IMG/VR virus record: IMGVR_UViG_3300042866_000949
Span: 1-28,433 of that record
Reading direction: 5' to 3' (one strand)
From: a virus
Length of the DNA stretch: 28,433 bases
The notes under the pieces are model-generated. The model was not told where the DNA came from. It saw nothing but the letters and a program-made list of their open reading frames with translations, and made no database searches. This document shows positions 1-28,433 of the stretch, piece by piece (the stretch's first letter is position 1; each line of letters starts with the position of its first letter). Made by a program: the position numbers and the translations under genes.

Positions 1-244
1 CGCCATCGATAGCGAGTTCGTTCTTGTACTTCTGCACAGACTGCTCACCACGAGCGTAAAGTCTGAGCCTGTGGAAGTCTCTCCACTGACCATAGTATCT
101 ACATTGGTTTCCGTCTTTGCGAAACCACTCATATTGGATGGCTTGCCCAATTTGTATACCGTATTCAGCCGACGCTTTTTCCTGATCAGAGACGAACTGA
201 TCGGGGAATCCCGTGGCTGATATATTAACTAAGACGTCCTTCAT
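1..244 (-). CDS. Portal protein, N-terminal part (cut by window edge)
   Basis: The frame opens with ATG at 244 and runs off the left edge, giving 81 residues that begin MKDVLVNISATGFPDQFVSD and end near RLYARGEQSVQKYKNEL. The segment with FPDQF, then YYGQWRDFHRLRLYARG, resembles the start of portal proteins in Bacteroidota phages of the crAss-like type, where portal follows the large terminase. Portals form the dodecameric ring at the head vertex through which DNA is packaged. Its start overlaps the terminase stop as ATGA, so the two are probably translationally coupled. The call rests on gene order and this short segment, since the core domain is outside the window. Confidence 0.55.
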   Translation of the reverse strand, partial: MKDVLVNISATGFPDQFVSDQEKASAEYGIQIGQAIQYEWFRKDGNQCRYYGQWRDFHRLRLYARGEQSVQKYKNELAIDG

Positions 245-2553
245 CGAATGATTTCACTTATATCCCCTTTGTTTGAGTACCTTGCAAAAGTAATGCTAAT
301 TTTTGATTCTTTTTTTTCAGGTAAATATAGGTGTTTTTGATTTGCCATAATAGCAAGCCCCGAACTGATTGACGCATCGAAGCGTGTCCTGTTGGATATA
401 TCGAACTTTGCCCAGTCCTCGAGTGTCTTATTGAATGGCATTGTGCCTATCAAATCAGAGTCTCTGTACCGCCCTTCAAAGTCAAACCCGATGTGCTTCT
501 CGATGTAGGACTCGATGGCCGCAGCGTGCGACTGCCTCACGTCCTCCGATGAGTTTGGTATACCACCCAACTCGCGTTCTGTCTTGGACAGATTGTTGTA
601 CAACTTGTCGGGTCGGTTGATGCTGTATCCTCGGTAGCCCCTGTTCTTCAAATGGTATAGCAATCGCGGTTTGTTGTTCTCCGCTAGCACCGGCATACCA
701 TAGAATACCAATGCCATCAGCACGTCCTCGAAGAATATCTCCGCCGTTGGTGGCCTCGATATGTACTCAAGGAAGAACTCGTTGGTGGGGGCATTGTCCA
801 TGTGGTACTTGGTCAGCCCGTGTAACGCACCATTAGACCCACGCCCATCGACGGTGGCCGAAATATCGTATGAGTCACAACCGAACGAACCGAGATGCTC
901 GTTTCCGGGGTACTTGATCCCATTGCGGGTGATCATGCTGTTCTGCATGTTGGAGTCGGGGACCCAACTCACCAAGAACCTGCCTCTATTGTCAGGGACG
1001 AACAGCACCTTGGTATCCTTGATGCCATCCTTCCACATAAACGTCCCGCGTGTCACCGTGTGGGCCAACACTTGCGAGTCGTTGTAGTCAATCTGTTGGT
1101 AGATTTTGGTAAGGTTGAAGAGCGATGACTTGCTCTCATCACGGAATGCGTGTGACTCCGTGCGTGGGAACTGACGGTAGAATTCGTTCAACGAATCCGC
1201 GTCGTTCTTGAGCGAAGCAACCTCCGCATCCCAATAATCAATGGCACCAATCTTGATCCAGTTGTTGTCAACCCCCTTTACCGGGTTGCTAGGAGTCCTA
1301 AACACAGGCATACCGAATCGATCGATAAAGCCCTCCATGTTCCACTCCATCGGAATAAACAGATTGTATAAGCCACTCTTAGTCTGTCCGTTAGCATTTC
1401 TAATTGCTGCATTTGAATCTTCGTATAGTCTCTTGTAGTTATCACCACCCTTGCTCAGTGCATTGGACGTTGAACCCATCATGCACTTGCCGATAATCTT
1501 GCTACCGACACGCAAACAGGTCTTGGTTACGCGCCAGTTGTTGAGGATGTTGTTGGGCTTCACCCACTTGGCGCTCTCGTCATGCGCCAAGAACAACAAC
1601 TTTTCCCCGTCATATGAGTTCTCTTCCGTGTTACGCCAGTCAATGGTGGTATCCAACCCATCAATCTCATCCAACGAAACATCGTACATGTTCTTCTTAG
1701 TGATCTTCGACGCTGGTACTCGGTATGCCAATTCAGTCTTCGGCTTGTCCATACCATCCATCACCGGCTTGAAGAAGAACGGCAACTTGCTGTTGATAGG
1801 CACGACCTTGTCGGTGAACATCTTCTTGGCATCGATACCGGTCTTGGACAGAATGCCCACCCTTGAATCTCGTGCCAACGTACCGATGTTTACCACCTCT
1901 GAAGAACACATGAACGAGAATCCCGAACGACGTATCTTCAAGTAGATCATCCCGAAGCAGCGAATGTCCGCCTTGCACGCTTCCCAAAAGATGAAGAATA
2001 TCCTGTTGGCTTCCCGGTAGTCGGGGTAACCAACGTCAATGCTAGACCACTGAAGGTACATCCAATGGCTCCCCGTCACGTAGGTGGGTTCGCCATAGTT
2101 CATAAACCAAAAGCCTTGCTCACGACTGTCGTAGTGGCTTTCGATATGATCAATCCACCGATCCTTAAACTCCGAGGGGAGTTCGTTCCATTGGAAGATT
2201 GACTGAATGCGCTGTAGTTCCTTGGGATATTCTTGACGCTCCCAATACTGCTCGGCTATCTTCTTGCTGCGAGAGTACACCTTCTCGGGTGCCAGTGGCA
2301 ACGCAACGATGAGACCGGAGATCTTCATGATCTGCCCGATCTGCCCGCTCTTGGAGATTATCACCATGTCGTACTGCTCATTGTATCCGTAACGCCATCC
2401 CTTCAGCGCGTTCTTGTGGTTCAAGACCGTCTTTGGAATGTAGTCCTTCAGTTCAATGTACAGGCTATTTTGATCTTCTCTCTGCGAAACCACGTTTAGA
2501 ATCTGATTTTTTAGGGCCACTCTCAACCATGTCGATGTTCTCTCTCTCCGCAA
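241..2553 (-). CDS. terL: Phage terminase large subunit (packaging ATPase and nuclease)
   Basis: A protein of about 770 residues in terminase two-domain order. The ATPase half has a degenerate Walker A-like KIRRSGFS near residues 206-213, a Walker B stretch KLLFLAHDES near 318-327 with D325/E326, and a GSTSN coupling-type motif near 360-364. The C-terminal half has an RNase H-like acidic strand GSFGCDSYD near 557-564 and further acidic residues near 610-626. It would drive DNA into the prohead and cut concatemers. The farthest start is TTG at 2553, overlapping the upstream gene by 89 bases. GTG at 2520 is an alternative in frame, and the first in-frame ATG is not until residue 62, so the start is unsettled. 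Very likely TerL. Confidence 0.85.
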   Translation of the reverse strand: MRRERTSTWLRVALKNQILNVVSQREDQNSLYIELKDYIPKTVLNHKNALKGWRYGYNEQYDMVIISKSGQIGQIMKISGLIVALPLAPEKVYSRSKKIAEQYWERQEYPKELQRIQSIFQWNELPSEFKDRWIDHIESHYDSREQGFWFMNYGEPTYVTGSHWMYLQWSSIDVGYPDYREANRIFFIFWEACKADIRCFGMIYLKIRRSGFSFMCSSEVVNIGTLARDSRVGILSKTGIDAKKMFTDKVVPINSKLPFFFKPVMDGMDKPKTELAYRVPASKITKKNMYDVSLDEIDGLDTTIDWRNTEENSYDGEKLLFLAHDESAKWVKPNNILNNWRVTKTCLRVGSKIIGKCMMGSTSNALSKGGDNYKRLYEDSNAAIRNANGQTKSGLYNLFIPMEWNMEGFIDRFGMPVFRTPSNPVKGVDNNWIKIGAIDYWDAEVASLKNDADSLNEFYRQFPRTESHAFRDESKSSLFNLTKIYQQIDYNDSQVLAHTVTRGTFMWKDGIKDTKVLFVPDNRGRFLVSWVPDSNMQNSMITRNGIKYPGNEHLGSFGCDSYDISATVDGRGSNGALHGLTKYHMDNAPTNEFFLEYISRPPTAEIFFEDVLMALVFYGMPVLAENNKPRLLYHLKNRGYRGYSINRPDKLYNNLSKTERELGGIPNSSEDVRQSHAAAIESYIEKHIGFDFEGRYRDSDLIGTMPFNKTLEDWAKFDISNRTRFDASISSGLAIMANQKHLYLPEKKESKISITFARYSNKGDISEIIR

Positions 2554-2749
2554 TGATGCGGTTTAGAATATCGAATGCATCAAATATAGCCAACTTTTTG
2601 GTAGCCGCAGCGTTCTTTAATTTGTCAGCCGATAACTCGTCGTCATCCCCCGGCTTTATGATATCCTCTTGAGCCACCTTAATCAGCCTCTCAACAGCAA
2701 TATATCCCGCCTCGATGATCTTGATTTTGATTTCCTTGTTGTCTATCAT
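2465..2749 (-). CDS. Small helical protein upstream of terL, possible small terminase
   Basis: A 94-residue acidic, mostly helical protein starting at ATG 2749 and overlapping the stop of the oxygenase gene as ATGA. The central segment SADKLKNAAATKKLAIFDAF looks like a helix pair and the C-terminus is basic (KRGFAERRSK). Its position directly before terL, with which it overlaps, and its size fit a small terminase subunit, which recognises phage DNA for packaging. I do not see a diagnostic helix-turn-helix, so this role is inferred from context. It could equally be a conserved accessory protein of unknown function. Confidence 0.5.
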   Translation of the reverse strand: MIDNKEIKIKIIEAGYIAVERLIKVAQEDIIKPGDDDELSADKLKNAAATKKLAIFDAFDILNRIIAERENIDMVESGPKKSDSKRGFAERRSK

Positions 2750-3225
2750 GGTTGGCTTTTTAGGAATGCAACTTGGATGAGCCTTGAATCGTCACCCTCT
2801 CCGAAGTTCTCAAAAATGTTACGGGAGTGCGCCAACTCAGAATCGAATATCACCATGCGATTGAACTTCGAATACAACACGCAAGACCTTTCACCGTCCT
2901 GGTCATAGATGGTAGTGCCATCTTCTTTCGGGTGGTCCTTGCTCAGATAGAGTATCGCGGTAACATCGCCCATCATCTCATCGGTGTGGATGAAGTTCGG
3001 TTCTTGCTGCCCAAGCGGTGACTTGCGAACGAAATTAAACGTCACGTAGAAGTCCGGACCCAAATAGGCCATCGCTGTACGCGCGAACATGTCGACGCTG
3101 GATCTTGGTTGAATGTTATGGAACACCCTGTCCCCATCAACCACATCAATAAACTCCCCACTATGGATCTCCCTTATGTATCTCTCTGGGTCAATTAATA
3201 CGTTGTCTAATATCCCTAAATTCAT
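2746..3225 (-). CDS. 2-oxoglutarate/Fe(II)-dependent oxygenase (prolyl 4-hydroxylase-like)
   Basis: A 159-residue double-stranded beta-helix oxygenase. The iron ligands are visible: H80-x-D82 in FIHTDEMMGDVTAILYLS and H133 in ELAHSRN, followed by R148 in SRLIQVAFL, which should bind the 2-oxoglutarate carboxylate. The length matches a single-domain enzyme of the P4H/SM-20 type. Such enzymes hydroxylate protein side chains or other substrates using O2. The substrate cannot be read from sequence. The gene lies in the packaging/virion operon, with ATGA overlaps on both sides, so expression should be late. A virion protein or a host protein are both possible targets. The fold assignment is firm and the role unknown. 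Confidence 0.8.
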   Translation of the reverse strand: MNLGILDNVLIDPERYIREIHSGEFIDVVDGDRVFHNIQPRSSVDMFARTAMAYLGPDFYVTFNFVRKSPLGQQEPNFIHTDEMMGDVTAILYLSKDHPKEDGTTIYDQDGERSCVLYSKFNRMVIFDSELAHSRNIFENFGEGDDSRLIQVAFLKSQP

Positions 3226-3785
3226 AGTTTAATTGTTATCTGATGATCGTATATCCTGTACAACTTCTCTCCGTCTACCTCAAACTCGTACTCGCTCTCA
3301 GGCTGAAAGCACACTAGGTCACCCGAATTCACGCCCTTGCTGACAAGGTAGTCGTTGGGGTAGACCATCTCCCCCATCAAGGGTTCTTCCTTGAACGGCT
3401 TAAAGATGTATGATTTCTGTACAGGTATGGGCTTGACGAAACAATATCGATCGTATGCATGCCACTGCCCGCTATGTTGGTATAGGAAAAATTGGTCAAG
3501 TTCGATGAAAAATAAATCTTCACGAAAGAAACTCTTCCCACTCTTTCGATTTCCTTTGATGTCGTTGTAGAATTTGAAAACATTGTGGTGTACTAATAAT
3601 ATGTCTCCCGGAACAATCGGCCCGTCGTACCCACGGGGTACTTCAATGACCTCTGCTTCTCGGTTTGAGAATTTATGATCTTCTTCGGAGGTGCTGATAA
3701 TCAACTCGATACCACCAATCTCCTTGGTGTTGTTATATCGCTTCCCCTTTACTGGCTTGGCGATAAAATAAAATGGTGACTGCAT
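3222..3785 (-). CDS. Cpn10 (GroES)-like phage protein
   Basis: A 187-residue protein. ATG at 3785 is the natural start, because a codon further up is only TTG, and it shares one base with the preceding stop. The N-terminal third (YFIAKPVKGKRYNN, then IGGIELIIST and GDILLVHHNVFKFY) follows the GroES beta-barrel layout, with a glycine-rich loop where the mobile loop would be. A second barrel-like unit follows from about residue 115 (YCFVKPIPVQ...GDLVCFQPESEYEF). Similar proteins occur in virion operons of Bacteroidota phages. It could help fold a capsid or tail protein, but a true GroES is encoded at 14744-15001, so this may be a divergent structural or assembly protein. Confidence 0.5.
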   Translation of the reverse strand: MQSPFYFIAKPVKGKRYNNTKEIGGIELIISTSEEDHKFSNREAEVIEVPRGYDGPIVPGDILLVHHNVFKFYNDIKGNRKSGKSFFREDLFFIELDQFFLYQHSGQWHAYDRYCFVKPIPVQKSYIFKPFKEEPLMGEMVYPNDYLVSKGVNSGDLVCFQPESEYEFEVDGEKLYRIYDHQITIKL

Positions 3786-4012
3786 CAATAGTTAATGTTG
3801 TATTCTATGGATACAGGGATGGTAGAAGAAAACTCCTTCCAAAGCACAACCTCTTGCTTGGGGTTGATGATGTAAATTTTGATCGATTGCTTACGTTCGT
3901 CGTACTTGATTAGGTGTATCTCATTGGTATCGTTCAGCACCTTTTGCCCCACGATATAATGCATAGCACCCCCCTTGTAGTCCGGACCAATCGCTATTTT
4001 CCTGATGTCCAT
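3785..4012 (-). CDS. Small conserved phage protein, function unknown
   Basis: A 75-residue protein beginning MDIRKIAIGPDYKGGAMHYI. It reads as alternating short beta strands (VGQKVL, IHLIKYD, SIKIYIINP, EVVLWKEF), so a small beta-sheet protein is likely. No signal peptide, membrane segment or catalytic motif is visible. The start is preceded by an A-rich leader containing AATCAAATCTAATCAAATG, like several other starts in this genome, and the stop shares a base with the start of the Cpn10-like gene. I recognise it only as the kind of short protein carried in flavophage virion operons. Confidence 0.65.
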   Translation of the reverse strand: MDIRKIAIGPDYKGGAMHYIVGQKVLNDTNEIHLIKYDERKQSIKIYIINPKQEVVLWKEFSSTIPVSIEYNINY

Positions 4013-4047
4013 ATTTCATTTGATTAGATTTGATTTTGTTAATGATG

Positions 4048-4653
4048 TTATTGGAGTTGCCAGATACTTATCTCGGCTGATGGCACATTGCTCCATCCAC
4101 CCAAGTTGGTATGAGTGTACAACCCACCGTTATTTACACCTGAACTGTCGCGCATAATCTCGAAAGACATGGTAGTACCAGCGGTTGTAATGTTGATCGG
4201 TATGGTTATTTCATACGGGAACATAACACCGGTAGAATCTAACTCGACTCCCTTAGTGCTACTAGATTGAACTCCGTTCACCAAGAAGCGGAACAAAGTA
4301 ACAGTAACACCACCGGAAGAACCTTGACGTTCTATGTTGCCATAGCCGTTGATCAGATACAAGCCAGTTTGGTTGAAGGTAATGGTCCCGTTAGATGCAA
4401 TCATCACAGCGTCGCCCGATGTTCCTTGAGCCGCACCGAAACTAACCTGCAACGGATTATCAAGACCACTGGGTAGTTGGTTCACGGTGGATGTAGCAAC
4501 CAACACAGGAGTGAATTCAAAAACACTAGCACATAAGGCAGCAATAGAACCAATAGTATAGTTCTTAGTTTCGTTGCTTGATGATACTTCTGTTCCAATT
4601 AATTTATCCGATACGGTCGGGGAACTGTCGACGTTATACTGTGAAATTTTCAT
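4048..4653 (-). CDS. Virion surface or fibre-like beta-sandwich protein
   Basis: A 201-residue protein. The first 40 residues (MKISQYNVDSSPTVSDKLIG and following NETKNYTIGSIAAL) match an N-terminal anchor common in virion-attached proteins of Bacteroidota phages. The rest is rich in Ser, Thr, Gly and Asn with regular beta strands (GTITFNQTGLYLINGYGNIE, TLFRFLVNGV, YEITIPINITTAGTTMSFEIMR), resembling a C1q/TNF-like jelly roll. A head fibre, decoration protein or tail appendage tip is plausible. The gene follows the DUF5856-like gene after one base and is part of a run starting at the 5244-5251 promoter. Confidence 0.55.
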   Translation of the reverse strand: MKISQYNVDSSPTVSDKLIGTEVSSSNETKNYTIGSIAALCASVFEFTPVLVATSTVNQLPSGLDNPLQVSFGAAQGTSGDAVMIASNGTITFNQTGLYLINGYGNIERQGSSGGVTVTLFRFLVNGVQSSSTKGVELDSTGVMFPYEITIPINITTAGTTMSFEIMRDSSGVNNGGLYTHTNLGGWSNVPSAEISIWQLQ

Positions 4654-4654
4654 C

Positions 4655-4996
4655 TTAGGTAAGTGTTAATAGGTATAAGGTTTTGTAGATAAGGGCTGAC
4701 ATCTCATCAAGAATGTTCTGCAAGCAATGAGGGTAGTTCTTGTACTCGTCGTCGATGGTCTTTGCCAATGACTTCAAGTGGGTAATGGCATCCTCTGCTG
4801 TAGACTGGGGGATTGTGATATCCAAACGCCCGTAGTAACCGAAGTACGACTCAGTGAAACTGTCGGTGAACTCCAAGATACCATCATAGTACGCGTTAAG
4901 CGCCTTATGCTCGGCGAAGGATTCAGTCTTGAGATGCATCAAGTGCATCATGTCGCGTGATTGGAATAGCATTCCAATGAATTTTGCAGGTGCCAT
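4655..4996 (-). CDS. DUF5856-like helical protein
   Basis: A 113-residue all-helical protein. The segment MMHLMHLKTESFAEHKALNAYY, with its His/Glu pattern, followed by two long helices, resembles a family I remember as DUF5856, found in Bacteroidota phages and reminiscent of a ferritin/Dps four-helix bundle. H17-H20 and the SFAEH motif could bind metal, although that is inference. Its stop and the next start are separated by a single base, and its own start overlaps the upstream stop as TAATG. A role in the virion or in DNA protection is possible. Function is not established. Confidence 0.5.
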   Translation of the reverse strand: MAPAKFIGMLFQSRDMMHLMHLKTESFAEHKALNAYYDGILEFTDSFTESYFGYYGRLDITIPQSTAEDAITHLKSLAKTIDDEYKNYPHCLQNILDEMSALIYKTLYLLTLT

Positions 4997-5226
4997 TATT
5001 TTTTTTCTTTGTTGGTTATCTCCCCTGTCTGCATGTTGATCACCGCATCTGCTCCGTAGCGATCAATCAACAGCCTCTCGTGATTGGAGAATTTCTCACG
5101 CAAGGAATCAAGCATCATTAATACAGAGTGTTTTTGCATCTCAAGGTCTGAAATGTTCAGCCTCAAACGGTTGTACTCAGCATTCATTTGCTGGATTGCT
5201 TCTAGTTCTTCTTTTGTTAAGTTCAT
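4996..5226 (-). CDS. Small coiled-coil protein
   Basis: A 76-residue charged protein. Residues 3-55 form a continuous heptad-like helix (EELEAIQQMNAEYNRLRLNI, then DSLREKFSNHERLL), ending in a polar tail with YGADAVINMQTGEITNKEKK. It is the first gene after the terminator and promoter between 5240 and 5292 and so begins a late sub-operon. The leader contains AAATCAAATCAA directly before the ATG. Similar short coiled-coil proteins occur among phage morphogenesis genes as assembly aids or scaffolds. No specific function can be assigned. Confidence 0.65.
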   Translation of the reverse strand: MNLTKEELEAIQQMNAEYNRLRLNISDLEMQKHSVLMMLDSLREKFSNHERLLIDRYGADAVINMQTGEITNKEKK

Positions 5227-5243
5227 TTGATTTGATTTTAGTA

Positions 5244-5251
5244 CAAATATA
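5244..5251 (-). promoter_or_regulatory. Bacteroidota-type -7 promoter element (TATATTTG)
   Basis: On the minus strand TATATTTGTAC lies 18 bases before the ATG at 5226 and matches the Bacteroidota -7 consensus TAnnTTTG. The T-rich region of the preceding terminator supplies a TTTTTG at about the right distance for the -33 box. This would restart transcription for the genes from 5226 down to the portal. Confidence 0.65.
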
Positions 5252-5261
5252 TACCTTTTTT

Positions 5262-5292
5262 AAAAACAAAAATCCCCCTTGGTGGAGGGGGA
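5262..5292 (-). terminator. Rho-independent terminator after the lysis block
   Basis: Reading the minus strand, TCCCCC (5292-5287) pairs with GGGGGA (5278-5273) around an 8-base loop, followed at once by TTTTTGTTTTT. It lies 25 bases past the M15 peptidase stop and directly before the next promoter. Confidence 0.8.
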
Positions 5293-5316
5293 CTGATGTA
5301 CTATGACTAAACCAAT

Positions 5317-5805
5317 TTACTTGCTTGCTTTCTTCTTGGCTTTGAACTTAGAAGCATCCATCACTTGGTAGGATGTCTTGCCATTCAACTTCAATGCCTT
5401 CAACAATTGCTTGCGGTTACCGGCAGCCTTGTAAGATATGTGTACCCAGTCAGGGTTCTTGTCATCTCCGAACTCCCAAATGATTTGGTCGAAGTCAAGG
5501 TTGTTCACGATGTAAGAAAACAACTCTGCGTTCTTCTCGTCCAAGTCAATGTCGACAGCCTCACCAATGTTGTGTTGGCTCGCCTTGGCACCACCAATGA
5601 GTTTGTTCAACTCAGGTGAGCGGTATCCGCTGCTGATTCTGATGGGGCATTTCATGCCTTCGCGCAATGGCTCAAGCACTTTCTCGCACAATAGTGTTAG
5701 GTTGGCTACAACCTGTGGGTCTTTGGGGATGTTAGGAATCCCGTTCTTGATGGCAGTCTGACTGTGAGTCAACTCCTTCATTGAAAAATGTTCTGTAAGG
5801 TTCAT
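5317..5805 (-). CDS. Endolysin, M15-type D,D/L,D-carboxypeptidase
   Basis: A 162-residue peptidase M15A-like protein. The zinc ligands are present in the expected order: H78 and D85 in SQHNIGEAVDIDL, and H122 in WVHISYK. The usual SSGYRSPELN substrate-loop motif lies at 58-67 and the N-terminus has FSMKELTHSQTA. It would cleave peptide cross-bridges of peptidoglycan for host lysis. The last 20 residues are Lys-rich (KFKAKKKASK). There is no signal peptide, so release should depend on the holin-like protein encoded two genes upstream. It ends the lysis block and is followed by a strong terminator. Confidence 0.88.
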   Translation of the reverse strand: MNLTEHFSMKELTHSQTAIKNGIPNIPKDPQVVANLTLLCEKVLEPLREGMKCPIRISSGYRSPELNKLIGGAKASQHNIGEAVDIDLDEKNAELFSYIVNNLDFDQIIWEFGDDKNPDWVHISYKAAGNRKQLLKALKLNGKTSYQVMDASKFKAKKKASK

Positions 5806-5809
5806 GGTC

Positions 5810-6196
5810 TTATCGTTTAATAATCAGCAAAATAAATAGAATTACTGCAACAATTACAAGCCACCAAGGATAATCTTGCTCTTTGTATACCAATCTTGGC
5901 TTGGTTGTGATGGTCTTGGTCCTGATAATTGTCTTTGGTTTTTGAGTGACGATGGTCTTGATGGTGTCCTTGTATCGGATTACCTTGACTTGAATACCAC
6001 CCGTATCAATGGTGATGGTGTCAATCTCCTTGGTGACTACGATCTTCTCGAAGTACAAAGAGTCATTCACCTTGATCGTGTCGGTGAAGGTGAGCGTATC
6101 CGGGGCGCAGATAACAGGATCCTTCTTGCACGCCTGCTTGATATGCCACTGGGCAGAGCAGGACGATAGAAGAAGTATGATGATCAGGTATCTCAC
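5810..6196 (-). CDS. Unimolecular spanin (u-spanin)-like lysis lipoprotein
   Basis: The best start is GTG at 6196, overlapping the holin-like stop as GTGA. It gives 128 residues beginning RYLIIILLLSSCSAQ after the start residue, a signal peptide with lipobox LSSC. The body is beta-rich and full of Thr/Ile/Val (DTLTFTDTIKVND, KPKTIIRTKTITTKP). The C-terminus has one membrane helix, WWLVIVAVILFILLII, followed by KR. An N-terminal outer-membrane lipid anchor plus a C-terminal inner-membrane helix is the layout of u-spanins such as T1 gp11, which fuse the two membranes in the last step of lysis. Its place between holin-like and peptidase genes agrees. The ATG further upstream would hide the lipoprotein signal. 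Confidence 0.7.
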   Translation of the reverse strand: MRYLIIILLLSSCSAQWHIKQACKKDPVICAPDTLTFTDTIKVNDSLYFEKIVVTKEIDTITIDTGGIQVKVIRYKDTIKTIVTQKPKTIIRTKTITTKPRLVYKEQDYPWWLVIVAVILFILLIIKR

Positions 6197-6423
6197 TCTT
6201 CTGATTTCTTGTTTGAGAACTTGTCGATGGACGTAAAGCCCAACGTCAGAATGGTTACCCACTCTACGGCTTGCACCAGTTCGGCGCTTGGGGCTATGTC
6301 CTGTGGAGACATGGAGTTGTGAGCCATGGTTCCAAATAAAACGAAGGCACCAATGATTCCGACAAAGCGCTTGCTTGAGAACTCGCCTTTGTCTCCCTTA
6401 AAAATTTCTAATAGTTTTTTCAT
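6193..6423 (-). CDS. Holin-like membrane protein
   Basis: A 76-residue protein with two hydrophobic segments, about residues 20-36 (RFVGIIGAFVLFGTMAH) and 51-66 (VQAVEWVTILTLGFTS), and a charged C-terminus DKFSNKKSEE. The N-terminus KKLLEIFKGDKGEFSSKR is also charged. Size, two membrane passes and position before the u-spanin-like and M15 peptidase genes fit a class II holin, which opens the inner membrane at lysis time. Start and stop overlap both neighbours by 3-4 bases (ATGA, GTGA). An antiholin is an alternative reading. Confidence 0.65.
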   Translation of the reverse strand: MKKLLEIFKGDKGEFSSKRFVGIIGAFVLFGTMAHNSMSPQDIAPSAELVQAVEWVTILTLGFTSIDKFSNKKSEE

Positions 6424-6566
6424 TTCCCTTGTCCTTTATATTTTTTGACGTAATTCTTAGAGGTCTTCAATGAAGAACTCTTCTTCTTGGAAACAACGCC
6501 GGGTCTAGAGACCTTGGGCTTTGGCTTCCATGAGGATGCCGTGTTGCTTTTTACTTTTGTTGCCAT
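6420..6566 (-). CDS. Small basic phage protein (48 aa)
   Basis: A 48-residue gene read directly from the minus strand: ATG at 6566, TGA at 6420 overlapping the holin-like start as ATGA. The protein starts MATKVKSNTASSWKPKPKVS and continues RPGVVSKKKSSSLKTSKNYV, ending KKYKGQGK. It is strongly basic with regular Lys/Ser spacing and no predicted fold. I recognise very similar short proteins (SSWKPKPKVxRPGVxSKKK) in many Bacteroidota phages, which supports a real gene. It overlaps the end of the 6551 gene by 16 bases. A nucleic-acid or virion-associated role is a guess. Confidence 0.75.
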   Translation of the reverse strand: MATKVKSNTASSWKPKPKVSRPGVVSKKKSSSLKTSKNYVKKYKGQGK

Positions 6567-6976
6567 AGGTACATTCTGAAATATTCAAAGTCATCTTTGC
6601 CGCCCTCTTCAACATAGTTCAAATAGGCGTCGTATGCAGGCCCGGTCATCTTAACCTCCTCGACGGTGGTGTCAATGCCGTTGGCAATCATCTTGGCAGC
6701 GTACATCTCTTGCACCTTCTCCATCTTTTCAACCTTGGCCATAGCGTCAGTTACCGATTGCTTGAGTTGCTCTTTCTCCTTGGCCTTTTCTTCTGCCATC
6801 TTCTGAGATACCTCCTTGGCCATTGCGGTGGCCTGTGAGGCATTGTTTATGTTCTTTGATACCTTGGCTAGCAACGCATCGATTTCGTTTGTCTTAGGGG
6901 ATTCTACAGCCCAAGACTCGGTAAACAGATAGCCGGTTATAAATAGACCGGTGAAGATCAGGAGTAAGTGTTTCAT
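6551..6976 (-). CDS. Signal-anchored coiled-coil protein
   Basis: A 141-residue protein. The N-terminus MKHLLLIFTGLFITGYLFTE is a signal peptide or membrane anchor with a possible cleavage after SWA. Residues 33-95 form a long Ala/Lys/Glu-rich coiled coil (TAMAKEVSQKMAEEKAKEKE). The C-terminal 45 residues are acidic with aromatics (DAYLNYVEEGGKDDFEYFRM). It would sit in the envelope facing the periplasm. It is encoded just before the lysis genes, so a lysis or envelope role is reasonable but unproven. The start overlaps the stop of the next upstream gene as ATGA. Confidence 0.65.
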   Translation of the reverse strand: MKHLLLIFTGLFITGYLFTESWAVESPKTNEIDALLAKVSKNINNASQATAMAKEVSQKMAEEKAKEKEQLKQSVTDAMAKVEKMEKVQEMYAAKMIANGIDTTVEEVKMTGPAYDAYLNYVEEGGKDDFEYFRMYLWQQK

Positions 6977-7248
6977 AACTTCTTCATTGAATTGATTATA
7001 CGTAGTTCAGTAATTGCCGCTGACAGAGCGGAGTCGGCTGTCTTCAGTGCGCGGTAGGCTTGCTTCTGCTCTGCACGAAGTACCGCCATCTCTTTGCGGC
7101 ACTCGTCAATCTGCGTTTGATTGGACGAACGAAGGTCCATATACAAATAGCTAACAGCCACAAGCATGCAAAAAGCCACGGCCGCAACTGGATTTTTTTT
7201 AAATTGTTCAAAACTGACAGGGACGGGGGTTTTCTTAGGAACGGCCAT
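6973..7248 (-). CDS. Single-pass membrane protein with coiled coil, i-spanin-like layout
   Basis: A 91-residue protein. A short cytoplasmic N-terminus (PKKTPVPVSFEQFKKNP) is followed by one membrane helix at about 20-37 (VAAVAFCMLVAVSYLYMDL) and a charged coiled coil (DECRKEMAVLRAEQKQAYRA) to the end. This is the layout of Rz-type inner-membrane spanins and of some holin partners. Since a u-spanin-like protein is encoded three genes downstream, a second spanin would be redundant, and another envelope role is possible. The start shares the A of the preceding stop (TAATG). Confidence 0.6.
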   Translation of the reverse strand: MAVPKKTPVPVSFEQFKKNPVAAVAFCMLVAVSYLYMDLRSSNQTQIDECRKEMAVLRAEQKQAYRALKTADSALSAAITELRIINSMKKL

Positions 7249-7619
7249 TATTCTGTTGGGTTATCGGGTTTAATACAATAGGGAGAGTCGGGGAACTTGG
7301 CACAATATCCAACCAGGTACAAATTGTCATCACCCGAAAAAGTATGAACGCCAACGGGATTTGGCCATACTTCAAAGGCCGTGAAATCGGGTTTGGGTTC
7401 TTCGTACCAAAGAATGTCAATCGCCCATTGTGTGGATAGGTCTGTGCAGTTGCCTTCTTCATCCGTGGCAAAACAAATGTTACCTAATTCCACAACGGCA
7501 CAACCTACATAGGATTTTGTTTCCGTACCATCGGGGCTGATGTTTGTTTGTTGTATTTGGGCTTGGTATGTTGCCCACTCGGTTTCGTTTGCGAATTCGT
7601 ATTTTGTGAAGGTCTTCAT
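7248..7619 (-). CDS. Phage protein, function unknown, next to the fibre genes
   Basis: A 123-residue protein with many aromatic and Cys residues. The C-terminal half (AIDILWYEEPKPDFTAFEVW, then PNPVGVHTFSGDDNLYLVGYC) has the look of short proteins encoded next to fibres in Bacteroidota phages. C82 onwards gives no classical zinc site. No signal peptide or membrane segment is seen. It lies one base downstream of the homing endonuclease gene and probably belonged directly behind the fibre gene before that insertion. A fibre accessory or chaperone role is inferred from position only. Confidence 0.6.
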   Translation of the reverse strand: MKTFTKYEFANETEWATYQAQIQQTNISPDGTETKSYVGCAVVELGNICFATDEEGNCTDLSTQWAIDILWYEEPKPDFTAFEVWPNPVGVHTFSGDDNLYLVGYCAKFPDSPYCIKPDNPTE

Positions 7620-7620
7620 T

Positions 7621-8325
7621 TTACAAAGTTGTTATTTTTTGGAATTGCAATCCCTTGCCCATTCCTTTTGTGATTGGTTTCATTAATTGACAGTTATAAT
7701 AAACGGCTCTGCGGTCAATCTCAAATTTACTTTCAATTTCCCAAATTTTGCCTACAAATCCCGTGGTAATTTCTTGGATTAAACTTGCCGTTTCTTGTCT
7801 TTTTTTAACTCCATTTTCAATGGCTTGTCGACTTGGGCAATACCCTATTTTTGATTGCTTGACTTGTTGGCAAAAATACTCACTTCTTTTTTTACCTTTC
7901 CACGCTTCGCCTATTTTACGCTTTGCCTCATCGGTGTGCGACAAATTGTAATTTGGATGACCTTTCAACTTTTCACTTATTTTGGCTTTGGTTTCTTCGG
8001 TTGCAATGCGCCCTTTTAATTTCGCACTCATTTTTTGTTTTGATTCTTCCGAATGTTTGCCACCAAAAAAACCTTCACCGCCATCAGTCCTATTGCATAA
8101 TTGTTTTTTACCATAATATGCAATTAACCATTTTTCAATTTCTTTGGCTGAATTTAATTCTATATCCGAACAAAGAACATTTACTAATACCCCATATTTA
8201 TTATAATGGCGTTTCCAAATCTCACTTCTTGAACCAAAATGATAAGCCCGTTTAACATCGTTTCCAATGCCTACATAAAAGACCTCTTTACTTTCTGGTT
8301 TCATATGTATATAAACGACTGCCAT
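7621..8325 (-). CDS. GIY-YIG homing endonuclease with NUMOD3 repeats
   Basis: A 234-residue freestanding homing endonuclease. The GIY-YIG nuclease occupies residues 1-95: VVYIHM and FYVGIG are the two strand motifs, R26 in KRAYHFG is the expected Arg, and LCNRTDGGEG carries the conserved Asn. Three NUMOD3 DNA-binding repeats follow: GGKHSEESKQKMSAKLKG, ATEETKAKISEKLKGH and HTDEAKRKIGEAWKGKK. A helical C-terminal domain with VYYNCQLMKP resembles a further DNA-binding module. Such enzymes cut a related genome lacking the gene and spread by repair. The DNA is visibly more AT-rich than its neighbours, and start and stop sit tightly between intact genes, which suggests recent arrival. Confidence 0.88.
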   Translation of the reverse strand: MAVVYIHMKPESKEVFYVGIGNDVKRAYHFGSRSEIWKRHYNKYGVLVNVLCSDIELNSAKEIEKWLIAYYGKKQLCNRTDGGEGFFGGKHSEESKQKMSAKLKGRIATEETKAKISEKLKGHPNYNLSHTDEAKRKIGEAWKGKKRSEYFCQQVKQSKIGYCPSRQAIENGVKKRQETASLIQEITTGFVGKIWEIESKFEIDRRAVYYNCQLMKPITKGMGKGLQFQKITTL

Positions 8326-9998
8326 TATAAACTGGTGATGGATGCCAATTCGGCGTTTGTTAGGCGGGTTGGGAATAGGATGGCTTGGTTCATTCCGCCA
8401 TTAATTGCGTAATTACTTGTATTTCCTCCGCCCACATAAAGGCTTCCCATCGCCCCGACAGTTCCGCTTGTATCTGTTGCTAATTGCGTTCCATTCATAT
8501 AAGCCGCAAAATCATTTTGTTTGTAAGCAAATGCCATTTTTTTGCGACCTATTGCGCCTATTGTAGAAGTCATAATTGATTGCTGAAATCCATTATCCCA
8601 TAATTCAAAAATTAAACTCCCCGAACTCTGAATATAAATATAAGCAAAACTGCTACCAGTAATTAATTGAATTGCCAGTATTCCACTGACATCATAATTA
8701 CCCGTGAAGTTCCAATCGACAAACATCACCCCCTCCGTCTGCCCAATCAAACTAGTTATCCCCGTCTTAAAACAAGTATCCGCCACCCTTGTGGCACTTG
8801 CTGATGTGGTTGGGATGTAGGATGTGGGGTAAGATGACGCTTCGACTTGTGCGCCCCATACATAAACACTTGTTGAAAGTGTATTTGATTCGCCACGAAT
8901 TGCCGTATTTGATGTAACGATATTGAATAGGAAAGTGTTTGTCGATGTTGTTGAAATCGCAGTTGCAATCATTGAACACCTATACCACCCGTTACCCAAA
9001 TTATCTATTTTTGCAGTAGTTCCCGCACCAACATCACCAATAACACCCGTAGCAATGTTAAAATTTGCGTAAGTTGTAGCGGAAAAGATTGCACCCGAAC
9101 CAATTAATTGTACAAAATTATTTGTACCCGCTTTCGCAAAAATTGAAGTTGTGTATGCTTGTCCGCTTGTAATTGTGAAAATACCTGTGCTTCTTAATTG
9201 ATGCTCGTTTGAACTTCCATCGGCGGTCAATGTGTCTGCATTTGTAGTTCCGTCGGGGCTTGTTACTGAATTTGCGCTTATGCTTGTTTGTAGTTTAGTC
9301 CAATCTGCATTATCAAACTGCTCTGAATAAGTCACCAAATTCGTACTCTGCTTCTCCAACAACAAACTTGGACACCCGCCCCCGCCATTTTGATAAGTTA
9401 ATCTTGGAACATTTAATCTGTCGGTTGTGGGGAAATAGGGTTTGGCGGTTGAGCCGATGTTGGTTTGTGCAAATGCGATTACTATATCTTGCGATGTCCA
9501 ACCTCCGTCAATATATGAATCGATTGAAATTCCCGCCAATGCGTTCCCACTTGTTGTAATTCTTTGCCATTCAGTCGTTAAATTATACTGCGTACCAAAA
9601 GAGCCGTTTGGGTCGCATAATCTAATTTTTGCGGTACTCCCGTACGCTTTTGCATAGATTGAATTTGTCCCATTTAATGCAGTTAAATTTTGCAACAAAT
9701 AAGAAACTCCAGAAAATTGCGCACGAAATGCTGTTGCCCCTCCGTTTGGGTCGGTTTGTCCGCTTGTTAATGTTACATTGGTATTTGCCCACGGGCTTGT
9801 GCTAAAAGTATTTGATTGTTCTAACAAATTCCACGGGCAAACCTCAACCAATCCCTGGCTGTTGATCCTTGTCCCGTTGGATGCTCGGGTGAACGCCAAA
9901 TCGCCGGCTCCGTTGATGGGGATCTCACTGTATACTACGTCCTCCTTGTACCCAGAAGGGATCATTACTAATGATGCTTGTTCTAATAAATTGCTCAT
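8325..9998 (-). CDS. Tail fibre with lectin-like C-terminal domain
   Basis: A 557-residue fibre starting at ATG 9998, which overlaps the upstream stop as ATGA; the longer frame adds only a few unlikely residues. The first 75 residues (LLEQASLVMIPSGYKEDVVY, then FTRASNGTRINSQGLVE and NLLEQSNTF) form a virion-attachment segment I know from flavophage fibres. Two carbohydrate-binding-like beta-sandwich units follow (about 70-200, and 230-405 from YSEQFDNADWTK to YPTSYIPT). The C-terminal 150 residues look like a concanavalin/LamG lectin fold (GVMFVDWNF...FAAYMNGTQLA...NQAILFPTRLT). It should bind host surface glycans and is the second of two fibre genes. Confidence 0.8.
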   Translation of the reverse strand: MSNLLEQASLVMIPSGYKEDVVYSEIPINGAGDLAFTRASNGTRINSQGLVEVCPWNLLEQSNTFSTSPWANTNVTLTSGQTDPNGGATAFRAQFSGVSYLLQNLTALNGTNSIYAKAYGSTAKIRLCDPNGSFGTQYNLTTEWQRITTSGNALAGISIDSYIDGGWTSQDIVIAFAQTNIGSTAKPYFPTTDRLNVPRLTYQNGGGGCPSLLLEKQSTNLVTYSEQFDNADWTKLQTSISANSVTSPDGTTNADTLTADGSSNEHQLRSTGIFTITSGQAYTTSIFAKAGTNNFVQLIGSGAIFSATTYANFNIATGVIGDVGAGTTAKIDNLGNGWYRCSMIATAISTTSTNTFLFNIVTSNTAIRGESNTLSTSVYVWGAQVEASSYPTSYIPTTSASATRVADTCFKTGITSLIGQTEGVMFVDWNFTGNYDVSGILAIQLITGSSFAYIYIQSSGSLIFELWDNGFQQSIMTSTIGAIGRKKMAFAYKQNDFAAYMNGTQLATDTSGTVGAMGSLYVGGGNTSNYAINGGMNQAILFPTRLTNAELASITSL

Positions 9999-10243
9999 AA
10001 AGATAATTCTTGTATTGCGCGTGTTGCACATACGGCTGCCTCTTGGTAGCCGCCGTCAAGTTGGACGCGTGTTGAATATTGTGATGGTAAATTGTACCCA
10101 GATAGTTTGTTCAATGCACAGCCTACACCCTCTAAGTATCCGCCGTCGGCAGTTACCCTGTCGACATATAGGTTCATGATGTAGTCAGCCCCATTGTAAA
10201 ATGGGTACATGGAACCGACCAAGTTGGATATACTAATCTGCAT
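9995..10243 (-). CDS. Small fibre-cassette protein
   Basis: An 82-residue protein starting MQISISNLVGSMYPFYNGAD. It contains two similar halves, each with ADGGYLEG..C or LDGGYQEAAVC, suggesting an internal duplication of a short beta unit ending in Cys. It lies three bases after the spike-base-like gene and overlaps the fibre start as ATGA, so it is probably part of the tail tip or a fibre attachment factor. I recognise the DGG-E-C pattern from other phage fibre cassettes but know no function. Confidence 0.6.
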   Translation of the reverse strand: MQISISNLVGSMYPFYNGADYIMNLYVDRVTADGGYLEGVGCALNKLSGYNLPSQYSTRVQLDGGYQEAAVCATRAIQELSL

Positions 10244-10246
10244 CGG

Positions 10247-10513
10247 TTACCACATTGCTACAATGTTTGTCGCATTCGTGTTGGTTGCGAAAACCTTAAG
10301 TACCTGCACCGGTACAAATGTCCCACCGTTGATTCCAACAAATGTTACATCGTCACCGCCAGCAGTTAGCACACGAACGTCGCCGAATCCGCCAACGTAT
10401 AATACACATCCATTGTTTCCTACGCCACTCTGGGTGGAAACACTGGGGATATCTACTGTGTCACTGGGAGTTACAGCGGCTGCTCTACTGATTTGAAGTT
10501 TCTGATAAGCCAT
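10247..10513 (-). CDS. Spike-base-like tail protein (RCAP_rcc01079 type), copy 1
   Basis: An 88-residue protein whose pattern VTPSDT, CVLYVGGFGDVRVLTAGGDD, VTFVGINGGTFVPVQV, FATNTNATNIVAMW matches a family I remember as the spike base protein RCAP_rcc01079 of a gene transfer agent. It is a compact beta protein expected at the tail tip or fibre base. It is homologous to the protein at 12854-13213: both share LYVG-G-V-LT-GGD-VTF-G-GTF-PV-VFAT-T-A-I-A. It is the first gene of the second fibre cassette and has its own promoter at 10531-10538. Confidence 0.7.
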   Translation of the reverse strand: MAYQKLQISRAAAVTPSDTVDIPSVSTQSGVGNNGCVLYVGGFGDVRVLTAGGDDVTFVGINGGTFVPVQVLKVFATNTNATNIVAMW

Positions 10514-10530
10514 GTTTTTATTCTTTGATA

Positions 10531-10538
10531 CAAATATA
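10531..10538 (-). promoter_or_regulatory. Promoter -7 element (TATATTTG) for the second fibre cassette
   Basis: On the minus strand CATATATTTGTATC lies about 18 bases before the ATG at 10513 and directly after a terminator, the same arrangement as at 5244-5292. A clear -33 TTTG at exact spacing is not visible. Confidence 0.6.
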
Positions 10539-10561
10539 TGGATTTTAAATAATATGATTGG

Positions 10562-10590
10562 AAAACAAAAAAGGAGCCGTGTGGCTCCTT
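10562..10590 (-). terminator. Rho-independent terminator between the two fibre cassettes
   Basis: On the minus strand AAGGAGCC (10590-10583) pairs perfectly with GGCTCCTT (10578-10571) around ACAC, followed by TTTTTGTTTTCC. It ends the transcript that includes the first fibre gene. Confidence 0.85.
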
Positions 10591-10612
10591 CTGTTTTGGT
10601 TAATGGTTTGGC

Positions 10613-10771
10613 TTAAGCCTCTTCAACGGATCCGAACTCAATCACAGGAACATCGTTGATTACCTCAAGGGCTTTTACAATGTTCTGAACTTCGATCAGT
10701 CCGTAGCAACCTTTTGCGATTGCCATGTGCAGGGCTTCTGCGATTACTTGCTTTGCGTTTTCTTGTGTCAT
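10613..10771 (-). CDS. Small helical phage protein (52 aa)
   Basis: The likely start is ATG 10771, preceded by ATTAAATCAAATCAT, the A-rich leader seen at several starts; a longer frame reaches 10807. The 52 residues (MTQENAKQVIAEALHMAIAK, then CYGLIEVQNIVKALEVI) form two amphipathic helices with a KGCYGL-E turn, then a short acidic tail. Very similar 50-residue proteins with a KG-Y/F-L-E turn lie next to structural genes in many marine and freshwater phages. The function is unknown. Confidence 0.65.
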   Translation of the reverse strand: MTQENAKQVIAEALHMAIAKGCYGLIEVQNIVKALEVINDVPVIEFGSVEEA

Positions 10772-10785
10772 ATGATTTGATTTAA

Positions 10786-11124
10786 TTAGTTTGCTGGTGT
10801 CGCCCAAGGCAATGGGGTGTTCACAGGAACAACAGGAGGATTAGCCTGACTGTCGATCTGTCCTTGAATGCATGCCTCGATGTTTGCTACTCCGTCCACA
10901 CCCAACTCAGCCTGGATCCATCCGATAACGATTGGCTCTGTGAGTTCAGCGTATGGTACGAAATTCTCTACGTTCTCTGTAGAGAAACGCGCGATGTTAG
11001 AGATTTCAGCACCATAAGTGCCATCACCACCCAATACAAGGTAGTTAGCGATCACTACGTAGTCCTGCTCTGTGCCTACTGTTTCTGTGTAAAGGGCAGT
11101 TACTGCCCAAGTGAATGTTGTCAT
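10786..11124 (-). CDS. Phage structural-module protein (DUF7936-like)
   Basis: A 112-residue protein. TFTWAVTALYTETVGTEQDY, RFSTENVENFVPYAELTE, VIGWIQAELG and IEACIQGQIDSQANPP follow the pattern of a family common in cyanophages and other marine phages, which I remember as DUF7936. In those genomes it is encoded beside tail-fibre genes. The Pro-rich C-terminus (NPPVVPVNTPLPWATP) is also typical. It may be a small tail-fibre connector or virion component, but no function is established. It follows the long repeat fibre gene by 18 bases. Confidence 0.6.
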   Translation of the reverse strand: MTTFTWAVTALYTETVGTEQDYVVIANYLVLGGDGTYGAEISNIARFSTENVENFVPYAELTEPIVIGWIQAELGVDGVANIEACIQGQIDSQANPPVVPVNTPLPWATPAN

Positions 11125-11142
11125 ATTGCGAATTTAGTTATT

Positions 11143-12837
11143 TTATGCTTTAAGTAAAATTTTGTATGCAGTTCCGTTGATGCGTACGCTCCAAGTTGCG
11201 TCTGAGGAAAGGGATTCAGAGGTGATAGCACCTGCGTTAGTTCCTGCACTACCAAAAACGGCTTGGTTGTTTCCTGTTGCGGTTGCGCTTACTCCCAAAA
11301 TTAAAGAACCCGAAAAGTCACCCGATGCAGTATTTAATCCTACTGCGGTATTATAGTTTCCCGTTACGTTATCGGACATAGATGCACGACCAACTGCGGT
11401 ATTTTGTTCACCCGATGTATTTGATACCAATGAAGCATGACCTACTGCGGTATTGTAATTTCCCGTTGAGAGTTTTAATGCTTGATAACCGATTGCAGTA
11501 ATGTTTATTTGACTCGTATTACTATACCCTGCCTCAAAACCTACGGCGGTGTTGTTGGAGGCTGTGTTGTTGAATAAAGAATAATATCCTAAAGCGGTAC
11601 TATTGCTTCCCGTAGTATTAAATATTAAACTTCCAGTACCAAATGCAGCATTGTTGCTTCCCGTTGTATTTGACCTTAATGCGGCATCACCTACTGCGGT
11701 ATTTTCATTGCCTGTTGAATTATCCCTCATTGAATCAAAACCAACAGAGGTATTGTAACTACCTGTATTATTACGTAAAGCACGATAACCTATTGCAGTA
11801 ATTTCTACCCCACTCGTATTAGTTAACGCAGCCTCAAAACCTACGGCAACGTTGTTTGATGCGGTGTTGTTTCGTAATGAATCACGACCTACGGCGGTAT
11901 TGTTACCTCCTGTTGTATTAAACGCTAATGAAGCGCAACCAACACCTACGTTATTACTGCCTGTTGTGTTAGAAAGTAAAGAACTATCCCCAAATGCAGA
12001 GTTACTAGCACCTGTTGAATTTGAAAATAACGATTGAGTACCAACTGCACTATTACCCGAACCTGTTGAAAATCTCAACGCTTGATAACCTATTGCAGTT
12101 ATAGCCGTACCACTTGTATTTTGATACGCAGCCTCGTAACCTACGGCGGTGTTGTTGGAGGCGGTGTTGCTATATAAAGCGGCTTGACCTAAAGCAGTAT
12201 TATTACCTCCTGTAACGTTAGTTAATAACGCATCCTCACCAATAGCGGTGTTATTACTTCCTGTTGTAGTAGATAACAAAGCAGCAACGCCCACAGATGT
12301 ATTATTACTACCTGTAGTTGTATCGTAGCCCGAATCTCTACCTACTGCCGTATTGTTAAAACCCGTAGTATTAAAATTCAAAGCCCTATAACCTAAACCT
12401 GTATTGCTATTTCCTGTTGTATTACTTAACAAAGAATCTACCCCTACACCTACGTTTTGCGTTCCGCTTGTATTCGCCCTTAGTGAACGATAACCCAAAG
12501 CGGTGTTATTGGATGCTGTATTGCTCTCAAGCGACAATGCACCGATAGCGGTGTTGGTCGTGCCTGTGCTATTAGCCGTTAATGCGTTTAGTCCAAACGC
12601 CGTGTTATTAGACCCAGTTGTGTTGCTGTCCAATGCAGTAGCACCAAAGGCGGTATTGCTTGTGATTGCGCCAGCGCCATAGTTGGTGATACCTGTGGTG
12701 GATACCAACAGTGGCAAGTCGTTTCCATTACCATCAGACAGACGCTTGAGCGTTGCGGTCAGTGGAAGGTTATCACCGATCTTGATCAGACTCGGGTATG
12801 TGTTCTGAGGGGTGGTATTAAATAAAGAAGTTCCCAT
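11143..12837 (-). CDS. Long repetitive tail fibre with NTAxG beta-roll repeats
   Basis: A 564-residue fibre. Residues 1-50 (TYPSLIKIGDNLPLTATLKR, then LPLLVSTTGI) form a virion-attachment segment common in phage fibres. Residues 60-500 contain about 26 repeats of roughly 17 residues with the core N-T-A-V/I/L-G, as in YadA/Hia-type trimeric heads. From residue 226 they are grouped in 100-residue super-units beginning ASNN-AVG-EA at 226, 326 and 426. An earlier related block starting at 108 is 118 residues long. The C-terminus (SESLSSDATWSVRINGTAYK) is a typical fibre tip segment. The protein should be a trimeric, rod-like receptor-binding fibre. Confidence 0.82.
   Translation of the reverse strand: MGTSLFNTTPQNTYPSLIKIGDNLPLTATLKRLSDGNGNDLPLLVSTTGITNYGAGAITSNTAFGATALDSNTTGSNNTAFGLNALTANSTGTTNTAIGALSLESNTASNNTALGYRSLRANTSGTQNVGVGVDSLLSNTTGNSNTGLGYRALNFNTTGFNNTAVGRDSGYDTTTGSNNTSVGVAALLSTTTGSNNTAIGEDALLTNVTGGNNTALGQAALYSNTASNNTAVGYEAAYQNTSGTAITAIGYQALRFSTGSGNSAVGTQSLFSNSTGASNSAFGDSSLLSNTTGSNNVGVGCASLAFNTTGGNNTAVGRDSLRNNTASNNVAVGFEAALTNTSGVEITAIGYRALRNNTGSYNTSVGFDSMRDNSTGNENTAVGDAALRSNTTGSNNAAFGTGSLIFNTTGSNSTALGYYSLFNNTASNNTAVGFEAGYSNTSQINITAIGYQALKLSTGNYNTAVGHASLVSNTSGEQNTAVGRASMSDNVTGNYNTAVGLNTASGDFSGSLILGVSATATGNNQAVFGSAGTNAGAITSESLSSDATWSVRINGTAYKILLKA
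11182..12520 (-). repeat. Nested coding repeats of the fibre gene (about 51 bp, within 300-bp units)
   Basis: The fibre gene is built from 51-bp units coding for N-T-A-V-G-type 17-mers. At a higher level three super-units start at 12162, 11862 and 11562, exactly 300 bp apart, and each opens with the codons for ASNN. The units differ at many silent and non-silent positions, so the duplication is not recent. Such repeats permit length change by recombination. Confidence 0.8.
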
Positions 12838-12853
12838 ATTATTATTTTCTTAG

Positions 12854-13213
12854 TTATGTTAAGCAGTCGTTCCAGTGCGTGTTCCAGTCTTGCCACAAGA
12901 TGCTGATGTTCTGCCACACGTCTGTAGAGTAGCAGTCGTCGCTTGATCCACCAACCATGTCCAATGCAATGATGCTCGACGCAGTCGTGCCAGTTGCAAA
13001 TACCCATGATGTGTGTACAGGAATGAATGTCCCTGATGGGACACCAAAAAATGTGACGTTGTCCCCGCCCACTGTCAATATATGCACATTGCCTCCAATA
13101 CCCACGTACAGACAACTACTACGATTGCTCGTGCTTAGGTTTTGTTGTAAACTCTCCGTATCGGAAGGAGTTACCAAAGCCCCATGATAGTGCTGTAGCG
13201 ATTGGACCGGCAT
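12854..13213 (-). CDS. Spike-base-like tail protein (RCAP_rcc01079 type), copy 2, extended
   Basis: A 119-residue protein. Residues 9-87 are homologous to the 88-residue protein at 10247-10513 (LYVGIGGNVHILTVGGDNVT, FFGVPSGTFIPV, VFATGTTASSIIALD). It adds a 30-residue C-terminal extension rich in Trp, Asp and Cys (CYSTDVWQNISILWQDWNTH) that the other copy lacks. It directly precedes the long repeat fibre (16-base gap), as copy 1 precedes its own fibre cassette. A tail-tip or fibre-base role is likely. Start and upstream stop are adjacent. Confidence 0.68.
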   Translation of the reverse strand: MPVQSLQHYHGALVTPSDTESLQQNLSTSNRSSCLYVGIGGNVHILTVGGDNVTFFGVPSGTFIPVHTSWVFATGTTASSIIALDMVGGSSDDCYSTDVWQNISILWQDWNTHWNDCLT

Positions 13214-13384
13214 TTATTTCTCGTTATTGTAAGGGAATATTCTGTTCAACGCGTCCTTGCGCTGACCACAACCACATGGTTTGCCAGTCGCCTTAGCCAC
13301 GGTCTCTACTACTTTCTTAATGCCGGTGGCAGTTGTGATCTTCTCCACAGTGTCACCCAATCCTTTGCTTTTGTTGTTTTCCAT
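13214..13384 (-). CDS. Small conserved phage protein with CGC motif (56 aa)
   Basis: The start is ATG 13384, just after a TAAATTTG promoter element; the longer frame up to 13444 would run through that promoter. The protein reads MENNKSKGLGDTVEKITTAT, then GIKKVVETVAKATGKPCGCG and QRKDALNRIFPYNNEK. The pattern GLGDTVEK-T-ATGIKK...C-C-RK-LN-FPY is one I know from many phages, including crAss-like and T4-like groups, always among late genes. The Cys pair may bind a metal or lie in a virion. The function is unknown. Confidence 0.75.
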   Translation of the reverse strand: MENNKSKGLGDTVEKITTATGIKKVVETVAKATGKPCGCGQRKDALNRIFPYNNEK

Positions 13385-13390
13385 ATACTG

Positions 13391-13398
13391 CAAATTTA
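13391..13398 (-). promoter_or_regulatory. Promoter -7 element (TAAATTTG)
   Basis: On the minus strand TATAAATTTGCAGTATATGG gives TAnnTTTG seven bases before the ATG at 13384. It would start the transcript for the spike-base-like protein and long fibre. Confidence 0.55.
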
Positions 13399-13412
13399 TA
13401 GATTTTTTTCTA

Positions 13413-13748
13413 TTATACTTTCGATACCCTCGATCCCATACCAACCCTACTCTTCTCGGCCTTCTTCGCCGCTAACTTCGATGGGCTGATCTCTGACTTG
13501 GTCTTTGGAGTCTGTGCAGATACTCTCTTGGTCGGACGGCAGTACTCGTTCTTACCACCCGCACCACACGCCTTGCCACTCTTCGTGTCCACCCACTTCT
13601 CCGCCTGCCAACGCTTGAGGTCTGCACCCTTTTCGCTTTTGTTCACAGCACCCGATCCCTTCCTGCACTTGGCAATCGCCTGTGACGCGCGAGCAGATGG
13701 GAACACATCGTACGATGCCTTGACTTTTTTGTAGCAAGCGTCTTTCAT
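13413..13748 (-). CDS. Basic Cys-containing protein (DUF5872-like)
   Basis: The start is ATG 13748, sharing a base with the upstream stop (TAATG). The 111 residues begin MKDACYKKVKASYDVFPSAR and continue ASQAIAKCRKGSG. The second part has KRWQAEKWVDTKSGKACGAG and YCRPTKRVSAQTPKT. Both patterns are known from small proteins of large phages and algal giant viruses, and I associate the second with DUF5872. The protein is very basic with evenly placed Cys and no membrane segment. A virion-packaged, DNA-associated protein is a reasonable guess, but no function is established. Confidence 0.65.
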   Translation of the reverse strand: MKDACYKKVKASYDVFPSARASQAIAKCRKGSGAVNKSEKGADLKRWQAEKWVDTKSGKACGAGGKNEYCRPTKRVSAQTPKTKSEISPSKLAAKKAEKSRVGMGSRVSKV

Positions 13749-14038
13749 TAGTACTTCCCCTTCCGGCTTTTGGGCGATGGAGTGGTAGCACCACCCGGCC
13801 CGGCCCATAAATTCTTACACGCCCAATACCTGGGCGTTAACTTGTCACTAGCAGTGTCGCAAGAATGGCGTGCCTTGAAAGATTTACGGGCAGCGGCAGA
13901 ATAGTTATTTCCGTACCCCTTTGCACCAAAATGCAGGAGTTTCTCCTTGCCACCGGCACACGCCTTGACCATCTTCTTCTTACCCGGTCTGTCTGAAGGA
14001 ACCGGGCGATTGCACGCCATCTTGGACTTGTTAGCCAT
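13748..14038 (-). CDS. Basic Cys-containing virion-type protein
   Basis: A 96-residue basic protein: ACNRPVPSDRPGKKKMVKAC, then GGKEKLLHFGAKGYGNNYSA, SFKARHSCDTASDKLTPRYW and ACKNLW. Short proteins with the pattern K-M-V-K-A-C..G-K-E-K-x-x-x-F-G and F-K-A-R-H..C, ending Y-W-A-x-K-x-x-W, recur in phage and giant-virus genomes, often beside DUF5872-like genes as here. Cys, His and Trp residues suggest metal binding or disulphides. It is encoded between two other very basic small proteins, so the three may act together in the virion or on DNA. Confidence 0.65.
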   Translation of the reverse strand: MANKSKMACNRPVPSDRPGKKKMVKACAGGKEKLLHFGAKGYGNNYSAAARKSFKARHSCDTASDKLTPRYWACKNLWAGPGGATTPSPKSRKGKY

Positions 14039-14043
14039 AAAGA

Positions 14044-14208
14044 TTAATAACCTTTTTTCTTGGCCATTGCGGCTTTCTTGGCACCAGCCATCAACTTGGC
14101 AGTTGCACCTTTGCCTGTAGGAACTACTTTACCAGCGCTTTTTTTAGCAGCAGGCTCTTTCATCATGGATGCCTTTGGCAATCCGCCCATTGATTGTGAT
14201 TTTTTCAT
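14044..14208 (-). CDS. Lys/Ala-rich histone-like small protein (54 aa)
   Basis: The start is ATG 14208; a farther start would cross the promoter. The 54 residues run from MKKSQSMGGLPKASMMKEPA to AKLMAGAKKAAMAKKKGY and are almost entirely Lys, Ala, Met and Gly in a low-complexity pattern, like the tails of H1 or HC1-type proteins. DNA neutralisation in the capsid or nucleoid binding is plausible. It is the first gene of the late leftward run. Low complexity makes homology unreliable, but promoter, start and tight spacing support a real gene. Confidence 0.6.
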   Translation of the reverse strand: MKKSQSMGGLPKASMMKEPAAKKSAGKVVPTGKGATAKLMAGAKKAAMAKKKGY

Positions 14209-14217
14209 AGGTATGGT

Positions 14218-14238
14218 TATTTTTGCATCACAAATGTA
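14218..14238. promoter_or_regulatory. Divergent promoter elements
   Basis: The 45-base gap between two divergent genes has TACATTTG on the minus strand (14238-14231) and TATTTTTG on the plus strand (14218-14225). Both fit TAnnTTTG. The minus one would drive the late small-protein genes, the plus one the winged-helix-like gene. The plus gene start is also preceded by AATCAAATTTAATTAA. Confidence 0.5.
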
Positions 14239-14253
14239 ATCAAATTTAATTAA

Positions 14254-14757
14254 ATGAATGCCCCACACTATTCCTACATGAAGTACTGGAGGATCGTACG
14301 GAAGTACACCATGATGAAGTATAATCTAAACCAAGATGATCTTGACGTGCTGTTCTATATCCACGATGAAAAATACTTCAGCAACTACCAGTTCGAGAAA
14401 TACGAAAAGACCATGCCTTGGAACGTCAAGCGACTGCAAAGCCTATGCGAGCGCGGATGGATCACAAGGCTCCCAAGCGGAAACAAGTACGCCAAACGAG
14501 ATGTCTATGAAGTGACCATCAAAACACAACGCGTAATCAACAACATCTACTCCATCCTCAATGGCGATGGCTTTCCTACCATCACCCAACGTATGGACAA
14601 GCGCCGTAAGCGCTACCTCGAGACCCGCTACAAGAACTTCATGGCCACTATGGTCGAGGAAATCAAGGAGAATAAAAAGAAAGAGGCCGAGTTTGCCGCA
14701 GCCCAAGAAGCCGAACGCCTGCGCAATGAGCGCATACGCCGCTCTAGAGGACAATAA
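14254..14757 (+). CDS. Winged-helix (MarR-like) protein
   Basis: A 167-residue protein and the only clear plus-strand gene in the left half. Residues 10-95 read as a winged helix: YWRIVRKYTMMKYNLNQDDL and DVLFYIHDEKYFS lead into a recognition-helix region WNVKRLQSLCERGWITRLPS and a wing KRDVYEVTIK. A long charged helix follows (residues 115-167, rich in Lys, Glu, Arg). Proteins like this are annotated as MarR-like in crAss-like and related phages. It may regulate late transcription or bind DNA during packaging. ATG 14254 is the first start; ATG 14278 is an alternative. Its 3' end overlaps the groES 3' end by 14 bases head-on. Confidence 0.55.
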   Translation: MNAPHYSYMKYWRIVRKYTMMKYNLNQDDLDVLFYIHDEKYFSNYQFEKYEKTMPWNVKRLQSLCERGWITRLPSGNKYAKRDVYEVTIKTQRVINNIYSILNGDGFPTITQRMDKRRKRYLETRYKNFMATMVEEIKENKKKEAEFAAAQEAERLRNERIRRSRGQ

Positions 14758-15001
14758 CTACATCCCGCTCCTGTATGATCGTGTAGTGATGCCCACTGAT
14801 CACCATCGTGAATGAGTGACCCTTATCATAATGGATCACATCACCCTCTTTGATATGGGTTACATCCGTTCCCGAAGCCACTACCTTGGCCTTCTTGTAC
14901 CTAAACTCGTCAGCATCTCTGGCCGACAACAACAGACCTGTGTCCGTCTTTACTTCCTCCTCAATGTTGGAGATGACTATGTACTTTCCGATGGGCTTCA
15001 T
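14744..15001 (-). CDS. groES: Co-chaperonin GroES
   Basis: An 85-residue Cpn10 starting at ATG 15001, which overlaps the groEL stop as ATGA; a longer frame has no support. MKPIGKYIVISNIEEEVKTD matches the first strand of GroES and is followed by a shortened mobile loop TGLLLSARDADEF. Then come YKKAKVVASGTDVTHIKEGD and VIHYDKGHSFTMVISGHHYT, and the end IIQERDVVIVL is the canonical last strand. It should cap the phage GroEL ring. It is slightly shorter than bacterial GroES (about 97 residues). A full-length GroEL in the same operon makes the call strong. Its end overlaps the convergent winged-helix gene. Confidence 0.85.
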   Translation of the reverse strand: MKPIGKYIVISNIEEEVKTDTGLLLSARDADEFRYKKAKVVASGTDVTHIKEGDVIHYDKGHSFTMVISGHHYTIIQERDVVIVL

Positions 15002-16620
15002 GGCTGTGGTTCGTATACTCGTGCCATTGTCACGATTGCGTTGGTGGATAAAATGGTTACCGCTACGCTGATGGCGTTCTGCAAAGCACATCGCGTTACC
15101 TTCAACGGGTCAACTACACCCATCTTGATCAAATCACCGTGAGATCCTGTCTTCAAGTTGTAGCCCATGTTGAATTCAGTCACATCATCGTACACAGAGT
15201 GTACACTTATGCCAGCGTTGGTCAGGATTTGGTTGAGTGGGGCTTGTAGGGATTGTTTTAGGATATGAATGGCGGCTAATTTTTCTGCGCTGTGAGGCAC
15301 GATCGATGAGAACATGGTATCTTGGGTAGCAATGTGGTGCAAAGCGCGTCCAGAACCCGGCAAAATGCCTTCCTCGAGGGCCGAACGAACGGCACATACT
15401 GCGTCATCGACGCGGTCGTACAACTCCTTCTGCTCCAAGTCGGTGTTTCCACCAACGTATATGACACCAATACCACCAGTCAAGGAGGCGATGCGCTCCA
15501 ACAGAAAGTCCTTGTCTGCTTTCTTTGCTGCTTGTGCGTGTGATTGCCACAATTGAGCCACTCGCTCGTCGATTGTCTGCTGGTTAGAGCGCGCGGTGGA
15601 TTTAATCAGTATGGTTTTGTCTGAAGAGACGATCACTTTGGCGGCATGGCCTAGGTCCGAGTAGTTGATCAGGCTCAAATCGTCGCCGGTCTTCTCGCTA
15701 TAGTAGGTTGCACCCACACTCACAGCGATGTCCTGCATCAACTCGTGCTGCTTATACCCAAAACTAGGTGGTTGGATAGCCACAATCTTCAGGTTGTTCT
15801 TCATTACGTTCGCAGCCAACGTGTTCACCACGTTAACATTGCACGGTGCAATCAATAAAATCTTCTTGTTCTCCTGAATGATGGGCTTCAATACCAACTC
15901 CAATTGCAGGATGTTGCTAATCTCCATGTCAGCCACCAATACCATCACATCCTCGTACACGCACTCGTCCTTCTTCTGATCATTGATGAACAACGGACTC
16001 AAATACCCCCTATCAATCTTCAACCCGAGCGTAGTCTCCGCATACGTCTCTGTACTTTGGCTTCTCTCCACCGTTACAATACCAGTCTTACCAACTTCCT
16101 TGTAAACGCCAGCAATTATCCCACCAATGTTTTTGTCATTGTTGGCAGAAATCGTAGCCACGTCCGTAAGCATAGCGTTCGTCAACTTCTTACCATTCTG
16201 CTTCAACTTCTCCACCACCAAATCACTCACCTCCACCAAACTGCGTAGCAGTTCAGTACGGTTCAATGACGGGTTCGCGTTCAAATGGTCCAAGCCATTA
16301 AGAATCAAAGACTCCGTCAGCACAATACTCGTAGTCGTACCATCACCCGCCTCCGTCGCAGTGCGATCGGCAGCCTGCTTGACAATCTTCACAGCCAAGT
16401 TCTCAATCGGGTCAATCAAGTCTATCGACTTGGCCACAGTTACACCATCCTTGGTGACCGTAAGGCCATGCGTATGGTTGGGTGACTCAATCAATACCGT
16501 GTTGCCGCTAGGCCCCAATGTACTCTTAACTGCCTTGGAAAGTTTCTTGATACCACTAACCAACTTGCCTTGTGCCTCTTCGTCAAAAGCCAAGTCCTTC
16601 GGAGAATAACCTAAATTCAT
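14998..16620 (-). CDS. groEL: Chaperonin GroEL (phage-encoded)
   Basis: A 540-residue group I chaperonin, starting at ATG 16620 (upstream in-frame codons lie in the promoter and leader). The equatorial domain has VKSTLGPSGNTVLIES, TKDGVTVAKSIDL and AGDGTTTSIV, with the ATPase Asp at D93. The apical domain includes RGYLSPLFIND near 204-213. The second equatorial part has RVDDAVCAVRSALEEGILPG, with the catalytic Asp at D406. The variant GSGRAL replaces GGGVAL, and the Gly-Gly-Met tail is absent. It should form ATP-driven folding rings, presumably for phage proteins the host chaperonin folds poorly, such as capsid or fibres. It is transcribed with groES from the promoter at 16645. Confidence 0.93.
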   Translation of the reverse strand: MNLGYSPKDLAFDEEAQGKLVSGIKKLSKAVKSTLGPSGNTVLIESPNHTHGLTVTKDGVTVAKSIDLIDPIENLAVKIVKQAADRTATEAGDGTTTSIVLTESLILNGLDHLNANPSLNRTELLRSLVEVSDLVVEKLKQNGKKLTNAMLTDVATISANNDKNIGGIIAGVYKEVGKTGIVTVERSQSTETYAETTLGLKIDRGYLSPLFINDQKKDECVYEDVMVLVADMEISNILQLELVLKPIIQENKKILLIAPCNVNVVNTLAANVMKNNLKIVAIQPPSFGYKQHELMQDIAVSVGATYYSEKTGDDLSLINYSDLGHAAKVIVSSDKTILIKSTARSNQQTIDERVAQLWQSHAQAAKKADKDFLLERIASLTGGIGVIYVGGNTDLEQKELYDRVDDAVCAVRSALEEGILPGSGRALHHIATQDTMFSSIVPHSAEKLAAIHILKQSLQAPLNQILTNAGISVHSVYDDVTEFNMGYNLKTGSHGDLIKMGVVDPLKVTRCALQNAISVAVTILSTNAIVTMARVYEPQP

Positions 16621-16644
16621 ATAATTCGATTTGATTTGATACCA

Positions 16645-16652
16645 CAAATATA
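16645..16652 (-). promoter_or_regulatory. groEL-groES promoter -7 element (TATATTTG)
   Basis: On the minus strand GATGTATATTTGTGG gives TAnnTTTG 24 bases before the groEL ATG. The leader contains ATCAAATCAAATCG, the A-rich motif seen at other starts. Confidence 0.65.
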
Positions 16653-16718
16653 CATCTTCACATCGTATGTGCAACAGGACGATCTCCTTTCACATTTTCC
16701 TCCATCACAAAATTTGTG

Positions 16719-16975
16719 ATGTTGAATATGTTAATGTTGATGTTGACTTTTCCTTATCTCTCTCTCTCTTTTCTTAATGCGCAACTTTTTTTTTTATTTT
16801 CATTTCGGTTTCATTTTCAACATTTTCAACATATTTCCTTTTAACTCCTTTATTTTCAATGAGTTACTAATTTCAATTTCAACATATTTTTAACATAAAC
16901 TATGTTAAGTTTAACATGCAATTGTCATAGTATTGTAGAATTGTCTAAGTTATGTAGTAATAAGGCATGTTGAAA
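16719..16975. repeat. Cluster of ATGTTGA/TCAACAT heptamers, AT-rich
   Basis: The gene-free stretch upstream of groEL has ATGTTGA at 16719, 16734 and 16740 (with ATGTTAA at 16728), TCAACAT at 16817, 16826 and 16879, and ATGTTGA at 16968. At 16890-16917 there is a compound inverted repeat TTAACAT-N5-ATGTTAA-N2-TTAACAT. A pyrimidine run (TCTCTCTCTCTC) lies at about 16757-16768. Together with the phased repeats at 16995 this looks like a protein-binding, easily melted locus. No gene is visible here. Confidence 0.6.
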
Positions 16976-16994
16976 ATTTCAATTCATGCCAAAA

Positions 16995-17099
16995 ACATGT
17001 TGTTTTTTAGGCCAATTATGTTGAAAATCGAGGCACTTATGTCGAAAAATGACAACTTTATGTTGAATTTGGGGACATTTATGTTGGCTTTTGAGGGGC
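16995..17099. repeat. Five iteron-like units in exact 21-bp phase
   Basis: ATGTTG or ATGTCG occurs with its ATG at 16997, 17018, 17039, 17060 and 17081, each exactly 21 bp apart, or two helical turns. The units share ATGTTGAAAAT at the front and a partly conserved GGxxA-C-A-T-T at the back. No open frame explains this periodicity. Equal spacing places all binding faces on one side of the helix, as in replication iterons. It lies beside an AT-rich region, so an origin of replication or a cooperative operator is the best reading. Confidence 0.65.
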
Positions 17100-17152
17100 G
17101 ATTTGGGACCAAATGGGGTCAGACATAGGACAATTCTTGCCCTATGGGGACG

Positions 17153-17177
17153 AAAAAAGGGAGCATATAGCCCCCTT
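17153..17177 (-). terminator. Terminator after the small gene at 17223-17435
   Basis: On the minus strand AAGGGGGC (17177-17170) pairs with GCTCCCTT (17164-17157), with one G-U pair, around a 5-base loop and is followed by TTTTTT then CG. It lies 46 bases past the stop at 17223 and separates that gene from the phased-repeat locus. Confidence 0.65.
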
Positions 17178-17222
17178 CATAATGACAAGTCTGCCTTCGG
17201 CATCCTTATGTGATTGATGCGC

Positions 17223-17435
17223 TTAACCGCGTTTTACAATTGGCATAAGCATCTCCATTGCATCCTCACTTCGCTCGGCTCTCTTGTATGCCTCGCTCAT
17301 CATCTCAATCTTCTGCTCCTTCATACGATCCTTGCGCATCTGCGCATACTTGCTAATGCCCATCTCGTAACTGGGACTCTCTTGCGTAGCACCATAACTG
17401 ATATGGCTCGCTACAATGTTGAACTTCTTTATCAT
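17223..17435 (-). CDS. Small charged protein at the early/late divide
   Basis: The start is ATG 17435, 7 bases after a TATATTTG promoter element; the longer frame runs through the promoter and repeats and is unlikely. The 70 residues begin MIKKFNIVASHISYGATQES and end in a charged, Met-rich helix (YAQMRKDRMKEQKIEMMSEA, then YKRAERSEDAMEMLMP). I do not recognise a family. As a monocistronic gene with its own promoter and terminator, facing the early region across a repeat-rich control segment, it could be a regulator, but no DNA-binding motif is obvious. Confidence 0.6.
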   Translation of the reverse strand: MIKKFNIVASHISYGATQESPSYEMGISKYAQMRKDRMKEQKIEMMSEAYKRAERSEDAMEMLMPIVKRG

Positions 17436-17442
17436 GATTGAG

Positions 17443-17450
17443 CAAATATA
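17443..17450 (-). promoter_or_regulatory. Promoter -7 element (TATATTTG) for the 17223-17435 gene
   Basis: On the minus strand GCTTATATTTGCTCAATCATG gives TAnnTTTG very close to the ATG at 17435, so the leader is short or nearly absent. The direct repeats at 17471-17526 lie just upstream, where a regulator could act. Confidence 0.6.
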
Positions 17451-17470
17451 AGCAATGTTCTTGAAGAGGT

Positions 17471-17526
17471 TAGATACTCTCAGTGTGGGGGTACAGGAGA
17501 TACTAGACACTCTCAGTGTGGGGGTT
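17471..17526. repeat. Two direct repeats with internal dyad, 33 bp apart
   Basis: TAGA(T/C)ACTCTCAGTGTGGGGGT occurs at 17471 and 17504, a spacing of 33 bp (about three helical turns). Each holds the dyad CACTCTCAGTG (one mismatch in the first copy). The second copy runs into GGGGGT-TAT-ACCCCC (17520-17534), a perfect 6-bp hairpin. No gene covers them. They sit between the two divergent promoters and are candidate operators. Confidence 0.55.
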
Positions 17527-17581
17527 ATACCCCCCGATTTGCGCGCACGACCCATAGAGAAAGTCACTTTTTTTCGCATAG

Positions 17582-17611
17582 CCCCCCTCCCCTTTTCCCC
17601 TTTTTTGCCCC
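17582..17611 (-). other. G-quadruplex-capable run (minus strand) in a gene-free control region
   Basis: The minus strand has four G-runs (GGGG, GGGG, GGGG, GGGGGG) with loops of 7, 4 and 1 bases. It lies in the gene-free stretch 17436-17831 between divergent genes; the rest of that stretch holds the repeats, one palindrome and the early promoter. Confidence 0.45.
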
Positions 17612-17739
17612 GATTTTTGCCCTTTTTTCATAGATTCATCGCCTTTTGGCTATGGGGTTGCCCTCCATCGTGATGCACACCCGCAAATTGTGTATTTTAC
17701 CCCCAACCCCGCAACCCCTTGACTATCAAGGGTTTACGC

Positions 17740-17756
17740 GGTGTCGTTACGACACC
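17740..17756 (+). promoter_or_regulatory. 17-bp palindrome, site 1 (upstream of early promoter)
   Basis: GGTGTCGTTACGACACC, a perfect dyad around a central T. It ends 23 bases before the -33 box of the promoter at 17780, a position suited to an operator. Two further GACACC half-site-like repeats abut or follow it. Confidence 0.7.
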
Positions 17757-17779
17757 GACACCGAAAAAAATACAAATAG

Positions 17780-17811
17780 TTTGGTATTGTAAAATCTTTG
17801 TAGTAGTATTG
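17780..17811 (+). promoter_or_regulatory. Early promoter 1 (TTTG-N20-TAGTATTG)
   Basis: The -33 TTTG at 17780 and -7 TAGTATTG at 17804 have the same N20 spacing as the other early promoters, with one mismatch in the -7 box. GTATTGT after the -33 box resembles GAATTGT in the others. The gene at 17832 starts about 13 bases past the expected transcription start. Confidence 0.6.
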
Positions 17812-17831
17812 TATCGTCTTAATGACGAAAT

Positions 17832-18569
17832 ATGAAAAACCAAAAAATCGAAGCAACCATTAGCGGAATGTTAATGGCTTCAAAAGGAAAGCAAAGCAAG
17901 GCGTTGAAAGTGAACGAGATTAAAACTGCGTTTAGCAAATTGAACGACCTTGACAAGGCGAAATTTACGGCGTCTCTCATTCTTGCACAAGATTTGGCAA
18001 AGTTGAAACCCATTTTTGATGAGTTTTGCAAGGCGGTGAAAAACAAGTTGAAAGATGAGGGCTTGACTGCAAAGGAGTTACCAAATCAAGACGCCATAAT
18101 TTGGGCGGTTTACAAAATCACAAAAAGTTGGTTTCATCGCCTTGTCAAGGTCGGCGGTATCGCCCCCAACATCGTGAACAAATTTATCGCCAAATGTGAT
18201 GAGATGGAGGCAAACGGCGAAACCCCGACGCGTTCTATTGATGCCCTCAACACATGGGCGAAAAGTTACGACGACCACAAGGGCGAGGCGGACACCGACG
18301 GCGAAAGTTTATCCGATTTGCGTGATGGTGGCGAACGCCGTGAAACCCTTTGGGGTATCAAATCGGGAAAGTTAAAATTGAACTTTTTCACCGACGGCAC
18401 AAGTGAAACGAATTTCACCGACGCGGAAATTAACGAACTTTTGATACGCATTACTGCCCACATCAAGAGCAAGTATGCGGAGAAAAAGACAACGCCCAAA
18501 CAGCGTGAGAAATTGGATGCAGTGCAAAGGGAAAAGAAACCCATTGCCGTTAACAAGTTGCTCAAATAA
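17832..18569 (+). CDS. First early protein, unknown function, monocistronic
   Basis: A 245-residue, Lys-rich, mostly helical protein beginning MKNQKIEATISGMLMASKGK. Residues 85-130 (DAIIWAVYKITKSWFHRLVK, then VGGIAPNIVNKFI) have a helical pattern with aromatics. The middle is acidic (DDHKGEADTDGESLSDLRDG) and the end is strongly basic (KKTTPKQREKLDAVQREKKP). I recognise no family and see no enzyme motif. It is the first rightward gene, with its own promoter, a palindrome just upstream and two terminators downstream, so it is controlled separately. An early regulator or host-takeover protein is possible; it is a candidate to bind the palindromes, but nothing in its sequence proves this. Confidence 0.8.
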   Translation: MKNQKIEATISGMLMASKGKQSKALKVNEIKTAFSKLNDLDKAKFTASLILAQDLAKLKPIFDEFCKAVKNKLKDEGLTAKELPNQDAIIWAVYKITKSWFHRLVKVGGIAPNIVNKFIAKCDEMEANGETPTRSIDALNTWAKSYDDHKGEADTDGESLSDLRDGGERRETLWGIKSGKLKLNFFTDGTSETNFTDAEINELLIRITAHIKSKYAEKKTTPKQREKLDAVQREKKPIAVNKLLK

Positions 18570-18593
18570 GCAACCCAATTAACCCCCAACACT

Positions 18594-18620
18594 AACCCCC
18601 CAAATTTGGGGGGTTTCGTG
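18594..18620 (+). terminator. Hairpin terminator 1 after the first early gene
   Basis: AACCCCCCAAA (18594-18604) is the exact inverse of TTTGGGGGGTT (18605-18615), followed by a weak T stretch (TCGTGTTTATAT). The stem is very strong although the T-tract is modest. Confidence 0.6.
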
Positions 18621-18652
18621 TTTATATGGGTTATTAATTAATAGCACTATTA

Positions 18653-18684
18653 TACCCCTCCGATATTGGAGGGGTATTTTTTTT
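18653..18684 (+). terminator. Strong terminator 2 after the first early gene
   Basis: TACCCCTCC (18653-18661) pairs with GGAGGGGTA (18668-18676) around GATATT and is followed by eight Ts. With terminator 1 it insulates the first early gene from the genes beyond. Confidence 0.88.
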
Positions 18685-18821
18685 GCCCCTATTATTTCAC
18701 CCCTACATTTTACCCCTATTTTAAGCCATTACACGCACTTTCTCACCCTTTGGTATACCTAACCCTCACCCCACTATTTTAATGCCCTTAAAACGCCTAA
18801 TTTAACGCCTCATTTTTTTAT

Positions 18822-18911
18822 GGTGGAAAGTTACACCCCATCGGTGGAAAGAAACGCCCGATATTTTCGGTGTCGTTACGACACCCACCACCCACCAAAA
18901 ATTGGTGGGTG
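18822..18911. repeat. Repeats and hairpin upstream of early promoter 2
   Basis: GGTGGAAAG occurs at 18822 and 18843, 21 bp apart. The hairpin CACCCACCAA (18889-18898) / TTGGTGGGTG (18902-18911) with an AAA loop follows palindrome site 2. The stretch 18685-18960 otherwise holds short CCCCT-A runs and no credible gene. Confidence 0.5.
18869..18885 (+). promoter_or_regulatory. 17-bp palindrome, site 2 (upstream of early promoter 2)
   Basis: GGTGTCGTTACGACACC in non-coding DNA, 75 bases before the promoter at 18961. Identical to site 1 over all 17 bases. Confidence 0.7.
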
Positions 18912-18960
18912 ACACGGCAAGGACACGCCCAGTTTTGAAGTTGGCGAAACGGCAAGACAA

Positions 18961-18992
18961 TTTGGAATTGTCATACCTTTGTCGTACCTTTG
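18961..18992 (+). promoter_or_regulatory. Early promoter 2 (TTTG-N20-TACCTTTG)
   Basis: TTTGGAATTGTCATACC begins at 18961 and the -7 box TACCTTTG is at 18985-18992. This matches the Bacteroidota consensus fully and is nearly identical to promoter 3 at 19136. Confidence 0.8.
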
Positions 18993-19000
18993 TATTGTTG

Positions 19001-19207
19001 ATGGAATGGCAAGAACGAAAGACACGGACACGAGCAAGGCAAGGCAAGAAAAAGCGGTGTCGTTACGACACCACGACACGGCAAGTTCACTCACAAGGCA
19101 AGTCAGTTCACAACTTGGAGATGCACGACTTACAATTTGGAATTGTCATACCTTTGTCGTACCTTTGTAGTGTTGAAATAAGAACCAAATCAAATCAAAA
19201 TGAATAA
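19001..19207 (+). CDS. Possible short ORF between tandem promoters
   Basis: An ATG at 19001, about 9 bases after the promoter 2 -7 box, opens a 68-residue frame beginning MEWQERKTRTRARQGKKKRC. It is Arg/Lys-rich, then runs through palindrome site 3 and the whole of promoter 3 and ends 8 bases inside the next gene. A second ATG at 19006 opens another frame of similar length (MARTKDTDTSKARQEKAVSL). Either could be a leader peptide, but reading through a promoter with no family resemblance makes both doubtful. If neither is coding, 18996-19135 is a transcribed leader carrying one palindrome. Confidence 0.22.
   Translation: MEWQERKTRTRARQGKKKRCRYDTTTRQVHSQGKSVHNLEMHDLQFGIVIPLSYLCSVEIRTKSNQNE
19056..19072 (+). 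promoter_or_regulatory. 17-bp palindrome, site 3 (between tandem promoters)
   Basis: GGTGTCGTTACGACACC, 63 bases upstream of promoter 3 and within the region transcribed from promoter 2. It is preceded by AAAGC, as are sites 4 and 5. Confidence 0.7.
19136..19167 (+). promoter_or_regulatory. Early promoter 3 (TTTG-N20-TACCTTTG)
   Basis: A near-exact copy of promoter 2, identical from about 19132 through the -7 box at 19160-19167. It is followed by an A-rich leader ACCAAATCAAATCAAA directly before the ATG at 19200. It likely drives the long early run. Confidence 0.82.
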
Positions 19208-19469
19208 CCAAAAAAGCGGTGTCGTTACGACACTATCCGACAAGGTCATCATGCAGTTGATGACATTTAACAAATGCACCCGAGAGCGTGCCGTATGTAT
19301 GTACAAGGAGATGTTGCAAACCATCGCCGACTATTATCTGATGCAAAGCGGTGTCGTTACGACACCGAACGCGTCAAGGCATGAAATTGAGGCGTTTGCA
19401 CAGAGCGTATGTAACGCTTATGGGTTAATTGAAAGGCACACGAACGAACTAACTAAACAACTATGTTAA
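19200..19469 (+). CDS. Small early protein, function unknown
   Basis: An 89-residue, mainly helical protein beginning MNNQKSGVVTTLSDKVIMQL. It holds two copies of the palindrome in coding sequence: codons 6-11 and 51-56 both read S-G-V-V-T-T. The parts between (TFNKCTRERAVCMYKEMLQT, and EIEAFAQSVCNAYGLIER) look like amphipathic helices with several Cys. It is the first gene after promoter 3. The stop overlaps the next start in ATGTTAA. No family recognised. Confidence 0.7.
   Translation: MNNQKSGVVTTLSDKVIMQLMTFNKCTRERAVCMYKEMLQTIADYYLMQSGVVTTPNASRHEIEAFAQSVCNAYGLIERHTNELTKQLC
19218..19234 (+). promoter_or_regulatory. 17-bp palindrome, site 4 (just after a gene start)
   Basis: GGTGTCGTTACGACACT, codons 7-12 of the first gene after promoter 3 and 51 bases past its -7 box, where a bound protein would block the start of elongation. 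Confidence 0.7.
19350..19366 (+). promoter_or_regulatory. 17-bp palindrome, site 5 (inside a gene)
   Basis: GGTGTCGTTACGACACC, preceded by CAAAGC. It is the only site clearly in the middle of a gene. It encodes G-V-V-T-T-P. Confidence 0.7.
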
Positions 19470-19651
19470 TCGCATTACACCAAATCATTGTGGGCGGTGA
19501 GACACGCCGTGTCTTGGTCAACCCAAGTTCTATCTATGTGGCATCGGCAACCGATGGTGGCACGATGGTATCAACTATTATCGGAACTATCCGTGTAACG
19601 GAGACGCCCGAACAAATTGAAAAACTGGTGTCGTTACGACACTCAAAATAA
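19463..19651 (+). CDS. Small beta protein, FlbD-like pattern
   Basis: A 62-residue protein: MLIALHQIIVGGETRRVLVN, then PSSIYVASATDGGTMVSTII and GTIRVTETPEQIEKLV. The order strand, INP/VNPSSI, strand, T-I-I-G-x-I-R-V-x-E-T-x-E-x-I-x-x-L is like the short FlbD-type fold found in many phage early regions. Its last residues VSLRHSK come from palindrome site 6 and the stop follows 4 bases after the element. Start overlaps the upstream stop by 7 bases (ATGTTAA). Function unknown. Confidence 0.6.
   Translation: MLIALHQIIVGGETRRVLVNPSSIYVASATDGGTMVSTIIGTIRVTETPEQIEKLVSLRHSK
19627..19643 (+). promoter_or_regulatory. 17-bp palindrome, site 6 (end of a gene)
   Basis: GGTGTCGTTACGACACT, in the last codons of the 62-residue gene, read in another frame (V-S-L-R-H) than at sites 4 and 5. 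The next gene starts 20 bases later. Confidence 0.7.
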
Positions 19652-19663
19652 ACACTAGCAAAT

Positions 19664-19861
19664 ATGGAACACAGAATCTACGCCATCAACCCTAATGAAT
19701 GGGAAGGCTCAACAACAAGATTTATTATGGACTTGTCTGACGATGAATTTATGGAGATTGCAGAGAAGCAAGGATTAGTTTACACGCTCAAAGGGTTTGA
19801 GTTTGAGTTTAACCAAGAAAATATATCAGACCTATGGTATATAAGGATTGTATCAAAATAA
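19664..19861 (+). CDS. Small acidic early protein, function unknown
   Basis: A 65-residue protein beginning MEHRIYAINPNEWEGSTTRF, with LSDDEFMEIAEKQGLVYTLK and FEFNQENISDLWYIRIVS. The pattern of a strand, a D-E-F-M-E-I-A helix and two closing strands is typical of small phage early proteins of an alpha-beta type. No motif for a function. It follows a 12-base gap after the previous stop. Confidence 0.6.
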   Translation: MEHRIYAINPNEWEGSTTRFIMDLSDDEFMEIAEKQGLVYTLKGFEFEFNQENISDLWYIRIVSK

Positions 19862-19869
19862 ACCAACAC

Positions 19870-20202
19870 ATGATAAATGTATACATAGAACACGGCGGTC
19901 ATGCGGAATGTGTGGCTACCATCGCAGATGAATGGACTTACATGGCATTGCTACCTGCGTTTGAGCAACTTGCCATCAACAATCACGGCATACTCACCGA
20001 GAGCGTGGTAGATCCGCCACCACCGATACCAACAAGTGTATTCATGGTGTATTCAGAAGACGAGTATTCAACCGATATGGACAAGTACATCATGTACAGC
20101 GTACACTTTACAAGAGAGAAAGCCGAGGCAAAAATGCGTGAACTCATCGCTGAAAACAATGCGGATTTGAAATTCTTTATATCCGAGGAATCGGTGTCGT
20201 AA
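19870..20202 (+). CDS. Early protein, function unknown, stop codon within palindrome
   Basis: The likely start is ATG 19870, 8 bases after the upstream stop, giving 110 residues from MINVYIEHGGHAECVATIAD; a longer frame begins at 19834 inside the previous gene. It has a Pro-rich middle (VVDPPPPIPTS) and a C-terminal segment VHFTREKAEAKMRELIAENN followed by a closing strand. The terminal Ser-Val-Ser and the TAA stop are made by palindrome site 7. Function unknown. Confidence 0.62.
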   Translation: MINVYIEHGGHAECVATIADEWTYMALLPAFEQLAINNHGILTESVVDPPPPIPTSVFMVYSEDEYSTDMDKYIMYSVHFTREKAEAKMRELIAENNADLKFFISEESVS

Positions 20203-20209
20203 CGACACT
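20193..20209 (-). promoter_or_regulatory. 17-bp palindrome, site 7 (inverted, contains stop codon)
   Basis: GGTGTCGTAACGACACT. The central base is A, so it is the other strand of the usual form. This creates the in-frame TAA that ends the upstream gene. The next gene starts 3 bases later at 20213. Confidence 0.7.
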
Positions 20210-20212
20210 AGG

Positions 20213-20692
20213 ATGCAAAACAAAAGCAATATGAAAAACAAATGGTTCTTGGGTGAGGTCAGTATTGGATACCGACGCACCGATCTTGACGAGTCACTCG
20301 TCAAAACACAGATTAGAAACTCTGAACACGCGGCGAAATTCTTTCGTGGCATCTTTCCCGAAGAGGTGATGGAACACCACGAAGAGATGTGGATTGGGTA
20401 TCTGAACTACCACAACCGCCCTATTGGGTTCATGCAGTTGTCAAAGGGCAGTGTCAACGGCACTGTGGCGGACGTCAAGGGCATGGTTCAAAGTGCGTTG
20501 ATGTGCAATGCATCGGGAGTGGTATTGATGCACAATCACCCGAGTGGCAACAAGACCCCATCCGACCAAGATATCAAGATTACAGGGCAAATCAAGCAGG
20601 CACTGAACCTCTTCGATATCAAGTTGGTCGACCACATTATACTCACACTGGAATCATACACATCCATGGCAGAGGAGGGCTTGATGTCATGA
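20213..20692 (+). CDS. RadC/JAB-domain protein (JAMM metalloprotease fold)
   Basis: A 159-residue protein; ATG 20213 is used, and ATG 20231 (MKNKWFLGEV) is equally possible. The JAMM zinc motif is complete: H107 and H109 in HNHPSGNKTPSDQD and D120. YLNYHNRPIGFMQLSKGS is the conserved RadC strand pair and DIKLVDHIIL the closing strand. The N-terminal helix-hairpin-helix of cellular RadC is absent, as in phage and plasmid versions. Such proteins are linked to DNA repair or anti-restriction, although the activity is not settled. It overlaps the next gene as ATGA. Confidence 0.85.
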   Translation: MQNKSNMKNKWFLGEVSIGYRRTDLDESLVKTQIRNSEHAAKFFRGIFPEEVMEHHEEMWIGYLNYHNRPIGFMQLSKGSVNGTVADVKGMVQSALMCNASGVVLMHNHPSGNKTPSDQDIKITGQIKQALNLFDIKLVDHIILTLESYTSMAEEGLMS

Positions 20693-21003
20693 GGAAGATA
20701 TACGAAGTGGGCATTGACTTGGGCGATTTGGGTACGCAAACCATCGCAACCTTTGACGACATGGCATTAGCGATGGCGTTCTTGGATGGCTACAAACTCG
20801 CAGACGCAACCTCAAACGTATTCATAGACTCGGTGACGAACGACTTCGAGTTGGATGAAATGATTAGGGCAGTTCATGTCGCAATGGATGCGATAGATGA
20901 GGACTACAACAACGAACCCAATGAGCAAACTCGGGAGGAATACAACTATTGGCAAAAGCAACTAAAAAGAATAGAAACCCTTTTAATAGAACACAAATCA
21001 TGA
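20689..21003 (+). CDS. Early protein, function unknown (104 aa)
   Basis: The start is ATG 20689, in the ATGA overlap with the RadC-like stop. The 104 residues begin MRKIYEVGIDLGDLGTQTIA. They continue with a helix (DDMALAMAFLDGYKLA), FIDSVTNDFELDEMIRAVHV, and a charged C-terminal helix (EEYNYWQKQLKRIETLL). It looks like a small alpha-beta protein. No function is recognised. It overlaps the next gene as ATGA. Confidence 0.65.
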   Translation: MRKIYEVGIDLGDLGTQTIATFDDMALAMAFLDGYKLADATSNVFIDSVTNDFELDEMIRAVHVAMDAIDEDYNNEPNEQTREEYNYWQKQLKRIETLLIEHKS

Positions 21004-21320
21004 GTAAGAAGAAAAAATCACAACAGGCAATGTTGGCTGATGCCATCATGACTATGCATCCAATGTATGCGATGTATTTATTGCAACGGATTCAAAGCGA
21101 CACGAAAGTGTTGGTAGGGCAGATTCCCAAGATCTACGAGAAAGACAGGGCAGATATGGCAAAAGGAATTATAGGCTTTTTCAGCCCTGATTTCTATGTA
21201 ACCTACGCAAACTATTTAATCAAGGCATTCAACGAGATTGACGGCACCGAAACGCCCCTTGTTGAGTACGACAAACGAGAAACTAGTGTCGTTACGACAC
21301 CGCAAGAGCAAACCAATTAA
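21000..21320 (+). CDS. Early protein, function unknown (106 aa)
   Basis: Starts at ATG 21000 in an ATGA overlap. A basic start MSKKKKSQQAMLADAIMTMH is followed by helices with M-Y-A-M-Y-L-L-Q-R-I and IPKIYEKDRADMAKGIIGFF. The C-terminal S-V-V-T-T-P comes from palindrome site 8. No family recognised. Confidence 0.65.
   Translation: MSKKKKSQQAMLADAIMTMHPMYAMYLLQRIQSDTKVLVGQIPKIYEKDRADMAKGIIGFFSPDFYVTYANYLIKAFNEIDGTETPLVEYDKRETSVVTTPQEQTN
21285..21301 (+). promoter_or_regulatory. 17-bp palindrome, site 8 (end of a gene)
   Basis: AGTGTCGTTACGACACC, 19 bases before the stop of the gene at 21000 and 29 bases before the next start. First base A instead of G, last base C. Confidence 0.7.
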
Positions 21321-21330
21321 AAAAACAAAT

Positions 21331-21651
21331 ATGGAAAACCAAATCAAAATCATGGAAGAAATGGTGCAACGCACCGAGGCAAATTTACAGCAGATGCAGG
21401 CATTGCTTGCTGAGGCAAAGGCAAACCAAGTGTCTTCGATGACACTCACCGACGAGGTGATTAGACGCATCGCAGAGGAGTTGGCAAGCAACTTCAGAAG
21501 CGACATGTATCTCACCGACATGGTGGAAATGGACACAAGTGTATGTGGAATGGACATCACGGTCGATTTGAGTTGGGAGTATTCAGTCGATGGCTCCATC
21601 AAGGATTGGGCTTATCAGATAATGGCTAATTTAAGAGACGAGTTATCATGA
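21331..21651 (+). CDS. Early coiled-coil protein, function unknown
   Basis: Starts at ATG 21331 after an A-rich leader (TTAAAAAAACAAAT). The 106 residues have an N-terminal coiled coil (KIMEEMVQRTEANLQQMQAL), a middle T-L-T-D-E-V-I-R-R-I-A-E-E-L segment and an acidic beta end (VDLSWEYSVDGSIKDWAYQI). The variant palindrome GTGTCTTCGATGACAC at 21430 is read as V-S-S-M-T. No function is recognised. Overlaps the next start as ATGA. Confidence 0.65.
   Translation: MENQIKIMEEMVQRTEANLQQMQALLAEAKANQVSSMTLTDEVIRRIAEELASNFRSDMYLTDMVEMDTSVCGMDITVDLSWEYSVDGSIKDWAYQIMANLRDELS
21430..21445 (+). promoter_or_regulatory. Second-type palindrome GTGTCTTCGATGACAC, copy 1
   Basis: Same GTGTC/GACAC half-sites as the 17-bp family but a TTCGAT centre, one mismatch from a perfect 16-bp dyad. 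Identical to the copy at 24400. Confidence 0.45.
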
Positions 21652-22322
21652 GAACCAAAGAAATAATTTACGGCATGCTCATAGAGAATACCGGCACGCA
21701 CTTCCTCGATAGTGGGGGTGCGTACGGCAGGGCATGGGAGCGGAACCAAGGTAAGACCATCGAGGATTTCGAAGGCGAACCCGAGGAGAGTTACACCTAC
21801 CACAGGTGTGGAAACTATTTGGATAGGCGAGTGTCGGTGTTCCATTACCTAAGCCAACTACAAACGGATTGGGTATGCGATTACTTCAACGAGATGCCAT
21901 GCCAGGATTGGGATGCGGATGGCGAGGTGTATGGCGTCAGCAAGGCACAATGGGATTGGCTTGACACCAAGTGCGAGGTGAGGATTGGACACACTTTCAA
22001 CACCTACAATGGGGAGTCAGACCTATCGCAGATACTGCAAGGCAGTTGGCTTACCATCAACGACGAGCAGTACTTGTTGCTACAAATTCACGGCGGATGC
22101 GATGCTCGTGGTGGGTACACCAATGCCAAGTTGTTCCAATGCCAAGAAGAGTGGATGATACACGAATACTTGCGTGAGTATATGGACAGTTACGACATCG
22201 ACGAAGAACTACGCGAAGGATTTATCCAAGCCACGGACTACGACGACGAACACGTAACCTACACAAGCGACCAACTAATTGATATGCTAAGCGGTGTCGT
22301 GACGACACCGATTAATAACTAA
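21648..22322 (+). CDS. Conserved phage early protein with DSGGAYGRxWERNQ motif
   Basis: A 224-residue protein. MLIENTGTHFLDSGGAYGRA, then WERNQ, is a motif I know from many phage and mobile-element proteins of unknown function. It is followed by RRVSVFHYLSQ, a D-W-V-C-D-Y-F-N region, and a later H-G-G-C-D-A-R-G-G-Y-T-N-A-K-L-F segment at about 149-164. The C-terminal half is very acidic (SYDIDEELREGFIQATDYDD). The end S-G-V-V-T-T-P comes from palindrome site 9. The same neighbours (22327, 22872) often accompany it, suggesting a conserved early cassette. Confidence 0.7.
   Translation: MRTKEIIYGMLIENTGTHFLDSGGAYGRAWERNQGKTIEDFEGEPEESYTYHRCGNYLDRRVSVFHYLSQLQTDWVCDYFNEMPCQDWDADGEVYGVSKAQWDWLDTKCEVRIGHTFNTYNGESDLSQILQGSWLTINDEQYLLLQIHGGCDARGGYTNAKLFQCQEEWMIHEYLREYMDSYDIDEELREGFIQATDYDDEHVTYTSDQLIDMLSGVVTTPINN
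22293..22309 (+). promoter_or_regulatory. 17-bp palindrome, site 9 (end of a gene)
   Basis: GGTGTCGTGACGACACC with central G instead of T, preceded by TAAGC. It lies 13 bases before the stop at 22322; the next gene starts 5 bases after that stop. Confidence 0.68.
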
Positions 22323-22326
22323 AACC

Positions 22327-22875
22327 ATGATAGAACAAGAAATCAGTGTAGACAATATCTCGGTAGAGATATTCTACGATCAGTTTGCAGACAGCCCACG
22401 AGAGTGGGACAATGAGACCAAGTTCGCCCTGTTCCACAAGCGGTACAATTTCCCCAACGAGATTGGCATTAGACACGAGGACTACGCATCGTGGGCTGAG
22501 ATGGAAGAGGCATTGCAACTTCAGTACAAGTGGGTATACCCGGTATTCATGTACGACCACAGCGGGTTGGCATTCTCAATCAATTCATTCGACTGTAAGT
22601 GGGACTCGGGCAAGGTTGGCTTTATCGTGCTAGAATCAGGTACGGCAGAGCAGGCGTATAAGTGGGCGACAAGCGAACTAAAAACATTCAGCCACTACAT
22701 GAACGGCGAGATGTTTGGAGTGAGTGTCTTCGAAGACACTGAGTTGGTCGACACGAACCTCGGCTACTACGGACACGACCACGAAACAAGCGGACTCAAG
22801 GATGAATTGGGTAGTTACTTGTCAAGGATTACCACGGCAGAAATCAAGGAGGCAATCTTAAATAAAATATCATGA
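22327..22875 (+). CDS. Conserved phage early protein (PREWDN family)
   Basis: A 182-residue protein. The segments SPREWDNETKFALFHKRYNF, VYPVFMYDHSGLAFSINSFD and WDSGKVGFIVLE match a widespread family in phages and plasmids (PREWDN..FHxRY..L, YDHSG, WDSGqVGFI). Its function is unknown. The C-terminal part Y-M-N-G-E-M-F-G-V-S-V-F follows the same pattern. The perfect second-type palindrome at 22724 encodes V-S-V-F-E-D-T there. It overlaps the next gene as ATGA, and the pair is often seen together. Confidence 0.75.
   Translation: MIEQEISVDNISVEIFYDQFADSPREWDNETKFALFHKRYNFPNEIGIRHEDYASWAEMEEALQLQYKWVYPVFMYDHSGLAFSINSFDCKWDSGKVGFIVLESGTAEQAYKWATSELKTFSHYMNGEMFGVSVFEDTELVDTNLGYYGHDHETSGLKDELGSYLSRITTAEIKEAILNKIS
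22724..22739. promoter_or_regulatory. Second-type palindrome GTGTCTTCGAAGACAC, copy 2
   Basis: A perfect 16-bp dyad inside the 22327 gene, identical to the copy in the leader at 25017. Confidence 0.5.
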
Positions 22876-23105
22876 CAGACCAACAGCACGCAAGCAACTT
22901 TACTTTCCTCGTAGGCAAGAGGATTGAGAGCGTACGCTACATGACCGAGCAGGAGTGCAAGGGCATGGGGTGGTACAAAAGACCATTAGTTATCAGGTTC
23001 ACCGACGGATCTTTCCTCCTGTCACAAAAGGATGATGAGGGCAACGACGGCGGGGCTATGTACTATCAAGACGACGCACAAGACAATGTAATCTACACAC
23101 TATGA
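22872..23105 (+). CDS. Small conserved phage protein (77 aa)
   Basis: A 77-residue protein: FLVGKRIESVRYMTEQECKG, then MGWYKRPLVIRFTDGSFLLS and KDDEGNDGGAMYY. The pattern VGK-I-SVRYMT-E-MGW-RPLVI-FTDG-DDEGND-GA is one I recognise from many phage early regions, where it is uniformly of unknown function. Likely a small beta-barrel-like protein. It is coupled to both neighbours by 4-base ATGA overlaps. Confidence 0.75.
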   Translation: MTDQQHASNFTFLVGKRIESVRYMTEQECKGMGWYKRPLVIRFTDGSFLLSQKDDEGNDGGAMYYQDDAQDNVIYTL

Positions 23106-23296
23106 CACAAATAGAAAAAGCACACGCATGGTTCAAAGCCAACGACTACGAAGTGGAGTCCGGCGATTGCCATCTATCAATCCAAGTATGGAACAATACA
23201 TTGGAGGATTCAATCACAGTTTACCTAGATATGCAGGAGATACAATACCGGGCAGAACTATGGGACGAACAACTTAATAAAACACAATCATGTTAA
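23102..23296 (+). CDS. Small early protein, function unknown (64 aa)
   Basis: A 64-residue protein: MTQIEKAHAWFKANDYEVES, then CHLSIQVWNNTLEDSITVYL. It forms a helix followed by two or three beta strands. Start overlaps the upstream stop as ATGA. Its end overlaps the next start as ATGTTAA, giving a C-terminal Cys, exactly as at 19463-19469. No function is recognised. Confidence 0.65.
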   Translation: MTQIEKAHAWFKANDYEVESGDCHLSIQVWNNTLEDSITVYLDMQEIQYRAELWDEQLNKTQSC

Positions 23297-23826
23297 CTGA
23301 AAACCAACAAAACTTGATCGATCAGATCACCGAAGAATTCATCAGCCACAACCAATCAAAGCGGGCAAGCCGAGGCGAGTCCTTGCTAGGCGTGGACGAC
23401 ATCATCAACTCAGTCCAACGCAAGAGGGACGAGATTGCAAGAATCAAAAAGCACAATGAGGCTGTGTTCTCAGCAATGGAACCAATCTTCCAAGAAAACT
23501 ACGAGGCATTGTGGCACGAGATAAATGCACTGGGTCTAAACCTACAGATTACAAGTGATTGGTGGGAGACTCAAAATGGCAGACGAGGCACAAGTATTAA
23601 GGTATCAATGTACTCCGACAGGAATAGCGACTACGATTTTTACTTTGATGCCAAACTCACGGGCAATCACCCATTGCTTGATGGTGAGCCGATATGGGAG
23701 GTGATGGCATTGGAACCCACACTGCTGTATTCTTTCAGAAGCAACGACTACACATTCGAATGCCTATGTAAGAACGCGGAATTTATTGCAAAAATCAAGA
23801 ACATGTACGAAAGAAAAACAAAATAA
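23290..23826 (+). CDS. Early protein, function unknown (178 aa)
   Basis: A 178-residue protein. The N-terminal half is helical (LIDQITEEFISHNQSKRASR, IINSVQRKRDEIARIKKHNE). The C-terminal half has beta strands with aromatics (LQITSDWWETQNGRRGTSIK, YSDRNSDYDFYFDAKLTG). No enzyme or DNA-binding motif is clear. It starts in an ATGTTAA overlap and is followed by the Api92-like gene after 2 bases. Confidence 0.65.
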   Translation: MLTENQQNLIDQITEEFISHNQSKRASRGESLLGVDDIINSVQRKRDEIARIKKHNEAVFSAMEPIFQENYEALWHEINALGLNLQITSDWWETQNGRRGTSIKVSMYSDRNSDYDFYFDAKLTGNHPLLDGEPIWEVMALEPTLLYSFRSNDYTFECLCKNAEFIAKIKNMYERKTK

Positions 23827-23828
23827 CT

Positions 23829-24443
23829 ATGGCAAATCATTGTTGGAATTGGTCATGCTTTACCGGTGATAGGGCAGACCTCGAGAAGTTAATCGCCAAT
23901 GTAAACAAGGCGATGGAATTGAACGCAGAGAACAGCGGGCTGTTGTGGTACGGCACTTACTCGGTGGCATTGGGCTTGCCTCCGTGGCAAGAGGGCGACC
24001 CCGAGTACGATGTGTACTTGCGGTATGGTAGTAAGTGGTTCGACGTTGACATCGACGACAACAAAGACCACGTAAATCTCATAGGCTCGTCGGCATGGAG
24101 TCCTATGTGTGAGTTCTTTCGCAAACTCAGCGCGGTATACAACCTCAATGTAGAGGCGGAGTACGAGGAGCCTGGCATGGACTTCGGCGGGTTCTTCAGC
24201 GCCGAGGTGGGCGAGGTAACAAACGACAAGCAACTATCCTACTATCAGTACAGGGTACTGAGTGACGGCACGGACTCAATCCTTGAGGGCATAGAGGATG
24301 CAGATTACGACTCATTGGAGGACGCAATCGAACACTTCAAAGACCTGCAAGAAGTAATGGACGGGAAGCAATGGGAAGAATTCAAATCAGAACTACAAAG
24401 TGTCTTCGATGACACCAACACAAACGACCATGACAAAATTTAA
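23829..24443 (+). CDS. Api92-like/DUF1281-type protein
   Basis: A 204-residue protein. The opening MANHCWNWSCFTGDRADLEK, the central SSAWSPMCEFFRKLSAVYNL and EAEYEEPGMDFGGFFSAEVG follow the pattern of Api92-like proteins (N-x-C-N-W-x-x-x-T-G, then AWSPP..LS..Y, then Y-E-E-G-x-D-F-x-G). These have a ferredoxin-like fold and are common on plasmids and phages. The role is unknown. The variant palindrome at 24400 lies at its acidic 3' end. The next gene overlaps it by 14 bases. Confidence 0.6.
   Translation: MANHCWNWSCFTGDRADLEKLIANVNKAMELNAENSGLLWYGTYSVALGLPPWQEGDPEYDVYLRYGSKWFDVDIDDNKDHVNLIGSSAWSPMCEFFRKLSAVYNLNVEAEYEEPGMDFGGFFSAEVGEVTNDKQLSYYQYRVLSDGTDSILEGIEDADYDSLEDAIEHFKDLQEVMDGKQWEEFKSELQSVFDDTNTNDHDKI
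24400..24415 (+). promoter_or_regulatory. Second-type palindrome GTGTCTTCGATGACAC, copy 3
   Basis: Identical to copy 1 at 21430 and 15 bases before the next gene start, again near a gene boundary. Confidence 0.45.
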
Positions 24444-24690
24444 TATGAACCCCTACCAAACCCCTCAAGATTTACAGAATGTACTTGAGCAGAATCGATT
24501 CGTTTTCCCACTGGCACTGCGGTGGTGTACTGACGATGTGGACATCATCAACGACAACCAACGCACGTTTACCGACGAGCAGAAGATGGACATCCTCAAG
24601 AAATTCTTTGATGTACACGAGAGGGAAATCATCGAGATGATCAACGACAAACTATGTGAGTTCATTCACTACGAAGAGTATGAAGATTGA
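24430..24690 (+). CDS. Early protein, function unknown (86 aa)
   Basis: The start ATG 24430 is preferred over the in-frame upstream codon. The 86 residues begin MTKFNMNPYQTPQDLQNVLE and contain FPLALRWCTDDVDIIND and a long acidic helix (DEQKMDILKKFFDVHEREII). The two genes around it overlap by 14 and 11 bases, so the three are packed and probably coupled. No function is recognised. Confidence 0.6.
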   Translation: MTKFNMNPYQTPQDLQNVLEQNRFVFPLALRWCTDDVDIINDNQRTFTDEQKMDILKKFFDVHEREIIEMINDKLCEFIHYEEYED

Positions 24691-24904
24691 TTTATTTAAT
24701 GCGATGTGTGTTCGGAATGAATACACCGCAGAACGATGCACTGAAGAAATCAGGCGGATGTGCCGGTCGATTGACCACGGCGCTGACCCCGAGGAATTAC
24801 TGCATGAGCAAGGCATCGATGCAGATATGGGTATATACGCCGAAGGCTTGCTCGATTACTATTCGGATTACATAGACGAACAAGAACAAAGACTTGAAGA
24901 CTAG
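24680..24904 (+). CDS. Early acidic protein, function unknown (74 aa)
   Basis: Start ATG 24680 gives 74 residues with MKIDLFNAMCVRNEYTAERC, then EEIRRMCRSIDHGADPEELL and GIYAEGLLDYYSDYIDEQEQ. ATG 24704 is an alternative. It is very acidic and mostly helical. It ends the second early operon; promoter 4 follows 30 bases later. No function is recognised. Confidence 0.55.
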   Translation: MKIDLFNAMCVRNEYTAERCTEEIRRMCRSIDHGADPEELLHEQGIDADMGIYAEGLLDYYSDYIDEQEQRLED

Positions 24905-24933
24905 TATTCAACAAAGAAATTGGTAGATATAGA

Positions 24934-24965
24934 TTTGGAATTGTCATAGATTTATACTACCTTTG
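24934..24965 (+). promoter_or_regulatory. Early promoter 4 (TTTG-N20-TACCTTTG)
   Basis: TTTGGAATTGTCATAGATTT at 24934 and TACCTTTG at 24958-24965, with the same spacing and the same GGAATTGTCATA stretch as promoters 2 and 3. It drives the gene at 25088 through a long structured leader. Confidence 0.82.
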
Positions 24966-24971
24966 TAATGT

Positions 24972-25087
24972 TGTCAGAGAGGACACGGTGTCTTTTGAAT
25001 TTGGTTTTTCATCACCGTGTCTTCGAAGACACAAGGACGCATCTTCGATGCGGACTTGTAACAAAAGCGTAAAACAAAAGCAAACAC
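24972..25087 (+). promoter_or_regulatory. Structured leader with competing hairpins
   Basis: The 116-base leader holds stem A, GACACGGTG (24982-24990) with CACCGTGTC (25013-25021). Stem B is the perfect palindrome GTGTCTTCGAAGACAC (25017-25032); it shares 25017-25021 with stem A, so the two exclude each other. Stem C is CAAG-GA-CGCATC / GATGCG-GA-CTTG (25032-25058), with a UUC loop and a tandem G-A internal loop. An A-rich stretch precedes the ATG at 25088. No open frame of note is seen. It could be an attenuator, a protein-binding leader or a DNA operator. Confidence 0.5.
25017..25032. promoter_or_regulatory. Second-type palindrome GTGTCTTCGAAGACAC, copy 4 (in leader)
   Basis: A perfect 16-bp dyad 51 bases past the promoter 4 -7 box. 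It is identical to copy 2, which lies within a gene, so at least this sequence was kept in a non-coding place. Confidence 0.55.
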
Positions 25088-25816
25088 ATGAGAACAGAGT
25101 TTATTATTGGGGACACCCTATGCGTTGTGCGTTTAGGGTTCACATCGAACGACAAGATTGCTCCGGTATCGGAGAAGATTGTTCAGACCTATCACTACAG
25201 CCGAGACCAATTCGAGGACGCTCAATCCAAGTCAAGCATGCAATCGTTCTTCAGCAAGGACGGCGATGTGTGTTTTGACTGCCCGTATTCTATGGGTAGT
25301 GGCGCCGAGTTGAAAGGTTGCTACACCCACAAGATGATGCAGTATTCAGGTATGGTATCGCAGTTGCGTAGCATTGCAACCAAGCACAAACACTGGGATG
25401 ATATCCCCAAGTTGGACGACATGCTACATGCATTGGTCGTGGCTATGTGTAGTGATCGGTATGTGCGGTTCGGTACTTACGGTGAGCCGGTACTGATACC
25501 CATCGATTTGATGCGGGATATGTGTACGGTTGCCAAGTCTTGGACAGGGTACACACACCAATGGAGAAAGCCATGGGCGTACGATTATAGACAGTTCTTC
25601 ATGGCATCGACCCACAACCTTGAGCAGACAGAGTTGGCAGAGACTATGGGGTGGCAGTCGTTCATGGATGACAGCACCCACACCAAGCACACCGGCATGG
25701 TCAACTGCCCGGCGTCCAAGGAGGCGGGGTATAAGAGTACTTGCAGTAAGTGTACACTATGCAGTGGCACCACCGGCAAGGGAAGTAAATCAGTATACAT
25801 TTTTAATCACTCATAA
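25088..25816 (+). CDS. Cys-rich conserved phage protein with YGEP and WTGYTHQW motifs
   Basis: A 242-residue protein. A first Cys cluster C62-x2-C65...C78 sits in CFDCPYSMGSGAELKGCYTH. RFGTYGEPVLIPIDLMRDM and SWTGYTHQWR (128-160) follow, then FMASTHNLEQTELAETMGW. A second cluster C207...C219-x2-C222-x2-C225 lies in NCPASKEAGYKSTCSKCTLC. I recognise this architecture from numerous phages and integrative elements, without a known activity. The clusters suggest zinc or iron-sulphur sites. It heads a separate early operon with promoter 4 and the structured leader, so it is individually controlled. Confidence 0.78.
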   Translation: MRTEFIIGDTLCVVRLGFTSNDKIAPVSEKIVQTYHYSRDQFEDAQSKSSMQSFFSKDGDVCFDCPYSMGSGAELKGCYTHKMMQYSGMVSQLRSIATKHKHWDDIPKLDDMLHALVVAMCSDRYVRFGTYGEPVLIPIDLMRDMCTVAKSWTGYTHQWRKPWAYDYRQFFMASTHNLEQTELAETMGWQSFMDDSTHTKHTGMVNCPASKEAGYKSTCSKCTLCSGTTGKGSKSVYIFNHS

Positions 25817-25820
25817 ACAT

Positions 25821-26096
25821 ATGACAATCGTAGAACTACAAGCACTATTAATCAAAGAGGTGAACTATGGTATCACCTTGGTCAAACAGCGCGGGCTGTA
25901 CAAGCAAGCATCTTTCGACGTGAAGAAACGCATCGAAGAAAACATCGAGGAGCAGATAGTACATTTGGTATTATCCACTCGGTACTTCAATGAGGACATC
26001 GCCAAGCGTGACCTCGGCATACCGGATCAAACAGTAAATGAAATGATATCTAACGCAATGGTAAAAAACTTTTCTATATTCGGAGCAAATGATTAA
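25821..26096 (+). CDS. Early helical protein, function unknown (91 aa)
   Basis: Starts at ATG 25821. The 91 residues are helical: MTIVELQALLIKEVNYGITL, then FDVKKRIEENIEEQIVHLVL and DLGIPDQTVNEMISNAM. The last part has a helix-turn-helix-like rhythm, but no match is convincing. It overlaps the next start by 8 bases. Confidence 0.65.
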   Translation: MTIVELQALLIKEVNYGITLVKQRGLYKQASFDVKKRIEENIEEQIVHLVLSTRYFNEDIAKRDLGIPDQTVNEMISNAMVKNFSIFGAND

Positions 26097-26574
26097 CCTA
26101 TTACTGAAGTTCATCAACAAGTCCGGCAAGATGGTTGTCGCTGACCCGTGTGTCATCAAAGACACTATCGACTGCATCGAGTTCAGCAAGGTGCGTCGTG
26201 GTGTGTGGTGTGTGACTGCATCGGTTGATGCTGATCTAACGCTGACCCAGTTCAAAGCAACACACGAAGATGCACGCATCATGACATCAGAGAATGAGAC
26301 CCACGAGGTATTGGTACAGAGTGAGCAGATGGGCTTCTTTGACGATGCAGATTACCGCAACGACAAGGTGGCAGTGACGATGCCACGTGAGCCATACAAG
26401 ACAGCGAAGGATGGCGACAAGTGGTACTGCGCAATGTCTCACATCACCAACACCGCAGACTATGGTGTGGGTGTGTATGAATGCGGGGCTATTGCAGACA
26501 TCAGCAACGGGACACACAAGGTCATTGCTCGCAAGAGTATCGACGGAACTTATGTAGAATTTGAAATCAAATAA
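26089..26574 (+). CDS. Early beta protein, weakly DUF4241-like
   Basis: A 161-residue protein. KMVVADPCVIKDTIDCIEFS, VRRGVWCVTASVD, and later DYGVGVYECGAIADISN resemble the A-D-P-C-Y...G-x-W and V-G-V-Y pattern of DUF4241-like beta proteins found on phages and bacteria, with unknown function. The middle is acidic (SENETHEVLVQSEQMGFFDD). The resemblance is weak and from memory. It overlaps the upstream gene and is followed by the DUF3846-like gene after 4 bases. Confidence 0.55.
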   Translation: MINLLLKFINKSGKMVVADPCVIKDTIDCIEFSKVRRGVWCVTASVDADLTLTQFKATHEDARIMTSENETHEVLVQSEQMGFFDDADYRNDKVAVTMPREPYKTAKDGDKWYCAMSHITNTADYGVGVYECGAIADISNGTHKVIARKSIDGTYVEFEIK

Positions 26575-26578
26575 AATT

Positions 26579-26836
26579 ATGGCAATACTAATTACAACGG
26601 ATGGCGAAGTAGTTGATAACTACGACGCTTCAGACCTCAGCAAGAAACAGAACGCAGTCGGCGGGTACATCGAGTATGTGAGAACGCGATTAGGCATGAC
26701 GTTTATTGTAAACGAGGAGGGAATGTTACTTGGGCTGAAGCCCAACATGTTGGCTAGCAGTATGGCGGAGACGCTTATACTCGGCAACGCTTTGATGGTT
26801 GATCAAAAAGAAATCGAAGAGGAGGACAGACAATGA
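26579..26836 (+). CDS. DUF3846-like protein
   Basis: The start ATG 26579 lies after the previous stop; a longer frame overlaps it. The 85 residues contain VGGYIEYVRTRLGMTFIVNE, then EGMLLGLKPNMLASSMAETL and ILGNALMVDQ. The order G-G-Y-I-E-Y-V...F-I-V-N-E-E-G-x-L-x-x-L-x-x-N-x-x-A...I-x-G-N-A-L-x-V is the DUF3846 signature known from phages and mobile elements. The function is unknown. It overlaps the next gene as ATGA. Confidence 0.65.
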   Translation: MAILITTDGEVVDNYDASDLSKKQNAVGGYIEYVRTRLGMTFIVNEEGMLLGLKPNMLASSMAETLILGNALMVDQKEIEEEDRQ

Positions 26837-27030
26837 TGGAGAAAAGAATCAATTCGGTGGAGGAACGCAGAGAGTTCGTCCAAGAGATCATCGATCGGTT
26901 GTTGTATCTTGATGCAGACAACAGAGAGAAGTTCATCAACAGCGTGCAGGGAACTGTGCGCAAGTTCAAACTACCGATGACCATCATGGACGACGGCAGC
27001 ACTCGCATCTATAAATCAGTAGCACAATGA
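26833..27030 (+). CDS. Small charged early protein (65 aa)
   Basis: A 65-residue protein: MMEKRINSVEERREFVQEII, then DRLLYLDADNREKFINSVQG and TVRKFKLPMTIMDDGSTRIY. It is helical and charged with a beta end. ATG 26833 lies in an ATGA overlap; the adjacent ATG 26836 is possible. No function is recognised. The next start overlaps the stop as ATGA. Confidence 0.65.
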   Translation: MMEKRINSVEERREFVQEIIDRLLYLDADNREKFINSVQGTVRKFKLPMTIMDDGSTRIYKSVAQ

Positions 27031-27194
27031 GGAACTTCATCATCGTAATCGCCACCATCCTATCCGGCCTCGTGTATGGATGGTGCATCGTCAAGTACCC
27101 TATCACTGCGCAGATCATTGCCGGTGGCATGGGGCTATCATTCCTGTTCATGGTGATGATAGCATTGTACCAACTTAAAAATAAAAAACAATGA
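27027..27194 (+). CDS. Small two-pass membrane protein (55 aa)
   Basis: A 55-residue gene read directly from the sequence: ATG 27027 to TGA 27194, with ATGA overlaps at both ends that support it. The protein is MRNFIIVIATILSGLVYGWC, then IVKYPITAQIIAGGMGLSFL and FMVMIALYQLKNKKQ. Two hydrophobic helices, about 3-20 and 29-49, flank a short loop. It is followed immediately by a secreted protein gene. A role in the envelope, such as superinfection exclusion, is possible but not shown. Confidence 0.7.
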   Translation: MRNFIIVIATILSGLVYGWCIVKYPITAQIIAGGMGLSFLFMVMIALYQLKNKKQ

Positions 27195-27658
27195 AAAATA
27201 AAAATCTAATCCTCACTCTCATTCTTTTTATGGGAGCCAACAAAAGTTACTCTCAGTGGGTAACCAAAACAGTAGACAACAAACTTGATGCACCCTACAA
27301 GATTTCTTATTGTAGTGATGCACTAGATAAAGCATTTATCAAGTTAGAAGTTGTAGGCGAACAACTATCATTCTACTTAGGTGGAAGTTACTTTTGTGAT
27401 GACATGATCACCGTAGATGTAGCACTGGTAGTTAACGGAGAGCCAAAGAGATACAGCATTGAAGGAATGAAATCATCTAATTCTAAGGTTCTCTTCTTAA
27501 TTGACGACTTACTTGCAGTAGAACAGGCAGAGTTTTTCAAGGACTTTAAAGCGTGTTCTTCGGCAGTAATTAGAGTTAACGAAAGCCATTGCACTTCTGA
27601 CATGTTTAAGTTCAACATGTCTGGATCCACAAACGCAGTAAACTTTATGCTTAAATAA
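27191..27658 (+). CDS. Secreted protein with Sec signal peptide
   Basis: A 155-residue protein. MKNKNLILTLILFMGANKSY, with S-Q following, is a typical Bacteroidota signal peptide, probably cut near Y-S-Q. The mature part is beta-rich with Cys residues (KISYCSDALDKAFIKLEVVG, SYFCDDMITVDVALVVNG, CSSAVIRVNESHC), so disulphides in the periplasm are likely. The DNA is more AT-rich than the genes before it. It could be a host-derived envelope protein used by the phage to change the periplasm or block other phages. No family recognised. Confidence 0.7.
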   Translation: MKNKNLILTLILFMGANKSYSQWVTKTVDNKLDAPYKISYCSDALDKAFIKLEVVGEQLSFYLGGSYFCDDMITVDVALVVNGEPKRYSIEGMKSSNSKVLFLIDDLLAVEQAEFFKDFKACSSAVIRVNESHCTSDMFKFNMSGSTNAVNFMLK

Positions 27659-27665
27659 ACGAACA

Positions 27666-28076
27666 ATGAATGACAAAATCAAAGACCTAATCGATAAAGC
27701 ATACAAAACCGATTCAATAGAAAAAAATAAATGGCGTATTGAAAACCGAGAACAACTAAGAGAACAAAGAAAAAAAGAACTTAAAGAACTTATGGAAAAA
27801 GAAAAAACAATGAGCAACAATAAACAGAGTAGCGTAGAGTGGTTGGTTGAACAAATCAAAAAAGACATCAATTTGAGATTGAGAGGATTTGATATTGACA
27901 AAGCACTTGAACAAGCCGAAGCAATGCGAAAGGATGAAATTAAAAATGCTCAAATGGATATGTTTATTCATCTTAATAATTTGCCTTATGGTTTAGAATA
28001 TCTTGAAAAACGACAAAGTGCAGAAGATTTTTCACAACAATACTACAACGAAACATTCGGAGGAGGTGAGCAATGA
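27666..28076 (+). CDS. Bacteroidota phage protein of the SVEWLVEQI type
   Basis: The frame starts at ATG 27666 (136 residues). The recognisable family begins at ATG 27810: MSNNKQSSVEWLVEQIKKDI, ALEQAEAMRKDEIKNAQMDM and QQYYNETFGG. The pattern V-E-W-L...A-x-x-M-x-K-x-Q/E-I...A-x-x-Y-Y-N-E-T-F-G is very common in Bacteroidota phages and is of unknown function. The 48 residues before it are a Lys/Glu-rich helix and may be an extension or a leader. A related gene starts at 28336. It overlaps the next frame as ATGA if that begins at 28073. Confidence 0.7.
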   Translation: MNDKIKDLIDKAYKTDSIEKNKWRIENREQLREQRKKELKELMEKEKTMSNNKQSSVEWLVEQIKKDINLRLRGFDIDKALEQAEAMRKDEIKNAQMDMFIHLNNLPYGLEYLEKRQSAEDFSQQYYNETFGGGEQ

Positions 28077-28339
28077 CAAACAATAAACAACAAACGGCAG
28101 TGAAAAAACTATTATTAGCAACATTACTTATCGGAATGGTGAGTGGTTGCGAAGAACCGACAGTATCATCAAAACCCACAAACTACACAATACCCAGTAA
28201 AGGTAAATTAGCATCAGACCCGCTTAAAGTATGTGTAATTGAAGAATGTGAATACTTTATTTGTGAGAATTACAAGGGTAATATTCTATGTCACAAAGGA
28301 AACTGCAAAAACATAATACACAAGGGAGGTAACAAATGA
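28073..28339 (+). CDS. Lipoprotein with borrowed 5' end
   Basis: An 88-residue frame from ATG 28073. Its first ten residues, MTNNKQQTAV, are those of the SVEWL-type family. GTG at 28100 then starts what looks like a normal lipoprotein, KKLLLATLLIGMVSGCEEP, with lipobox V-S-G-C. The rest has several Cys (VCVIEECEYFICENYKGNIL, then CHKGNCKNII). The GTG start gives 79 residues and is probably the functional one, because the extra ten residues spoil the signal peptide. An outer- or inner-membrane anchored periplasmic protein is expected. Its end overlaps the next start as ATGA. Confidence 0.65.
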   Translation: MTNNKQQTAVKKLLLATLLIGMVSGCEEPTVSSKPTNYTIPSKGKLASDPLKVCVIEECEYFICENYKGNILCHKGNCKNIIHKGGNK

Positions 28340-28433
28340 CAAACAATAAACAACAGACGGCAGTGGAGTGGTTGGCAGAACAAATGGAAATTTTACATTA
28401 TGATTATTGGGCTGAACATATATCAAAAGATGA
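28336..28433 (+). CDS. SVEWL-type phage protein, N-terminal part (cut by window edge)
   Basis: ATG 28336 overlaps the lipoprotein stop as ATGA and the frame is open to the window end, giving 32 residues: MTNNKQQTAVEWLAEQMEIL, then HYDYWAEHISKD. It is related to the gene at 27810 (M-S-N-N-K-Q-S-S-V-E-W-L-V-E-Q) and shares its first 30 bases, but one, with the start of the 28073 frame. Function unknown. Confidence 0.6.
   Translation, partial: MTNNKQQTAVEWLAEQMEILHYDYWAEHISKD

Follow-up and report, generated by a model that had tools for sequence, protein, structure and literature searches.

A phased ATGTYRA repeat array upstream of a phage groEL gene as the possible expansion of a duplicated origin-like module

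What function do five direct repeats in exact helical phase serve in the gene-free stretch upstream of a phage groEL gene? The window, the whole stretch of DNA analyzed here, is a phage fragment and makes up a virus record of 28,433 b. Its minus strand encodes TerL (phrog_6681), an endolysin, GroES, and GroEL, and its plus strand carries early-type genes. The identical phage is found on a contig of 63,767 b (L003/G001), which shows 100% identity across the compared 17.7 kb and is numbered in the direction opposite to that of the window. The viral collection contains >400 relatives of the GroEL and >550 of the primase; annotated kin is MW202828, with the Flavobacterium Elemovirus as a more distant relative. 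Of 45 relatives, 30 have a TAnnTTTG element near groEL, and these promoter-type elements, together with the annotated kin, indicate that the hosts are probably Bacteroidota. Host assignment through a genome collection was dropped, as the matches are metagenome-assembled contigs with mixed labels (Aliivibrio, Pseudomonadales, Flavobacteriales, and others). The locus contains the following features, in window coordinates.

14998 to 16674, minus strand: groEL open frame (PF00118, 2e-52; phrog_5725), with a likely start near 16620
16645 to 16652, minus strand: TAnnTTTG promoter-like -7 element of groEL, outside module A
16713 to 16921, minus strand: origin-like module A, ~210 bp in groEL orientation, with heptamer pair, IHF-like box, AT/GA-rich segment, and inverted heptamers
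16719 to 16746, plus strand: inverted heptamers on the groEL-proximal side, from sequence
16747 to 16805, minus strand: A-tract, GA-repeat, and AT-rich segment, a candidate DNA unwinding element
16817 to 16832, minus strand: close heptamer pair ATGTTGAAAATGTTGA, the core module signature, from a pattern search of full genomes
16854 to 16866, plus strand: IHF-like box, with one mismatch to WATCAANNNNTTR in the window copy
16890 to 16918, no strand assigned: compound dyad TTAACAT..ATGTTAA..TTAACAT, from sequence and aligned in 8 relatives
16967 to 16973, plus strand: lone ATGTTGA between dyad and array, 30 bp ahead of the first array unit
16997 to 17101, plus strand: five 21-bp units, consensus TATGTYGAAAAT plus variable spacer, from sequence, shuffles, and conservation
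near 17130 to 17180: possible terminator between small gene and array, judged by eye
17223 to 17579, minus strand: open frame of a small gene upstream of the array, with a conserved stretch at about 17261 to 17459 seen in relatives

A family search with the small gene returned no match. In the upstream part of its open frame, a 22-bp repeat, TAGAYACTCTCAGTGTGGGGGT, occurs twice (17471 to 17525), with the copies 33 bp apart. Elsewhere in the window, a long minus-strand open reading frame (11143 to 12837) with internal repeats of ~300 bp encodes a fiber-like protein with SNTTGSNNTA-type repeats.

The array units start at 16997, 17018, 17039, 17060, and 17081, with the exact 21-bp steps described in the sequence-only reading; of the five ATGTTG-type starts named there, the third one reads ATGTCG and the other four ATGTTG. 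At periods of 8 to 59 bp, the longest in-phase run is 5; none of 2000 Markov shuffles of the 549-bp intergenic stretch exceeds 2, nor does any of 100 shuffles of the whole window. The 21-bp array is far beyond chance. It lies in a gene-free stretch as previously described, with ~600 bp separating groEL from the next conserved coding stretch, and the further ATGTTGA or TCAACAT heptamers and the compound dyad of that description were all located by sequence search: ATGTTG/ATGTTA at 16719, 16728, 16734, and 16740; CAACAT at 16818, 16827, and 16880; and the dyad elements TAACAT, ATGTTA, and TAACAT at 16891, 16902, and 16912. ATGTTGA occurs 15 times in the window versus 7.0 times expected, with nine of these occurrences falling within 16719 to 17066.

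Repeat conservation, proposed earlier as a check, holds in part. The array with its 21-bp period is kept in the close relatives L004, L005, L007, L008, L009, L012, and L013; more distant relatives lack the long array but retain the neighboring module. The array is an add-on to this conserved module on its left, and the module has a second copy outside the window. A separate pair of 45-bp direct repeats (18957 to 19001 and 19132 to 19176; 97.8% alike), each with ~2.4 copies of TTGTCATACCT, lies close to the window's GC-skew minimum (about 18904) where no clear gene is present, and is conserved in L007, L012, and L013.

An nhmmer profile of 30 groEL-side copies matches the module A stretch (L003:7754-7962) with an E value of 1.2e-28, the copy itself possibly being among the 30 training sequences, and the profile of primase-side copies described below matches it with an E value of 7.2e-9. 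In an alignment of eight relatives, the motif positions are constant and the spacers variable, with the array located on the gene-upstream side of the block at 16713 to 16921. Read toward groEL, the family consensus comprises, in order, ATGTCG-TTTTTATGTCGA, a TAACTTATTGATTATTAATAC box, AATGTCGAAAATGTCGA, an A-rich stretch, AtATATAgAgA, aGGGaAA, and CGACAT. The pattern AATGTYRANNATGTYRA, searched in full genomes, matches mainly the two module copies. The TAACTTATTGATT part of the consensus holds the IHF consensus on the opposite strand; exact matches occur in 24 of 30 copies of module A and 21 of 53 of module B, the primase-side copy (45 of 83 in total), compared to shuffle expectations of 1.6 and 1.8, an excess that is not a tally of independent events since the rows share descent. 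The AT-rich segment adjoining the repeats represents a putative unwinding element: the GC content is 28% over 16751 to 16850, the CT-repeat and T-tract columns are invariant in the eight-way alignment, and the ATATATA/A-tract is conserved in the consensus of both module copies. No module copy contains the host DnaA box TTWTNCACA. In MW202828 (L276:4201-4500), dense CGCGTCGCGT-type repeats lie just outside module A.

The second copy of the module lies beside replication genes. On the 63.8-kb contig, only two clusters of ATGTYRA are found, with 11 and 8 heptamers per 300 bp versus a shuffle maximum of 4. The second cluster (~23.4 to 23.76 kb on the contig, ~15.6 kb from module A) is located between the gene for an SSB-like protein with the acidic tail EDELPW and that for a primase-helicase (PF08800 and PF19263), in a block that also comprises an exonuclease and a Sak annealing protein. 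In six genomes of 61 to 65 kb, the module A profile finds the primase-side copy in all six (E values of 2.2e-6 to 2.9e-24), the module B profile finds the groEL-side copy in all six (7.2e-9 to 5.8e-26), and neither profile finds anything comparable outside the two copies, which share the same orientation and lie 10 to 16 kb apart in each genome. Among family genomes with both groEL and primase, heptamers are present upstream of groEL in all and upstream of the primase in nearly all, some primase-side stretches showing only one or none by exact match. The primase copy is antisense to its gene, with heptamers abutting the start codon, and the groEL copy is sense; a search of both strands for TAnnTTTG in the primase copy of the window's phage found none. 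Upstream of a distant primase relative with 46% identity (L331:1820-2239), the paired repeat TTGTCCAAT/ATTGGACAA shows a similar layout, suggesting another version of the motif.

Both copies changed their motif together. One clade (nine primase rows, support of 99) carries the ATGTT-type heptamer at both places, and the ATGTC type is found at both places elsewhere; at heptamer position 5, the frequencies are 0.92 and 0.90 for T in the ATGTT clade versus 0.88 and 0.91 for C in the others. This concerted change points to one trans-acting factor. The switch appears to be essentially one evolutionary event, which supports, and does not prove, coevolution. Gene conversion between the copies could explain the shared motif in part; since the spacers are not visibly homogenized, gene conversion alone is a less likely cause than selection through a common binder.

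Phages of the ATGTT clade have a further array within coding sequence, where the tail of the ssb-like gene encodes MSKN/MLKN repeats, mostly ATGTCGAAAAAT or ATGTTGAAAAAT, in 21-bp steps. The matching heptads always use AAA for lysine and AAT for asparagine, compared to genome usages of 0.26 and 0.27, in a search that also permitted AAG and AAC; the heptads are related from phage to phage and so do not represent independent trials. Serine codons are limited to TCG and TCA, and serine-to-leucine swaps preserve the DNA motif. In the window's phage, a 22-bp step puts a fourth copy out of frame (CAT GTT GAA AAT). On the basis of codon choice and the out-of-frame copy, the ssb-embedded array appears to be under selection at the DNA level.

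The best candidate for the shared binder is encoded ~2 kb upstream of the primase start, in the same block as the Sak annealing protein, the exonuclease, the SSB-like protein, and the primase-helicase. The sequence-only reading reported no initiator gene, which is correct for the window; elsewhere in the genome, this stand-alone DnaA domain-IV-like protein of ~100 aa is a candidate. It is present in 33 of 34 genomes; in the only exception, G007, the contig ends 1.6 kb from the primase, and the gene may be cut off. All 38 members match PF08299 at an E value of <0.01, the copy of the window's phage scoring 25.1 bits, under the curated Pfam cutoff of 31.5 bits. A profile search of solved structures gives a DnaA match (E value of 8.6e-8). 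The AlphaFold model (pLDDT of 95.5) predicts a DnaA domain IV fold, with the top Foldseek matches all being DnaA DNA-binding domains (3pvp, 1l8q, and 1j1v; probability of 1.00, TM of about 0.75, and E values of 1e-3 to 1e-2). In six genomes, neither the AAA+ DnaA domain PF00308 nor a Rep_3 (winged-helix Rep) initiator was detected (0 of 6 each); searches also returned no full-length DnaA, no family A polymerase in the six genomes, and no phage-encoded HU/IHF. Across clades, the DnaA domain-IV-like protein shows 33 to 46% identity versus 75 to 82% for the primase-helicase, a divergence that might fit a binder that changes its specificity. A serine-to-proline exchange in the recognition helix was considered as the specificity switch and retained as a lead, as it tracks the motif only partly: proline occurs in all proteins of the ATGTT clade and also in several ATGTC-type phages. 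Taken alone, the proposal that this protein binds the heptamers has about an even chance of being correct. Some family genomes encode a second DnaA domain-IV protein of 187 to 204 aa (L276:21374-21943 and G009:C1:21204-21359), which was not found in the window's phage.

These observations favor, with a probability of about 0.58, a reading in which the array represents the expanded iteron block of a replication-origin module duplicated in each genome and operating by the following mechanism. Monomers of the DnaA domain-IV-like protein would bind ATGTYRA heptamers next to one another along a single face of the helix, 21 bp corresponding to two turns, and a host protein of the IHF/HU type might bend the module at the IHF-like box. 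The resulting nucleoprotein complex would strain the neighboring AT/GA-rich segment open, the phage primase-helicase would enter there, and a host polymerase or an unrecognized phage polymerase would synthesize DNA. Binding at the primase copy would also autoregulate the primase, as the iterons abut its start codon. The array, the module with its two copies at unique positions, their conservation, the concerted motif change, the signs of constraint on the DNA within ssb, and the presence and predicted fold of the DnaA domain-IV-like protein are observed, and from there we infer origin activity, the identity of the binder, bending and melting, and either the firing of both copies or an accessory role of one.

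Phased repeats, the AT-rich segment, the IHF-like box in many relatives, the copy beside the replication genes, and the position of module A near the switch between divergent transcription units argue for this origin reading; a skew without a clear flip and the absence of DnaA boxes argue against it, and the placement of iterons directly at the primase start is also compatible with a plain operator. Lacking the AAA+ domain, a DnaA domain IV cannot melt DNA in the manner of DnaA; another protein must therefore do so in the proposed mechanism. Cumulative skew, suggested earlier as a check, proved uninformative on the origin: GC/AT skew minima lie near module A in some genomes, several relatives show no clear flip at the module, and skew was set aside because it mainly reflects gene strand and because GC skew is monotonic in G009, G026, and G019. 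More tentatively, and at somewhat less than even odds, this large family may start replication from a duplicated ATGTYRA origin by means of a DnaA of which only the DNA-binding domain is left, the array having spread into ssb in two-turn, seven-codon steps in one clade; one DNA stretch would then serve as both protein code and origin sites, a clear example of overlap between the two.

The earlier proposal of an iteron-type origin or a cooperative operator is thus partly supported, with an origin-like anatomy and a second copy at the replication genes; an operator role is compatible, and the two roles can coexist. That a phage regulator on the phased heptamers only represses or times groEL and primase transcription, with no part in replication, is unlikely. 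Both copies do lie upstream of genes, the primase heptamers abut the start codon, a helical-phase array fits cooperative binding, and the DnaA domain-IV-like protein could be the regulator. However, there are only two sites per genome, placed antisense to one gene and sense to the other, the core promoter element of groEL lies outside the module, and the large conserved AT/GA-rich segment, the IHF-like box in many relatives, and the inverted heptamers in each copy are unlike a simple operator.

Binding by the primase-helicase itself, at an origin and accessory site of the P4 type with the DnaA domain-IV-like protein in another role, is quite unlikely. This enzyme is widespread in the family, and in the near-complete genomes examined, the same repeats occur as two separated copies, one of which adjoins its gene, but it stays 75 to 82% identical across clades that differ in motif, compared to the far more divergent DnaA domain-IV-like protein, and its family matches were all of the primase or helicase type. 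In other elements, repeat arrays are found at pac and partition sites as well, and direct copies 10 to 16 kb apart would suit packaging (pac), partition, or recombination sites. This explanation is very improbable: the terminase gene is ~14 kb away from the copy at groEL, the other copy belongs to the replication block, and no partition gene was recognized among the genes scanned.

The preferred reading, a duplicated origin module with an expanded iteron block, bears on a wider group of phages. A viral structure library contains many phages annotated with a DnaA C-terminal domain on its own; the literature searched gives no site or role for this domain, and searches on phage DnaA domain IV, Elemovirus, and phage iterons found nothing on this module. 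In this family, a protein and a DNA motif form a concrete candidate pair, and as the motif comes in two versions that differ by clade, binding specificity and origin function can be put to a direct test.

Among related phages, the podovirus MW202828 is a family member with both modules. The Flavobacterium Elemovirus (elemoF/elemoE) also has a GroEL/GroES pair, and its primase-helicase is 42% identical in the N-terminal part; it was rejected as a module carrier, as the elemoF stretch searched has no equivalent ATGTYRA-type cluster. Satellite phage P4 replicates with ori and crr, two separated sites with the same repeats, and has a primase-helicase in its replicon. The phage genomes likewise combine two separated repeat sites with a primase-helicase; in contrast to P4, they encode a separate DnaA domain-IV-like protein and place one copy upstream of groEL. 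Compared to bacterial oriC and DnaA, the candidate binder has a predicted DnaA domain IV fold, and as a lead, TTAT and the final A of the phage TTATGTYRA recur in the DnaA box TTATNCACA; however, the phages lack an AAA+ DnaA domain, their modules lack the consensus box, and the recognition-helix residues of the phage protein differ. Iteron-plasmid origins (pSC101, R6K, RK2, F, and P1) differ from the phage modules in that the phages have no Rep_3-type initiator and no host DnaA boxes, use a core motif of ~7 bp, carry two module copies per genome, and place part of the array inside a coding gene. In iteron-type plasmids, half-turn separation of the iterons abolishes cooperativity, and pSC101 requires its IHF site (PMC4980987). 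The phage locus shows the same multiple direct repeats in helical phase, spaced at about two turns beside an AT-rich, putatively unwinding segment, with an IHF-like box in many relatives and a candidate initiator within the replicon.
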